NCBI GenBank assembly: GCA_913058185.1
Contig: CAJXQX010000021.1
Coordinates: 1-53,492, forward strand
Source of the DNA: an uncultured Verrucomicrobiota bacterium
GTDB lineage: Bacteria; Verrucomicrobiota; Verrucomicrobiia; Opitutales; Opitutaceae
Length of the DNA: 53,492 nt
Reading direction: 5' to 3'
This document shows, in pieces, positions 1-53,492 of this stretch. Numbering within the stretch: the first letter of the stretch is position 1; the number at the start of each line of letters is the position of its first letter. The notes beneath the pieces were generated by a model, which was not told the origin of the DNA, made no database searches, and saw only the letters and a list, made by a program, of their open reading frames with translations. The translations under genes and the position numbers were made by a program.

Positions 1-2
1 AT

Positions 3-287
3 CAGGTGGAAAAGATTCTGTTGGCGGTGGCAGCGGAAGAAAAGGAATTGTGCGAGACGCCGCTTCCCGCAGTGCGTTTTCGTGGTTTTGGTGAATCGAG
101 TTTGGATTTCGAGCTCATGGTTTGGATCGTGAATCCCGGAGATCGTGGTCGGATTCTGCACCAGCTCTACGGCGCGGTTTATCGCGAGTTTTCCAAGAAC
201 GGCGTAGAGATTCCCTATCCCAAACGCGACCTCTACATCAAAGAGATGCCTAAGGGATCTTCGCTGGATTTGGCGAATGAGAGTTAA
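3..287 (+). CDS. MscS-family mechanosensitive channel, C-terminal end (5' partial)
   Basis: The reading frame is open to the left edge, so this is the tail of a longer gene. The visible 94 residues match the cytoplasmic C-terminal domain of small-conductance mechanosensitive channels. They contain an FRGFGESSLDFEL block followed by a beta-rich segment and the closing IPYPKRDLYIKE motif, the usual end of MscS proteins. Such channels sit in the inner membrane and release solutes on hypo-osmotic shock. The GTG at position 6 is an internal valine rather than a start, because homologues have several hundred residues before this point. Pore helices lie outside the window, so the subfamily cannot be set. 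Confidence 0.8.
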   Translation, partial: QVEKILLAVAAEEKELCETPLPAVRFRGFGESSLDFELMVWIVNPGDRGRILHQLYGAVYREFSKNGVEIPYPKRDLYIKEMPKGSSLDLANES

Positions 288-393
288 GCAAATGAAGTCT
301 CTCCTGCCAAGGTTGGGCGAATGACCTGATTTGTCTGCACGACCTAGACTCCCCTGTTCAGAAATCAGATGGGATTCCTGCTATGGTATTGGG

Positions 394-768
394 TTATCTG
401 GGGTTTGGGTTTTCGAAAGCGGAGAGGCACAATACGGCCACGCGGAGAGCGGCATCAAAATCATCTTCGTCCAGATCCGGAAACCTCTCGCGGATTGCTT
501 TGGGTAATCCTTCGCCTTCCAAGGTATTCAGTATTCCTGAAATCGAGTATCCCGATTTTACGGTCCGGATGCCCTGTAGGAACGCGAGTTGAGTTTCTGG
601 GAGGTTTCCCATTTCAATCCGCTGCATCGCGTCACGGTTATCATCCGTCTCTGATCCGTATATGAGGAGTGCGCGCCGAAGGCGCTTGGTGAACTGATCG
701 GGATTGGGATCGGGGTGAGCAGCGTATTCCATCAGGAGCGCGCGCACCGCTTCAGCAGGGGATATCAT
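394..768 (-). CDS. Hypothetical protein, 124 aa
   Basis: I do not recognise this family. The protein looks soluble, acidic and largely helical, with no signal peptide, membrane segment or cysteine pair. Segments such as ETQLAFLQGIRTVKSGYSISGIL and the FPDLDEDDFDAAL stretch near the C-terminus have normal protein composition. The overlapping plus-strand frames have shadow-like composition, so I prefer this strand. It lies 59 nt downstream of the TatD-like gene on the same strand and may share its transcript. A weak AGGA lies about 12 nt before the ATG. Confidence 0.6.
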   Translation of the reverse strand: MISPAEAVRALLMEYAAHPDPNPDQFTKRLRRALLIYGSETDDNRDAMQRIEMGNLPETQLAFLQGIRTVKSGYSISGILNTLEGEGLPKAIRERFPDLDEDDFDAALRVAVLCLSAFENPNPR

Positions 769-827
769 AATTTGTTGGTCCTGGCATTTTCTCTGCGATG
801 AAGCAGCGGGGTCGGAAGATCTGGAGT

Positions 828-1664
828 TTACGAGGTGAAGAGTCTCTGGAAGTTCGTTTCAATTGCGGTTTCCAAAGTAGAGCGATCTTCGCCGCGTAAA
901 TCTGCTAGATCCGCATATGCCATGGCCAGATTGGCGGGGTGATTTTGCCAGTTTCCGGGCTTCTGGTTGGGTAGGGTGTAGTATGGCTGGGGAGGTGGAA
1001 ACGCCGGGGCATCGGTTTCGACGAGGAGGCGGTCGGCGGGGACGACTTGAAAGGCTTTGCGTTGGCGGATTTTTCGCGGATCGATTAGCGAAGTGTTGTA
1101 GGAAAAATAGGCTCCTAGTTTTACGAATTCTGCGACTTGTTCGGAGGATCCACCGTAGGCGTGGAGGAGGAATCCACGTTTGGGGATCGGGGTGGAACGC
1201 AGCACGTCGAGCAAAGGACCCCAGGCGCGGACGCAATGAATAGTGGCAGCACGATTGTGGTCGGCGGCCCAGCGGAGTTGCCAAGCGCAGATTTCCATTT
1301 GTTCTTCGATCGGCGCGGGGGCAGCGCCGTTGAGCATGGGATCTTTGTCGCGCCCGAGTTCGAGGATCCAGCGGTCTAGTCCGATTTCGCCGACGTGGGC
1401 TCGCGGATGGGTTTCGAGGTAGTGGATGAACTTGAGTTGCCAGTCGTCGGGTCGAGCGGAGACGTCCCAGGGGTGGATGCCGAAACTGGGGATGACCCAA
1501 TCGAAGCGGGCGGCGAGGGCGACGACGTCATCCCAATCGTCGTCGGGGTGGGTTCCATTGACGACGGCGCCACCGAGGTTGATGGCCGCAAGGTCGGTCG
1601 CGATCAGATCGAGGTGTGGGGTGAGTTCCTCAAACTGCAGGTGATTGTGAGCGTCGTAGAGCAC
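828..1664 (-). CDS. TatD-family metal-dependent hydrolase
   Basis: This is a 278-residue TIM-barrel amidohydrolase of the TatD family, whose characterised members are metal-dependent deoxyribonucleases involved in DNA repair and RNA quality control. The metal ligands are visible in order: the HxH motif at H6/H8, E93 in GEIGLD, H143 in TIHC, H168 in LLHAYGG, and D218 in ETDAP. Length is normal for the family (about 260 residues). Several TatD-like enzymes have unknown substrates, so the exact reaction is not assigned. SufE lies about 200 nt upstream on the same strand and the hypothetical gene just downstream. No signal peptide is present, so it should be cytoplasmic. Confidence 0.88.
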   Translation of the reverse strand: MLYDAHNHLQFEELTPHLDLIATDLAAINLGGAVVNGTHPDDDWDDVVALAARFDWVIPSFGIHPWDVSARPDDWQLKFIHYLETHPRAHVGEIGLDRWILELGRDKDPMLNGAAPAPIEEQMEICAWQLRWAADHNRAATIHCVRAWGPLLDVLRSTPIPKRGFLLHAYGGSSEQVAEFVKLGAYFSYNTSLIDPRKIRQRKAFQVVPADRLLVETDAPAFPPPQPYYTLPNQKPGNWQNHPANLAMAYADLADLRGEDRSTLETAIETNFQRLFTS

Positions 1665-1863
1665 GGGGAGCGTTTAGAGGCATCCGCCGTCGTCCCGCTG
1701 GGTGGGACTATGGCGTGACAGGCGATTGATTTTATAAACCCAGATTCTGTCAGCCTGATTTTTTACAGCAAGGAACGGAGCTAACGAAGACATAATCCAG
1801 CCAACAGTGATGGTGACCTCACCGCTTTGTTCTCTTTGTTTCCTTCTATAGAATTGTTGCGGT

Positions 1864-2271
1864 TCAGTTGGAGGTGGCGAGAGCAGCGATTCTCGTCCGC
1901 ACGGCGGACAAACCGTTTTGACGCGTGGGAGTTAGGTTTTGGAGGACTCCTAGTTTAACGAGGATGGTGGGTTCGGCGTTGATGGCTTCATCAGTCGAAA
2001 CGTTGGCAAAACTCCGACAGAGAAGATGAACGAGGGCGCGCACGAGGGGGGAGTCGCAGTCGGAGCGGAAACTCCACTGATCGTCTTGGGGGTCGGCGAT
2101 GACCCAAACTTGGGAGGTGCAGCCGGGAACGTGGTTCGCTTCGGTCCGTTTGCTTTCCGGGAAGTGGGAGTAGTGGCGCGTCGCATCGACAATGGCTCCG
2201 AGGCGTTCCTGCGGGTTTTCGATGAACCCAAACTCATCAAGGATCTGTTGTTCGTTGTCGGCTACAGTCAT
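1864..2271 (-). CDS. sufE: SufE-family cysteine desulfurase sulfur acceptor
   Basis: This 135-residue protein has the SufE fold signature, with C51 in the VPGCTSQVW motif. C51 aligns with the cysteine that takes persulfide sulfur from SufS and passes it to the Fe-S scaffold. The downstream pattern (SDCDSPLVRAL, LVKLGVLQNLTPTRQNG) is also typical. It acts in the cytoplasm in iron-sulfur cluster assembly. No SufS or SufBCD gene is adjacent, so the partner must be encoded elsewhere. CsdE and SufE are close relatives and cannot be separated here. About 180 nt upstream begins the divergent TPR-protein gene, so 2272-2450 probably holds both promoters. Confidence 0.88.
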   Translation of the reverse strand: MTVADNEQQILDEFGFIENPQERLGAIVDATRHYSHFPESKRTEANHVPGCTSQVWVIADPQDDQWSFRSDCDSPLVRALVHLLCRSFANVSTDEAINAEPTILVKLGVLQNLTPTRQNGLSAVRTRIAALATSN

Positions 2272-2375
2272 GGGAGAGATTGATAAAGATAGTGATAAAG
2301 AATAAAGAGAAAGATCTGATTTGCCAAGGTGTCGCCGAGATAGCGGTTGAGGGACTTGTTACTTGATATCCGTTA

Positions 2376-2440
2376 CTTGTTACTTCTGCGGAGCAGCTTG
2401 TTATTTCTGTGAAGCAGTTTGTTACTTGTTACTTCGCCCG
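2376..2440 (+). repeat. Short tandem repeat, about 21-nt unit, in the divergent intergenic region
   Basis: Two adjacent 21-nt units (2376-2396 and 2397-2417) differ at four positions. A third degenerate unit follows with the core TTGTTACTTGTTACTTC (2419-2435). The 14-mer GTTACTTGTTACTT occurs at 2372-2385 and 2421-2434. The repeat ends about 10 nt before the chosen ATG of the TPR gene. It could be a slippage-prone spacer or a binding-site cluster; the sequence alone does not say. Confidence 0.6.
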
Positions 2441-2450
2441 CAGAGGGCTC

Positions 2451-5072
2451 ATGTTCAGGGTGATGCTTGGACGTCCGCGTGTGGTAATATTGCTTGGAAT
2501 GGTATTGGTGATCGGAGGAGGCTTGATGGCCCAACCGACGGTCGTGCCCTTGATGGGCGGTGCAACGACGGCGGAGGGGTTGGGTGACGAGATTAGTCGC
2601 GAAGGCTCGGCCCGACGTGCGATGGAGCTGGGTTTTTCGTCGGTGGCAGCGGGAATTTGGGAGTCACTCATCGCAGAGGAGACGGATGCGGATCGACGTG
2701 ATGAGTTATTGCTTAGCTGGACCATTGCGTTGCTCGAAGATGATCGACCTGTGGAGGCAGCGGAAGCTCTCATGCAGTTGAGTGATGGGGTGAGTAGCCG
2801 GGCGCGGTTGCGGGCTGGATTAGTGGCCTTTGCGCAAGGCAATTCAGTTGCAGCGGGGCAGGCGTTGGGGACGGTGGATCAGTCGTTTTTACCGGCGAGT
2901 GAAGTGTCGTGGTTTCACTACTTGAACGGTGCACTGGCCCATGAGCGCGAGGATTTTACCGAAGCGAGGGAAGGGTTTGCAGCGGCGATTACGGCTGCGA
3001 CGTCGGGGTTGCAGGAGGCTCGGTTCGAACTGGCGGATTTACGCACGAGTTGGCGCGAGTCTGAGCCGACGGAGGAGCAGGCCGCAACGTTACTGCGTCG
3101 CATGGATGAGTATGCGGGGGAGCAGGTCGGGTTGGATGCAGCCAAGCGTTATGCGGCGGTGTTGGCGGCGTTGGGCCGCGGACCGGAGTCGGTCACATTT
3201 TTGCAGAATAGGTTGCTAACATTACCGCCAGCGGAGCGGGGGCAGCGGGATGATTTGCGGTTGCTGCTCGGTATGATTGCAGGGGCGCAGGACGGTTTGG
3301 GCCGCAATGCGCTGTATCGACTGTTGGAGGAAGGGGAAGATCGGACCAAGCAACGCATCGCGTTGCGGATGCTGGCGCAGGCTTCGGTGGATGCGGCGGC
3401 GGAGACGGAATTGCGGGAGCGATTGAACCAATTGCTGAATGCCGAGGCCCGGCACCCGATCGAACAGGATTTGATTTTGTTTCGGGCTCAGTTGGCGACG
3501 TCGCCAGCTGAGGCGACCCGTGATGCGCTGTTATTGTTGGAGCGGTTTCCAGCCACGGATTTACGTCCGGTAGCCCTGGGAATCCTGGTGAGTGCGGCGT
3601 GGCAAGATGAGCGATATCGGGCGGCGGCGGGTTATGCGGAGCAAGCGCGGCGAGAGCTCGAGACAACGGACGTGGCGGTGCGGGCGGAATTGGGAGTTCT
3701 GCAAGCGGAGGCTTTCTTTCGAGGGGGCGACTATCGGAGTGCCGCGGATGCCTATGCGACGGCGTTGGATGAGTTACCCGAGGGGTTTGAGTCGGGTAAG
3801 TTGATTTTTCAGGAGGTGTTGGCTCGCATCCTCGATCGCCAACTCACGGAGGCGGCGAATCGGATCGATTTGTTGGTGGGCGATGCGCGGTTAGATGTGG
3901 TCAGTCGCTGGCAGGCGGAGTGGAAATTGGCCCGAGCGTTGCAAGCTGACCAGCGGGCCGTGGAAGCGTATGCGCGTATAAATCGCGTGATGACCGAAGA
4001 TGCCGAGACCGAGACTCTGGGCCTTGAGTTGGCGGTGCGGATCGCGTGGCTGCAGGCGAGATTGGCACTGGAGGCAAACGAGCCGGAGCGAGCGTTGGAG
4101 CTCGTGCCTCAGCTAATGGTGCGGCTCGAAGGGGTGTCGCCGGTGTTACAGTTAGAATTGGCTTCCTCCCTGCGGTTGCTGCAGGCGGAGGCTCATTTTA
4201 CGCTCGGCCAACGGGACGAGGCATTGGCGGTATTGCAGGCGTTACGCGAGGCCTATCCCGATTCTGATGCGGCCGTGCTTTCGTTCATAGAAGAGGCCGG
4301 AGCCGAGGCGGGGCAGGGACAGTTAGTCAAAGCGCAACAGTTATTGGCGGAGTTGATTCAGGCTTATCCGGATAACTTTTACGCACCGTATGCCCTATAT
4401 CAGTCGGCATTGTTGGCGGAAAATCGGCGAGAGGAAGATTATCTGCGGGAGGCGACTATCAAGATCGTGCAATTGGTGACCACTTATCCGGATAGCCAGT
4501 TGGTCTTCAAAGCCCGTTTCAAACAGGGTGATATTTATAGGAAAATGGGACTGTGGGAGCCGGCCCGACAGGTTTACGAACTGATCATCCGCGAGTTTCC
4601 GGACCATCCCGATATATGGTCAGTCCGCATGGCATTAGCGGATTCACTCTCCGCTCAGGCAGGGTCGGATCCTGCGTTGCGGGAAAATGCATCGGTTATT
4701 TACGAACGGCTGCGCGATGTGGCGTCGGCATCGGAGGAATTGCGGATCGAGGCGGGATACAAGGCGGGATTTGCTTTGGTGCAGAGGGATCGACTGGATA
4801 GGGGCGCGGAATTATGGTGGCAGGTCGTGGATGAATTTTTGATTCAGAATGGGACTCCGTCGAACTTGGGCACGAAAGGACGGTATTGGTTGGCGCGCAC
4901 TTTGGCCCATTTAGGTGAGGTGCTGGAGCGGCAGGGGAAACTGATCGAGGCCCGGCGCGCTTATGAGCTGATGCGTGATCGGGGTTTGCCAGAGAAGGAG
5001 TGGGCCACGGAGCAGCTTCGTCGGCTAGGCGGAGCGCGGAGCGAAGAAAATGCTCCGGTCGTTGACGAATGA
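2451..5072 (+). CDS. Exported tetratricopeptide-repeat protein, 873 aa
   Basis: A basic N-terminus (RVMLGRPR), a hydrophobic stretch (VVILLGMVLVIGGG) and a likely cleavage site after LMA form a signal peptide. The rest is a long helical solenoid with many degenerate TPR-like pairs, including repeated LQAEAHF/LQAEAFF and TYPDSQLVFKARFKQGDIYRK-type units. The second half (AYPDNFYAPYALYQSALLAE) resembles periplasmic CpoB/YbgF or BamD-like TPRs. The frame is open from an upstream GTG at 2409, but that would encode the tandem repeat, so I chose ATG 2451 behind AGAGGG; ATG 2463 is also possible. ExbB-like and ExbD-like genes follow within 30 nt, so it probably works in the periplasm with that energy-coupling complex. 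Confidence 0.85.
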   Translation: MFRVMLGRPRVVILLGMVLVIGGGLMAQPTVVPLMGGATTAEGLGDEISREGSARRAMELGFSSVAAGIWESLIAEETDADRRDELLLSWTIALLEDDRPVEAAEALMQLSDGVSSRARLRAGLVAFAQGNSVAAGQALGTVDQSFLPASEVSWFHYLNGALAHEREDFTEAREGFAAAITAATSGLQEARFELADLRTSWRESEPTEEQAATLLRRMDEYAGEQVGLDAAKRYAAVLAALGRGPESVTFLQNRLLTLPPAERGQRDDLRLLLGMIAGAQDGLGRNALYRLLEEGEDRTKQRIALRMLAQASVDAAAETELRERLNQLLNAEARHPIEQDLILFRAQLATSPAEATRDALLLLERFPATDLRPVALGILVSAAWQDERYRAAAGYAEQARRELETTDVAVRAELGVLQAEAFFRGGDYRSAADAYATALDELPEGFESGKLIFQEVLARILDRQLTEAANRIDLLVGDARLDVVSRWQAEWKLARALQADQRAVEAYARINRVMTEDAETETLGLELAVRIAWLQARLALEANEPERALELVPQLMVRLEGVSPVLQLELASSLRLLQAEAHFTLGQRDEALAVLQALREAYPDSDAAVLSFIEEAGAEAGQGQLVKAQQLLAELIQAYPDNFYAPYALYQSALLAENRREEDYLREATIKIVQLVTTYPDSQLVFKARFKQGDIYRKMGLWEPARQVYELIIREFPDHPDIWSVRMALADSLSAQAGSDPALRENASVIYERLRDVASASEELRIEAGYKAGFALVQRDRLDRGAELWWQVVDEFLIQNGTPSNLGTKGRYWLARTLAHLGEVLERQGKLIEARRAYELMRDRGLPEKEWATEQLRRLGGARSEENAPVVDE

Positions 5073-5100
5073 GGACAGCCACAGTCTAACAAGGTGATTC

Positions 5101-5802
5101 ATGGGTGCTTTTGATTTCAGTCTACTCGCGCAGGGCGGTCCGATGATGATCGTGTTGCTGGTGATGGCGGTGGCCGGGGTGGTTCTTTTTGTGGAACGAC
5201 TGCTGTTTCTGCATCGTGGCCAAATCCGTTCCACCTCCTTCGTCGACGGCATTAAAAATATCCTCGCGAAGCGGCGGGTGATGGAGGCGCTCACGGTCTG
5301 TGAGGAAACGCCGGGACCCGTGGCGGCGGTGACCAAAGCAGCACTACTCAACGTGCATGCGGATGCGGACAAGATGCGCTTTGCGGTGCAAGAGGCGGGA
5401 ATTATCGAGATTCCAGCGTTGGAGCGGCGCCTCGGATCGATCGCGGCCATCGCCCAGATCGCTCCACTCGTGGGTCTGCTAGGCACCCTACTGGGTATGG
5501 CGACGACCTTTCACGCTTTCATGACCAGTGGAGCGGAGTATGCGACCGCCAGTGCGCTTTCGGAGGGGATGTGGCGGGCTTTGTTGGTGAGTATCGGTGG
5601 TCTAACGATCGCGATTCCAGCCCATCTGGGATATCATTTTTTAAGCGGCCGGGTCCGAGCCATCGTGCGCGATGTCGAGTGGGCGGGGAATGAGATTATG
5701 CGTTTTCTGCAGACCGATTACCGTGACGGCGGTGGGGAAGCAGCGCCAGAATCGCCCACCGGGGAAGCCCAACCCAACCCAAGCGAGCCTCAGGCAGACT
5801 AA
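5101..5802 (+). CDS. MotA/TolQ/ExbB proton-channel family protein
   Basis: The 233-residue inner-membrane protein has the family layout: a first membrane helix at about residues 14-36, a large cytoplasmic loop, and two further helices at about 118-145 and 160-185. The third part contains the conserved core LGTLLGMATTFHAF and the LLVSIGGLTIAIPAH motif. Family members form a pentameric channel around ExbD/TolR and turn proton flow into force across the periplasm. A good ribosome site (AAGGTGA) precedes the ATG. The C-terminal 30 residues are Pro/Glu/Gly rich. The gene follows the TPR gene by 28 nt and precedes the ExbD-like gene by 5 nt, a clear operon. TolQ and ExbB cannot be told apart here. 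Confidence 0.88.
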   Translation: MGAFDFSLLAQGGPMMIVLLVMAVAGVVLFVERLLFLHRGQIRSTSFVDGIKNILAKRRVMEALTVCEETPGPVAAVTKAALLNVHADADKMRFAVQEAGIIEIPALERRLGSIAAIAQIAPLVGLLGTLLGMATTFHAFMTSGAEYATASALSEGMWRALLVSIGGLTIAIPAHLGYHFLSGRVRAIVRDVEWAGNEIMRFLQTDYRDGGGEAAPESPTGEAQPNPSEPQAD

Positions 5803-5807
5803 CCGCG

Positions 5808-6275
5808 ATGATCACGCGCCCACTTCAACTTGCTGATACACTCCGACCGCCGCCTCGGTCGATGGATACGCTGTTCTACGTGAATGTCGTGCTGTTGGGC
5901 CTGTTTTTCGCGTTGTTTGGTTCGCGGTTTGTATTGTCACCGGGGATCGAGTTGCTGCAGCCGGACTTTGCTTTGCCAGAGTCTGAAGGGGTGGGGGGCA
6001 CCGCCGTGAGCACGATGGCGGTGATCAGCGTGTTGGGGCCGAACATGGTGTTTACCAGTGAGGGTCGCATGAGTTTTGGCGAATTGGCAGTGTGGCTACC
6101 GTCGCAGGTCGCTCGAGGCGGAGAACAAAGCTCTCGTTTATTGGTGCGGGCTGATGCGGGAGTTTCAGCTGAAGAAATCATGAAGATATCGGACCTCGCT
6201 GCAGAATCGGGGTTTACGGGGGTTCAATTGGCTTTGGAGAAATCGCAGAGCTCGAATTTCTCCTCCCGGCCCTAG
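5808..6275 (+). CDS. ExbD/TolR-like protein without the usual membrane aspartate
   Basis: The layout is ExbD/TolR-like: a short cytoplasmic N-terminus, one membrane helix at about residues 21-40, and a periplasmic domain with an LLVRADAGVSAEEIMKISDLAAESGFTGVQLA block typical of the TolR/ExbD fold. In ExbD and TolR the start of the helix reads like PFIDVMLVLL, and the Asp carries protons. Here the matching stretch is LFYVNVVLLGLFF, with N26 at or next to that position; the nearest acid, D20, lies before the helix. It may have altered or no proton coupling, or use D20. It sits 5 nt after the ExbB-like gene. Family assignment rests on layout, neighbour and the periplasmic motif. Confidence 0.75.
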   Translation: MITRPLQLADTLRPPPRSMDTLFYVNVVLLGLFFALFGSRFVLSPGIELLQPDFALPESEGVGGTAVSTMAVISVLGPNMVFTSEGRMSFGELAVWLPSQVARGGEQSSRLLVRADAGVSAEEIMKISDLAAESGFTGVQLALEKSQSSNFSSRP

Positions 6276-6279
6276 ATCC

Positions 6280-7014
6280 GTGAATACGACACGTGAATCT
6301 CTACCTTGGATCGGCTTAAGTGTATTGGTTACAGGTGTTTTAGTGGCGTTGTTGGGTCTGGTTAGAGGCGAAAGTTGGTCAGGAATGATCCATCAGTTGG
6401 AGTCATCTGGGAAAGCCGGGGTGGTTTTAACCAACGTGCAGACCCGAGATCGAGTGGCGGGGCTGCGGGGCGAATTGGCATTGAAGGACCCAACGCCGTT
6501 ATTTCTGCCCACCCAGTGGAATAGTGGCCAAGTTGAAGATGGTATGGATGCAGCGCTGACCCCGGGAGCATCGTTTGGGGAAATTGGCCCGGAGCTGATT
6601 TTTCCTGATGCGGCCAACGATATAGCCATTCCTGATGGAGTGGAGGTGCCAAGCACTGCGTTTTCGACGGTCGAGCGGATCGATCAATCCATGGGCCACG
6701 GAGAATTGACGCGAAGGGAGAGGAATCCACAGGGACTGAGCGATCGGCTAGGATATGCCGAGGTGCTCACGATTGATAGTGGTAAAGTAATACACCAGAG
6801 GGTTTTAACTCAAGGAATGGTGCCATATGCGGTCAATACCCCGGTGGAGGCCGTATTGGCCGTGAATGCGGCGGGAGTTTGGGTGCGCCCGACGGTCATT
6901 GAAGCCCCCGAAGGGGCCTCTATAGATTTCGAAGAAATCAATTCTGTGTTAAAAGCGCTGCAATTGGAGGCAATTTTGAACCCAGGAATCTACCGTATCC
7001 TACTAGGTCCGTAG
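6280..7014 (+). CDS. Membrane-anchored protein of unknown function, last gene of the ExbB/ExbD-like cluster
   Basis: The GTG start lies 4 nt after the ExbD-like stop. The N-terminus has one hydrophobic helix (WIGLSVLVTGVLVALLGLV, about residues 10-28), suggesting an inner-membrane anchor with the remaining 215 residues in the periplasm. No TonB C-terminal motif or Pro-rich spacer is visible, so it is not an ordinary TonB although it holds the position where one might expect it. The C-terminal part (SIDFEEINSVLKALQLEAILNPGIYRILLGP) is well structured and may be a small alpha/beta domain. I do not recognise a family. Confidence 0.7.
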   Translation: MNTTRESLPWIGLSVLVTGVLVALLGLVRGESWSGMIHQLESSGKAGVVLTNVQTRDRVAGLRGELALKDPTPLFLPTQWNSGQVEDGMDAALTPGASFGEIGPELIFPDAANDIAIPDGVEVPSTAFSTVERIDQSMGHGELTRRERNPQGLSDRLGYAEVLTIDSGKVIHQRVLTQGMVPYAVNTPVEAVLAVNAAGVWVRPTVIEAPEGASIDFEEINSVLKALQLEAILNPGIYRILLGP

Positions 7015-7108
7015 AACTTAACACTAGTTTGAAGATTGCAGTTGACGGTGATTTTTTCGCTGTCCACGTTCTCCACTCTTTTCTCGTCTTTTGGAGAATT
7101 ATCGTAGC

Positions 7109-7184
7109 GCCCAGATAGCTCAGTTGGTAGAGCACGTCCTTGGTAAGGACGAGGTCACCGGTTCGAGTCCGGCTCTGGGCTCCA
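7109..7184 (+). tRNA. tRNA-Thr (GGT anticodon)
   Basis: A complete cloverleaf is readable. Acceptor arms GCCCAGA (7109-7115) and TCTGGGC (7174-7180) pair fully, the anticodon stem CGTCC/GGACG encloses TTGGTAA, and the T-loop is TTCGAGT. The anticodon GGT is at 7142-7144, and CCA is encoded at 7182-7184. It begins 94 nt after the orphan membrane protein and lies 54 nt before tuf, so it is probably co-transcribed with tuf and cut out by RNases. A weak promoter-like TTGACG lies at 7042-7047 without a convincing -10 box. Confidence 0.97.
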
Positions 7185-7238
7185 CGAAATTTCTCCGTAA
7201 GCATCCTCCCACAAACAAATACAACGTCACCATCCCAA

Positions 7239-8429
<1,191 letters not shown>

Positions 8430-8453
8430 TTCAGTTTAATCGATTTAACGACT

Positions 8454-8480
8454 GCCGAGGTCTCTTTTAGGGGCCTCGGC
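8454..8480 (+). terminator. Hairpin after tuf
   Basis: GCCGAGGTCTC (8454-8464) pairs with GGGGCCTCGGC (8470-8480) through 11 pairs including two G-T pairs, around a TTTTA loop. The following bases are not T-rich, so termination may be partial, or the hairpin may protect the tuf 3' end and direct processing before tRNA-Trp. Confidence 0.6.
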
Positions 8481-8508
8481 TGTGTCGTCTAAAGAAATTC
8501 AGACATAT

Positions 8509-8584
8509 AGGCGTGTAGCTCAATTGGTAGAGTAACGGTCTCCAAAACCGTCGGTTGGGGGTTCGATTCCCTCCGCGCCTGCCA
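8509..8584 (+). tRNA. tRNA-Trp (CCA anticodon)
   Basis: The acceptor arms AGGCGTG (8509-8515) and CGCGCCT (8574-8580) pair with one G-T. The anticodon stem ACGGT/ACCGT encloses CTCCAAA, giving anticodon CCA. The T-loop is TTCGATT and CCA is encoded at 8582-8584. The gene ends 12 nt before secE. The order tuf, tRNA-Trp, secE, nusG is a common bacterial arrangement, but rpmG, often found between tRNA-Trp and secE, is missing. Confidence 0.97.
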
Positions 8585-8596
8585 CTTTCCTTTCTA

Positions 8597-8800
8597 ATGA
8601 AAAACCCATTCCGCAGCACCCGCATCTTCTTCGGCGAGATGGTCGGAGAGCTTCAAAAAGCTTCCTGGCCCACCCGCAGCGAACTGCGCGATTCGACCAT
8701 CGTGGTCATTATCGCTGCCATTCTGCTCGGAGTTTTCACTAGCATCAGCGATTTCGCCCTCTATCAGGTCGTCGACCTGCTCACGTCCTTCGTAAGCTAA
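8597..8800 (+). CDS. secE: Preprotein translocase subunit SecE
   Basis: A 67-residue single-helix SecE. The amphipathic segment GEMVGELQKASWPTRSEL carries the conserved K-SWPTR motif that lies on the membrane surface and clamps SecY. One membrane helix follows (STIVVIIAAILLGVFTSISDFALYQVVD). It completes the SecYEG protein-export channel. The ATG at 8597 gives the normal short form; upstream codons in the frame lie inside tRNA-Trp. The stop is 2 nt from the nusG start, indicating coupled expression. Confidence 0.95.
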   Translation: MKNPFRSTRIFFGEMVGELQKASWPTRSELRDSTIVVIIAAILLGVFTSISDFALYQVVDLLTSFVS

Positions 8801-8802
8801 GC

Positions 8803-9384
8803 ATGTCTGACTCCATCGCCCCCCCTCCTGGAACCCAATGGTTCGCGCTTCACACCCTCTCCGGACAGGAGAACAAGGTGAAGACTTACATCGAGAAGTT
8901 CAAGAAAGCTGAAGAACTCGACGATACCATCATTGAGGTATTGATGCCGACCGAGATCGTGTCGGAGGTCAAAAACGGCAAAAAATCGACCAAGACCCGC
9001 AAGCTTTACCCGGGTTACGTGTTCATCAACATGCGTCTCTACGACGAGCACCAGAAGCTGATGAACAAGGCCTGGTATTTCGTTAAAGAAACCTCGGGTG
9101 TAATCAACTTCGTCGGTGGGGCAAACCCACCACCTCTGCGTCAAGCTGAGGTCGATGAGATTCACGCTCGGATCGAAGCCGCCAGCGGCAAAGAAGTGCC
9201 GAAGATCTCTTACGAAATCGAAGAAACCGTCAAAATCAACGACGGCGCGTTCGCCAATCTCACCGGCCGGATCGACGAAATCGATCCTGAGCGCGGTAAA
9301 CTCAAAATCTCGGTTTCAATTTTCGGTCGGTTCACTCCGGTCGAGCTCGAATACTGGCAGGTGGAACGCGTCACGGACTCGTAA
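8803..9384 (+). CDS. nusG: Transcription termination/antitermination protein NusG
   Basis: A 193-residue NusG with its two domains. The N-terminal NGN domain (about 10-125) includes WFALHTLSGQENKV, LYPGYVFINM and a GGANPPPL segment; it binds the RNA polymerase clamp. The C-terminal KOW domain (about 139-190, VKINDGAFANLTGRIDEIDPERGKLKISVSIFGR) contacts S10 or Rho. It couples transcription with translation and controls pausing. It lies 2 nt after secE and 79 nt before rplK, the usual arrangement. Confidence 0.97.
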   Translation: MSDSIAPPPGTQWFALHTLSGQENKVKTYIEKFKKAEELDDTIIEVLMPTEIVSEVKNGKKSTKTRKLYPGYVFINMRLYDEHQKLMNKAWYFVKETSGVINFVGGANPPPLRQAEVDEIHARIEAASGKEVPKISYEIEETVKINDGAFANLTGRIDEIDPERGKLKISVSIFGRFTPVELEYWQVERVTDS

Positions 9385-9463
9385 CGCATCGCTTTTTTCT
9401 CACCGCCGAAGATTCAGCAAATCACTACACGTCAGTTAAACACCCGACAATTCATCACTTTCC

Positions 9464-9889
<426 letters not shown>

Positions 9890-9915
9890 TTATTCTCCCG
9901 CAACAGCAACTCATC

Positions 9916-9946
9916 GTGGGAGGCCTTCACCGGCCGTCTGTACCAC
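9916..9946 (+). promoter_or_regulatory. Probable L1-binding autoregulatory site before rplA
   Basis: The RNA would fold with GTGG (9916-9919) pairing CCAC (9943-9946) and GGCC (9922-9925) pairing GGCC (9932-9935), leaving the internal strands GA and GTCTGTA. This copies the L1 stem of 23S rRNA, where GGTGGGAGGC faces a strand ending TACCACC; here GTGGGAGGC faces one ending GTACCAC. The rplA Shine-Dalgarno AAGGAG begins at once after the structure (9947), so L1 binding would block its own translation. L1 autoregulation by rRNA mimicry is established in other bacteria and archaea. Confidence 0.8.
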
Positions 9947-9958
9947 AAGGAGTCATCA

Positions 9959-10651
9959 ATGAAGAAACCCAGTAAACGCTACCGCTCCGCCATCTCAGGT
10001 TCCAATCTGAGTGAAGAGCTCTCCCTCGTGGACGCCGTCAAGGTGCTCACCAACTTCCCCAAGACTAAGTTCGACGAGACCGTCGAGCTTTCCTTCCGCC
10101 TCATGGTCGATCCGGCCCAAGGTGATCAGATGGTGCGTGGCACCACTCCGTTGCCTCATGGTTCCGGTAAGAAGGTTTCCGTCTTGGTCTTCACCGACAA
10201 TGCCGAAGCCGCGATCGCCGCGGGTGCTGAGCATGCCGGCCTCGAAGACATGATGAAGAAGGTCAAGGATGGCTGGCTCGGCTTCGATGTCGCCATCGCT
10301 ACTCCTGACGCCATGAAGTCCGTTCGCACGATCGCTCGTGTTCTCGGTCCTAAGGGTCTCATGCCTAATCCGAAAAGTGGCACGGTCACCGACGATATCG
10401 AAGGTGCGATCAAGGCCGTTAAAGCAGGTCGCGTTGAATACAAAGTCGATAAGACCGCCAACATCGGCGTCGGCATCGGCAAACGCTCTTTCACCGAAGA
10501 TCAAATCGTGGAAAACGCCAAAGCTGTTATCGAGGCTATTGGCAAAGCCCGTCCTTCCTCTGTTAAAGGCACCTACATTAAGAATGTCTCCCTCTCGGCT
10601 TCCATGAGCCCCGGGATCAAGGTCGCCTCCACCGAATACAATCAATTCTAA
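9959..10651 (+). CDS. rplA: 50S ribosomal protein L1
   Basis: A 230-residue L1 with the usual two-domain fold. Markers are TVELSFRLMVDPAQGDQMVRGTTPLPHG near residue 42, the VLGPKGLMPNPKSGTV loop, and the GRVEYKVDKTANIGVGIGK region. It forms the mobile L1 stalk at the ribosomal E site and is a translational repressor in many bacteria, consistent with the mimic just upstream. A strong AAGGAG precedes the ATG. It lies 9 nt before rplJ. Confidence 0.98.
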   Translation: MKKPSKRYRSAISGSNLSEELSLVDAVKVLTNFPKTKFDETVELSFRLMVDPAQGDQMVRGTTPLPHGSGKKVSVLVFTDNAEAAIAAGAEHAGLEDMMKKVKDGWLGFDVAIATPDAMKSVRTIARVLGPKGLMPNPKSGTVTDDIEGAIKAVKAGRVEYKVDKTANIGVGIGKRSFTEDQIVENAKAVIEAIGKARPSSVKGTYIKNVSLSASMSPGIKVASTEYNQF

Positions 10652-10660
10652 GGTCACCCA

Positions 10661-11182
10661 ATGAGAGTCGAAAAGAAATACCTTGTCGCCGAAGTTGAGG
10701 AACACCTCAAGAAGTCGGACTACGTCATCCTCACCAACTACACGGGCATCACGGTCGAAGAGACTGCCGAGCTCCGTGCCGGTTTGGAAGAGAACGGCGC
10801 TGAATTCCACGTCGTAAAGAACTCCTCCCTCCGGGTGGCCGCCAAGGCCCTCGGATTACCTGATTTCGGTGACGATCTGAATGGCCCAACGGCCATCATC
10901 GTCGGCGGAGAGAACTCCCCGGGAGCAGCGAAAGTCGTCACCAAATTCTTCAAAGAGAAGAAGAAGGTGGAAGTGAAGTCGGCGGTCCTCCAAGGCAAAC
11001 TCCTCGGAGCCGACGATATCAAAGCTCTCGCTGAACTGCCATCACTGGACGCCCTGCGCGGTCAGTTGCTCGGTCTCCTCAGCAAGCCAGCCACGATGTT
11101 TGTTCAGGTGCTCAACGCTCCGGCTTCCGATTTCGTCGGAGTCCTGCAATCAAAGGTCCGCGCCGAAAATGGCGAAGGCTGA
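10661..11182 (+). CDS. rplJ: 50S ribosomal protein L10
   Basis: A 173-residue L10 with the N-terminal rRNA-binding domain (LVAEVEEHLKKSDYVILTNYTGITVEETAELR, then the FHVVKNSSLRVAAKALG block) and a C-terminal helix that binds L7/L12 dimers. It anchors the stalk that recruits translation factors. There is only a 9-nt gap from rplA, so no separate L10 leader lies upstream; a 161-nt structured gap instead separates it from rplL. AAGGT precedes the ATG. Confidence 0.97.
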   Translation: MRVEKKYLVAEVEEHLKKSDYVILTNYTGITVEETAELRAGLEENGAEFHVVKNSSLRVAAKALGLPDFGDDLNGPTAIIVGGENSPGAAKVVTKFFKEKKKVEVKSAVLQGKLLGADDIKALAELPSLDALRGQLLGLLSKPATMFVQVLNAPASDFVGVLQSKVRAENGEG

Positions 11183-11211
11183 AATCCAACTTAACCTTTA
11201 TACTTTAATCC

Positions 11212-11253
11212 CTTTTCAAATGGCACTTCGGTCCGCCGGAGCGCTTGAGAAAG
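11212..11253 (+). promoter_or_regulatory. Structured element between rplJ and rplL
   Basis: CTTTTCAA (11212-11219) pairs with TTGAGAAAG (11245-11253) with one bulge, and inside it CTTCGG (11226-11231) pairs with CCGGAG (11236-11241) around TCCG. No T-run follows, so it is not a simple terminator. It may be a processing site or a translational control element that raises L7/L12 output over L10. The GGCA-CTTCGG and CCGGA-CGCT edges resemble the hairpin before rplC. Confidence 0.55.
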
Positions 11254-11343
11254 CCCAAAAAATCAACAGCTACTGAATAGGAGATACGTCTCTTAAACGT
11301 GCTTCAGGTTGAAGCTGCTATTCAAACGCGAAAGATCATTATT

Positions 11344-11721
11344 ATGAGCGACATCAACAAAGACCAAGTTATCGACTGGCTCTCCGCACAATCCGTTCTG
11401 GATATTGCCGACATCGTCAAAACTCTCGAAGAGAAGTGGGGCGTTTCCGCCGCTGCTCCCGTAGCCGTTGCTGCTGCCGCTGCTGCTCCTGCCGCTGCTG
11501 CTGAAGAGCAGACCGAATTCGATGTGATTCTCACCGCCGCTGGCGACAAGAAGATCAACGTAATTAAGGAAGTGCGCACCATCACCGGTCTCGGCCTCAA
11601 GGAAGCCAAGGACCTCGTTGAGGGTGCTCCTAAGGCTGTTAAAGAAGCCGCTACCAAAGACGAAGCCGCCGAGATCAAGAAGAAGCTCGAGGCCGCAGGC
11701 GCATCCGTCGAACTCAAGTAA
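11344..11721 (+). CDS. rplL: 50S ribosomal protein L7/L12
   Basis: A 125-residue L7/L12. The N-terminal dimerisation domain (about 1-33) is followed by an Ala-rich hinge (about 36-55) and the C-terminal factor-binding domain with [38 protein letters not shown]. It is present in several copies per ribosome and stimulates EF-Tu and EF-G. The start [13 protein letters not shown] gives the normal length; upstream codons in the frame are leader. No Shine-Dalgarno sequence is visible despite the need for high output. Confidence 0.97.
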
Positions 11722-11770
11722 GGTTACTGACCACTTGAATTCAACCGACGCTTATCGTCCGTTTACTTCA

Positions 11771-11810
11771 GGACAGGCCGTGTTATCACGCGGCCTGTCC
11801 TTTGCCTTTT
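11771..11810 (+). terminator. Hairpin after rplL, likely partial terminator
   Basis: GGACAGGCC (11771-11779) pairs with GGCCTGTCC (11792-11800), with a further GTG/CAC pairing inside, followed by TTTGCCTTTT. It lies between the rplKAJL and rpoBC genes. In E. coli a partial terminator at this place lowers rpoBC expression relative to the ribosomal proteins, and the same role is likely. Confidence 0.8.
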
Positions 11811-11938
11811 CTAAATCCGTTCCTTTTTTGCCAGTATTGACCTCTTTTCGCCACCGCCGGGGTGGGGAAGCAAAGGTCTGACGATAGCACTTTCCGTCTG
11901 CTACCGTCACTCAGTCATCCAACCAACCGGGAAATTCT

Positions 11939-14900
11939 ATGGCCGTCCGTAAAAACCAAGCCGATCGCATCAATTTCGGTAAGCTCCGTGAGGTGCTTCA
12001 ACCACCGAACTTGATCGAACTCCAGATCAGTTCTTATCTCGATTACCTGCAAAAAGGGACCCCAGACAAGCAGCGCCTAAACCAAGGCCTCGAAGCTGTT
12101 TTTCGGGAAGTATTCCCAATCGAGTCGTATGACGGACGTCTGACGCTCGAATACGTTTCCTACACCATCGGTGAGCCCAAGCACTCCGAAATCGAGTGCT
12201 TGCGCGAAGGCGTCACCTATTCGGTGCCCCTCTACGTGAAGCTTCGCCTCCGCGAAGAAGACTTCATCAAGGACGAGGAAATCTACATGGGTGAAATCCC
12301 TATGGTGACTCTGCGCGGTTCGTTCATCATCAACGGCGCCGAGCGCGTCGTCGTTTCCCAACTTCACCGTTCGCCTGGTATCGCGTTCGAGGTAGCTCCT
12401 CACGCCAACGGCAAACTCCTCCACTCTTTCCGCATCATCCCGGACCGCGGCACTTGGTTGGAAGTTCAGTTCGATAACAACGACCTTCTTTACGTTTACC
12501 TCGATCGCCGTCGTCGTCGTCGCAAATTCCTCATCACCACGCTGCTGCGTGCCGTGGGTTACTCGAGCGATACTGAGATCCTTGATCTGTTCTACACGAT
12601 CCAGGAGCTCAAGACCAGCAAAGCCCTCAAGATGGAGAACGTCTCCAACTTGGTCTTGGTCGAAGATGCTATCGACGCTCAGCAAGGTGTGGTTCTCGCC
12701 CGTGCGCTCGAGCCGCTGACTAAGCAAATCGTGCGTTCCATCGAGGAGCACGACATCCCTCTCATTCGTGTCATCGACACGTCCGTAGATGAGGGTGCCC
12801 TCACTCGCGCCATTAAGAAGGATCCGACTCGCAACGAAGAGGAAGCCCTTAAGGAAATTTACAAGCGCCTCCGTCCCGGTGAGCCGCCTACAACTGCTAA
12901 CGCTAAGGCTCTGCTCAAGCGTCTCTTCTTCGATCCAAAACGCTACGACCTCGGTCGCGTGGGTCGTTACAAGGTCAACCAGAAGCTCGGTCTCAATGTC
13001 GATCTCGAGCAACGCACGCTGGAATCCGGTGACATCGTCGCCGCGACCAAGTATCTTGTTCGCCTCAAGAAGGGCGAGGGCGTCGTCGATGATATCGATC
13101 ACCTCGGTTCCCGTCGCGTCCGCACCGTCGGCGAGTTGCTCGCCAACCAATGCCGCGTGGGTCTTTCCCGCACGGAGCGTCTCGTTCGCGAGCGTATGAC
13201 CATGTATGACCAAAGTGTCGATTCGATCACGCCGCAAAAGCTGATCAACCCGAAGGCACTTACTACTGTTATCCGCGATTTCTTTGCCCGGTCCCAACTC
13301 TCGCAGTTCATGGACCAGATTAACCCGCTCGCCGAGGTTACGCACAAGCGTCGCTTGTCCGCCCTCGGCCCGGGTGGTCTCAATCGCGAACGCGCCGGCT
13401 TCGAAGTCCGAGATGTGCATCCTTCGCACTACGGTCGTATTTGTCCGATTGAAACCCCAGAGGGTCCGAACATCGGTCTCATCAACTCTCTCTCCACCTA
13501 CGCCCGGGTGAACGAGTTCGGCTTCATCGAGACGCCTTACCGTTTAGTCACCAAGGGTAAGGTCAGCGACAAGATCAACTACCTCACCGCCGATCAGGAG
13601 GAAGGTAAGATCATCGCGCAGGCCAATTCCGAAATGGATGACAAGGGTAACTTCGTCGGTGACGTCACCGTCCGTCAGGACGGCGAGTTCCTCGAAGTCG
13701 AGGCTGCTGAAGTCAACTACATGGACGTTTCGCCCAAGCAGGTCATTTCGATCGCGGCTGGTATGATTCCGTTCCTGGAGCATGATGATGCGAATCGCGC
13801 CCTCATGGGTTCCAACATGCAGCGCCAAGGTGTGCCGCTTCTCCAAGCCGAGTCCCCTTACGTGGGAACCGGAATTGAAGAGCGTGTTGCCCGTGACTCC
13901 AAAATTGTAGCTGTCGCTGACGAGCCTGGTATCGTTGCTTCGGTTGACGCCCAACGCGTGGTTGTCACGGCCGATGGCGAGATGCCTAAGAACTTCGACA
14001 AGTCCCCTAAGACTGACTCGAAGAAAGGCGTTCAAGTTTACGAACTCCGCAAGTTCATGCGGTCCAACGCCGGCACCTGCTTCAATCAGAAGCCGATCGT
14101 CGATCGCGGCCAAAAGGTAAAAGCTGGTGACATCATCGCTGATGGACCTTCCACCCAGAAGGGTGAGATGGCTCTCGGTCGTAATGTCCTCGTCGGCTTC
14201 ATGCCTTGGAATGGTTACAACTTTGAGGATGCCATTCTGATCTCTGAGAAAGTGCTCAAGGAAGACATCTTCACTTCGATCCATATTCAAGAGTTCGAAG
14301 TCACCGCGCGTGACACGAAACTCGGACCTGAGGAAATTACCCGTGATATTCCTAACGTCGGTGAAGAAGCGCTGAAGAACCTCGATCACAACGGTGTCAT
14401 TCGCATCGGTGCAGAAGTTCGCCCTGGCGACATTCTCGTCGGTAAGATCACGCCGAAGTCTGAAACCGAACTCGCGCCGGAAGAGAAACTCCTCCGCGCC
14501 ATCTTCGGTGAAAAGGCCGCTGATGTTAAGGATACTTCACTCGTCGTTCCATCTGGTGCCCGCGGTATCGTGATGGACATCAAAGTTTCCAGCCGCGTCG
14601 ATTTTGAACGTGAGAAGCTTTCGCCTTCCGATCGTCGCCGTCAGGTCAAACAGATCCAAGAGGGTTACAAGACCGAGATGGATAAGCTACGTGAGTCCCT
14701 GACTGAGGCGCTCTCTAACATTCTCCTCGGTGAAAAGATCCCGCTCGACGTTATCAACGGCGACAGCGGTGAGATCATCATCCCGGCCAACCGTAAGATC
14801 ACGAAGACGCTTCTCCGGAAGCTCGCCGCCGTCTCCAAGCATGTTGAAATCGATCCTTCACCGGTTCGGATCAAGATCATGGAGATCATCGGTTCCTTCC

Positions 14901-15784
14901 AATCGAAGTTCGACGAACTCGAAGCTGATCGTGCTCGCAAAATCGCTGGAGTCGAATCCGGCGAGAGCGATGGCGCCGGTGCCATCAAGCAGGTCAAGGT
15001 CTACGTCGCCACCAAGCAGAAGCTGCAGGTCGGTGACAAGATGGCTGGTCGTCACGGTAATAAGGGTGTGGTCGCCAAGATTGTGCCGGAGGAAGACATG
15101 CCATTCTTACCGGATGGCACTCCGATTCAAATCTGCCTCAATCCTTTGGGCGTGCCTTCCCGCATGAACGTTGGACAGGTTCTCGAGACTCACTTGGGTT
15201 GGGCTTGTTCCAAGCTCGGCATCAAGGTCGCAACTCCTGTGTTCGACGGTATCCCCGAGAAACAGGTTCGTGCCTATCTCGAAGAAGCTGGTCTGCCTAG
15301 CACGGGTAAGTCGGTCCTCTTTGATGGTCGCACCGGAACCAAGATCGATCAGCAGGTGGTGGTCGGCTACATTTACATGATGAAGCTGAATCACTTGGTC
15401 TCCCATAAGATTCACGCCCGTGCGGTTGGTCCGTATTCCCTCGTCACCCAGCAGCCGCTCGGTGGTAAGGCCCAATACGGTGGTCAACGCTTCGGTGAAA
15501 TGGAGGTCTGGGCGCTCGAGGCCTATGGCGCAGCGTACACGCTGCAGGAATTGCTCACCGTCAAGTCTGACGATGTTCAAGGCCGCACCAAGATCTACGA
15601 GTCGCTGGTTAAGGGTGATAACACCCTCACCGCCGGCACGCCAGAATCGTTCAACGTGTTGATCAAGGAAATCCAGTCCCTCGGATTGGATATCAAGCTC
15701 AACAAGAAGGATGCCCTCGGTAACCTCACGCCAGTTCACACTCCCTCCGCCGCGTCGATTCAGACTCGTGCGAGCAGCTTCTAA
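11939..15784 (+). CDS. rpoB: DNA-directed RNA polymerase subunit beta
   Basis: A 1281-residue beta subunit. Landmarks include the rifampicin pocket ([20 protein letters not shown] near 452-471), the [26 protein letters not shown] block, the [14 protein letters not shown] active-site segment and the C-terminal [25 protein letters not shown] clamp segment. I461 stands where E. coli has N518 in the rifampicin region. It catalyses RNA synthesis together with RpoC, which follows after 23 nt. The long 5' gap (11722-11938) carries the terminator hairpin; no strong promoter was recognised. Confidence 0.98.
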
Positions 15785-15807
15785 TTTAACTACAGGATAA
15801 TCACACC

Positions 15808-19962
<4,155 letters not shown>

Positions 19963-19985
19963 TCCAAGTTCCGTAAACAATTACC

Positions 19986-20015
19986 AAGCCGCCTGTTACG
20001 ACAGGCGGCTTTTTT
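19986..20015 (+). terminator. Intrinsic terminator after rpoC
   Basis: AGCCGCCTGT (19987-19996) and ACAGGCGGCT (20001-20010) form a perfect 10-bp stem with a TACG loop, followed by TTTTT. This is a textbook factor-independent terminator 24 nt after the rpoC stop. Confidence 0.95.
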
Positions 20016-20050
20016 GGGTTCAGATGAATTGCTTCGGGGTAAATTAAGAC

Positions 20051-20164
20051 TTGTCAAAGCAGATACACTTCCGGATGTTGAGCGTCCCTCCCGCCAAAAA
20101 CACTTTGTCGAGCCTAGCTCCGGAGTGTTTATTCGCCCGGTCCTCGTGACCGGGCGATTTTTTT
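20051..20164 (+). ncRNA. Candidate small RNA between the two rpoC-rpsL terminators
   Basis: Between two strong terminators lies a hairpin: AAACACT (20098-20104) pairs with AGTGTTT (20124-20130), with an inner GAGC/GCTC stem (20110-20113, 20117-20120). The second terminator follows 3 nt later, which is the layout of a small RNA with its own terminator. TTGTCA at 20051-20056 could be a -35 box, but the -10 position (GATGTT) is weak. No open reading frame of interest is present. Equally possible is a backup terminator with an added hairpin. Confidence 0.3.
20134..20164 (+). terminator. Second intrinsic terminator before rpsL
   Basis: CGCCCGGTC (20134-20142) and GACCGGGCG (20148-20156) form a perfect 9-bp stem with loop CTCGT, followed by ATTTTTTT. 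It stops any transcript that passes the first terminator, or ends the candidate small RNA. Confidence 0.93.
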
Positions 20165-20513
20165 GCACCCACCGGAAGGTTCGCCAGAGGGGAGGGCGCA
20201 TTACTCGGCTTTGAGAGGTCGTAGAAACAGGTAATTCCGCCGGTAAAATCTCTTCAGTTAGGCGGGTTTAGAAAGTATTCTAGCAAAACTGACATCGAGA
20301 CTTGTCAAGCGGCTCAGAAATCTGTGCGCTCTTCCTCCTTTTCCGTTTATCGGTCTGCTCTCCACTCCGTGGGGGTATATCTAACTCTCCGTGAAATTGG
20401 TTCTTCGGAACCCGGTTTCGCAACATTCTCTTTTTCGCCAATTTAGCTTGATCGCATTTCGGCGGGTCCTCACTTTTCGCCTCTTTTCCCAACTACATTC
20501 ACTCGTTTTAACC
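20165..20513 (+). promoter_or_regulatory. Long rpsL leader region
   Basis: This gene-free stretch must contain the promoter for the rpsL-rpsG-fusA-S10 run because two terminators precede it. I found no convincing -35/-10 pair. A hairpin with a UUCG-type tetraloop is clear: GGTTC (20399-20403), TTCG, GAACC (20408-20412). CCGCC near 20238 and GGCGG near 20261 could also pair. The last 60 nt are pyrimidine-rich and unstructured. Confidence 0.45.
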
Positions 20514-20894
20514 ATGCCGACCATTAACCAACTCGTGCGCAAAGGACGCCGCAAGATCGTTGCGAAGTCCAAATCGCCGGCTCTTGACTCCAACCCATTT
20601 CGCCGTGGCGTCTGCGTGCAGGTCATGACCCGCACGCCTAAGAAACCTAATTCGGCTATCCGTAAGGTCGCCAAGGTGCGTCTTACTAACGGCAACGAAG
20701 TGATTTCCTACATTCCTGATGAGGGTCACAACTTGCAGGAGCATAGTATCGTATTGGTGCGTGGCGGCCGCGTAAAAGATCTTCCTGGTGTGCGTTATCA
20801 CATCGTTCGTGGTGCCCTCGATGCTACTGGCGTCGAAAAACGTCGCCGCAGCCGTTCCAAATATGGGGTCAAACGCCCTAAGGATAAGAAATAA
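20514..20894 (+). CDS. rpsL: 30S ribosomal protein S12
   Basis: A 126-residue S12 with the decoding-site loops [17 protein letters not shown] and [15 protein letters not shown], the places where streptomycin-resistance changes occur in other bacteria; the Lys residues of PKKPN and RVKDLP are wild-type. The segment before PFRRGVC reads SPALDSN, slightly unlike the common form. The ATG at 20514 gives the standard [12 protein letters not shown] start; 41 upstream codons in the frame are leader. No Shine-Dalgarno sequence is seen. It opens the str cluster. Confidence 0.97.
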
Positions 20895-20912
20895 CCTTTT
20901 TCATTTTCGAAC

Positions 20913-21386
20913 ATGTCACGTCGCCATAGAGCCACTAAGCGTAAGGTAATCCCTGACGCCCGTTACAACAGCCCTCTCGTCGCTCACCTCGTTAACGTGG
21001 TGATGATCGACGGTAAGAAGAGCATCGCCGAGCGTATCGTTTACGGTGCCTTCGAGAAGGTTTCCGAGAAGCTCGAAAAGGGTGATCCTGTCGACCTGCT
21101 TATCGGTGCGTTGGAAAACGCCCGTCCTCGTCTTGAGGTTAAGAGCCGCCGCGTAGGTGGCGCCACATACCAAGTTCCCGTGGAGATTTCCTACGAACGC
21201 CAGCAGAGCCTCGCGCTGCGCTGGATCGTGACTGCTGCCGGTAGCCGCAAGGGTATCGTCATGCGTGACGCCCTCGCCAACGAGATTGTTGATGCTTACA
21301 ACAACACTGGCGGAGTCGTTAAGAAGAAGGAAGACACCCATAAGATGGCCCAGGCCAATCGCGCCTTTGCTCACCTCCGTTGGTAA
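20913..21386 (+). CDS. rpsG: 30S ribosomal protein S7
   Basis: A 157-residue S7, normal length, starting [15 protein letters not shown] and containing the conserved [21 protein letters not shown] and [11 protein letters not shown] blocks. It nucleates the 30S head and lines the E-site tRNA path. It lies 18 nt after rpsL and 12 nt before fusA. The upstream bases are T-rich with no ribosome site. Confidence 0.98.
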
Positions 21387-21398
21387 GGATTTATTTTA

Positions 21399-23588
21399 AT
21401 GTCTTCCGAAATTCCAGAGATCAAAGTTGTCACCGAGCGCTCCCAAGTTGCTTCGGTTAACGCCAAAGAGCGTCCTTTCCCATTGGAATGGACCCGTAAC
21501 ATCGGCATTGCCGCGCACATCGATGCCGGCAAGACGACCACCACCGAACGTATTCTTTTCTATTCCGGCGCTGTTCATAAGATCGGCGAGGTTCACGAAG
21601 GTGATACCGTAACCGATTGGATGGCTCAGGAAAAAGAGCGCGGTATCACAATTACCGCGGCCGCTATCTCCTGTGCTTGGGATGCGTCCTGTGGCGCATG
21701 GAAGGGTATCAATCAACGTATCAACATCATCGACACTCCCGGTCACGTGGACTTCACGGCCGAGGTGGAGCGCTCCATGCGGGTGCTGGATGGTGCAGTC
21801 GCCGTTTTCTGTGCGGTTGCCGGTGTGCAGCCCCAGTCCGAAACCGTTTGGCGTCAGGCCAACAAATATAACGTCCCTCGTCTGGCCTTCATCAATAAGA
21901 TGGACCGAGTCGGAGCCGATTATTTTACCGCTATCAGCGAGATGCGTGAGAAACTGGGTGCCAATGCCCACGCTCTTTGTATTCCGATCGGCGCTGAGGA
22001 AAACTTTTCTGGCCTCATCGATCTCGTCCAAAATGTTGCTTACATCTTTGGCACTGAGAAAGACACCCTCGGGCTTGAGCCTGTTACTTCCGACATTCCG
22101 GAAGAGTATAAAGCTCAAGCCGCGGAATACCGTGAGCAATTGATCGAAGCTCTCTGCGACTTTGATGACAATCTCGCCGAGAAGTTTCTCGGAGCTGCAG
22201 AGATCTCTGTTTCAGAGATCATGTTCGCCGTTCGTAAGGCCACGATTTCCCTCGAGTTTACAGGCGTGATGCCTGGTTCCGCGTTCAAGAACAAGGGCGT
22301 GCAACGCTTACTTGACGCCGTGGTTAATTACCTGCCAAGCCCCATCGACCTTCCCGCTATCAAGGGGCAGGACAGCGAAGGCGACCCCGTCTCCGTTGCG
22401 GTCGACGATGCTGGTAAACTGGTTGGTCTCGTTTTCAAACTTTGGACTGACCCATTCGTGGGTAAACTCGTTTTCTACCGCGTATATTCCGGTCAGATGA
22501 AGCGTGGTGCTCCGGTCTATAACCCTCGCACCCGTCGTTCGGAACGCGTTTCGCGTCTCGTGCTCATGCGTGCCATGGACCGTGATGAAATCGACATCGC
22601 CTACTCCGGTGACATTTGCGCTGTGGTTGGCGTGAAGAACATCATCACGGGTGACACCCTTTGTGACGCTGATTTCGACATCCGCCTTGAGCCACCTTCC
22701 TTCCCGGAACCGGTTATCGCGATGTCCATCGAGCCAAACACCAAGGCTGACCAAGAGAAGATGGGCACAGCCCTCCAACGTCTGGTGGCTGAAGATCCGA
22801 CCCTCACCGTCAAAACAGACGAAGAGACCGGACAAACCATTCTCTCCGGTATGGGTGAACTTCACTTGGAAATCATCATCGACCGCATGCGTCGTGAGTT
22901 CCGCGTTGAGGCTACTACGGGCAAACCGCAGATCGCGTATCGTGAAACCATTTTGGCTGATGCCGATGGCGAAGGTAAATTTATCCGCCAGTCCGGTGGT
23001 AAGGGCCAATACGGCCACGTGGTGATCAAGATGGAGCCCAACGAAAAGGGTAAGGGAATCGAAGTCACCAACAAGATTGTTGGTGGTGTGATCCCGAAGG
23101 AATTCATCAAACCTACCACAGATGGCCTCATGGAGGCCTGCAACAATGGTGTGCTCGCTGGTTACCCTGTGGTCGATGTGAAGATGACGATTGTTGATGG
23201 TTCATTCCATCCGGTCGACTCCTCCGAAATCGCCTTCAAAATGGCTGGTATCTTCGCGTTCAAGGATGCGATGAAGAAGGCCACTCCGATCATGCTCGAA
23301 CCGATCATGGGCGTTGAAATCACGACTCCCGAGGAGTTCCAAGGTGACCTTATCGGTGACATCAACCGTCGTCGCGGTCGCATCAACGGTATGGAAAGTA
23401 AAGCCGGTGCCGCCATCGTCGATACTCACGTGCCTCTCGAAATGCTCTTCGGTTACGTCACCGACATTCGTTCTCTCTCTAAAGGTCGCGCTAGTGCGGC
23501 CATCTCGCCTTCTCACTTCGAGCAAGTTCCGGCCTCGGTTCTCAGCAAGATTGTTGAGGCCTCCACGCAGGCACCTGCCCGCACTTAA
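21399..23588 (+). CDS. fusA: Elongation factor G
   Basis: A 729-residue translocase GTPase. Motifs in order are AHIDAGKTT (G1), RGITI (switch I, unlike the EF-Tu here), DTPGHVDF (G3) and NKMD (G4), then domains II-V with GELHLEIIIDR and the late GYPVVDVK and DIRSLSKGR segments. It drives ribosome translocation and, with RRF, recycling. Length is slightly above the usual 690-700, partly from a longer N-terminus (about 25 residues before the NIGIAAH core) and an insertion around AWDASCGAWKGINQR. AAGGA lies 9 nt before the ATG. Confidence 0.98.
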   Translation: MSSEIPEIKVVTERSQVASVNAKERPFPLEWTRNIGIAAHIDAGKTTTTERILFYSGAVHKIGEVHEGDTVTDWMAQEKERGITITAAAISCAWDASCGAWKGINQRINIIDTPGHVDFTAEVERSMRVLDGAVAVFCAVAGVQPQSETVWRQANKYNVPRLAFINKMDRVGADYFTAISEMREKLGANAHALCIPIGAEENFSGLIDLVQNVAYIFGTEKDTLGLEPVTSDIPEEYKAQAAEYREQLIEALCDFDDNLAEKFLGAAEISVSEIMFAVRKATISLEFTGVMPGSAFKNKGVQRLLDAVVNYLPSPIDLPAIKGQDSEGDPVSVAVDDAGKLVGLVFKLWTDPFVGKLVFYRVYSGQMKRGAPVYNPRTRRSERVSRLVLMRAMDRDEIDIAYSGDICAVVGVKNIITGDTLCDADFDIRLEPPSFPEPVIAMSIEPNTKADQEKMGTALQRLVAEDPTLTVKTDEETGQTILSGMGELHLEIIIDRMRREFRVEATTGKPQIAYRETILADADGEGKFIRQSGGKGQYGHVVIKMEPNEKGKGIEVTNKIVGGVIPKEFIKPTTDGLMEACNNGVLAGYPVVDVKMTIVDGSFHPVDSSEIAFKMAGIFAFKDAMKKATPIMLEPIMGVEITTPEEFQGDLIGDINRRRGRINGMESKAGAAIVDTHVPLEMLFGYVTDIRSLSKGRASAAISPSHFEQVPASVLSKIVEASTQAPART

Positions 23589-23612
23589 TCTAACTCCGTT
23601 CTTTATATCGCC

Positions 23613-23921
23613 ATGCAAGGCCAACGCATTCGCATCAAACTCCAAGGTTTCGATTACCGTGTAATCGATCAATCCGCTTTGGAAATCGTCGAGACCGCCA
23701 AGCGCTCCGGTGCCCGAGTCTCGGGTCCCATCCCGTTGCCAACTCGCATCGAGAAGCTCAGCGTCAATCGTTCCCCGCACGTGGACAAGAAGTCCATGGA
23801 GCAGTTCGAGACCCGCACGCACAAGCGTCTCATCGATATCATTGAACCCACCGCCCAAACGGTTGATGAGCTCAAGAAGCTCAACCTCCCATCCGGCGTG
23901 GATATCTCTATCAACGTCTAA
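23613..23921 (+). CDS. rpsJ: 30S ribosomal protein S10
   Basis: A 102-residue S10 with the standard start ([19 protein letters not shown]), the [12 protein letters not shown] loop and the [21 protein letters not shown] block. Besides its ribosomal role, S10 (NusE) joins antitermination complexes and binds NusG. It lies 24 nt after fusA, so the str and S10 clusters are fused, and 136 nt before rplC. No Shine-Dalgarno sequence is visible. Confidence 0.98.
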
Positions 23922-23971
23922 TCCGCCCCTACGGCTCGATTAACCCAGTTCTTAATATCACCAATAACTCA

Positions 23972-24012
23972 TAGCGGCACCTTCGGCGGGCCCCAATCCG
24001 CCGGAATCGCTA
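23972..24012 (+). promoter_or_regulatory. Hairpin between rpsJ and rplC
   Basis: TAGCG (23972-23976) pairs with CGCTA (24008-24012), and within it TTCGGCGG pairs with CCGCCGGAA with a one-base bulge, around a CCCCAAT-type loop. There is no T-run. In E. coli, L4 controls the S10 operon by a leader before rpsJ; this element is instead just before rplC and rplD, so an L3/L4 control role is an idea only. Confidence 0.5.
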
Positions 24013-24057
24013 ATGTAGGTCTAACTAAACGGAAACTTTCCACCTACCACTTAGCCC

Positions 24058-24705
24058 ATGATCAATACCATTATAGGTAAAAAAATCGGTATGACCCAAA
24101 TCTACGACGAGCAGAACGTCCTGATGCCGGTCACCGTAGTTCTAGCCGAACCCTGCCCAGTGGTTCAGGTAAAAACCGTCGAATCCGACGGATACAATGC
24201 CGTTCAACTTGGCTATTCCGCCAAGAAGACGAAGAACACCTCCAAGGCCGAACTCAACCACGCTGCTAAGGCTGGTCTTGAGGTTGCTCCCCGCACCCTC
24301 GATGAAGTTCGTCTCGATGACACTCCAGACGCCAAGCCTGGTGACATGGTCACCGTTGAAAACTTCAAAGCCGATCAATTGATCGACGTCATTGGAGTTA
24401 CCAAGGGTAAAGGTTTCGCCGGTGTCATGAAACGTTTCCGCGTTAAAGGTGGTCCTGCTACCCACGGTTCGATGTTCCATCGCCGTATTGGTTCGATTGG
24501 CATGTGCCAAACTCCCGGCCGCGTGTTCAAGAATCAAAAGATGCCCGGTCACATGGGCAGTAAGCGCCGCACTGTTCAGAATCTCCGCGTCGTTAGAATC
24601 GATGCCGAGAAGAACCTCATCCTTGTTCGTGGTGCGATTCCCGGAGCCAACGGTGATACCGTTGTGGTCCGTTCCGCCATCAAGGGTCAAAAGGCCGCCG
24701 CCTAA
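24058..24705 (+). CDS. rplC: 50S ribosomal protein L3
   Basis: A 215-residue L3 of normal length. It has the IGKKIGMTQIYDE start, the KGKGFAGVMKRF motif, and the central loop (HGSMFHRRIGSIGMCQTPGRVFKNQKMPGHMGSKR) that reaches the peptidyl-transferase centre. L3 is an early assembly protein of the 50S. It lies 17 nt before rplD. Confidence 0.98.
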   Translation: MINTIIGKKIGMTQIYDEQNVLMPVTVVLAEPCPVVQVKTVESDGYNAVQLGYSAKKTKNTSKAELNHAAKAGLEVAPRTLDEVRLDDTPDAKPGDMVTVENFKADQLIDVIGVTKGKGFAGVMKRFRVKGGPATHGSMFHRRIGSIGMCQTPGRVFKNQKMPGHMGSKRRTVQNLRVVRIDAEKNLILVRGAIPGANGDTVVVRSAIKGQKAAA

Positions 24706-24722
24706 ACCAAGGAGACGTAATC

Positions 24723-25355
24723 ATGAAGCTCACCGTATTTACACCCGACGCTACCAGTAGCAGTGAAAAAGAATTCAGCGTTCCTGAATTTGAAGGCAAC
24801 AAAGGCCTGCAAGCGCTTAAGGAAGTCATCGTCGCGATCAACGCTAACCGCCGCCAAGGCACCCGCTCGACTAAGACTCGTGGTGAAGTGTCCGGTGGAG
24901 GTAAGAAGCCTTGGCGCCAAAAAGGCACCGGCCGCGCTCGTGCTGGCTCTACTCGCTCACCCATCTGGGTTGGTGGTGGAGTCGCCCACGGACCAAAGCC
25001 CCGCGACTACTCCAAGAAGATCAACTCCAAGGTGAAGGCCCTCGCTTTCTCTCGGCAATTGTTCGATCGCGCCAGTGCTGGTGAGATCGCGATTATCGAA
25101 GAATTCGTGACCACTCCCGCCAAGACCCAAGTGGCTAGCGAGATCATTAACCGCATCGCTCCAAAGGGCCGCGTGCTCCTGGTTGATGCTCCATTCGCTG
25201 AAACCACGGTTTTGGCTGCCCGCAATCTCGAGCGTGTCTCTTTCCAAGAGGCTTCAAAGCTCAACTCCCATGATCTTGCTCAGTATGTAAAGATCGTGAT
25301 CAGTGCCAAAGCAATCGAGGCCATCATCGCTCGTGCCAACGGAGGTAATAACTGA
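24723..25355 (+). CDS. rplD: 50S ribosomal protein L4
   Basis: A 210-residue L4. The tunnel-lining loop is present (RQGTRSTKTRGEVSGGGKKPWRQKGTGRARAGSTRSPIWVGGG), as is the globular domain (KALAFSRQLFDRA). L4 binds 23S domain I and lines the exit tunnel near the macrolide site. A strong AAGGAG precedes the ATG, and its TGA stop overlaps the rplW ATG by one base (TGATG), so the two are translationally coupled. Confidence 0.98.
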   Translation: MKLTVFTPDATSSSEKEFSVPEFEGNKGLQALKEVIVAINANRRQGTRSTKTRGEVSGGGKKPWRQKGTGRARAGSTRSPIWVGGGVAHGPKPRDYSKKINSKVKALAFSRQLFDRASAGEIAIIEEFVTTPAKTQVASEIINRIAPKGRVLLVDAPFAETTVLAARNLERVSFQEASKLNSHDLAQYVKIVISAKAIEAIIARANGGNN

Positions 25356-25636
25356 TGCAAGTTGATAAGATTCTAAAAACCCTTCGCCTCACCGAAAAAT
25401 CCAACGCGCTCTCCGCGGAGCTGGGACAATACACTTTCGAGGTATTCCCAACCGCCGGAAAAGCAGCTATCGCGGCTGCGGTTGAGACCACCTTCAAGGT
25501 TACGGTCAAGCGGGTAAACGTCATGAACTACCTCGGTAAGACCACCCGTGGCCGCACTGGCCGTCCGGGTAAGAAATCCGACTTCAAGAAGGCCATCGTT
25601 ACGCTCAAGGCCGGCGACAAGATCGAGCTCGTCTAA
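25355..25636 (+). CDS. rplW: 50S ribosomal protein L23
   Basis: A 93-residue L23 with the TEKSNALSAELGQYTFEV and KVTVKRVNVMNYLGKTTRGRTGRPGKKSDFKKAIVTL segments. It surrounds the tunnel exit and is the docking point for trigger factor and SRP. The start overlaps the rplD stop by one base, and GGAGG lies inside the rplD end at the right spacing. Confidence 0.97.
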   Translation: MQVDKILKTLRLTEKSNALSAELGQYTFEVFPTAGKAAIAAAVETTFKVTVKRVNVMNYLGKTTRGRTGRPGKKSDFKKAIVTLKAGDKIELV

Positions 25637-25667
25637 TCGACTCGCACCACTCTGGAGACCACATCCC

Positions 25668-26540
25668 ATGGCTATTAAACTATCACGCCCGACCACGCCA
25701 TCCCAGCGTTTCACCTCACATTCTTCGACGAAGATACTGAGCAAAAAACGTCCTGAGAAAGCACTGACGGAGCCCAAGCCTCGCACCGGTGGCCGCAACG
25801 CCTACGGTCGCATCACCTCTCGCCGTCGTGGCGGAGGGCACAAGAAGCTCTACCGTATCATCGACTTCAAGCGCCTCGATAAGCTCGACGTCCTCGCGAC
25901 GGTCACCGCGATCGAGTATGATCCGAATCGTTCTTCGCATATCGCGTTGCTCGAGTATCCGGATGGCGAAAAACGCTACATGATCGCTCCGGAAGGACTC
26001 GAAGTTGGCGGCACCATCGTTGCTGGCACCACCGCCGAGATCACCGACTTCAAAATCGGCAATAATTTTCCACTGTCGCTAATTCCGCCTTCCACCAAAA
26101 TCCACTGCGTGGAGTTGCTGCCAGGTAAGGGAGCTCAGATCGCTCGTGGAGCCGGCACCGCCGTCGTCCTCGTTGCGCTTAACGATGATGGATACGCGCA
26201 GATCAAAATGCCTTCCGGAGAGACTCGTCTCGTGAACGCCAAGTGCCGCGCCACCATCGGTGAAGTCGGTAACGGTGATCATAATCGTATCTCACTCGGT
26301 AAAGCCGGTCGTAACCGCTGGCTCGGTCGTCGCCCCCGCGTTCGCGGTATGGTGATGAATCCTGTCGATCACCCCAATGGTGGTGGTAACGGTAAGTCCA
26401 AGGGTGGAGGCGGTGGCCAACATCTCGTATCGCCTTGGGGTCAGCTAGCCAAGAGCTTCCCGACCCGCAGCCGTTCGAAAGCTTCGAACCGTCTCATCCT
26501 AGTCCGCAAGAACGGCATGAAGCCGCGCGGTAAGAAATAA
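25668..26540 (+). CDS. rplB: 50S ribosomal protein L2
   Basis: A 290-residue L2, longer than the usual 273-277. The core motifs GRNAYGRITSRRRGGGHKKLYR and MNPVDHP are present. The invariant His of VDHP (E. coli H229 in mature numbering) is kept, but the next His of the usual DHPHGGG is Asn here (DHPNGGG), followed by a Gly/Ser/Lys-rich stretch (NGKSKGGGGGQH). L2 helps subunit joining and peptidyl transfer. The ATG follows GGAG; the 40 upstream codons in the frame are the end of rplW in another frame and were left out. Confidence 0.97.
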   Translation: MAIKLSRPTTPSQRFTSHSSTKILSKKRPEKALTEPKPRTGGRNAYGRITSRRRGGGHKKLYRIIDFKRLDKLDVLATVTAIEYDPNRSSHIALLEYPDGEKRYMIAPEGLEVGGTIVAGTTAEITDFKIGNNFPLSLIPPSTKIHCVELLPGKGAQIARGAGTAVVLVALNDDGYAQIKMPSGETRLVNAKCRATIGEVGNGDHNRISLGKAGRNRWLGRRPRVRGMVMNPVDHPNGGGNGKSKGGGGGQHLVSPWGQLAKSFPTRSRSKASNRLILVRKNGMKPRGKK

Positions 26541-26558
26541 TCAACTGCTTCTGTTACC

Positions 26559-26834
26559 ATGGCTCGTTCCATCAAAAAAGGCTTCTACGTCGACTTCCAC
26601 CTGATCGAGAAAATCGAGAAGGCAAACGCCAATGGCGGCTCCAAAAAGCCGATCCAAACGTGGTCCCGTCGTTCCACGATCACTCCGGAGTTCGTTGGAT
26701 TCACCTTCAGTGTCCACAACGGCAAGCAATTCATCCCGGTCTACGTCACCGAGAACATGGTCGGGCACAAGCTCGGCGAGTTTTCTCCGACGCGCACCTT
26801 CCGCTCTCATGGCGGTATGACCCGCAAGGAATAA
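26559..26834 (+). CDS. rpsS: 30S ribosomal protein S19
   Basis: A 91-residue S19 of normal length with the [12 protein letters not shown] start, [14 protein letters not shown], and the closing [16 protein letters not shown] block. It sits at the head of the 30S next to S13. Only CTTCTGTTACC precedes the ATG, with no ribosome site. Confidence 0.98.
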
Positions 26835-26873
26835 CCCTCCGGTTCTAATAATATTCTCAGTTAATTAATCAAA

Positions 26874-26920
26874 GGGCAGGGAGACTTCTAGGAGTCACTA
26901 CTGCCGCCCCCCTTACGGGG
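26874..26920 (+). promoter_or_regulatory. Structured leader before rplV
   Basis: GGGCAG (26874-26879) can pair with CTGCC (26901-26905) around a small GACTTCT/GGAGTC hairpin, and CCCC-TTAC-GGGG forms a second hairpin (26909-26920). The gap between rpsS and rplV is 101 nt, much longer than usual inside an S10 operon. No T-run follows, so processing or protein binding is more likely than termination. Confidence 0.5.
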
Positions 26921-26935
26921 AATCCCTAAACAAAA

Positions 26936-27277
26936 ATGGAAGTTCAAGCCCTCACCCGATATGCGCGCATGTCGCCGCTGAAGATGCGTCAAGTGTCTCG
27001 CACGATCCAAGGCCGCAAGGCCCCGGACGCGCTAGCCTTGTTGTCCGTCATCCCGCGCAAGTCTGCTCGCCTCATTGCCAAGACGCTCATTAGCGCGATC
27101 GCCAACGCCGAAAATAATAACAACGTTTCGGCCGATGATCTCATCGTGCACCGTGCTCTCATCGAGCAAGGTCCCGTGCTGAAGCGTTTCAAGGCGGGTG
27201 CCCGTGGCACCGCTAAGCCACGTCGCAAGCCTCTTTCCCACATCCGCATCGTCCTTTCCGACGGCGCCAACACCTGA
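26936..27277 (+). CDS. rplV: 50S ribosomal protein L22
   Basis: A 113-residue L22 with VQALTRYARMSPLKMRQV at the start, the NAENNNN segment, and the beta-hairpin (KRFKAGARGTAKPRRKPLSHI) that reaches the exit tunnel. Normal length. It lies 6 nt before rpsC. The ATG is preceded by an A-rich stretch (CTAAACAAAA) without a ribosome site. Confidence 0.98.
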   Translation: MEVQALTRYARMSPLKMRQVSRTIQGRKAPDALALLSVIPRKSARLIAKTLISAIANAENNNNVSADDLIVHRALIEQGPVLKRFKAGARGTAKPRRKPLSHIRIVLSDGANT

Positions 27278-27283
27278 TCTTTC

Positions 27284-27925
27284 ATGGGCCAAAAAACACA
27301 TCCCATCGGCTTCCGTCTCGCCGTCCGCCGCAACTGGCAATCACGCTGGTTCGCCACTAAGAAAGATTTCCCTACGCTGTTGCGTGAGGATCAGCTCATC
27401 CGTGAGAAACTCATGGAGAAGCTTAAGCAGGCTTCGGTGCCGCGCATCTTTATTGAGCGCGCTTCCAACCGTGTCCGCGTCAAGATCTACACCGCCCGTC
27501 CAGGCATCGTGATCGGTCGCAAGGGACAGGAGATCGAGAAGATCAAAGACGATCTCGCGAAGCTCACCGGTAAAGAAATCCTCCTCGACATCCAAGAGGT
27601 CAAGAAGCCCGAAATCGAAGCCCAACTTGTGGCTGAGAATGTTGCGCTGCAACTCGAGCGCCGAATCGCATTCCGCCGCGCTATGAAGCGCACCGTTGAA
27701 ATCGCGATGGCTCTGGGCGCCGAGGGTATCCGTATCCAATGCTCCGGTCGTCTCGGTGGATCCGACATCGCTCGTCGTGAGTGGCAACGCAAAGGTCGCG
27801 TGCCTCTCCACACCCTGCGTGAGAATATCGACTATGGCTTCACTGAAGCTAACACCGTCTACGGTAAGATCGGCGTCAAATGCTGGATCTGTAAGCCGGA
27901 AGCCGACAGCAATATCCCCGCCTAA
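27284..27925 (+). CDS. rpsC: 30S ribosomal protein S3
   Basis: A 213-residue S3 with [12 protein letters not shown] at the start, the KH-domain GxxG loop ([12 protein letters not shown]) and the C-terminal [31 protein letters not shown] block. It forms the mRNA entry channel with S4 and S5. No Shine-Dalgarno sequence. The C-terminus is short, lacking the basic tail seen in some relatives. Confidence 0.98.
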
Positions 27926-27962
27926 ACCCGGCGCTGATTAACCTTCTTAGGAGACAAAAACT

Positions 27963-28382
27963 ATGGCTCTCGCACCAGCTCGCACCAAATATCGCAAAGT
28001 AATGAAGGGCTCCCGCGCCGGAAACGCCAAGGGTGGTAACACCATTGCGTTCGGCGAATTCGGACTCCAGTCCCTCACTCGTGGCGGTATGACCGGTCGA
28101 CAAATTGAAGCTGCTCGTATCGCGATTAATCGTCATATGAAGCGCAAAGGTAAGGTTTGGATTCGTGTTTTCCCACACAAGCCAATCACCAAAAAACCCG
28201 CCGAAGTCCGTATGGGCTCCGGTAAGGGCTCCGTAGATCACTACGAAGCCGTCATCAAACCAGGCGCCATGCTCTTCGAGATTGCTGGCGTCCCTAAATC
28301 CATCGCTAAAGAGGCCTGCCGCCTCGCCGACGCAAAGCTACCGTTTCACTGCCGCTTCGTTGTGCGCGATACCACCTTTTAA
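27963..28382 (+). CDS. rplP: 50S ribosomal protein L16
   Basis: A 139-residue L16 containing [19 protein letters not shown], and the conserved [25 protein letters not shown] segment, whose Arg is the one hydroxylated in E. coli. It organises the A-site tRNA elbow. The ATG follows AGGAG with good spacing. It lies 20 nt before rpmC. Confidence 0.98.
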
Positions 28383-28402
28383 CCCTCTCGATCCCTACTG
28401 TT

Positions 28403-28600
28403 ATGAAACCCAAGGAAATCCGCGAACTCACTCCAGCCGAGATCGAGACCCGCCTTCGCGAAGTTCGCGAAGCCCTCGTGCAACTGCGCATGCGCAAGCA
28501 CACCGGCCAAGTCGAAAAGACGCACGAGCTGCGTGATCTCCGCAAGGATATCGCCCGCCTCGAGACCATCATTAACGAGAAGAACTCTGCGGCCGCCTAA
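28403..28600 (+). CDS. rpmC: 50S ribosomal protein L29
   Basis: A 65-residue two-helix hairpin protein with the [29 protein letters not shown] and [17 protein letters not shown] pattern of L29. It lies next to L23 at the tunnel exit. The short Ala-rich end (SAAA) is unremarkable. No ribosome site precedes the ATG. Confidence 0.96.
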
Positions 28601-28617
28601 GGCCGCTCTTATTAGCC

Positions 28618-28971
28618 ATGTCTACTACGACTCGCAACACCCGCCAGACCATGATCGGCATTGTCACTAGCCGCACCGGCGACAAATCCGTCAAGGTCAC
28701 TATCCCTTACAAGATCCCGCATCCTCGCTACAAAAAGGTCATCAATCGTCGCTCCATCGTCCACGTGCACGATGAGAAGAACGAGACCCATGTTGGCGAC
28801 AAGATCGAGATCATGGGAACCCGTCCACTCAGCCGTCTAAAACGCTTTCGCGTACTGCGCATCGTGACTCTCTCAGCTGATGCTGAAGTTGCCGCGGATC
28901 GTGCTGCTCAATCGAGCGAAGCCGCTCCAACTGCTGTTGAAGCAGCAGTGACCGCTCCAGCCGAGGTCTGA
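28618..28971 (+). CDS. rpsQ: 30S ribosomal protein S17 with acidic Ala-rich tail
   Basis: The first 85 residues are S17 (GIVTSRTGDKSVKVTIPYKIPHPRYKKVINR and HVGDKIEIMGTRPLSRLKRFRVLRIV). A tail of about 30 residues rich in Ala and Glu (residues 87-117) extends beyond the usual end. S17 binds 16S helix 11 low on the body, so the tail should be exposed. No Shine-Dalgarno sequence at proper spacing (AAGG is 15 nt away). Confidence 0.96.
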   Translation: MSTTTRNTRQTMIGIVTSRTGDKSVKVTIPYKIPHPRYKKVINRRSIVHVHDEKNETHVGDKIEIMGTRPLSRLKRFRVLRIVTLSADAEVAADRAAQSSEAAPTAVEAAVTAPAEV

Positions 28972-29001
28972 GTCCGTCCAACCGTTCAAAAAGGTTAAAC
29001 C

Positions 29002-29367
29002 ATGATTCAACTTCGTTCCATTCTCCAAATCGCCGATAACACCGGTGCACGCAAAGCGAGCATGATCTCCAAAAAAGGAGCAGGCCGTAATGTCGCAGGT
29101 GTAGGTGATATCATCACCGTCAATATTAAGGACAGCTCCACCGATGCTTCGGTGAAGAAAGGCGAGGTCACCAAGGCCGTCGTCGTTCGCACCAAAGCTC
29201 CGATTCGTCGAGCCGATGGCAGCTACCTCCGTTTTGACTCCAACGCGATCGTCATCATCAATCCGGACGGCAATCCCAAGGGCACTCGCATCTTTGGACC
29301 TGTCGCTCGTGAACTTCGCGGGAAGAACTTCATGAAGATCATCTCACTAGCACCGGAGGTCCTCTAA
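29002..29367 (+). CDS. rplN: 50S ribosomal protein L14
   Basis: A 121-residue L14 starting [22 protein letters not shown], with the [37 protein letters not shown] block. It forms part of the intersubunit bridge and the surface where RsfS can bind. AAGG lies before the ATG. It begins the spc-type gene order and is 1 nt from rplX. Confidence 0.98.
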
Positions 29368-29368
29368 T

Positions 29369-29641
29369 ATGAAGAAATACCACATCAAGCGCGGCGACGA
29401 AGTCGTCGTTATCGCCGGCGCCCATAAGGGTAAAACCGGCAAAGTCCTCGAATTGCTCGGCGCTAAGAACCGTGCCCGTGTCGAAGGCGTTGCCATGATC
29501 AAGCGTCACATGAAGAAATCAGAAGAGAATCCAAACGGAGCCATCGTTGAACGCGAAGGTTCGGTTCACGTTTCCAACTTGATGCTCAAGACCAACTTCG
29601 ACGCTTCTACCAAGCGTGCGCCGGTGGCCGTTGAAGCCTGA
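29369..29641 (+). CDS. rplX: 50S ribosomal protein L24
   Basis: A 90-residue L24 with the KOW motif (HIKRGDEVVVIAGAHKGKTGKVLELL) and the MIKRHMKKSEENPNGAIVEREGSVHVSNLML continuation. It is an early assembly protein near the tunnel exit. It starts 1 nt after the rplN stop, with GAGG inside the rplN end. The end of the protein lacks the longer C-terminus of some relatives. Confidence 0.97.
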   Translation: MKKYHIKRGDEVVVIAGAHKGKTGKVLELLGAKNRARVEGVAMIKRHMKKSEENPNGAIVEREGSVHVSNLMLKTNFDASTKRAPVAVEA

Positions 29642-29663
29642 TTTCCTCACGTTATAAACCTAC

Positions 29664-29708
29664 CGAGTAATCGTCCTTGCCAAGCGTTCCTGCCGACTGC
29701 GTTACTCG
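29664..29708 (+). promoter_or_regulatory. Inverted repeat between rplX and rplE
   Basis: CGAGTAA (29664-29670) and TTACTCG (29702-29708) are perfect complements with a 31-nt loop, in a 129-nt gap where spc operons usually have almost none. It may fold in the mRNA; its role is unknown. Confidence 0.4.
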
Positions 29709-29770
29709 TCCTCTTTTTCCCGTAACTACTCATTTACCGCCGTTGGGCCAGAACTCCAACGACACCTGCC

Positions 29771-30340
29771 ATGAGCTCTTCATATATTCCCGCTCTCAAA
29801 ACCCACTACAAAGAACAGGTGATCCCTGCTCTTACGAAAAGTCGTGGATACGAGAATCTTCACCAGGTTCCTGGTATTCAAAAAGTCGCGATCAATTCCG
29901 GCTTTGGCACTGATCTCGATAAGAATCAGATCGCTGACGTTATTAAGGATCTCGCCACGATCGCAGGTCAAAAGCCCGTCACGGCCAAAGCCCGCAAGTC
30001 GGTTGCGAACTTCAAACTGCGCCAAGGCCAAGTGATTGGTGCACACGTTACCCTTCGTGGTGATGCTATGTGGGACTTCCTTTATCGTCTCCTCAGTGTC
30101 GCTTTGCCGACTATCCGCGATTTTCGCGGTCTCCCGAGCCGTTTGGACGGGCACGGTAACTACACGATCGGTATCACCGATTACTCCATTTTCCCGGAAA
30201 TCTCCATGGAAAGTGTGAAACGCACACTCGGTTTCGATATCACTATCGTGACCACCGCGGCTTCCGATGACGAAGGTCGTGAACTTCTTTCTCTCCTCGG
30301 CATGCCTTTCCGCCGTCAGGACCCAGCCCAAGCAGATTAA
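29771..30340 (+). CDS. rplE: 50S ribosomal protein L5
   Basis: A 189-residue L5 with [10 protein letters not shown], the [27 protein letters not shown] and [29 protein letters not shown] blocks. It binds 5S rRNA and the P-site tRNA. The ATG at 29771 fits the family start; upstream is CGACACCTGCC with no ribosome site. It lies 11 nt before rpsN. Confidence 0.98.
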
Positions 30341-30351
30341 TATTTTTCGCC

Positions 30352-30657
30352 ATGCCGAAAACATCAGCCATCTACCGTAACGTTAAACGCACGAAGCTCA
30401 CCGCTAAGTATGCGGCGAAACGGGCCGAACTTAAGGCCGCTTTGGTCAATCCTGAGACCACCGACGAAGAATTCTTCGCTGCTCAAAAGGGTATGCAGAA
30501 GCTTCCTCGGAACTCTTCCCCCGTGCGCATCAAGAATCGCTGCGGTATGAGTGGCCGCCCCCGCGCCTACATCCGTAAGTTTGGGGTGTCTCGCATCACT
30601 TTCCGGGAGCTCGCGCTTGCCGGTAAAATCCCCGGAGTCATTAAATCCTCCTGGTAA
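30352..30657 (+). CDS. rpsN: 30S ribosomal protein S14, zinc-free long form
   Basis: A 101-residue S14 of the long class without the CxxC zinc motifs; the only Cys lies in [18 protein letters not shown]. The end [14 protein letters not shown] is typical. It sits in the 30S head. The zinc-free form fits the loss of the second zinc site in RpoC and the absence of rpmJ here, though this form is common. No ribosome site before the ATG. Confidence 0.98.
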
Positions 30658-30674
30658 ACTCTTTCAGTTAACGG

Positions 30675-30711
30675 GGGTATAGTTCCATCTTATGGAACTT
30701 GGATATGACCC
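30675..30711 (+). promoter_or_regulatory. Hairpin between rpsN and rpsH
   Basis: AGTTCCAT (30681-30688) and ATGGAACT (30692-30699) form a perfect 8-bp stem with a 3-nt loop, extended by GGGTAT (30675-30680) and ATATGACCC (30703-30711) with a bulge. No T-run follows. In E. coli S8 represses the spc operon by binding mRNA near rplE; a structure directly before rpsH could serve S8 here, but the S8-site consensus was not checked. Confidence 0.5.
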
Positions 30712-30738
30712 GTATGGCCGAGAACTAGAACATCCATC

Positions 30739-31131
30739 ATGAACGATCCGATTGCAGATTTATTAACGCGCCTGCGCAATGGCAGCCGCGCCAGGCTCGA
30801 TGAGTGCGTAATGCCTCACTCGAAGCTCAAGGCGAGCCTCGCTAGCATCCTTAAGTCCGAAGGTTACATTAACAATGTATCCGAGGGCGCCGATGAAAGA
30901 GGCCACAAGACCTTGGTCATTTCCTTGAAGTATGTCGGTGGCACACCGGCATTGACTGGCCTCAAGCGCGTCTCGACTCCAGGTCGACGCCTCTATTTTA
31001 AATACGACGATATTCCGCGAGTGCTCAATGGTTTGGGCATCAGCATTCTTTCCACCTCACAAGGGTTGCTGAAAGATCAGGACTGCCGCCGCAACAAGGC
31101 CGGGGGCGAACTCCTCTGCAATATTTGGTAA
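30739..31131 (+). CDS. rpsH: 30S ribosomal protein S8
   Basis: A 130-residue S8 starting MNDPIADLLTRLRNGSRAR, with the C-terminal STSQGLLKDQDCRRNKAGGELLCNIW block that normally reads STSKGIMTD. S8 is a central assembly protein of the 30S body and the regulator of spc operons in several bacteria. No Shine-Dalgarno sequence. Confidence 0.97.
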   Translation: MNDPIADLLTRLRNGSRARLDECVMPHSKLKASLASILKSEGYINNVSEGADERGHKTLVISLKYVGGTPALTGLKRVSTPGRRLYFKYDDIPRVLNGLGISILSTSQGLLKDQDCRRNKAGGELLCNIW

Positions 31132-31146
31132 TCCGGAAAACGCATC

Positions 31147-31683
31147 ATGAGCCGCATCGGTAAACAACCAATTCCCGTCCCCGAGAAAGTCAAAGTAGAC
31201 ATTTCCGGACAGACGATCTCCGTCGAGGGCCCGAAGGGCAAACTCGCTAAGACTTTTAACAGCGCCGCTACGTTCACCTTTAGTGATGGAGCCATCTCCG
31301 TCGCACCGGCTGACAGCTCGCGCTTCGCCAATGCCATGTATGGCACGGCTCGCTCTATCATCGCCGGTATGGTGATCGGTGTGACCGACGGTTTCGTAAA
31401 GGACCTCGAAATTTCGGGGGTTGGTTTTAAAGCCATCCTGAAGGGCAGCACGCTTGACCTCGCGTTGGGCTATTCCCACCCGATCCTTTATCCGATTCCA
31501 GATGGTATCAAAGTGACCGTCACCGACCAAACTAAGGTTAAGGTCGAAGGCGTTGACAAACAAATGGTCGGCGAAGTCGCCGCCAATATTCGCTCCTACT
31601 ACCCGTGCGAACCTTACAAAGGTAAGGGCGTTAAGTATGCAGGTGAGCGCATCCGCCGCAAAGAAGGCAAGACCGTCGCTTAA
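31147..31683 (+). CDS. rplF: 50S ribosomal protein L6
   Basis: A 178-residue L6 with two related domains. Markers are MSRIGKQPIPVPEKVKVDISG and the C-terminal PYKGKGVKYAGERIRRKEGKT. It binds near the sarcin-ricin loop. Normal length. It lies 15 nt after rpsH and 23 nt before rplR. Confidence 0.98.
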   Translation: MSRIGKQPIPVPEKVKVDISGQTISVEGPKGKLAKTFNSAATFTFSDGAISVAPADSSRFANAMYGTARSIIAGMVIGVTDGFVKDLEISGVGFKAILKGSTLDLALGYSHPILYPIPDGIKVTVTDQTKVKVEGVDKQMVGEVAANIRSYYPCEPYKGKGVKYAGERIRRKEGKTVA

Positions 31684-31706
31684 TCAGCAGAAAGGCAAAC
31701 GCACCA

Positions 31707-32069
31707 ATGAAAACGAATTCCAAATCCAAGCTGCTGCAAAAGCGCAAGTGGCGCATCCGCAAAAAAGTGAACGGCACGGCCGCTCGCCCGCGCCTCTCCG
31801 TAAAATTTACCGCCAAGCACATCTATGCCCAAGCCGTCAACGACGACGCCGGCGAGACCATCGCTTTTATTTCCAGCCTCGACGTAGATCTGCGCAAGCA
31901 GAAGCTCGCGGCCAATGTCGCCAGTGCCGAGACCCTCGGCAAAGCATTCGCTGATAAAGCAACTGCCGCTGGCATCTCCGAAGTGGTGTTCGACCGCAAC
32001 GGAGCCCGCTATCATGGCAAGGTGAAAACCTTTGCCGACGCCGCCCGTGCAGGTGGTCTCAAATTCTAA
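31707..32069 (+). CDS. rplR: 50S ribosomal protein L18
   Basis: A 120-residue L18 with the [25 protein letters not shown] start and the closing [26 protein letters not shown]. It binds 5S rRNA with L5. AAGG precedes the ATG at good spacing. Seven bases separate its stop from rpsE. Confidence 0.98.
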
Positions 32070-32076
32070 GCATCAC

Positions 32077-32859
32077 ATGGCTATGAGCACTCCTTCTGCT
32101 ACTCCTCCTTCTAATACCCCAGCTGGCCCAAACGCTGGACCTAGCGGTCCTGCTGGTCGTGGCCCTGGTGGTCCCGGTGGCCGTGGTCCCGGTGGCCGTG
32201 GTCCCGGTGGCCGTGGTCCCGGTGGTCCCGGCGGCCGTGGTCCCGGCGGTCCTGGTGGCCGTGGTCCTGGCGGCCGTGGTCCCGGTGGTCGTGGTCCCGG
32301 TGGTCGTGGTCCTGGTGGCCGTGGTCCTGGCGGTCGTGGTCCCGGCCGTGGTCGTGGTCGCGACAATGGCGCCTCTCAAGACGAAGGTCCGGAACTCTTC
32401 GAGAAAGTCGTCTTCATTAACCGCTGTTCTAAAGTGGTTAAAGGTGGACGTCGCTTCAGCTTCTCCGCTCTCGTCGTCGTAGGTGACGGCAAGGGTCAAG
32501 TAGGCGTGCATCTCGGTAAGGCCAATGAGGTCCCCGAGGCCATCCGCAAGGGCACCGAAGGCGCCCGCAAGCACATGTTTAAGGTTCAGATCAAAAACGA
32601 TACGATCCCTCACGAAGCTTTAGGCTTGGCTGATGGTGGTAAGGTTTTGGTTCGTCCCGCCACACCCGGAACTGGCCTTATCGCTGGTGGGGGAGTGCGT
32701 GCGGTTCTCGAGGCGGCTGGAGTGCACAATGTGCTCACCAAGTCCCTCGGCTCTAATAATCACCTCGCCGTGGTTAACGCAACCGTCGCCGCTCTTAAGC
32801 AACTCCGCGTGCATGCCACGATCAAGGCGCTGCGTAAGGCTAAAGGCGACGAAGTCTAA
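32077..32859 (+). CDS. rpsE: 30S ribosomal protein S5 with RGPGG-repeat N-terminal extension
   Basis: A 260-residue protein whose C-terminal 155 residues are S5 ([43 protein letters not shown], ending in a basic helix). Before this lies an about 105-residue extension: a Pro/Ser/Thr start (1-27), then about ten RGPGG units (residues 28-95) and a short acidic linker. Bacterial S5 is normally about 165 residues. The extension is read in the same frame with no stop, and the ATG lies 7 nt after rplR, so it is translated. S5 lies at the mRNA entry site, where an Arg/Gly tail could hold RNA. No Shine-Dalgarno sequence. The usual next gene, rpmD, is missing. Confidence 0.95.
32158..32361 (+). repeat. 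In-frame 15-nt repeats encoding RGPGG in rpsE
   Basis: The unit is close to GGTGGCCGTGGTCCC, repeated with synonymous third-base changes and some extra CCCGGTGGT steps, giving RGPGG and PGG units. The mixture of codons suggests either old repeats under protein-level selection or repeated slippage. Copy number could differ between strains without breaking the frame. Confidence 0.9.
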
Positions 32860-32886
32860 TTCATTTAACTGTTAGTATATCCGAGT

Positions 32887-32908
32887 CCCGCCTCTCATCG
32901 AGTGCGGG
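32887..32908 (+). promoter_or_regulatory. Hairpin between rpsE and rplO
   Basis: CCCGC (32887-32891) and GCGGG (32904-32908) pair, with an inner CTC/GAG, in a 71-nt gap at the place where rpmD is normally found. GGGGCGCCCC (32906-32915) could form a competing pairing. GAGGA follows as the rplO ribosome site. Confidence 0.45.
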
Positions 32909-32930
32909 GCGCCCCTCCTGAGGAACCCAT

Positions 32931-33377
32931 ATGAAACTCCACGAACTCAAAAACGTTAAAGGCGCGATTCACCGTAAACGGCGCGTCGGCACTGGTGAAG
33001 GTAATGGCCACGGCAAGACCTCTGGTCGCGGTGGCAAAGGCCAAACCGCTCGCTCCGGCGGCGGTATCCGTATCGGCTTCGAAGGTGGCCAGATGCCTCT
33101 CTATCGGCGTCTCCCCATCCGCGGCTTCAATCAAGCCCGCTTTCGCGTTGAACCAGCTGTCCTGAATGTTGGCGATCTCATCAAACTCGACGAGTCCGTC
33201 ACTGAAGTGGACTCTGTCGGACTCAGTGTCGCTGGCATCATTCGCAAGGATGAGACCTACGTAAAAGTGCTCGGCGATGGTGAAATCACCCGCGCCATTA
33301 AGATCACTGCGAGTAAGTTCTCCGCTGCAGCTAAGGCTAAGATCGAAGCTGCCGGTGGCGAAGCCATCGTAGCCTGA
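32931..33377 (+). CDS. rplO: 50S ribosomal protein L15
   Basis: A 148-residue L15 with the Gly-rich N-terminus (GTGEGNGHGKTSGRGGKGQTARSGG), GFEGGQMPLYRRLPIRGF, and the globular end KIEAAGGEAIVA. It is a late assembly protein of the 50S core. GAGGA precedes the ATG. A 104-nt gap with a repeat separates it from secY. Confidence 0.98.
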   Translation: MKLHELKNVKGAIHRKRRVGTGEGNGHGKTSGRGGKGQTARSGGGIRIGFEGGQMPLYRRLPIRGFNQARFRVEPAVLNVGDLIKLDESVTEVDSVGLSVAGIIRKDETYVKVLGDGEITRAIKITASKFSAAAKAKIEAAGGEAIVA

Positions 33378-33450
33378 ATCCCTAGTGGGTCTCGAATTAC
33401 GGAATATTGATTGGATTTAATCCTACGAATCCAACCAAACCCGAAATACG

Positions 33451-33468
33451 AAACCTGAATTCCGAAAT
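33451..33468 (+). repeat. 18-bp repeat, copy 1 (before secY)
   Basis: AAACCTGAATTCCGAAAT is identical to 45924-45941 before hisH. Here it ends 13 nt before the secY GTG. The surrounding gap also has TTGGATT/AATCCAA arms (33409-33415, 33427-33433 region) and CGAAAT-like words. Confidence 0.7.
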
Positions 33469-33481
33469 TTAATTACGCCCT

Positions 33482-34990
33482 GTGCTCTCTGCATTCACGA
33501 ACTCGCTGAAGATTCCCGAGCTCCGGCAACGGATCTTTTACACGCTGTCGTTGTTGTTCATCGCTCGCGTAGCTGCCGTTGTGCCGCTGCCCGGTCTGGA
33601 TCCAACGCCTCTCAAGCAATTCTTCGCTGACCAAACGGCGTCCGGTGCTGGTGCACTCGTAGGCATGATGAACATGTTCACGGGTGGAGCCCTCACTCAG
33701 GGAGCGATCGGCGCGTTGGGCATCATGCCTTACATCAGTGCGTCCATTATCTTCCAGTTGATGACGGCCGTCGTGCCGACACTCTCGCGTTTGCAGCAAG
33801 AGGGAGATGTGGGACGTCAAAAACTCACCCAATACACCCGTTATGCCACGGTGATGATCTGTTTGGTGCAAGGCACTCTACTGATCCTTGCGCTGGAGAA
33901 TCCCGCCCGATTGTTCGGCAGTAGCTTCGATACGAATCTCTATGGGAATATCGTGATCGTGAGTAAGATATCTTTCTTGTTCACCTCAGTCATTATCATG
34001 ACCGCTGGCACGATGTTGTTGATGTGGTTGGGTGAGCAAATCACGCAACGCGGAATTGGTAACGGAGTATCGCTCCTTATCACGGTGGGTATCCTCGCCG
34101 ATATTCCTGGTGCGGTGCAGGCGACTTACCAACTTTTCTTTGCTCCTGTCGGAGTGCAGACCCTCGGCTTACCGCAAGGTCTGGTCATGTTTGGTCTCTT
34201 CATTCTCGTCACCATGGGTATCATCATGGTGGTGCAGGGGCAAAGGAAGATTCCGGTGCAATACGCCAAGCGGGTAGTCGGCAACAAGGTCATGGGTGGC
34301 CAGAGCTCATTCATGCCGCTTAAGGTGAATTACTCGGGGGTGATGCCGGTCATCTTCGCGAGTGCCATTCTGATGTTCCCGCAGCAGATCCTCTCCCAAT
34401 TGGGTGCGGCTCTGGATCTCGATTTTCTGGTAGATTTCTCCAATAATCTCCTCCGCGGCCATTGGTTCTATTATGCCAGTTTCGGCATGCTCATCCTGTT
34501 CTTCAGTTACTTCTGGGTTTCAGTTATGTTCAAGCCGATCCAAATCGCTGACGATCTGAAGAAGTATGGTGGATACATCCCAGGTGTTCGTCCCGGCGAA
34601 CCAACGGCTAAGTTCCTCGACTTCATCATGACGCGCCTGACCTTAGCGGGTGCGATCTTCCTCACGACCATTGCGGTATTCCCGGACGTTTTGCTCTTCG
34701 AGCTGAATGTCCCCCAACGGATCGCAATCTTCTTCGGTGGCACCGGCATGCTCATTACGGTGGGTGTTGTCCTCGATACGATGCGCCAAATCGAAACCTT
34801 CCTCCTTCAACGTCATTACGACGGTTTCTTGAAGAAGGGTAGGGTCCGCGCTCGTGCCTCTGGTCAGAGCCGTCCTGGTTCCACGGGTGATGCCGCGAGT
34901 TCCGCCGCCGTTAACAAGCTCGTGTCCTTCATGGGCGGCATGCTTCTGTTCGGCTTCGCTATCTGGCTTTGGCGCCAGTATGCGGGCTAG
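33482..34990 (+). CDS. secY: Protein translocase subunit SecY
   Basis: A 502-residue SecY, longer than the usual 430-440. It has ten hydrophobic segments, the plug and first-helix region (RVAAVVPLPGLDP), GIMPYISASIIFQL, the cytoplasmic loop motif GQRKIPVQYAKRVVG, and GTGMLITVGVVLDTMRQIE. The extra residues are partly in the C-terminal tail, a Ser/Arg-rich linker (KGRVRARASGQSRPGST) followed by an additional hydrophobic segment (LVSFMGGMLLFGFAIWLW). The GTG start fits the family. It forms the export channel with SecE. Confidence 0.97.
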   Translation: MLSAFTNSLKIPELRQRIFYTLSLLFIARVAAVVPLPGLDPTPLKQFFADQTASGAGALVGMMNMFTGGALTQGAIGALGIMPYISASIIFQLMTAVVPTLSRLQQEGDVGRQKLTQYTRYATVMICLVQGTLLILALENPARLFGSSFDTNLYGNIVIVSKISFLFTSVIIMTAGTMLLMWLGEQITQRGIGNGVSLLITVGILADIPGAVQATYQLFFAPVGVQTLGLPQGLVMFGLFILVTMGIIMVVQGQRKIPVQYAKRVVGNKVMGGQSSFMPLKVNYSGVMPVIFASAILMFPQQILSQLGAALDLDFLVDFSNNLLRGHWFYYASFGMLILFFSYFWVSVMFKPIQIADDLKKYGGYIPGVRPGEPTAKFLDFIMTRLTLAGAIFLTTIAVFPDVLLFELNVPQRIAIFFGGTGMLITVGVVLDTMRQIETFLLQRHYDGFLKKGRVRARASGQSRPGSTGDAASSAAVNKLVSFMGGMLLFGFAIWLWRQYAG

Positions 34991-35006
34991 AAAATAACCC
35001 TTTACT

Positions 35007-35480
35007 TTGGCTGAGGCCGAATCCACGTTCTGGCCTCTTTCGCTCGGCGCAAGCCCTGCGAAGGCCAAGTTACTGATCCTCGGATCAGCCCCGGCAGCCC
35101 TTGCTGTCCGATCCCGTTCTTTGAATCTCGAGCACGTCTCTTCTGCCCAACTGATGGAGCAGGAGATTTCGCGTCAAACCCCCGCCGGTGTGCAAACCCA
35201 GCGGGCGATAGGACAGGGACTTTCGGTCCCTAATCAAATCCTATTCGGCGTTATGCGCCGTTGGTTTTGGGCGCGTAAACCCGATGCGGGTTTTGTCCTA
35301 GCGGACTTCCCGGCTACGCTGCTCCAAGCTCAAGTGTTCGATGAGTGGCTCGAAACTCGCGGCTCCGGTCTGACCGGTGTCTGGGTTTCTGATGAAGCAT
35401 CCGCTTCGCCAGTCCTCATCAACCATTATCGCACTCTCGGTCTCGACGTTGTCCTGACTGAGCAACCGCTCGCCGCCTGA
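35007..35480 (+). CDS. Adenylate kinase-like protein without P-loop, probably inactive
   Basis: At the usual adk position lies a 157-residue protein that still aligns with adenylate kinase: LLILG-, HVSSAQLMEQEI (adk: IxTGDMLR), GLSVPNQILFGVMRRW (adk: GxLVxDExVxxLV) and GFVLADFPATLLQAQVFDEWL (adk: GFLLDGFPRTxxQAxxLD). The catalytic parts are lost: the GxPGxGKG loop reads GSAPAALAV, the Asp and Arg of STGDMLR are missing, the FPRT Arg is Ala, and the LID and last core segments are absent. TTG is the only reasonable start. Its stop overlaps the map ATG (TGATG), implying coupled translation. A functional adk must lie elsewhere. Confidence 0.8.
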   Translation: MAEAESTFWPLSLGASPAKAKLLILGSAPAALAVRSRSLNLEHVSSAQLMEQEISRQTPAGVQTQRAIGQGLSVPNQILFGVMRRWFWARKPDAGFVLADFPATLLQAQVFDEWLETRGSGLTGVWVSDEASASPVLINHYRTLGLDVVLTEQPLAA

Positions 35481-36277
35481 TGGCTATTCCCATCAAAAAC
35501 GAGCGAGCAATCGCGCAAATGCGCGATGCCTGTGCGATCGCCTCCACTGTTCTGTATAAACTACGCGATAGTGTTGGCCCAGGGATCACTACTTATGACT
35601 TGGACCAAATTGGCCGCGAACTTATCGCAGGGCTCGGAGCCCGCAGCGCATGTTACGGTTACCAAGTCGACTCACGCCGCTTTCCGGCCTTTACCTGCCT
35701 CTCCGTAAATGAAGAGGTGGTTCACGGCATCGGTTCTCTCAAACGCGTCTTACACGACGGCGATATCATCGCCCTCGATCTAGTCGTTGAGTATGAGGGT
35801 TACATCGGTGATAATGCCATGACGGTCGCCGTCGGCAAAATCTCCGACGCCCGCGCCAAGCTACTCCGAGTCACCGAAGAATCTCTTCGACTCGGAATTG
35901 CCCAAGCCACCGTTGGTAATCGCATCGGAGACATTTCGCACGCTGTGCAGACTCACGTTGAAAAACACGGGTTTGGCGTAGTCCGCGATATGGTCGGTCA
36001 CGGTGTTGGAACCTCAATGCATGAGGAACCACAAATCCCCAACTTCGGTCGCCGAGGTAAAGGGGAATTAATTAAGCCAGGCATGACGCTCGCCATCGAA
36101 CCGATGGTGAATGTCGGATCTTGGCGCACCCGCACCCTCGCCGACGGTTGGACGATTGTTACCGCTGACAGTAAAGACTCCGCTCACTTTGAGCACACCG
36201 TGCTCACCACCGAACGAGGCCCGGAGGTTCTTACCCTTCCTCGACTCGATTCACCCCTTTCAATTCATGCCGTTTAA
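35480..36277 (+). CDS. map: Methionine aminopeptidase, type I
   Basis: A 265-residue enzyme that removes the initiator Met from nascent proteins. The five metal ligands are all present: D100, D111, H174 (GHGVG), E207 (IEPM) and E238 (FEHT). H82 in NEEVVHG matches the substrate-binding His. The motif around the first Asp (ALDLVVEYEGYIGDNAMT) differs from the common NIDV. The start overlaps the preceding stop by one base. After map, infA and rpmJ are missing and only 63 nt precede rpsM. Confidence 0.96.
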   Translation: MAIPIKNERAIAQMRDACAIASTVLYKLRDSVGPGITTYDLDQIGRELIAGLGARSACYGYQVDSRRFPAFTCLSVNEEVVHGIGSLKRVLHDGDIIALDLVVEYEGYIGDNAMTVAVGKISDARAKLLRVTEESLRLGIAQATVGNRIGDISHAVQTHVEKHGFGVVRDMVGHGVGTSMHEEPQIPNFGRRGKGELIKPGMTLAIEPMVNVGSWRTRTLADGWTIVTADSKDSAHFEHTVLTTERGPEVLTLPRLDSPLSIHAV

Positions 36278-36340
36278 CGGTCCTGAATCTCTCACTCTTA
36301 AAACTAAAACTCTCTAACCTACTTATAAAACCTTACTATT

Positions 36341-36712
36341 ATGCCACGTATACTTGGTGTTGATATTCCAGCGAAGAAGAAGCTCTCCTATTCGCTTCGC
36401 TACATTTATGGCATCGGTCCCCAACGGGCCGATCAGATCGTTGCTGAGACGGGCCTCGACGCAGATATGCGTTCGAGTGAACTCTCCGAAGAGCAATTGA
36501 ATCAGATTCTTAATTGCATCATGGAGCACAAGTGGGTGGTTGAGGGTGATCTTCGTCGTGAAATCACCGGCAATCTCAAGCGCCTCCAAGCCATCGGTTG
36601 TTACCGTGGACTCCGTCATCGCCGCAGCCTCCCGGTTCGCGGTCAACGCACCAAGACCAATAGCCGGACCCGCAAGGGCCCGCGCAGCACGGTTGGTGTA
36701 ACCAAGAAATAA
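36341..36712 (+). CDS. rpsM: 30S ribosomal protein S13
   Basis: A 123-residue S13 with MPRILGVDIPAKKKLSYSLRYIYGIG, the RGLRHRRSLPVRGQRTKTNSRTRKGP tail that contacts P-site tRNA. Normal length. It opens the alpha cluster. The preceding 60 nt are A/T-rich without a ribosome site. Confidence 0.98.
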   Translation: MPRILGVDIPAKKKLSYSLRYIYGIGPQRADQIVAETGLDADMRSSELSEEQLNQILNCIMEHKWVVEGDLRREITGNLKRLQAIGCYRGLRHRRSLPVRGQRTKTNSRTRKGPRSTVGVTKK

Positions 36713-36724
36713 GTCTAAACCGTC

Positions 36725-37483
36725 ATGGCTGAAAAAAATTCCAAACCAGAAAACGAAGAGACCAAGCCCGCCGCCGCCCCTGAGGCCGCTGCACCAGAGG
36801 CTCCGTCTGCTCCTGCCGCTGAAACCCCGGTCGCTGCTGAAGCACCTGCGGTCAAAGCGCCTGCTGCTGAAAAAGCACCTGCTGCCAAAAAGGCGCCTGC
36901 TGTTAAAAAAGCACCCGCGGCTAAAGCACCTGTCGCTGAAGTCCCTGCGGACAAAGCACCTGTTGCAAAAGCACCAGCCGCTGAAGATCCCGCTGCCGAT
37001 GCATCCGCTACTGAAGGGGCTCCTGCTGAGAAGCCTACTGAGCTAATTGGTGGAGTGCCTAAGCAACCCACCGCTGAAGATTTACTTAAAGAAGAGCTGG
37101 GTGGCGTTAAGATCCGTAAGGCTAAGGGCTCCAAAAACGTCATCAGTGGTGTCGTTAATATCCTCGCTTCCTTCAATAATACGATCGTCTCAATCACTGA
37201 TCCTAAGGGCAACGTGATCGCTTGGGCCAGCGCCGGTAAGTGTAACTTCCGCGGTTCCCGCAAGTCTACCGCCTACGCCGCTCAAATCGTATCGCAGAAT
37301 GCCTGCCGCGCTGCCATGGCTCACGGCCTCAAGGACGTGGTCATCAAGGTCAACGGTCCTGGACTCGGTCGCGACAGCGCGGTCCGCGCTATCCAAGCGA
37401 TCGGCCTCGAGGTTTCCTCCATCATCGACGTCACTCCGGTGCCGCACAACGGCTGCCGGCCTCCTAAGCGCCGTCGCGTCTAA
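36725..37483 (+). CDS. rpsK: 30S ribosomal protein S11 with long Ala/Pro/Lys N-terminal extension
   Basis: The last 125 residues are S11 ([81 protein letters not shown]). The first 127 are an extension rich in Ala, Pro, Lys and Glu with PAAKKAP-like repeats, similar in style to histone-H1-like bacterial tails. The ATG lies 12 nt after rpsM and the frame is open throughout with no later plausible start, so the extension is translated. S11 lies at the 30S platform near the 16S 3' end where the anti-Shine-Dalgarno pairs. No Shine-Dalgarno sequence precedes it. Confidence 0.95.
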
Positions 37484-37530
37484 TCGGTCTGCTCAATCAC
37501 TCAATTTTTAATCATTAGAATTTTTTATCC

Positions 37531-38142
37531 ATGGCTCGTTACATTGGACCCACCACTCGCCTCAGTCGCCGCTTCGGCCAGCCGCTGTTCGGCGCCACCA
37601 AGGCTTACGAAAGACGTCCGTATCCACCTGGGCAACATGGCCCGCGCTTGCGTCGCAAGCTTTCGGAATACGCCATCGGCCTAAACGAGAAGCAAAAGCT
37701 TCGTTACGTTTACGGACTGCTTGAGCGTCAATTCCGCCGCACCTTTGAAACGGCCAAGCGCGAGCGGGGCGTCACCGGTGATCGCTTCATGCAGCTCCTC
37801 GAGACCCGTCTCGACAGCGTCGTGTATTGCCTCGGATTTGCCAAGACCCGCGCAGCTGCTCGTCAGCTCGTCAACCACGGCCACGTTCGCGTGAATGGTG
37901 GTAAGGTCGACATCGCCAGCTACACCGTCCTCCCCGGACATGAGGTGATGATCAAAGACACGCCAACCTCCCGCCAGATTGCTACCCGCAACCTCGAAGA
38001 GACCCGTGCCCGTAATGTTCCAGGTTGGATTACACTCAATTCTGAAACCTACACCGGCGTTATGAATCGCCTGCCCACCCGTGAAGAGATGACGCAAGAC
38101 ATCAACGAGCAATTGATCGTTGAGTTCTACTCACGCTTCTAA
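37531..38142 (+). CDS. rpsD: 30S ribosomal protein S4, zinc-free form
   Basis: A 203-residue S4 with GPTTRLSRRFGQPLFG, RRPYPPGQHGPRLRRKLSEYAIGLNEKQKLRYVYG and the S4-domain core RLDSVVYCLGFAKTRAAARQLVNHGHVRVNG. The N-terminal zinc cysteines found in some S4 proteins are absent. It starts 30S assembly and in many bacteria represses the alpha operon. No ribosome site (TTTTTTATCC before the ATG). Confidence 0.98.
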   Translation: MARYIGPTTRLSRRFGQPLFGATKAYERRPYPPGQHGPRLRRKLSEYAIGLNEKQKLRYVYGLLERQFRRTFETAKRERGVTGDRFMQLLETRLDSVVYCLGFAKTRAAARQLVNHGHVRVNGGKVDIASYTVLPGHEVMIKDTPTSRQIATRNLEETRARNVPGWITLNSETYTGVMNRLPTREEMTQDINEQLIVEFYSRF

Positions 38143-38186
38143 TCTCGGTTCGTATTACTCTCAGAAATTAACACCGCCATATAGCC

Positions 38187-39191
38187 ATGCCAAAACGTCT
38201 CGGTAAGTTCGAACTACCTAACAAACTCACCAAGGTGGAGGAAGGTTCCACCGCCACCTACGGCAAGTTTCTCGCCGAGCCTTTCGAGGCCGGTTACGGC
38301 CACACGATCGGTAACTCCCTTCGTCGCGTGCTGCTCAGCTCCATCGAAGGAGCCGCCATCTCCTCCATCAAAATCGAAGGCGTGAACCACGAGTTCCAAA
38401 GCGTCGACGGTTTAGTTGAAGATGTCACCGACATCGTCCTTAACCTCAAGAAGGTCCTCATCGTCACCGCTGGTGAACACGAGGAGACTTCTCTGTTGAT
38501 CAAGGTGAACCGCCAAGGCGCGGTGACAGCGGCCGATATCGAAGCCGACGCCAACATCACCATCGTCAACCCTGAACAAGTGATTTGCACCCTCGACACG
38601 GAACGTGATTTTGAGGCTGAAGTCACTATCCGGACCGGTCGTGGCTACTGCCCGGGTGATCTTAATAAGAAGGAAGAACAAGCCATTGGAGTCATTCCGA
38701 TCGATTCGCTCTTCTCCCCAGTTAAGCTCGTCAAATATTCCGTCGAAGCAACCCGCGTGGGTCAGATCACCGACTACGACAAACTCGTGCTCGAAATCTG
38801 GACCGACGGTCGTATCTCTCCGGACGATTCCCTCAAGCAAGCCGGCTCGATCCTCAAGCATCACCTCGACGTGTTCGACAACGTGTCCGAGGAGAACTTC
38901 GAGTTCGACAACCAGCAGTCCGAAGTCAGCGAAGAGCAGAACAAGCTCCGCAAGCTTCTCAACATGTCGGTCAACGAAATCGAGCTATCGGTTCGTGCGG
39001 CTAACTGCTTGAACAACGCCAACATCACGACCGTTGGCGAACTCGCGATGAAGTCCGAGCAAGAGATGCTCAAGTATCGCAACTTCGGCAAGAAGTCCCT
39101 CAACGAAATTAAGGACAAGCTCGACGATCTCGGCCTCTCGCTAGGTATGAAGTTCGACGAACGTCTCCTCGATACGAAAAAAGAGCTCTGA
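38187..39191 (+). CDS. rpoA: DNA-directed RNA polymerase subunit alpha
   Basis: A 334-residue alpha subunit. The N-terminal assembly domain (GYGHTIGNSLRRVLLSSIEGAAI) forms the dimer scaffold for RpoB and RpoC. A linker around 235-255 leads to the C-terminal domain (VNEIELSVRAANCLNNANITTVGELAMKSEQEMLKYRNFGKKSLNEIKDKL), which binds UP elements and activators. Length and motifs are normal. A 170-nt gap with hairpins separates it from rplQ. Confidence 0.98.
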   Translation: MPKRLGKFELPNKLTKVEEGSTATYGKFLAEPFEAGYGHTIGNSLRRVLLSSIEGAAISSIKIEGVNHEFQSVDGLVEDVTDIVLNLKKVLIVTAGEHEETSLLIKVNRQGAVTAADIEADANITIVNPEQVICTLDTERDFEAEVTIRTGRGYCPGDLNKKEEQAIGVIPIDSLFSPVKLVKYSVEATRVGQITDYDKLVLEIWTDGRISPDDSLKQAGSILKHHLDVFDNVSEENFEFDNQQSEVSEEQNKLRKLLNMSVNEIELSVRAANCLNNANITTVGELAMKSEQEMLKYRNFGKKSLNEIKDKLDDLGLSLGMKFDERLLDTKKEL

Positions 39192-39244
39192 GCCGGTTAA
39201 TGCCGGAAGTAACAAGCATCAAATTTCAAGTATTAAGAGGCACC

Positions 39245-39321
39245 GTCGCATTGCGACAGCTTCTATTTACTTAGATTACACACGCCTTTGCGCCGCCTCG
39301 CCGCTCAACGCTGCAGCGAGG
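39245..39321 (+). promoter_or_regulatory. Two hairpins between rpoA and rplQ
   Basis: GTCGC (39245-39249) pairs with GCGAC (39253-39257) around ATT, and CCTCGC (39296-39301) pairs with GCGAGG (39316-39321). The gap (39192-39361) is unusually long for an alpha cluster. Without T-runs, these may be processing sites, or part of a separate leader for rplQ. Confidence 0.45.
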
Positions 39322-39361
39322 TAGCCGATCGGAGGCGATAACCCAATAAACACACACTACA

Positions 39362-39982
39362 ATGCGTCATAGAGTTCATCGTCAGTCCCTCGGTGTGACC
39401 CGCGAACATCGCGCGGCCATGCTCGCCAACATGTCGGTTTCATTGATCACCTACGGGCGAATCAAGACCACCATCACTAAGGCCAAGGCCCTGCGTCCCT
39501 TCGTCGAGAAGATCGTAACCAAAGCCAAGAAGGCCGCGGCTAAGACCGAGAAGAAAGACAAACTTCACCTTCGTCGTCTGGCTATGGCCGATGTGCGTGA
39601 CGAGACCGCGGTTTCGCTCCTTTTCGATGAAAAGGTCAGTGAATTCGAGAATCGTCCCGGTGGTTACACCCGGATCTACAAGCTCGGTCCCCGTAAAGGT
39701 GATGCCGCTGAAATGGCGCTCATCGAGTTCGTAAAAGCGGATGACCCAGGTTATAAGAAGCCAAAGAAAAAGGGTGCTGGCAAAGCCAAGAAGGCAGCCG
39801 CATCCACCTCCGCTGAAGCTTCGGCGGACAAGCCGGACACTGAAGCAGTGGTTGAAGAAGCCGCTGCGGAAGCGGCTCCAGTTGAAAAGGTAGAAACCAA
39901 AGCCGAAGCGCCTACCGCTGAAGCCGAGGCTCCTGCAGCTGAAGAAGCTCCTTCGACCGACGAAGAAGAGAAGAAGGCCTAA
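39362..39982 (+). CDS. rplQ: 50S ribosomal protein L17 with long acidic tail
   Basis: Residues 1-126 are L17 (MRHRVHRQSLGVTREHRAAMLANMSVSLI, GRIKTTITKAKALRPFVEKIVTKAK, NRPGGYTRIYKLGPRKGDAAEMALIEFV). The remaining 80 residues are first Lys/Ala-rich (KKPKKKGAGKAKKAAA) and then Ala/Glu/Pro-rich, ending DEEEKKA. Usual L17 is about 120 residues. L17 sits by the tunnel exit, so the tail should face the emerging chain. A strong terminator follows and ends the whole cluster. Confidence 0.96.
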   Translation: MRHRVHRQSLGVTREHRAAMLANMSVSLITYGRIKTTITKAKALRPFVEKIVTKAKKAAAKTEKKDKLHLRRLAMADVRDETAVSLLFDEKVSEFENRPGGYTRIYKLGPRKGDAAEMALIEFVKADDPGYKKPKKKGAGKAKKAAASTSAEASADKPDTEAVVEEAAAEAAPVEKVETKAEAPTAEAEAPAAEEAPSTDEEEKKA

Positions 39983-40006
39983 ACCTTAGTCTCGTTCTAA
40001 AATTTC

Positions 40007-40041
40007 AACGCCGCCCCGCTTGTTCGGGGCGGCGTTTTTTT
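40007..40041 (+). terminator. Intrinsic terminator after rplQ
   Basis: AACGCCGCCCCG (40007-40018) pairs perfectly with CGGGGCGGCGTT (40025-40036) around CTTGTT, followed by a run of T to 40041. It marks the end of the ribosomal protein transcript. Confidence 0.96.
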
Positions 40042-40115
40042 GTTTTCATTGCCTGACATTTCGCGACGCGGCTTGAGCCGGGAGAGTTCTCTGCCATACC
40101 TTTGGGTTCATCCCC

Positions 40116-40343
40116 ATGTTCGATCTCACCACCGCCACCGTTATATATAGCCTATTTGTGGCGGCATTATTTCTCGGGCTTTGGATTTATTATGATCGTC
40201 GCGATCATGCTCGTTTTGAGGCGGAACGACGGCGCACTATCTTTCACTGTGTGAAGTGTGATCAAGTTTATGCGATACGGGGGGAGCATCTTGAGGCCGA
40301 TTGTCCATCGTGTGGCTTCAAGAACGGTCATCTGCGATTTTAA
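40116..40343 (+). CDS. Small membrane protein with zinc ribbon, 75 aa
   Basis: One N-terminal membrane helix (about residues 7-27, ATVIYSLFVAALFLGLWIYY) is followed by a charged linker and a two-knuckle zinc ribbon: C45-VK-C48 and C63-PS-C66. The cytoplasmic zinc ribbon would face the membrane. I do not recognise a named family; similar small proteins occur as hypothetical genes. It lies 66 nt before guaA in the same direction and after a terminator, so it probably has its own promoter. Confidence 0.75.
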   Translation: MFDLTTATVIYSLFVAALFLGLWIYYDRRDHARFEAERRRTIFHCVKCDQVYAIRGEHLEADCPSCGFKNGHLRF

Positions 40344-40409
40344 GTAACGAATTTCGTTTCAAACGGCATCATCACTTGATTCCGGCAGGACTCATGCTTT
40401 TGCTCACGA

Positions 40410-41948
40410 ATGGCTCACACGATTGCCGTTCTCGATTTCGGTTCCCAATACACGCAGGTCATTGCGCGACGCATTCGCGAATGTGAGGTCTACTCGAAGA
40501 TCTATCATTTCGCTACTCCAGTTGAAGAACTGAAGGCGGATGGCGTGACCGGTATTATTCTATCAGGCGGACCGAGCAGTGTCTTCGCCAAAAAGGCCCC
40601 CCAGCCGGACCCCAAAATCTTCAAGTTGGGCGTCCCCGTGCTCGGTATTTGTTACGGGCTTCAGCTCATGGGCAAGATGCTGAAGGGTAAAGTGTCCCGC
40701 AGCAAAGCGCGGGAGTTTGGCCTGGGTGCGCTTTCCGTTATAAAGCCGGGCCGGTTATTTCACCGCCTGCCTCGCAAGCTTAACGTGTGGAATTCACACG
40801 GCGATAAGCTCACTGAGTTGCCGCCGGGGTTCGATGCCATTGGCACCACCGACAATTCCCCTTTTGCGGTCATCGAAGATCGGAAGCGCAATTTTTACGG
40901 CATCCAATTCCATCCCGAGGTTTTTCACACCGAGCGTGGCGTTGATGTGATTCGTAACTTCTTGGTTCGCGTCTGCAAGGCAGAGCAGGACTGGACGACC
41001 GATGATTACATCAAGCAGTCGATTAAGGATATTCGCAAAAAGGTCGGTAAGTCTCGCGTGATTCTCGGGCTGTCTGGCGGGGTGGACTCCTCGGTTGCCG
41101 CCGCGCTGATTCACCGCGCGATCAAGAAACAGCTCACCTGCGTTTTTGTAGACAATGGTCTGCTCCGCAAAGGGGAGCGTGAGTCCGTTGAGCGTCTCTA
41201 CGGCAAGCACTTCAAAATTGATCTACGAGTGGTCGATGCTTCGAAACTTTTTCTCCGCCGCCTGAAGGGGGTCACCGACCCTGAACAGAAACGGAAAGTC
41301 ATCGGAAACACTTTTATCGATGTCTTCGAGAAATCGCTCAAGACGATCGGTAAGGCCGACTTCCTGGCGCAGGGCACCCTTTATCCAGATGTGATTGAGT
41401 CGGTAGCAATAGACGGTAACCCTGCTGCTTTAATCAAGAGCCACCACAATGTCGGTGGTCTGCCCGACCGCATGAAACTCAAACTCCTCGAGCCTCTGCG
41501 TGAACTCTTTAAAGACGAGGTTCGCGCCGTGGGTTCGGCCCTCGGTCTTCCGAATGAAGTGGTGTGGCGTCAGCCATTCCCCGGCCCCGGACTTGGCGTT
41601 AGATTACTCGGTGATATCACCAAAGCTAAACTCGATGTGCTCAGGGAAGCCGACGCCATTCTAATGGAGGAGATGAAAAACTCCGGCTGGTATGGGAAAG
41701 TTTGGCAGTCATTCTGCGTGTTCCTGCCTGTCAAATCGGTGGGGGTGATCGGTGATGAGCGTAACTACGCTTGGGTCATCGCTATCCGGGTAGTGGAGAG
41801 TATCGATGCCATGACTGCAGATTGGACGAAACTTCCTTATGATTTGCTGGGTCGGATATCTAATCGAATTACCAATGAAGTTCGTGATGTCTCCCGGGTT
41901 GTGCTCGATATTAGCTCCAAACCACCCGCTACCATCGAATGGGAATAA
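40410..41948 (+). CDS. guaA: GMP synthase (glutamine-hydrolysing)
   Basis: A 512-residue enzyme converting XMP to GMP with ATP and glutamine. The class I amidotransferase domain shows [11 protein letters not shown], the nucleophile C81 in GICYGLQ, and FHPEV for the catalytic His and Glu. The ATP-pyrophosphatase domain has the SGGVDSS P-loop, and the dimerisation domain ends KPPATIEWE, the usual C-terminus. Full length. No other purine gene is close by. Confidence 0.98.
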
Positions 41949-42030
41949 ATCAGCACGCTGCGTCATTGCCAGTTGAACCAACTTGTATTCGGCTGGTCCC
42001 ATAACTATTGCTCCAAAATTCCTCCCTGTA

Positions 42031-42786
42031 ATGAAAACCCTGCTTCGTATTCTCGTTCCTTCCATTCTGATGGTGCTGCCGATCAAGGCGGACACGGAGG
42101 ATGTTATCTCACTTGCCCGGTCTTATCTTGGATCCGAGTCGGCTCTCGAGGCGGTTAAGACGGTGGTCTTTAGTGGCACCCTGGTCTCCTCTGGCGTCGA
42201 TGCAGAGGGAGTGGAGCAAAGCACCACCGCTCAAATCGAAATTATTTTCTCGGCGCCATTCTACCAACGCATTCGTATCACCTCGCCGGAACGCACCGAA
42301 ACGACCGGGCTTGACGATTACGAAGGTTGGCAACGCATCGAGAATCCAGAAAACCTCGATCAATGGCGCATGACCTTGCTCGATACGGAGCAGATTCGCC
42401 GGCTCCGGGCCAACACCTGGGAGAATTTGAATTTCTTCAAAAATATCGCAGGTGTCGGTGGTAGCATGGAGGATGAAGGCTTGGTCGCAGTTGACGGAAA
42501 ACAACTCCACAAGATCGCTTTCAAACATGGGTATGGCATTATCTTTTTCCGATTCTTTGATCCGGTAACGGGCAAGCTCGTCCGCAGCGAAACCGACAGC
42601 GGCGCGGTTATCATGGAGGCCGGTGAAAACCGTGTCGCGGGAGTTCGGTTTCCGAACCAAGTGATTACCTCTTCGACCCGACCAGACGGAAGCATTCAAA
42701 AGGTGGCAGTTACATTCGAGAGCATCGAAGTGAATCAGTCGCTCGATCGGGGGATGTTCCGCGTCCCGTCAATCACGCGTCAGTAA
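42031..42786 (+). CDS. Exported protein, possibly LolA-like fold
   Basis: The chosen ATG gives a 251-residue protein with a signal peptide (MKTLLRILVPSILMVLPIKA). The mature part is predicted beta-rich, with ALEAVKTVVFSGTLV, FSAPFYQRIRITSPE, and FFDPVTGKLVRSETD segments of the kind seen in LolA/LolB-like lipoprotein carriers and related DUF proteins. There is no lipobox Cys, so it should be soluble in the periplasm. Family assignment is tentative. A TTG further upstream (41983) would hide the signal peptide and was not used. It precedes hisD by 63 nt without obvious functional link. Confidence 0.7.
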   Translation: MKTLLRILVPSILMVLPIKADTEDVISLARSYLGSESALEAVKTVVFSGTLVSSGVDAEGVEQSTTAQIEIIFSAPFYQRIRITSPERTETTGLDDYEGWQRIENPENLDQWRMTLLDTEQIRRLRANTWENLNFFKNIAGVGGSMEDEGLVAVDGKQLHKIAFKHGYGIIFFRFFDPVTGKLVRSETDSGAVIMEAGENRVAGVRFPNQVITSSTRPDGSIQKVAVTFESIEVNQSLDRGMFRVPSITRQ

Positions 42787-42849
42787 GATGGATTCCGAAT
42801 CCACCGACTTGCAGTTTTGGGGTCGAGTGGGATAGGTTCGCCGTTCGTC

Positions 42850-44148
42850 GTGCGTTATTTAAATTACTCATCTACCTCCGCCCGGGCTAAGCTGGCGAAG
42901 TTTTGTGCTGGTGCAATCGTGCCACCGGAAATCACCGCCAGTGTGGCGGCAATCCTTCGTGAGGTGCACACGAAAGGTGACGCCGCCGTCACGGCTTACG
43001 CTAAAAAATTTGATGGCGCTGTTCTTCGACCCCGCGATTTTCGCGTGCGGCCTGATCAGTTGAAAGCGGCTGCGCAACGTCTGCCGGCAACTCAGATGCG
43101 ATCAATGAAGGCCGCGTTGGCCAACATCCGTTCCTTCAACAAGCAGGGCATGCCGGAAAATTGGACAGGTCGAAACCCTCAAGGCGCGGAAGTAGGGGAG
43201 CGTCATCATCCGATCCGACGGGTTGGTCTTTATGTGCCGGGTGGCGAAGTGCCACTCGTTTCGACCGTCTTAATGACAGCGACATTAGCCAAGATCGCCG
43301 GGTGTCCCGAGATCGCGGTTTTTACTCCTTCTGATGCGCAAGGCAATGTAGCCGATGGCTTGTTGGCCGCGCTCCATCTGATCGGCGTGACTGAAGTCTA
43401 CCGCGTCGGTGGAGTTCATGCTATTGGTGCGATGGCCTATGGCACTAAAACGATTCCAGCCGTCGATAAGGTTTACGGCCCAGGCAACGCTTACACCATT
43501 GAAGCGAAACGTCAGGTTTTTGGGACGGTCGGCGTCGATAGTCTTCCGGGACCCAGTGAGGTTATGGTGATAGCGGATTCATCCGCGCGGGCAGATTTTG
43601 CCGCCGCCGATCTGTTGGCTCAGGCCGAACACGGATCCGGCCGGGAAAAAATCTATTTGGTCGGCACTTCCCGCAAAGTGATCGATGCAATCTCCGCCGA
43701 AGTGCAGAAGCAGTTGCCGACCCTCGGTCGAAACAAAAAAGCCGAACGGGTTTTGGATGAAGGATTCATTGCGGTGGAGGTGAAGTCCGTGGCCCAAGCC
43801 ATCGAAGTGGCGAACTACGTGGCGCCCGAGCATTTGGAACTCCTCGTGAAACCTTCGACGGCCAAGCGATTCGAACGCGATATTACTACGGCTGGCGCGA
43901 TGATGATCGGCAATTTGACTCCCACTGCGCTGGGCGACTTTACGGCGGGCCCGAGTCACGTTTTACCGACCGGCCGGGCCGGCCGGTTCTTCAGCGGATT
44001 ACGCGTGGCCGATTTTCTGCGACGCACGAGCATCATTCGCTACGATGAAAAATCTATTCGAGCGGGTGAGAAAGTGGTTCAAGCCTTCGCGAGCATGGAG
44101 CAATTGGATGCCCATGGTCGTTCCGTAGCCATTCGATTGGAGAAATAA
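42850..44148 (+). CDS. hisD: Histidinol dehydrogenase
   Basis: A 432-residue enzyme for the last two oxidations of histidine synthesis (histidinol to histidine, NAD-dependent). Markers are YVPGGEVPLVSTVLMTATLAKIAGC, KVYGPGNAYTIEAKRQVFG, LPGPSEVMVIAD, and LAQAEHGSGR, with the zinc-binding Gln and His in AQAEHG. GTG at 42850 gives a start matching relatives (MRYLNYSS); in-frame codons upstream are unsupported. Its stop is directly followed by the hisC GTG, so the pair is coupled. Confidence 0.96.
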   Translation: MRYLNYSSTSARAKLAKFCAGAIVPPEITASVAAILREVHTKGDAAVTAYAKKFDGAVLRPRDFRVRPDQLKAAAQRLPATQMRSMKAALANIRSFNKQGMPENWTGRNPQGAEVGERHHPIRRVGLYVPGGEVPLVSTVLMTATLAKIAGCPEIAVFTPSDAQGNVADGLLAALHLIGVTEVYRVGGVHAIGAMAYGTKTIPAVDKVYGPGNAYTIEAKRQVFGTVGVDSLPGPSEVMVIADSSARADFAAADLLAQAEHGSGREKIYLVGTSRKVIDAISAEVQKQLPTLGRNKKAERVLDEGFIAVEVKSVAQAIEVANYVAPEHLELLVKPSTAKRFERDITTAGAMMIGNLTPTALGDFTAGPSHVLPTGRAGRFFSGLRVADFLRRTSIIRYDEKSIRAGEKVVQAFASMEQLDAHGRSVAIRLEK

Positions 44149-45249
44149 GTGAGCACGCCAACCGAGCTCGCCCGCACCCATGTGCCCCGACTGCATGCTT
44201 ACACGCCGGGGTTTCAACCGACCGGTTCGGATTGGGTTAAGCTCAATACCAACGAGAGCCCGTATCCGCCGAGTCCCAAAGTTGCGGAGGCGATTACCCA
44301 AAGCGTAACCGATGATGGCGCATCGCTCCGCCTTTACCCGAGTCCGACGAGTGCACCGCTGCGCGCTCAGATAGCGGAGCTGCATGGTCTGGCCGAGGAC
44401 CAGGTGATTATCGGCAATGGCTCCGATGATATTCTGAATTTGTTGGTGCGCGTATTTGGCGGACCAGAAACTCCGACCGGATTTACGCTGCCGAGCTATT
44501 CACTTTATCCCGTGTTGGTCGCGATTCAGGACGGTGGCACTGCGACGATCGACTTCGATCGCTCGATGATATTACCGGTGGAGCAAATCGCGAATTCCGA
44601 TGCGCAGGCCTTCTTTCTTACCTCTCCCAATGCACCGACCGGAGTGGGGTTCACCAATGAGTCGATCGAACAAATTCTCCAGTCATTTTCTGGACTGTTG
44701 GTGGTCGATGAAGCTTACGCGCCGTTTGCGGAGGAAAATGCGATCACGCTGCTCGGCCGTTATCCGAATCTGGTCGTGGTGCGCACGCTTTCGAAGGCTC
44801 ACGCCCTCGCTGGCCTACGAGTAGGATATGCCCTCGCGAGCGCTGAAACAATCGGTCTGCTCGACCGCGTGCGCGATAGCTACAACGTGAACAAGCTGTC
44901 CCAAGTTGCGGCAGGAGCCGCACTGGGCGATTCGGTTTACTACGATGCCGTAATCGCGAGGATTAAGAAAACTCGCGACCGCTGGCTCGCCGCTTGGCGT
45001 GAACAGGGGTGGTTTATCTACGACTCTGCGGCAAATTTCATCTTCGTAGAACCTCGTGATGCTCAGGGGTTAATTGGCTCCGAGGTTGCCGCCAGCCTCT
45101 TTGAATACTTTAAAACACGCCGAATTCTCGTGCGCAGCTTCCCCAACCACGCCTTGACCGCGCCCTTTCTGCGAATCAGCGTTGGCACCGACGACGAGAT
45201 GCTCGCCGTCGATCAAGCAATTCAAGCATGGCTGAAACACGATCCGTAA
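44149..45249 (+). CDS. hisC: Histidinol-phosphate aminotransferase
   Basis: A 366-residue PLP-dependent aminotransferase that makes histidinol phosphate from imidazole acetol-phosphate and glutamate. Motifs are [29 protein letters not shown], the [10 protein letters not shown] Asp/Tyr and the PLP Lys in [20 protein letters not shown] start immediately after hisD. Its 3' end overlaps hisB by 22 nt. Confidence 0.97.
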
Positions 45250-45824
45250 CCCTCTCGCGTAAAACCGCCGAAACCGACATTGAGCTCTCGCTCGTGGTGG
45301 ATGGCTCAGGTGTATCCGAAATCGCCACTGGCGTGCCGTTTTTCGATCACATGCTCACCCTGTTTTCTAAGCACGGACTGTTCGATCTGAACGTGAAGTG
45401 CGATGGCGACATAGAAGTAGATTACCATCACACCGTCGAAGATGTGGGACTCGTATTGGGCGATGCTTTCAAGCAGGCGCTAGGCGACAAGAAAGGTATC
45501 CGTCGTTACGGATTCTTTTTGCTGCCCATGGATGAATCACTCGCGCGCATCGCGTTGGATATCGGTGGTCGTCCTCACTTGGTCTACTCGGCCGACGCGC
45601 CAACCATGTTCGTGCGCGATTTTAATATCATCTTGGTGAAGGAATTTTGCCGGGCATTCAGTAATGCTCTGGGCGCAAATCTACACGTCCAATTGGTTTA
45701 CGGCGAAGAGCCGCATCATGTGGCCGAGGCGATTTTTAAATGCCTCGCTCGTGCTATGGATGTGGCGACGCAGATTGATCCGCGGGCGGCCGATAGTCTG
45801 CCGTCGACCAAAGGGCTGATCTGA
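45228..45824 (+). CDS. hisB: Imidazoleglycerol-phosphate dehydratase
   Basis: A 198-residue monofunctional IGPD without the phosphatase domain of the enterobacterial fusion. Two metal-binding His motifs are visible: [12 protein letters not shown] and [15 protein letters not shown]. It removes water from imidazoleglycerol phosphate. It overlaps hisC by 22 nt. A palindromic element follows before hisH. Confidence 0.97.
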
Positions 45825-45841
45825 GCCAGCCGTTATTCGTT

Positions 45842-45911
45842 TGTCGGGCGTAAAACCCGACCCACGCAAAACCACTGGAAATGAGTTGTGGGTCGGGCTT
45901 TATGCCCGACA
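45842..45911 (+). repeat. REP-like palindromic element between hisB and hisH
   Basis: Arms of 24 nt (45842-45865 and 45888-45911) are inverted copies with two mismatches, one a G-T pair in RNA, around a 22-nt loop. Each arm is itself a small palindrome: GTCGGG...CCCGAC. This two-hairpin inverted layout is that of REP/BIME elements mobilised by RAYT transposases. It could also slow transcription between hisB and hisH. Confidence 0.8.
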
Positions 45912-45923
45912 TCCCAAAGTCCC

Positions 45924-45941
45924 AAACCTGAATTCCGAAAT
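45924..45941 (+). repeat. 18-bp repeat, copy 2 (before hisH)
   Basis: AAACCTGAATTCCGAAAT, identical to 33451-33468 before secY. It ends 6 nt before the hisH GTG. Both copies lie in the same orientation as the next gene. Confidence 0.7.
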
Positions 45942-45947
45942 ATCATC

Positions 45948-46574
45948 GTGATCGCTGTAATTGATAATGGCATCTGCAACCTACGCAGTGTGACCAAAGC
46001 CCTCGAGACGGTGGGCGGCTCGCCCATCGTCGTGCGCACCCCGGCTGAGCTGGATGCCGCCGGTGCGACTGGGCTCGTTCTCCCGGGAGTCGGAGCGTTG
46101 CGCGACTGCGTGGCTTCTCTGCGTGAGACAGGCTTGGCGGAAAGTGTGCGCGAATGGATTTCCGCTGATCGGCCTTTTTTAGGGGTGTGCTTGGGCATGC
46201 AGGCGCTTTTTGAGAAATCCGAAGAGGGCGGGGGACTGGCCGGGCTCGGAATCTTCCCCGGTGAGGTGAAGCGATTCGTTTTGCCGGCTGAATATAAGAT
46301 TCCGCACATGGGTTGGAATACCGTGCGGTTCGTCCAGGCCAACACCGAGCTGCAGGGGGATCTCGCGACTGACGGGCAATCATTTTATTTCGTGCACAGT
46401 TTCCACTGTGTCCCGACGGATCCGGCGTTGGTTTTGGCGGAATGTGACTACGGTGGGCCTTTTACGGCGGCGATTGGGCGGGGGAATTGTTTCGCTACTC
46501 AGTTTCATCCGGAAAAAAGCCAAGGCAAGGGACTCGATCTCTATCGCAATTTTGTCCGGCTATCGGGTCGATAA
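45948..46574 (+). CDS. hisH: Imidazole glycerol phosphate synthase subunit HisH
   Basis: A 208-residue glutamine amidotransferase that feeds ammonia to HisF. The catalytic triad is present: C81 in GVCLGMQ, and H187/E189 in QFHPEKSQ. The GTG at 45948 gives the family start MIAVIDNGICNLRSV, where relatives read IDYGMGN. HisF and HisA are not nearby. The repeat elements just upstream form the 5' region. Confidence 0.95.
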   Translation: MIAVIDNGICNLRSVTKALETVGGSPIVVRTPAELDAAGATGLVLPGVGALRDCVASLRETGLAESVREWISADRPFLGVCLGMQALFEKSEEGGGLAGLGIFPGEVKRFVLPAEYKIPHMGWNTVRFVQANTELQGDLATDGQSFYFVHSFHCVPTDPALVLAECDYGGPFTAAIGRGNCFATQFHPEKSQGKGLDLYRNFVRLSGR

Positions 46575-46695
46575 GTCACAATTTGGGGCGAATTGATTAG
46601 ATTCGCTAACTTGGGCCAACGATCGGTCGAATTGAGGCGAGATCACCGGGCTTTGTTTTGCATCTTGATCGGATCTGGGTTTGCTTCTCCCGCTT

Positions 46696-47982
46696 ATGCC
46701 AAAGACCGCCTCCTTAAAGATCGACGACCAAGAACTCGAATTACCCATAATCGTGGGGTCAGAGGGCGAAAAAGCGGTCGATGTGCGCAAGCTTCGTGCG
46801 TCCACCGGCTACATCACTTTCGACGAAGGATTTGGCAATACGGGCTCCTGCCAGAGCGAGATTACGTTCATCAATGGCGAAGAGGGAATTTTGCGCTACC
46901 GCGGATATCCGATCGAGCAGCTGGCGGATAAATCCAATTTTATCGATGTCGCTTACCTCGTGATCTACGGCGAACTCCCTACCGCTGATCAACGCAGCGC
47001 TTTCTCCGCTCGTTTATCCGCAGAGTCTGACCTCACCGAAGACATGGTGCGCTTCATCAGTGGGTTTCCGAAATCGACTCATCCGATGTCAGTGTTGGCT
47101 GCGAGCATGAATGGGCTCGGTGCCTATTACCCGCATCTCGCGACCAACAATCACAAACATGACCTCGGTCACTTCGACGATGCCGCCGCTATTGCGATGG
47201 CCAAGGTTCGCACTATTGCAGCTCACAGCTACCGCGTTACTCGTGGTCTGCCATTGAATTCGCCGCGCGCCGAATATGGCTACGCCGAGACTTTCCTGCA
47301 TCTGATGTTCTCCGAACCGGGACAGGACTACGTGCCCACCCCAGAAGTGGCGTCGGCTATCAACCTCTTCCTGTTGCTGCATGCTGAACACGAGCAGAAC
47401 TGCTCGACCTCGACCGTCCGCATGGTCGCCTCGGCTGGCGCCAATTTGTTCGCTTCGGCTTCCGCCGGAGTGAGTGCTTTGTGGGGACCTCTTCATGGCG
47501 GTGCCAATCAGGCCGTGCTCGAGATGCTTACCGCGATCCACGAGGCCGGTGATGACGGTTCCAAATTTATCGAAGCCGCCAAGAACGGCGAAGCCCGTCT
47601 GATGGGCTTCGGGCACCGCGTTTATAAGAACCATGACCCACGCGCGAAGATCATCAAAGGCAGCTTTGATAAGGCGTTGGAGAGCTTGGGTATCATCGAT
47701 GATCCTTTGCTGGATATTGCGCGCAACCTTGAGGCCGCCGCGCTCAGCGACGACTACTTCATCTCTCGTAAGCTTTACCCGAACGTCGATTTCTACTCCG
47801 GCCTCATCATGAACGCGCTCAAAATTCCGGTGGATATGTTCACCGTGATGTTCGCGATCGGACGTATGCCGGGTTGGGTTGCGCAGTGGCACGAAGTCGC
47901 CGCGAACCCGAAGTCGAAGATCAATCGTCCGCGCCAGATCTATGTGGGGCCGACCCCACGGGATGTGCCGGACTCCGTCTGA
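46696..47982 (+). CDS. gltA: Citrate synthase (type II)
   Basis: A 428-residue enzyme condensing oxaloacetate and acetyl-CoA in the TCA cycle. Motifs include [57 protein letters not shown] (catalytic His), [15 protein letters not shown] and [15 protein letters not shown]; the length and the N-terminal small beta domain ([17 protein letters not shown]) fit the hexameric type II form regulated by NADH in some bacteria. The ATG at 46696 was chosen over TTG at 46681. Confidence 0.96.
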
Positions 47983-47986
47983 TACT

Positions 47987-49552
47987 ATGGCGGCCATCGC
48001 CGCCTATCGAATTTGGAAGCACGCTCTGCTATGGCTGGGCGTGCTTTTGCTTTTGATGGCACGCGTGCCGCTGCTGTGGTCGAGTGGCGAGTTCGTTAGT
48101 GAGGACGGCTGGGTCTTCTTCGCCGGCGCTTTCAATGCGCCCTGGTTCGAATCTATTATCACACCTTTCGCCGGTTATTTCCGGTTCGATGCGCGGTTGA
48201 TTGCGGAGGTTGTTTCCGTGCTGCCGTGGGCGAAGCAACCCTACGCTTATGCTTTGGTGGGTTTGTCGCTGAATGCGTTTATATTCAGCCTGATCTATCT
48301 TCCGGGTTTTCGATCTGTCTTGGCCAATGATGCGAGTCGTGCGGCGCTCGTCGGGTTGCTCGCCTTGGCGCCTCACGCCGAAAACCTCGGCCTTCTCACA
48401 GGTCAACATTGGTATCTCGGGTATGCCTTGGCGCTGCTGTTACTCATGCAAATGCCATCCGGCCTGGGCGGGCGAGTGGGAGTGGTGCTGGGAGCCAGTT
48501 TTTGTGCGTGGTCGAGTCCATCCGCATTGGTGCTGCTTCCGTTTTGGGCGTGGAATGGTTTCAGATCTGGCGATCATTTTACGAAGCGGTTGAGCGCGGT
48601 GGTGGTGGTGCAGTTGGTCCTGTATGCGCTCGCGATGTTGGTTTTTCGAGGCACGGAAGGTTCTCGTTCGGCGGCATTTGAAGTTGGCGATATGGCAGCA
48701 GCAGCCGGGAATCTCTTAGGGCGCGGGTGGTTGGTTTCCGGTTTGGCCGGTCGGGGAGTTGCCGAAAGCGTTGTATCGGTGGCACCACTTTTAGCCGACG
48801 GCTTGGCGGTCGGACTGCTGTTGGGAATTGGGTTTGGAGTTTGGCGGATGTCCCTGAACGCGTGGGGTGCTCCCGTTATGTTTTTGGGGATAGGAGCGCT
48901 GATGGCGGTTTTCTCGCTAACACGCACACTCTATTTGAGTGAGTTGGCCCAGCTCGAGTTACCCCGTCATGTTCGTTACCTCACCGCGCCGACTTTGTTG
49001 TTGATTGTCGGGGTTTGGCTCATGCTCGGCCCGTGGTTGGCGAGTCGATGGGTCAAAGTTGTGTTTGTGTTTCAAGTGCTCGCTTTTTTTTTGGGGGGGG
49101 GGCTGGTGCACGAAAACCATTGGGCTCGGTCGCCAGAGTTATTTCGATTTCGCGAACACGTTGAATCTATTGAGTCCTTTGAGCGGGATTTTGTTGAGGC
49201 TGGATTCGTTGGCAGTCTCTACCTCCCCCACGAAATACCCTATTGGGGCCCGGTATTGGAGTCGGCAAGCGGTGCATTGTATTCACCTGAGGCCGGCATT
49301 CTGGATGGTCTCAACGCCGAGTCAGATGCGGACGGTGTCGCGCAAATCTGGCTGGGATCGTTCCAGGTATTGGACGCACCCGATCGAATGGATCATGCAC
49401 TTTGGGGCCAACTCACCTACACCGGCACGGAGCTTGGCCGGATCTGGTTTGTCGATGGAGCCGGCCGGCAGTTGTTCACCAGTGAGCTGCTTTATCCGTA
49501 TGCGTGGGTTGTGGATGGTTTGGATATGACTCTCGTTTCTCCCACCGATTGA
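47987..49552 (+). CDS. Multi-pass membrane protein of unknown function with T9G10 tract
   Basis: A 521-residue protein starting 4 nt after gltA. It has about ten hydrophobic segments in its first 375 residues, such as HALLWLGVLLLLMARVPLLW near the N-terminus, and a soluble C-terminal part of about 145 residues that includes YLPHEIPYWGPVLESASGALYSPEAG. The layout resembles the polytopic glycosyltransferase-C or arnT-like families, but no catalytic motif is certain. A T9G10 run (49084-49102) encodes FFLGGG at residues 367-372. I do not assign a function. Confidence 0.75.
   Translation: MAAIAAYRIWKHALLWLGVLLLLMARVPLLWSSGEFVSEDGWVFFAGAFNAPWFESIITPFAGYFRFDARLIAEVVSVLPWAKQPYAYALVGLSLNAFIFSLIYLPGFRSVLANDASRAALVGLLALAPHAENLGLLTGQHWYLGYALALLLLMQMPSGLGGRVGVVLGASFCAWSSPSALVLLPFWAWNGFRSGDHFTKRLSAVVVVQLVLYALAMLVFRGTEGSRSAAFEVGDMAAAAGNLLGRGWLVSGLAGRGVAESVVSVAPLLADGLAVGLLLGIGFGVWRMSLNAWGAPVMFLGIGALMAVFSLTRTLYLSELAQLELPRHVRYLTAPTLLLIVGVWLMLGPWLASRWVKVVFVFQVLAFFLGGGLVHENHWARSPELFRFREHVESIESFERDFVEAGFVGSLYLPHEIPYWGPVLESASGALYSPEAGILDGLNAESDADGVAQIWLGSFQVLDAPDRMDHALWGQLTYTGTELGRIWFVDGAGRQLFTSELLYPYAWVVDGLDMTLVSPTD
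49084..49102 (+). repeat. T9 then G10 homopolymer tract inside the membrane protein gene
   Basis: Nine T (49084-49092) are followed by ten G (49093-49102) in frame. Runs of this length are prone to slippage during replication and are rare in coding DNA. A one-base deletion would move translation into a second frame that stays open to 49529, giving a different C-terminal part of about 140 residues. Confidence 0.9.
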
Positions 49553-49603
49553 TACGAGACTTGGCGGATTCGTCACTATGACCTATGGTAATCTTTTTAC
49601 CCT

Positions 49604-50461
49604 ATGAAACTACTCAGATTTGGAGAAGCCGGTGCTGAAAAACCGGGTGTGCAATTAGCCGATGGTCGTCGGATCGACGTCTCAGCTTTCGGTTCGGACT
49701 ACGACGAAGCCTTCCTTGGTGGCGATGGCTTATCCCGGCTTGCGGCTTGGGTGGCCGAGAATACTGCTACCGCACCCACCGTGGCAGATACCGTTCGATT
49801 GGGTCCCTGTATTTCCCGCCCCAGTAAGATTCTGTGCGCCGGTCTAAACTATCGGGATCATGCCGAGGAAGCCGGCATGGCAATTCCAGAAGAACCGATC
49901 CTTTTTACCAAAGCCACCAGCGCAATGGTGGGTCCCCATGACGCGATCGTTATTCCTCGAGGTTCGGTCAAAACCGACTGGGAAGTGGAACTCGCTATCA
50001 TCATTGGAAAACGGGCTAATTACGTCAGTGAAGCCGATGCTCTCAATCATGTCGCGGGCTACGCCGTCATGAATGATGTGAGCGAGCGCGCTTGGCAGAT
50101 CGAACGAGGAGGGCAGTGGCTCAAGGGCAAGAGTGCCGATACGTTCGCTCCTTTTGGACCCTATTTGGTCACTTCGGACGAGGTTCAGAACCCAGACAAC
50201 TTGAAGCTCTGGCTGCGTCGGAATGGCGAAACAATTCAAAACAGTTCAACCGCCCAGATGATCTTCGGTGTCGCTCATTTGGTGAGTTACATCAGTCAAT
50301 TTATGTCCCTGTTGCCGGGAGATATCATTAGCACCGGAACGCCTCCTGGCGTCGGGATGGGATTTAAGCCTGATCCGGTCTTCATGCAGCCCGGCGATGT
50401 GATCGAACTCGGAGTCGAAGGACTCGGTGAGCAGCGTCAAGTAGCTCAAGCGGCTGATTAA
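49604..50461 (+). CDS. Fumarylacetoacetase-family hydrolase, probably 2,4-diketo-3-deoxy-L-fuconate type
   Basis: A 285-residue protein of the FAH superfamily. Its metal site is visible: E127/E129 in DWEVELAIIIGK and the downstream SADTFAPFGPYLVTSDEV and GTPPGVGMGF blocks; KILCAGLNYRDHAEE opens the catalytic domain. Family members cleave or isomerise diketo acids. Because an SDR dehydrogenase follows 14 nt later, a role in acidic sugar breakdown, with the SDR oxidising 2-keto-3-deoxyfuconate (or rhamnonate) and this enzyme splitting the product to pyruvate and lactate, is reasonable. The substrate is an inference. Confidence 0.85.
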   Translation: MKLLRFGEAGAEKPGVQLADGRRIDVSAFGSDYDEAFLGGDGLSRLAAWVAENTATAPTVADTVRLGPCISRPSKILCAGLNYRDHAEEAGMAIPEEPILFTKATSAMVGPHDAIVIPRGSVKTDWEVELAIIIGKRANYVSEADALNHVAGYAVMNDVSERAWQIERGGQWLKGKSADTFAPFGPYLVTSDEVQNPDNLKLWLRRNGETIQNSSTAQMIFGVAHLVSYISQFMSLLPGDIISTGTPPGVGMGFKPDPVFMQPGDVIELGVEGLGEQRQVAQAAD

Positions 50462-50475
50462 TCCCCGAATATCCG

Positions 50476-51222
50476 ATGGAAAACAACTGGGATACACGCG
50501 TCGCAATCATCACGGGTGGTGCGGCCGGACTTGGCCTCGCTACCGCCGAACGACTCACGGCCGCCGGGGTGAAAGTGGCGGTCTTTGATGCCCGAGCCGA
50601 TGCCTTGCAAAAAGCCGCCTCGAAATTGACTGGCAACGCCAGTTTTCATCAGGTCGACGTCACCAATGCGGAGAGTGTTTCGGCTGGAGTTACTGCTGTC
50701 GTGGAATCGTGGGGACACGTGGATATTCTGATCAACTCTGCCGGCATCACGGGGCTGACTAATCTCAAGACGCATGAGATACCCATGGATGATTTTGCGC
50801 GGGTGATGGCCGTGAATGTGCACGGGCTCATGCATACCTTTCAGGCCGTTGCCCCTCACATGTTGAAACAGGGCTACGGTCGGGTGCTCAATGTCGCCTC
50901 AATTGCCGGAAAGGATGGCAACGCCGGCATGGCTTCTTACTCCGCCTCCAAAGCGGCAGTCATTGGACTCACCAAATCACAGGGCAAGGAATATGCGGAG
51001 ACGGGCCTGACGATTAATGCGATTGCCCCAGCGGTGGTTCGCACCGAGATCGTCGCGGCGATGCCGCCAGAACAAGTTGATTACATGACGTCAAAGATTC
51101 CGATGAAACGTTGTGGCACCGTCGAAGAGTTTGCGACTCTCGCGGTGTTTATTATATCGGCGGAGAACGGTTTCACGACGGGATTTTGCTACGATTTGAC
51201 CGGCGGTCGGGCGGTATATTGA
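50476..51222 (+). CDS. SDR-family dehydrogenase, possibly 2-keto-3-deoxy-L-fuconate dehydrogenase
   Basis: A 248-residue classical short-chain dehydrogenase. TGGAAGLG (13-20) binds the cofactor, NSAG (87-90) is the usual core, and the catalytic Ser-Tyr-Lys are S142, Y155 and K159 (YSASK). D38 after the second beta strand suggests NAD rather than NADP. The end (YDLTGGRAVY) resembles sugar-acid dehydrogenases. The link with the FAH gene supports the proposed pathway; FabG-type fatty acid reduction is less likely. Confidence 0.85.
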   Translation: MENNWDTRVAIITGGAAGLGLATAERLTAAGVKVAVFDARADALQKAASKLTGNASFHQVDVTNAESVSAGVTAVVESWGHVDILINSAGITGLTNLKTHEIPMDDFARVMAVNVHGLMHTFQAVAPHMLKQGYGRVLNVASIAGKDGNAGMASYSASKAAVIGLTKSQGKEYAETGLTINAIAPAVVRTEIVAAMPPEQVDYMTSKIPMKRCGTVEEFATLAVFIISAENGFTTGFCYDLTGGRAVY

Positions 51223-51241
51223 ACCGTCACAGCCCTGCGTG

Positions 51242-51973
51242 ATGAAGGTTTCGATTATTGTCCCTGCCTTCAATGAAGAGCGATTACTCGGTGCCTCGCT
51301 TGAGGTAATCAAGCGGGCTACCCGCGAGTTTAGCGCTTTAGGCTGGGATACTGAGTTGATCGTTTGTGACAATAACTCCACGGATCGCACCGCGGAGATC
51401 GCGCGGGAGGCCGGCGCGCGCGTGGTGTTTGAGCCGATCAATCAGATCAGTCGCGCGCGCAATCGAGGTGCTGAGATCGCCACCGGAGATTGGCTATGGT
51501 TTGTCGATGCCGATTCGTCGCCCTCCAAGGAGTTGTTTGTTCGAACGGCTCATGAAATTGAACTGGGCCGGGCTGTCGCGATTGGCACAACTTTGCAATT
51601 TGATGATGTGCCTTGGTTTGTTCGCGCAGTGGCGGGAATTTGGAAAATGTGGAGTCGGTTGCTTTCGCACATGGCTGGCTCCTTCGTGGTAGTGGAGGCG
51701 GTTGCTTTTCGGGCAGTCGGTGGATTCTCAACCGAGTTCTTTGCCGGCGAAGAGGTGGATCTGTCGATTAGGCTTAATCGGTGGGGTAAGTCGCAACAGC
51801 CTCGCCGTCGAGTTAAGGTTCTTGCGGGGGTCCCACTACCCACCTCGGGGCGAAAAGCGCACCTTTATTCTGCGAGCGAAAATGCTCGTTTTCTGATCCG
51901 GGCACTCTGTGCGCCGCTGCGCACTATGAGGCGAAAAGAAGACTGCTCGATTTGGTATGATGGGCGGCGTTGA
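51242..51973 (+). CDS. Family 2 glycosyltransferase
   Basis: A 243-residue GT-A fold enzyme. VSIIVPAFNEE, D43 in VCDNNSTDRTAEIA and the DxD at D89/D91 (FVDADSSP) bind the sugar nucleotide; GGFSTEFFAGEEVDLSIRLNRWG contains the typical ED acceptor-site motif. No membrane segments at the ends. GTG at 51239 directly precedes the ATG used. The acceptor is unknown; it could act in envelope polysaccharide or lipid glycosylation. Confidence 0.88.
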   Translation: MKVSIIVPAFNEERLLGASLEVIKRATREFSALGWDTELIVCDNNSTDRTAEIAREAGARVVFEPINQISRARNRGAEIATGDWLWFVDADSSPSKELFVRTAHEIELGRAVAIGTTLQFDDVPWFVRAVAGIWKMWSRLLSHMAGSFVVVEAVAFRAVGGFSTEFFAGEEVDLSIRLNRWGKSQQPRRRVKVLAGVPLPTSGRKAHLYSASENARFLIRALCAPLRTMRRKEDCSIWYDGRR

Positions 51974-51977
51974 GGAC

Positions 51978-51995
51978 GCGGAATTGTTATTCCGC
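51978..51995 (+). promoter_or_regulatory. Hairpin between glycosyltransferase and broken sulfurtransferase
   Basis: GCGGAAT (51978-51984) and ATTCCGC (51989-51995) form a perfect 7-bp stem with a TGTT loop. No T-run follows, so it is at most a weak terminator. Confidence 0.4.
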
Positions 51996-52024
51996 TGAAT
52001 CGGAAGTTGGTGCAAGTTTGCCTC

Positions 52025-52678
52025 ATGCTCGTAAGCACTGCCGAACTCGCCACTCACTTGGACGACCCCAGTTGGGTGATTTTCGATTGCCGTCATGACC
52101 TGACCAACCCGATCAAGGGGCAAAACGTGTATTCAACAAGTCACATTACCGGCGCCTTTTTCGCGGGAGTAGATCGTGATTTGTCTGGAGAAAAAACAGG
52201 AAACAACGGCCGCCACCCGCTGCCAGACCCGGCGGTGTTTGCCGATTTTCTAGCCCGTTGTGGTGTGACTGCGAAAAGTCGGATCGTGGCCTACGATGAT
52301 GTGGGTGGACAATACGCAGCGCGGTTGTGGTGGATGACTCGATGGATCTGACAACCTAATGCTGCTGTTCTCGATGGCGGTTGGCCCAAATGGAATACAG
52401 CGGGACTACCGACCTCATTCGAAATCCCCGCGGCCGCGAGTGGCGCAGTATCGGTGAAGCTGAACCCTTCGTTGTTGGCGTTCACTGCGGATGTGGAGCA
52501 CATCCTCGAATCAGGTGGAGGCCAAATTGTGGATGCTCGTGCCCCAGAGCGTTATCGCGGCGAAGTGGAGCCGTTGGATCCCGTGGCGGGGCACATCCCG
52601 GGAGCTGCGAATCATTTCTTTAAAAGGAGCCTGCGCTACGATCTGACGTTTAAGCCGAGCGCGGAGATTATTACTTAG
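52025..52678 (+). pseudogene. Broken thiosulfate/3-mercaptopyruvate sulfurtransferase
   Basis: The first part (VIFDCRHDLTNP, HITGAFFAGVDRDLSG, YDDVGGQYAARLWWMTRWI) is the N-terminal rhodanese domain. The same frame then has TGA at 52349-52351 and continues with clear homology (NAAVLDGGWPKWN, VDARAPERYRGEVEPLDPVAGHIPGAANHF). In relatives the interrupted position is usually Gly (RWxGH), so a GGA-to-TGA change is likely. The frame ends for good at TAG 52676-52678, before the second-domain active-site Cys, and the convergent gene begins there. Two faults in one gene argue for decay. Confidence 0.82.
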
Positions 52679-53372
52679 GAGGAGGAGTATGCATCATCTC
52701 TTCAAATTGCAGTCCCGAAAGTCTTTTTATCCCTCCGATGAGCCTCCAGAGGGCGTAAATCGTAATAATCATGGTGGGCACCACGATCACGGGCCAACTC
52801 AGCGCGTTCATTTTGCCAAGCTCAGCATTGAATTCGGATGAGCCGGAAGGGCTTTGCAGTAGCCAACGCGCCAACGCGTAGTTCAGCACTGCGCTGATCG
52901 TGAATGAAGCCACGAGCCAGTAGGTTGAGGAGCGCAGCAGCTTATCAAATACGTTCGCGTTACCGCGCTCAGCTAGGGCGGCTTCGATTTTAGCGGTATC
53001 GAAGGCCTGATCATTGAATAGGAACTGACGCACCAGTGGCCGCGCTGTATACATCGATGCCCAGACCGCTATGCCGATGATGGCGGGGACGGCAGCTTCT
53101 TTAACGGCGAACCAAAAATTATCCACCTTCATGAGGCCTAGACCACCGGTTAGGAACACGCTGGCGAATCCAATGATCGAGATGAAATTCGCTTGGCGGC
53201 GTTGCGCGAAATCCCAAACGCCGTAGCTGACGGGGAAAAGTAGTGCGATGATGAGTCCTGCAACCGGTCCAAGAAGGTCAGGCGTGCTGGCTTTAGCGAG
53301 TATCAGCGAAGGGATCGCGATGTTGAACATCAAGTTGATCAGCAGGTTTTCGCGTTTGGCGGGAGGAGGCAT
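52671..53372 (-). CDS. VC0807-like conserved membrane protein
   Basis: About six hydrophobic segments and the opening PPPAKRENLLINLMFNIAIPSLIL pattern resemble the VC0807/septation-protein-A-like family of inner-membrane proteins of unknown function. GPVAGLIIALLFPVSYGVWDF is typical. ATG at 53372 gives 233 residues and matches the conserved start; a longer reading from 53453 (260 residues) adds an unlikely N-terminus. No ribosome site supports either. It overlaps the broken sulfurtransferase by 8 nt tail to tail. Confidence 0.75.
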   Translation of the reverse strand: MPPPAKRENLLINLMFNIAIPSLILAKASTPDLLGPVAGLIIALLFPVSYGVWDFAQRRQANFISIIGFASVFLTGGLGLMKVDNFWFAVKEAAVPAIIGIAVWASMYTARPLVRQFLFNDQAFDTAKIEAALAERGNANVFDKLLRSSTYWLVASFTISAVLNYALARWLLQSPSGSSEFNAELGKMNALSWPVIVVPTMIITIYALWRLIGGIKRLSGLQFEEMMHTPPPK

Positions 53373-53492
53373 CGAGATTAATCTAGGGGTTTTTATGGAT
53401 GTCAGGGAAGCAGGAACCGTATCATTCCTTTGACGTATTTGTATTCGGCTCATTTTTACTGGTTTCCCGAGCTCTCAAAACCCCTTTCACTA

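Follow-up and report, generated by a model that had tools for sequence, protein, structure and literature searches.

Why does an open reading frame related to adenylate kinase (Adk) persist between secY and map when it appears to have lost the motifs of the enzyme? We address this question in the window, i.e., the whole 53,492-nucleotide stretch of DNA analysed, which derives from an uncultured member of the Opitutaceae, and in its relatives. The sequence-only reading of this locus had proposed that the protein is retained for a function of its own, for example as a nucleotide sensor. We consider it fairly probable, instead, that the dead adk persists as an open frame, coupled to map and carrying a cis-acting RNA ahead of that gene.

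The adenylate kinase relative between secY and map

The frame starts with TTG, encodes 157 amino acids and occupies the slot in the order secY, ORF, map:

35000-35006, plus strand: CTTTACT motif behind secY and ahead of the ORF (81-slot DNA alignment)
35007-35480, plus strand: dead adenylate kinase ORF, host of the RNA element (Pfam ADK, motif losses, AlphaFold2, Foldseek)
35480-36277, plus strand: map (methionine aminopeptidase), overlapping downstream gene (Pfam M24, E 5.4e-48)

The intergenic motif is kept in most slots, with CTTTAC at least 90% identical and the final T at least 75% identical in the DNA alignment of 81 slots. The ORF protein matches Pfam ADK over residues 38-121 (E 1.2e-10). 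Taking the motif names P-loop GxPGxGKGT and DGFPRT as our assumed catalytic reference, we aligned it with P-loop-bearing Adks: the P-loop site reads GSA-PAALAV, the LID is deleted, and ADFPAT stands where Adks have DGFPRT, so that the Arg is gone. This agrees with the sequence-only reading, which had recognised the secY-adk-map slot as occupied by a dead relative of Adk, and we find the frame to be conserved. The loss that it had also claimed at the NMP site is seen in the window, where the motif STGDxxR is replaced by SSAQLME, and does not extend to the relatives as a whole: in the alignment, the Arg position holds R in one of eight genus members and in 14 of 20 other relatives, and loss of this Arg is thus partly lineage-specific.

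An AlphaFold2 model of the ORF protein, computed from an 81-row alignment, has a pLDDT of 85.6, and a Foldseek search of the PDB with this model returns adenylate kinases (best 4ntz, E 1e-7). The dead protein is therefore predicted to retain the Adk CORE fold. In summary, it resembles adenylate kinase (PF00406) in the place that it occupies, which is that of adk in outgroup genomes, in sequence and in predicted fold; it differs in having neither P-loop, FPRT Arg nor LID, in its length and in the conserved RNA structure that lies inside it.

The ORF stop and the ATG of map share one base (TGATG), as the sequence-only reading had pointed out. Among the 80 named loci, which are the best 80 of 165 confirmed, a stop-start overlap of 1 or 4 nt at the ORF/map border occurs in 71, and all 80 have an open frame across the match and a map-like N-terminus downstream. 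We dropped the missing Shine-Dalgarno sequence as evidence for coupling; most of the ribosomal-protein-cluster genes that we checked also have none.

Homologues between secY and map, the check that had been suggested for this locus, occur in 30 of the 37 genomes of the family, the window's own included; G020 holds one weaker, divergent copy. None of the 30 family loci has a stop within the match region (L033 is truncated by the end of its contig), and a map-like start follows in 29 of the 29 whose contig reaches far enough. The outcomes named beforehand as refuting the sequence-only reading, a lack of conservation among relatives or stops in sister strains, were thus not observed. Across a 387-genome sample of the phylum, the ORF profile recovers 30 of the 37 genomes of the family, each at E 2.2e-45 or better; all matches outside the family are weaker (best 9.3e-17). 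In the family genomes G015, G019, and G026, secY is followed directly by rpsM. Here map lies on a different contig from secY (G015, G019) or about 750 kb away (G026), and the secY-rpsM junction also occurs in family members G268, G332, and G353. For G018, G021, and G022, the thresholds used gave no match to either secY or map.

Outside the family, we read 14 loci with Adk-like matches (L206 was not translated in this reading). A P-loop Adk (GxP[GA]xGKGT) stands behind secY in 10 of these, with map next in 9 of the 10; three have Adk and map with no secY match in the stretch, and in G051 the Adk lies outside the slot. Of 16 map loci from other families of the order, 15 have secY upstream at a distance of -2 to 226 nt, with no dead Adk match between the two genes in any of the 15; the sixteenth locus (G037) has no secY there.

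The sequence-only reading also expected an active adk elsewhere. The window's own genome encodes a separate 427-amino-acid kinase (G000:C30:8159-9439; L002:1270-2553) with intact P-loop (GGAPGSGKGT) and DGFPRT; its C-terminal part gives no Pfam match above the cut-off. It is present in 51 of 57 relatives, and the three family genomes that lack it (G016, G017, and G023) encode an ordinary Adk of full length at another location. This long protein probably serves as the working kinase throughout the order. Single frames of 394-576 amino acids with two tandem Adk domains were seen in G001, G010, G013, G020, G021, G027, G030, G035, and G056.

Nucleotide conservation and a predicted four-way junction

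Within the genus, the ORF has a lower dS than map in all 28 pairs compared and a lower dS than secY in all 21 (0.35, versus 0.87 for map and 0.74 for secY, in the closest pair). Across 81 slots whose proteins are 40-91% identical to that of the window, runs of codons are near-invariant at all three positions (e.g., GAG CAC GTC TCT, AAA, GAT GCG, CCG GCT ACG, and CTC), and mean codon homozygosity is 0.72 in the ORF (42 columns), compared with 0.54 for the 115 columns of map and 0.52 for the 281 of secY. The DNA alignment of the slots resolves this into sharp conserved blocks, the first and last of which are both found in 80 of 81 slots. Over 1442 pairs, synonymous pS is 0.196 in the blocks, about one third of the level elsewhere (0.585 in codons 14-35, 0.527 in codons 58-88, 0.550 in codons 118-150, and 0.525 in map). 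A regionally low mutation rate was rejected, given that non-block synonymous sites evolve like map.

A true pseudoenzyme, i.e., an Adk-fold protein with a regulatory or structural role and secondary RNA features, would fit the predicted fold, the frame that is open in the loci read, and four residues (G145, T143, A108, and R118) that are conserved across the 81 slots while their codons vary freely. So would the dN/dS of 0.13-0.45 within the genus. Outside the RNA blocks, however, uncorrected pN/pS is 0.62-0.68 versus 0.33 in map (1442 pairs), so protein constraint there is weaker than in map, and selection on a protein cannot produce invariant codon choice. Moreover, one genome (G252) is without most of the kinase-like sequence and still has the RNA blocks. 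We therefore regard a pseudoenzyme as unlikely. The strongest selection acts on the nucleotides that form the RNA, and the idea that protein function is the main reason for retention is not sustained. Several near-invariant peptide motifs of the ORF coincide with near-invariant nucleotides; conserved pseudoenzyme sequences may thus be conserved as RNA, and protein alignments alone would misread them.

The frame itself is also held. The codon phase of the blocks is identical in 79 of 79 loci, and frame 0 alone is open across the element in all 74 sequences, any other frame being open in at most 41, which eliminates an overlapping gene in another frame. Together with the residues conserved over free codons, this points to a dual constraint, of which the RNA part is the stronger.

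Consensus folding links blocks A, B, and D, and P3 and the remainder of P0 were added by inspection. In the resulting model, the blocks are complementary as a predicted four-way junction (P1-P4) closed on the outside by P0:

35114-35125, plus strand: P0 5' strand, CCGUUCUUUGAA; pairs with 35337-35348 (11 pairs, 93.7% of cells paired)
35130-35137, plus strand: P1 5' strand, GAGCACGU, codons 42-45; complementary to 35316-35324
35139-35166, plus strand: P2 hairpin, UCUCC.../...GGAGA (35139-35147 with 35158-35166; 86.2% of cells paired)
35167-35173, plus strand: P3 5' strand, UUUCGCG; pairs with CGCG-bulge-AAA at 35272-35279
35216-35230, plus strand: variable hairpin in the arm of P3, window sequence GGGAC-UUUCG-GUCCC (read from sequence)
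35272-35279, plus strand: P3 3' strand, bulge at 35276 (74-row pair count)
35280-35286, plus strand: junction strand CCYGAUG between P3 and P4 (conservation in alignment)
35287-35312, plus strand: P4 hairpin, outer CGGG/CCCG, inner GUCC/GGAC (pair count, interior folding)
35316-35324, plus strand: P1 3' strand, ACGnUGCUC, variable base 35319 a bulge (alignment, pair count)
35337-35348, plus strand: P0 3' strand, UUCGAYGARUGG; lost in G252 (74-row pair count)

Across 74 sequences, 92.1% of 3182 pair cells are paired, versus 34-49% in slid controls and 90.4% after shuffling, and none of 500 shuffles reached the observed value. The covariation score (0.093 versus 0.073 shuffled) was likewise reached by 0 of 500. 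Eight pairs have two-sided changes, a number reached by 15 of 500 shuffles and, among six slid controls, exceeded in three (11, 11, and 9), equalled in two and undershot in one; such changes occupy 51 cells, with one slid control higher (64). The helices contribute unequally. All eight P1 pairs form in 74 of 74 rows, but they are invariant and show no covariation; P2 has two-sided changes in five of its nine pairs; P3 has none, with 94.8% of cells paired. In the register of the window, the outer P4 cells are 100% paired and the inner ones 72.6%, and relatives have other inner sequences and registers. One inner P4 pair is UA in 33, UG in 27 and CG in 12 of the 74 rows. When P4 interiors are folded, an inner stem of at least 3 bp appears in 74 of 74 (55 distinct forms) versus 1042 of 1480 shuffled interiors, with a mean energy of -10.8 versus -6.5 kcal/mol. 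Since P1, the base of P3 and outer P4 are almost constant, covariation is limited to P2 and the inner part of P4, and it is for these two that the compensatory changes in sequence indicate a conserved structural RNA. The P3 arm contains inverted repeats of differing sequence in several other loci, noted by eye rather than by formal count.

A further 17 genomes, not part of the defining set, have 93.2% of cells paired (34.5-46.8% in slid controls), with further compensatory changes; P1 pairing in both the 74 and the 17 rows partly reflects how these were selected, namely by their two P1 blocks. The consensus fold of 67 sequences has an energy of -19.8 kcal/mol, compared with a mean of -0.5 and a minimum of -3.0 for 20 column shuffles. 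The antisense consensus is nearly equal (-17.0), and it is the GU/UG pairs in P0, P2, and inner P4 that favour the sense strand. Relative to codon-shuffled copies, the element has a mean z of -2.81 (19 of 27 below -2), versus -0.49 for map segments (0 of 26) and -0.76 for secY segments (2 of 23). Minimum-energy folds of single sequences recover P2 in 61, P4 in 43, P3 in 28, P0 in 19, and P1 in 11 of 74; the closing helix P1 accordingly rests on invariant complementarity.

A site acting at the DNA level, such as one for a DNA-binding protein or for recombination, would also leave near-invariant nucleotide blocks and no covariation in P1. We judge it very unlikely in view of the GU pairs and the compensatory changes that P2 and inner P4 show, the folding excess over codon-shuffled copies, and the fact that block D, carried by 27 of 57 genomes, is single-copy in every one of them.

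The element matches no known RNA family in Rfam. At the gathering score, a search of the whole window with 4227 models gave two tRNAs only, both outside the slot; no match to the slot was obtained at E up to 5; and when six other loci were searched at E up to 1, the three matches obtained were far under gathering and none fell in the slot. Mimicry of rRNA was rejected for the genome's own 23S fragments, which the blocks match no better than shuffled sequence does; no 16S was found in this assembly.

Occurrence of the element and order of events

A covariance model detects the element in 28 of 30 family slot loci at E 1.4e-28 or better, with weak scores in G017 and G035. In the phylum sample, it detects 31 of 37 family genomes, with two marginal partial matches in 350 others; the marginal partial matches outside the family (G289, G133, and L208 (E 0.0079)) cover model positions 64-172 only, which is the P3 arm. 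The same model found no copy at a convincing score elsewhere in family and order genomes that have none in the slot, and no element in the secY-rpsM family members (best E 0.04), which indicates that the element is not essential for the alpha operon. Apart from the marginal partial matches, the element is found in this slot of one family only. Carriers among named, non-MAG records are Geminisphaera colitermitum TAV2, IMCC26134, Ereboglobus sp. PH5-10, and strain EW11, which opens the element to experimental testing.

One might suppose that a trans-acting structured RNA is processed from a secY-map transcript, with the ORF merely its host. The near-invariant blocks and multi-branched fold do look like an independent RNA, and the core outlives the decay of the protein in G252. 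Yet in the loci read the element is always upstream of map, it occurs nowhere else at a convincing score, and its frame is held in phase, all of which makes a trans-acting RNA quite unlikely.

A secY tree of 66 rows places the active-Adk loci as outgroup (100/100) to the family (95/93), within which the secY-rpsM group branches first, followed by G035 with G020, then G017 (93/85), and then the group with the RNA (99/92). The dead Adk of G035 (L032:1456-2157) has lost the P-loop and kept the zinc-LID cysteines, and on this basis it reads as an intermediate in decay, whereas G020 and G017 have neither. All three score weakly with the covariance model, with several model pairs broken, and their branching before the RNA group implies that the death of the enzyme preceded the RNA. 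Nested within the RNA group, G252 has a frame that is open but rewritten: the P1-P4 blocks are kept, much of the kinase-like sequence between and after them is rewritten or gone, the 3' strand of P0 is missing, and the ORF protein profile gives no match at E 1e-6.

The element is itself decaying in the Ca. Didemnitutus mandela symbiont (L140), and in some relatives the slot is empty or collapsed. A functionless, decaying relic would predict as much, but conservation across the family despite wide synonymous change elsewhere renders it scarcely credible. We regard as reasonably likely a stepwise conversion in which the P-loop was lost, then the LID, and a four-way-junction RNA was then fixed in the open frame, with the kinase sequence going in one lineage while the core was kept. 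The LID was apparently lost more than once. Living relatives still hold intermediates of the conversion.

Proposed role and known parallels

From the computed motif losses, the conservation of RNA structure and frame, and the order of events, we infer a mechanism for the cis-acting RNA in which the slot would be transcribed and the ORF, kept open with its stop overlapping the start of map, is probably translated. In the Opitutaceae lineage, which has a separate long P-loop kinase, the adk of the secY-adk-map cluster would have ceased to encode a working enzyme, and the dead frame would have stayed and later gained the sense-strand junction P1-P4 closed by P0. The RNA would most likely act in cis, through its folding or through a ligand or ribosomal protein bound at the junction (CCYGAUG / GCU). 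The state of the junction could control the passage of ribosomes in the ORF and thereby the coupled translation of map, and perhaps of the alpha-operon genes behind it. Some family members manage without the element, suggesting that it tunes rather than enables expression. A counterpoint to action in cis is that a translating ribosome would unfold the element.

Cis-regulatory RNAs are found in ribosomal-protein operons, one example being the E. coli uS4 site before rpsM. According to one account, E. coli uS8 binds the spc mRNA at the start of the rplE coding region and stops downstream translation by breaking translational coupling (PMC10931766). Our element is comparable to this site as a structured RNA in the same gene cluster, and it differs in having no Rfam match in the slot and in lying inside a dead enzyme ORF. 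A second parallel is offered by mammalian long noncoding RNAs described as fossils of protein-coding genes (PMC5577775), in which a protein gene has likewise turned into an RNA carrier; the present case is bacterial, within an operon-like cluster, and its frame is still open.

Neither a dead Adk in this slot nor such an RNA was described among the literature matches listed, and a term search of the main text of a 2010 survey of candidate RNAs (PMC2864571) gave no Opitut-, Verrucomicrob- or secY. An enzyme gene has apparently been reused as an RNA element just before the next gene. If true, this would be a traceable path in bacteria from a protein gene to the carrier of a structured RNA, its intermediate stages surviving in living relatives, and a class of RNA in a core ribosomal gene cluster that matches nothing in Rfam.

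Two further genes of the window encode proteins with long N-terminal extensions. Ribosomal protein S11 (36725-37483) has an Ala/Lys/Pro-rich extension of about 140 residues ahead of the S11 domain (residues 142-251), and S11 extensions also occur in relatives of the order. The ORF at 32032-32859, which probably encodes ribosomal protein S5, has a long N-terminal extension of Gly/Pro/Arg repeats.
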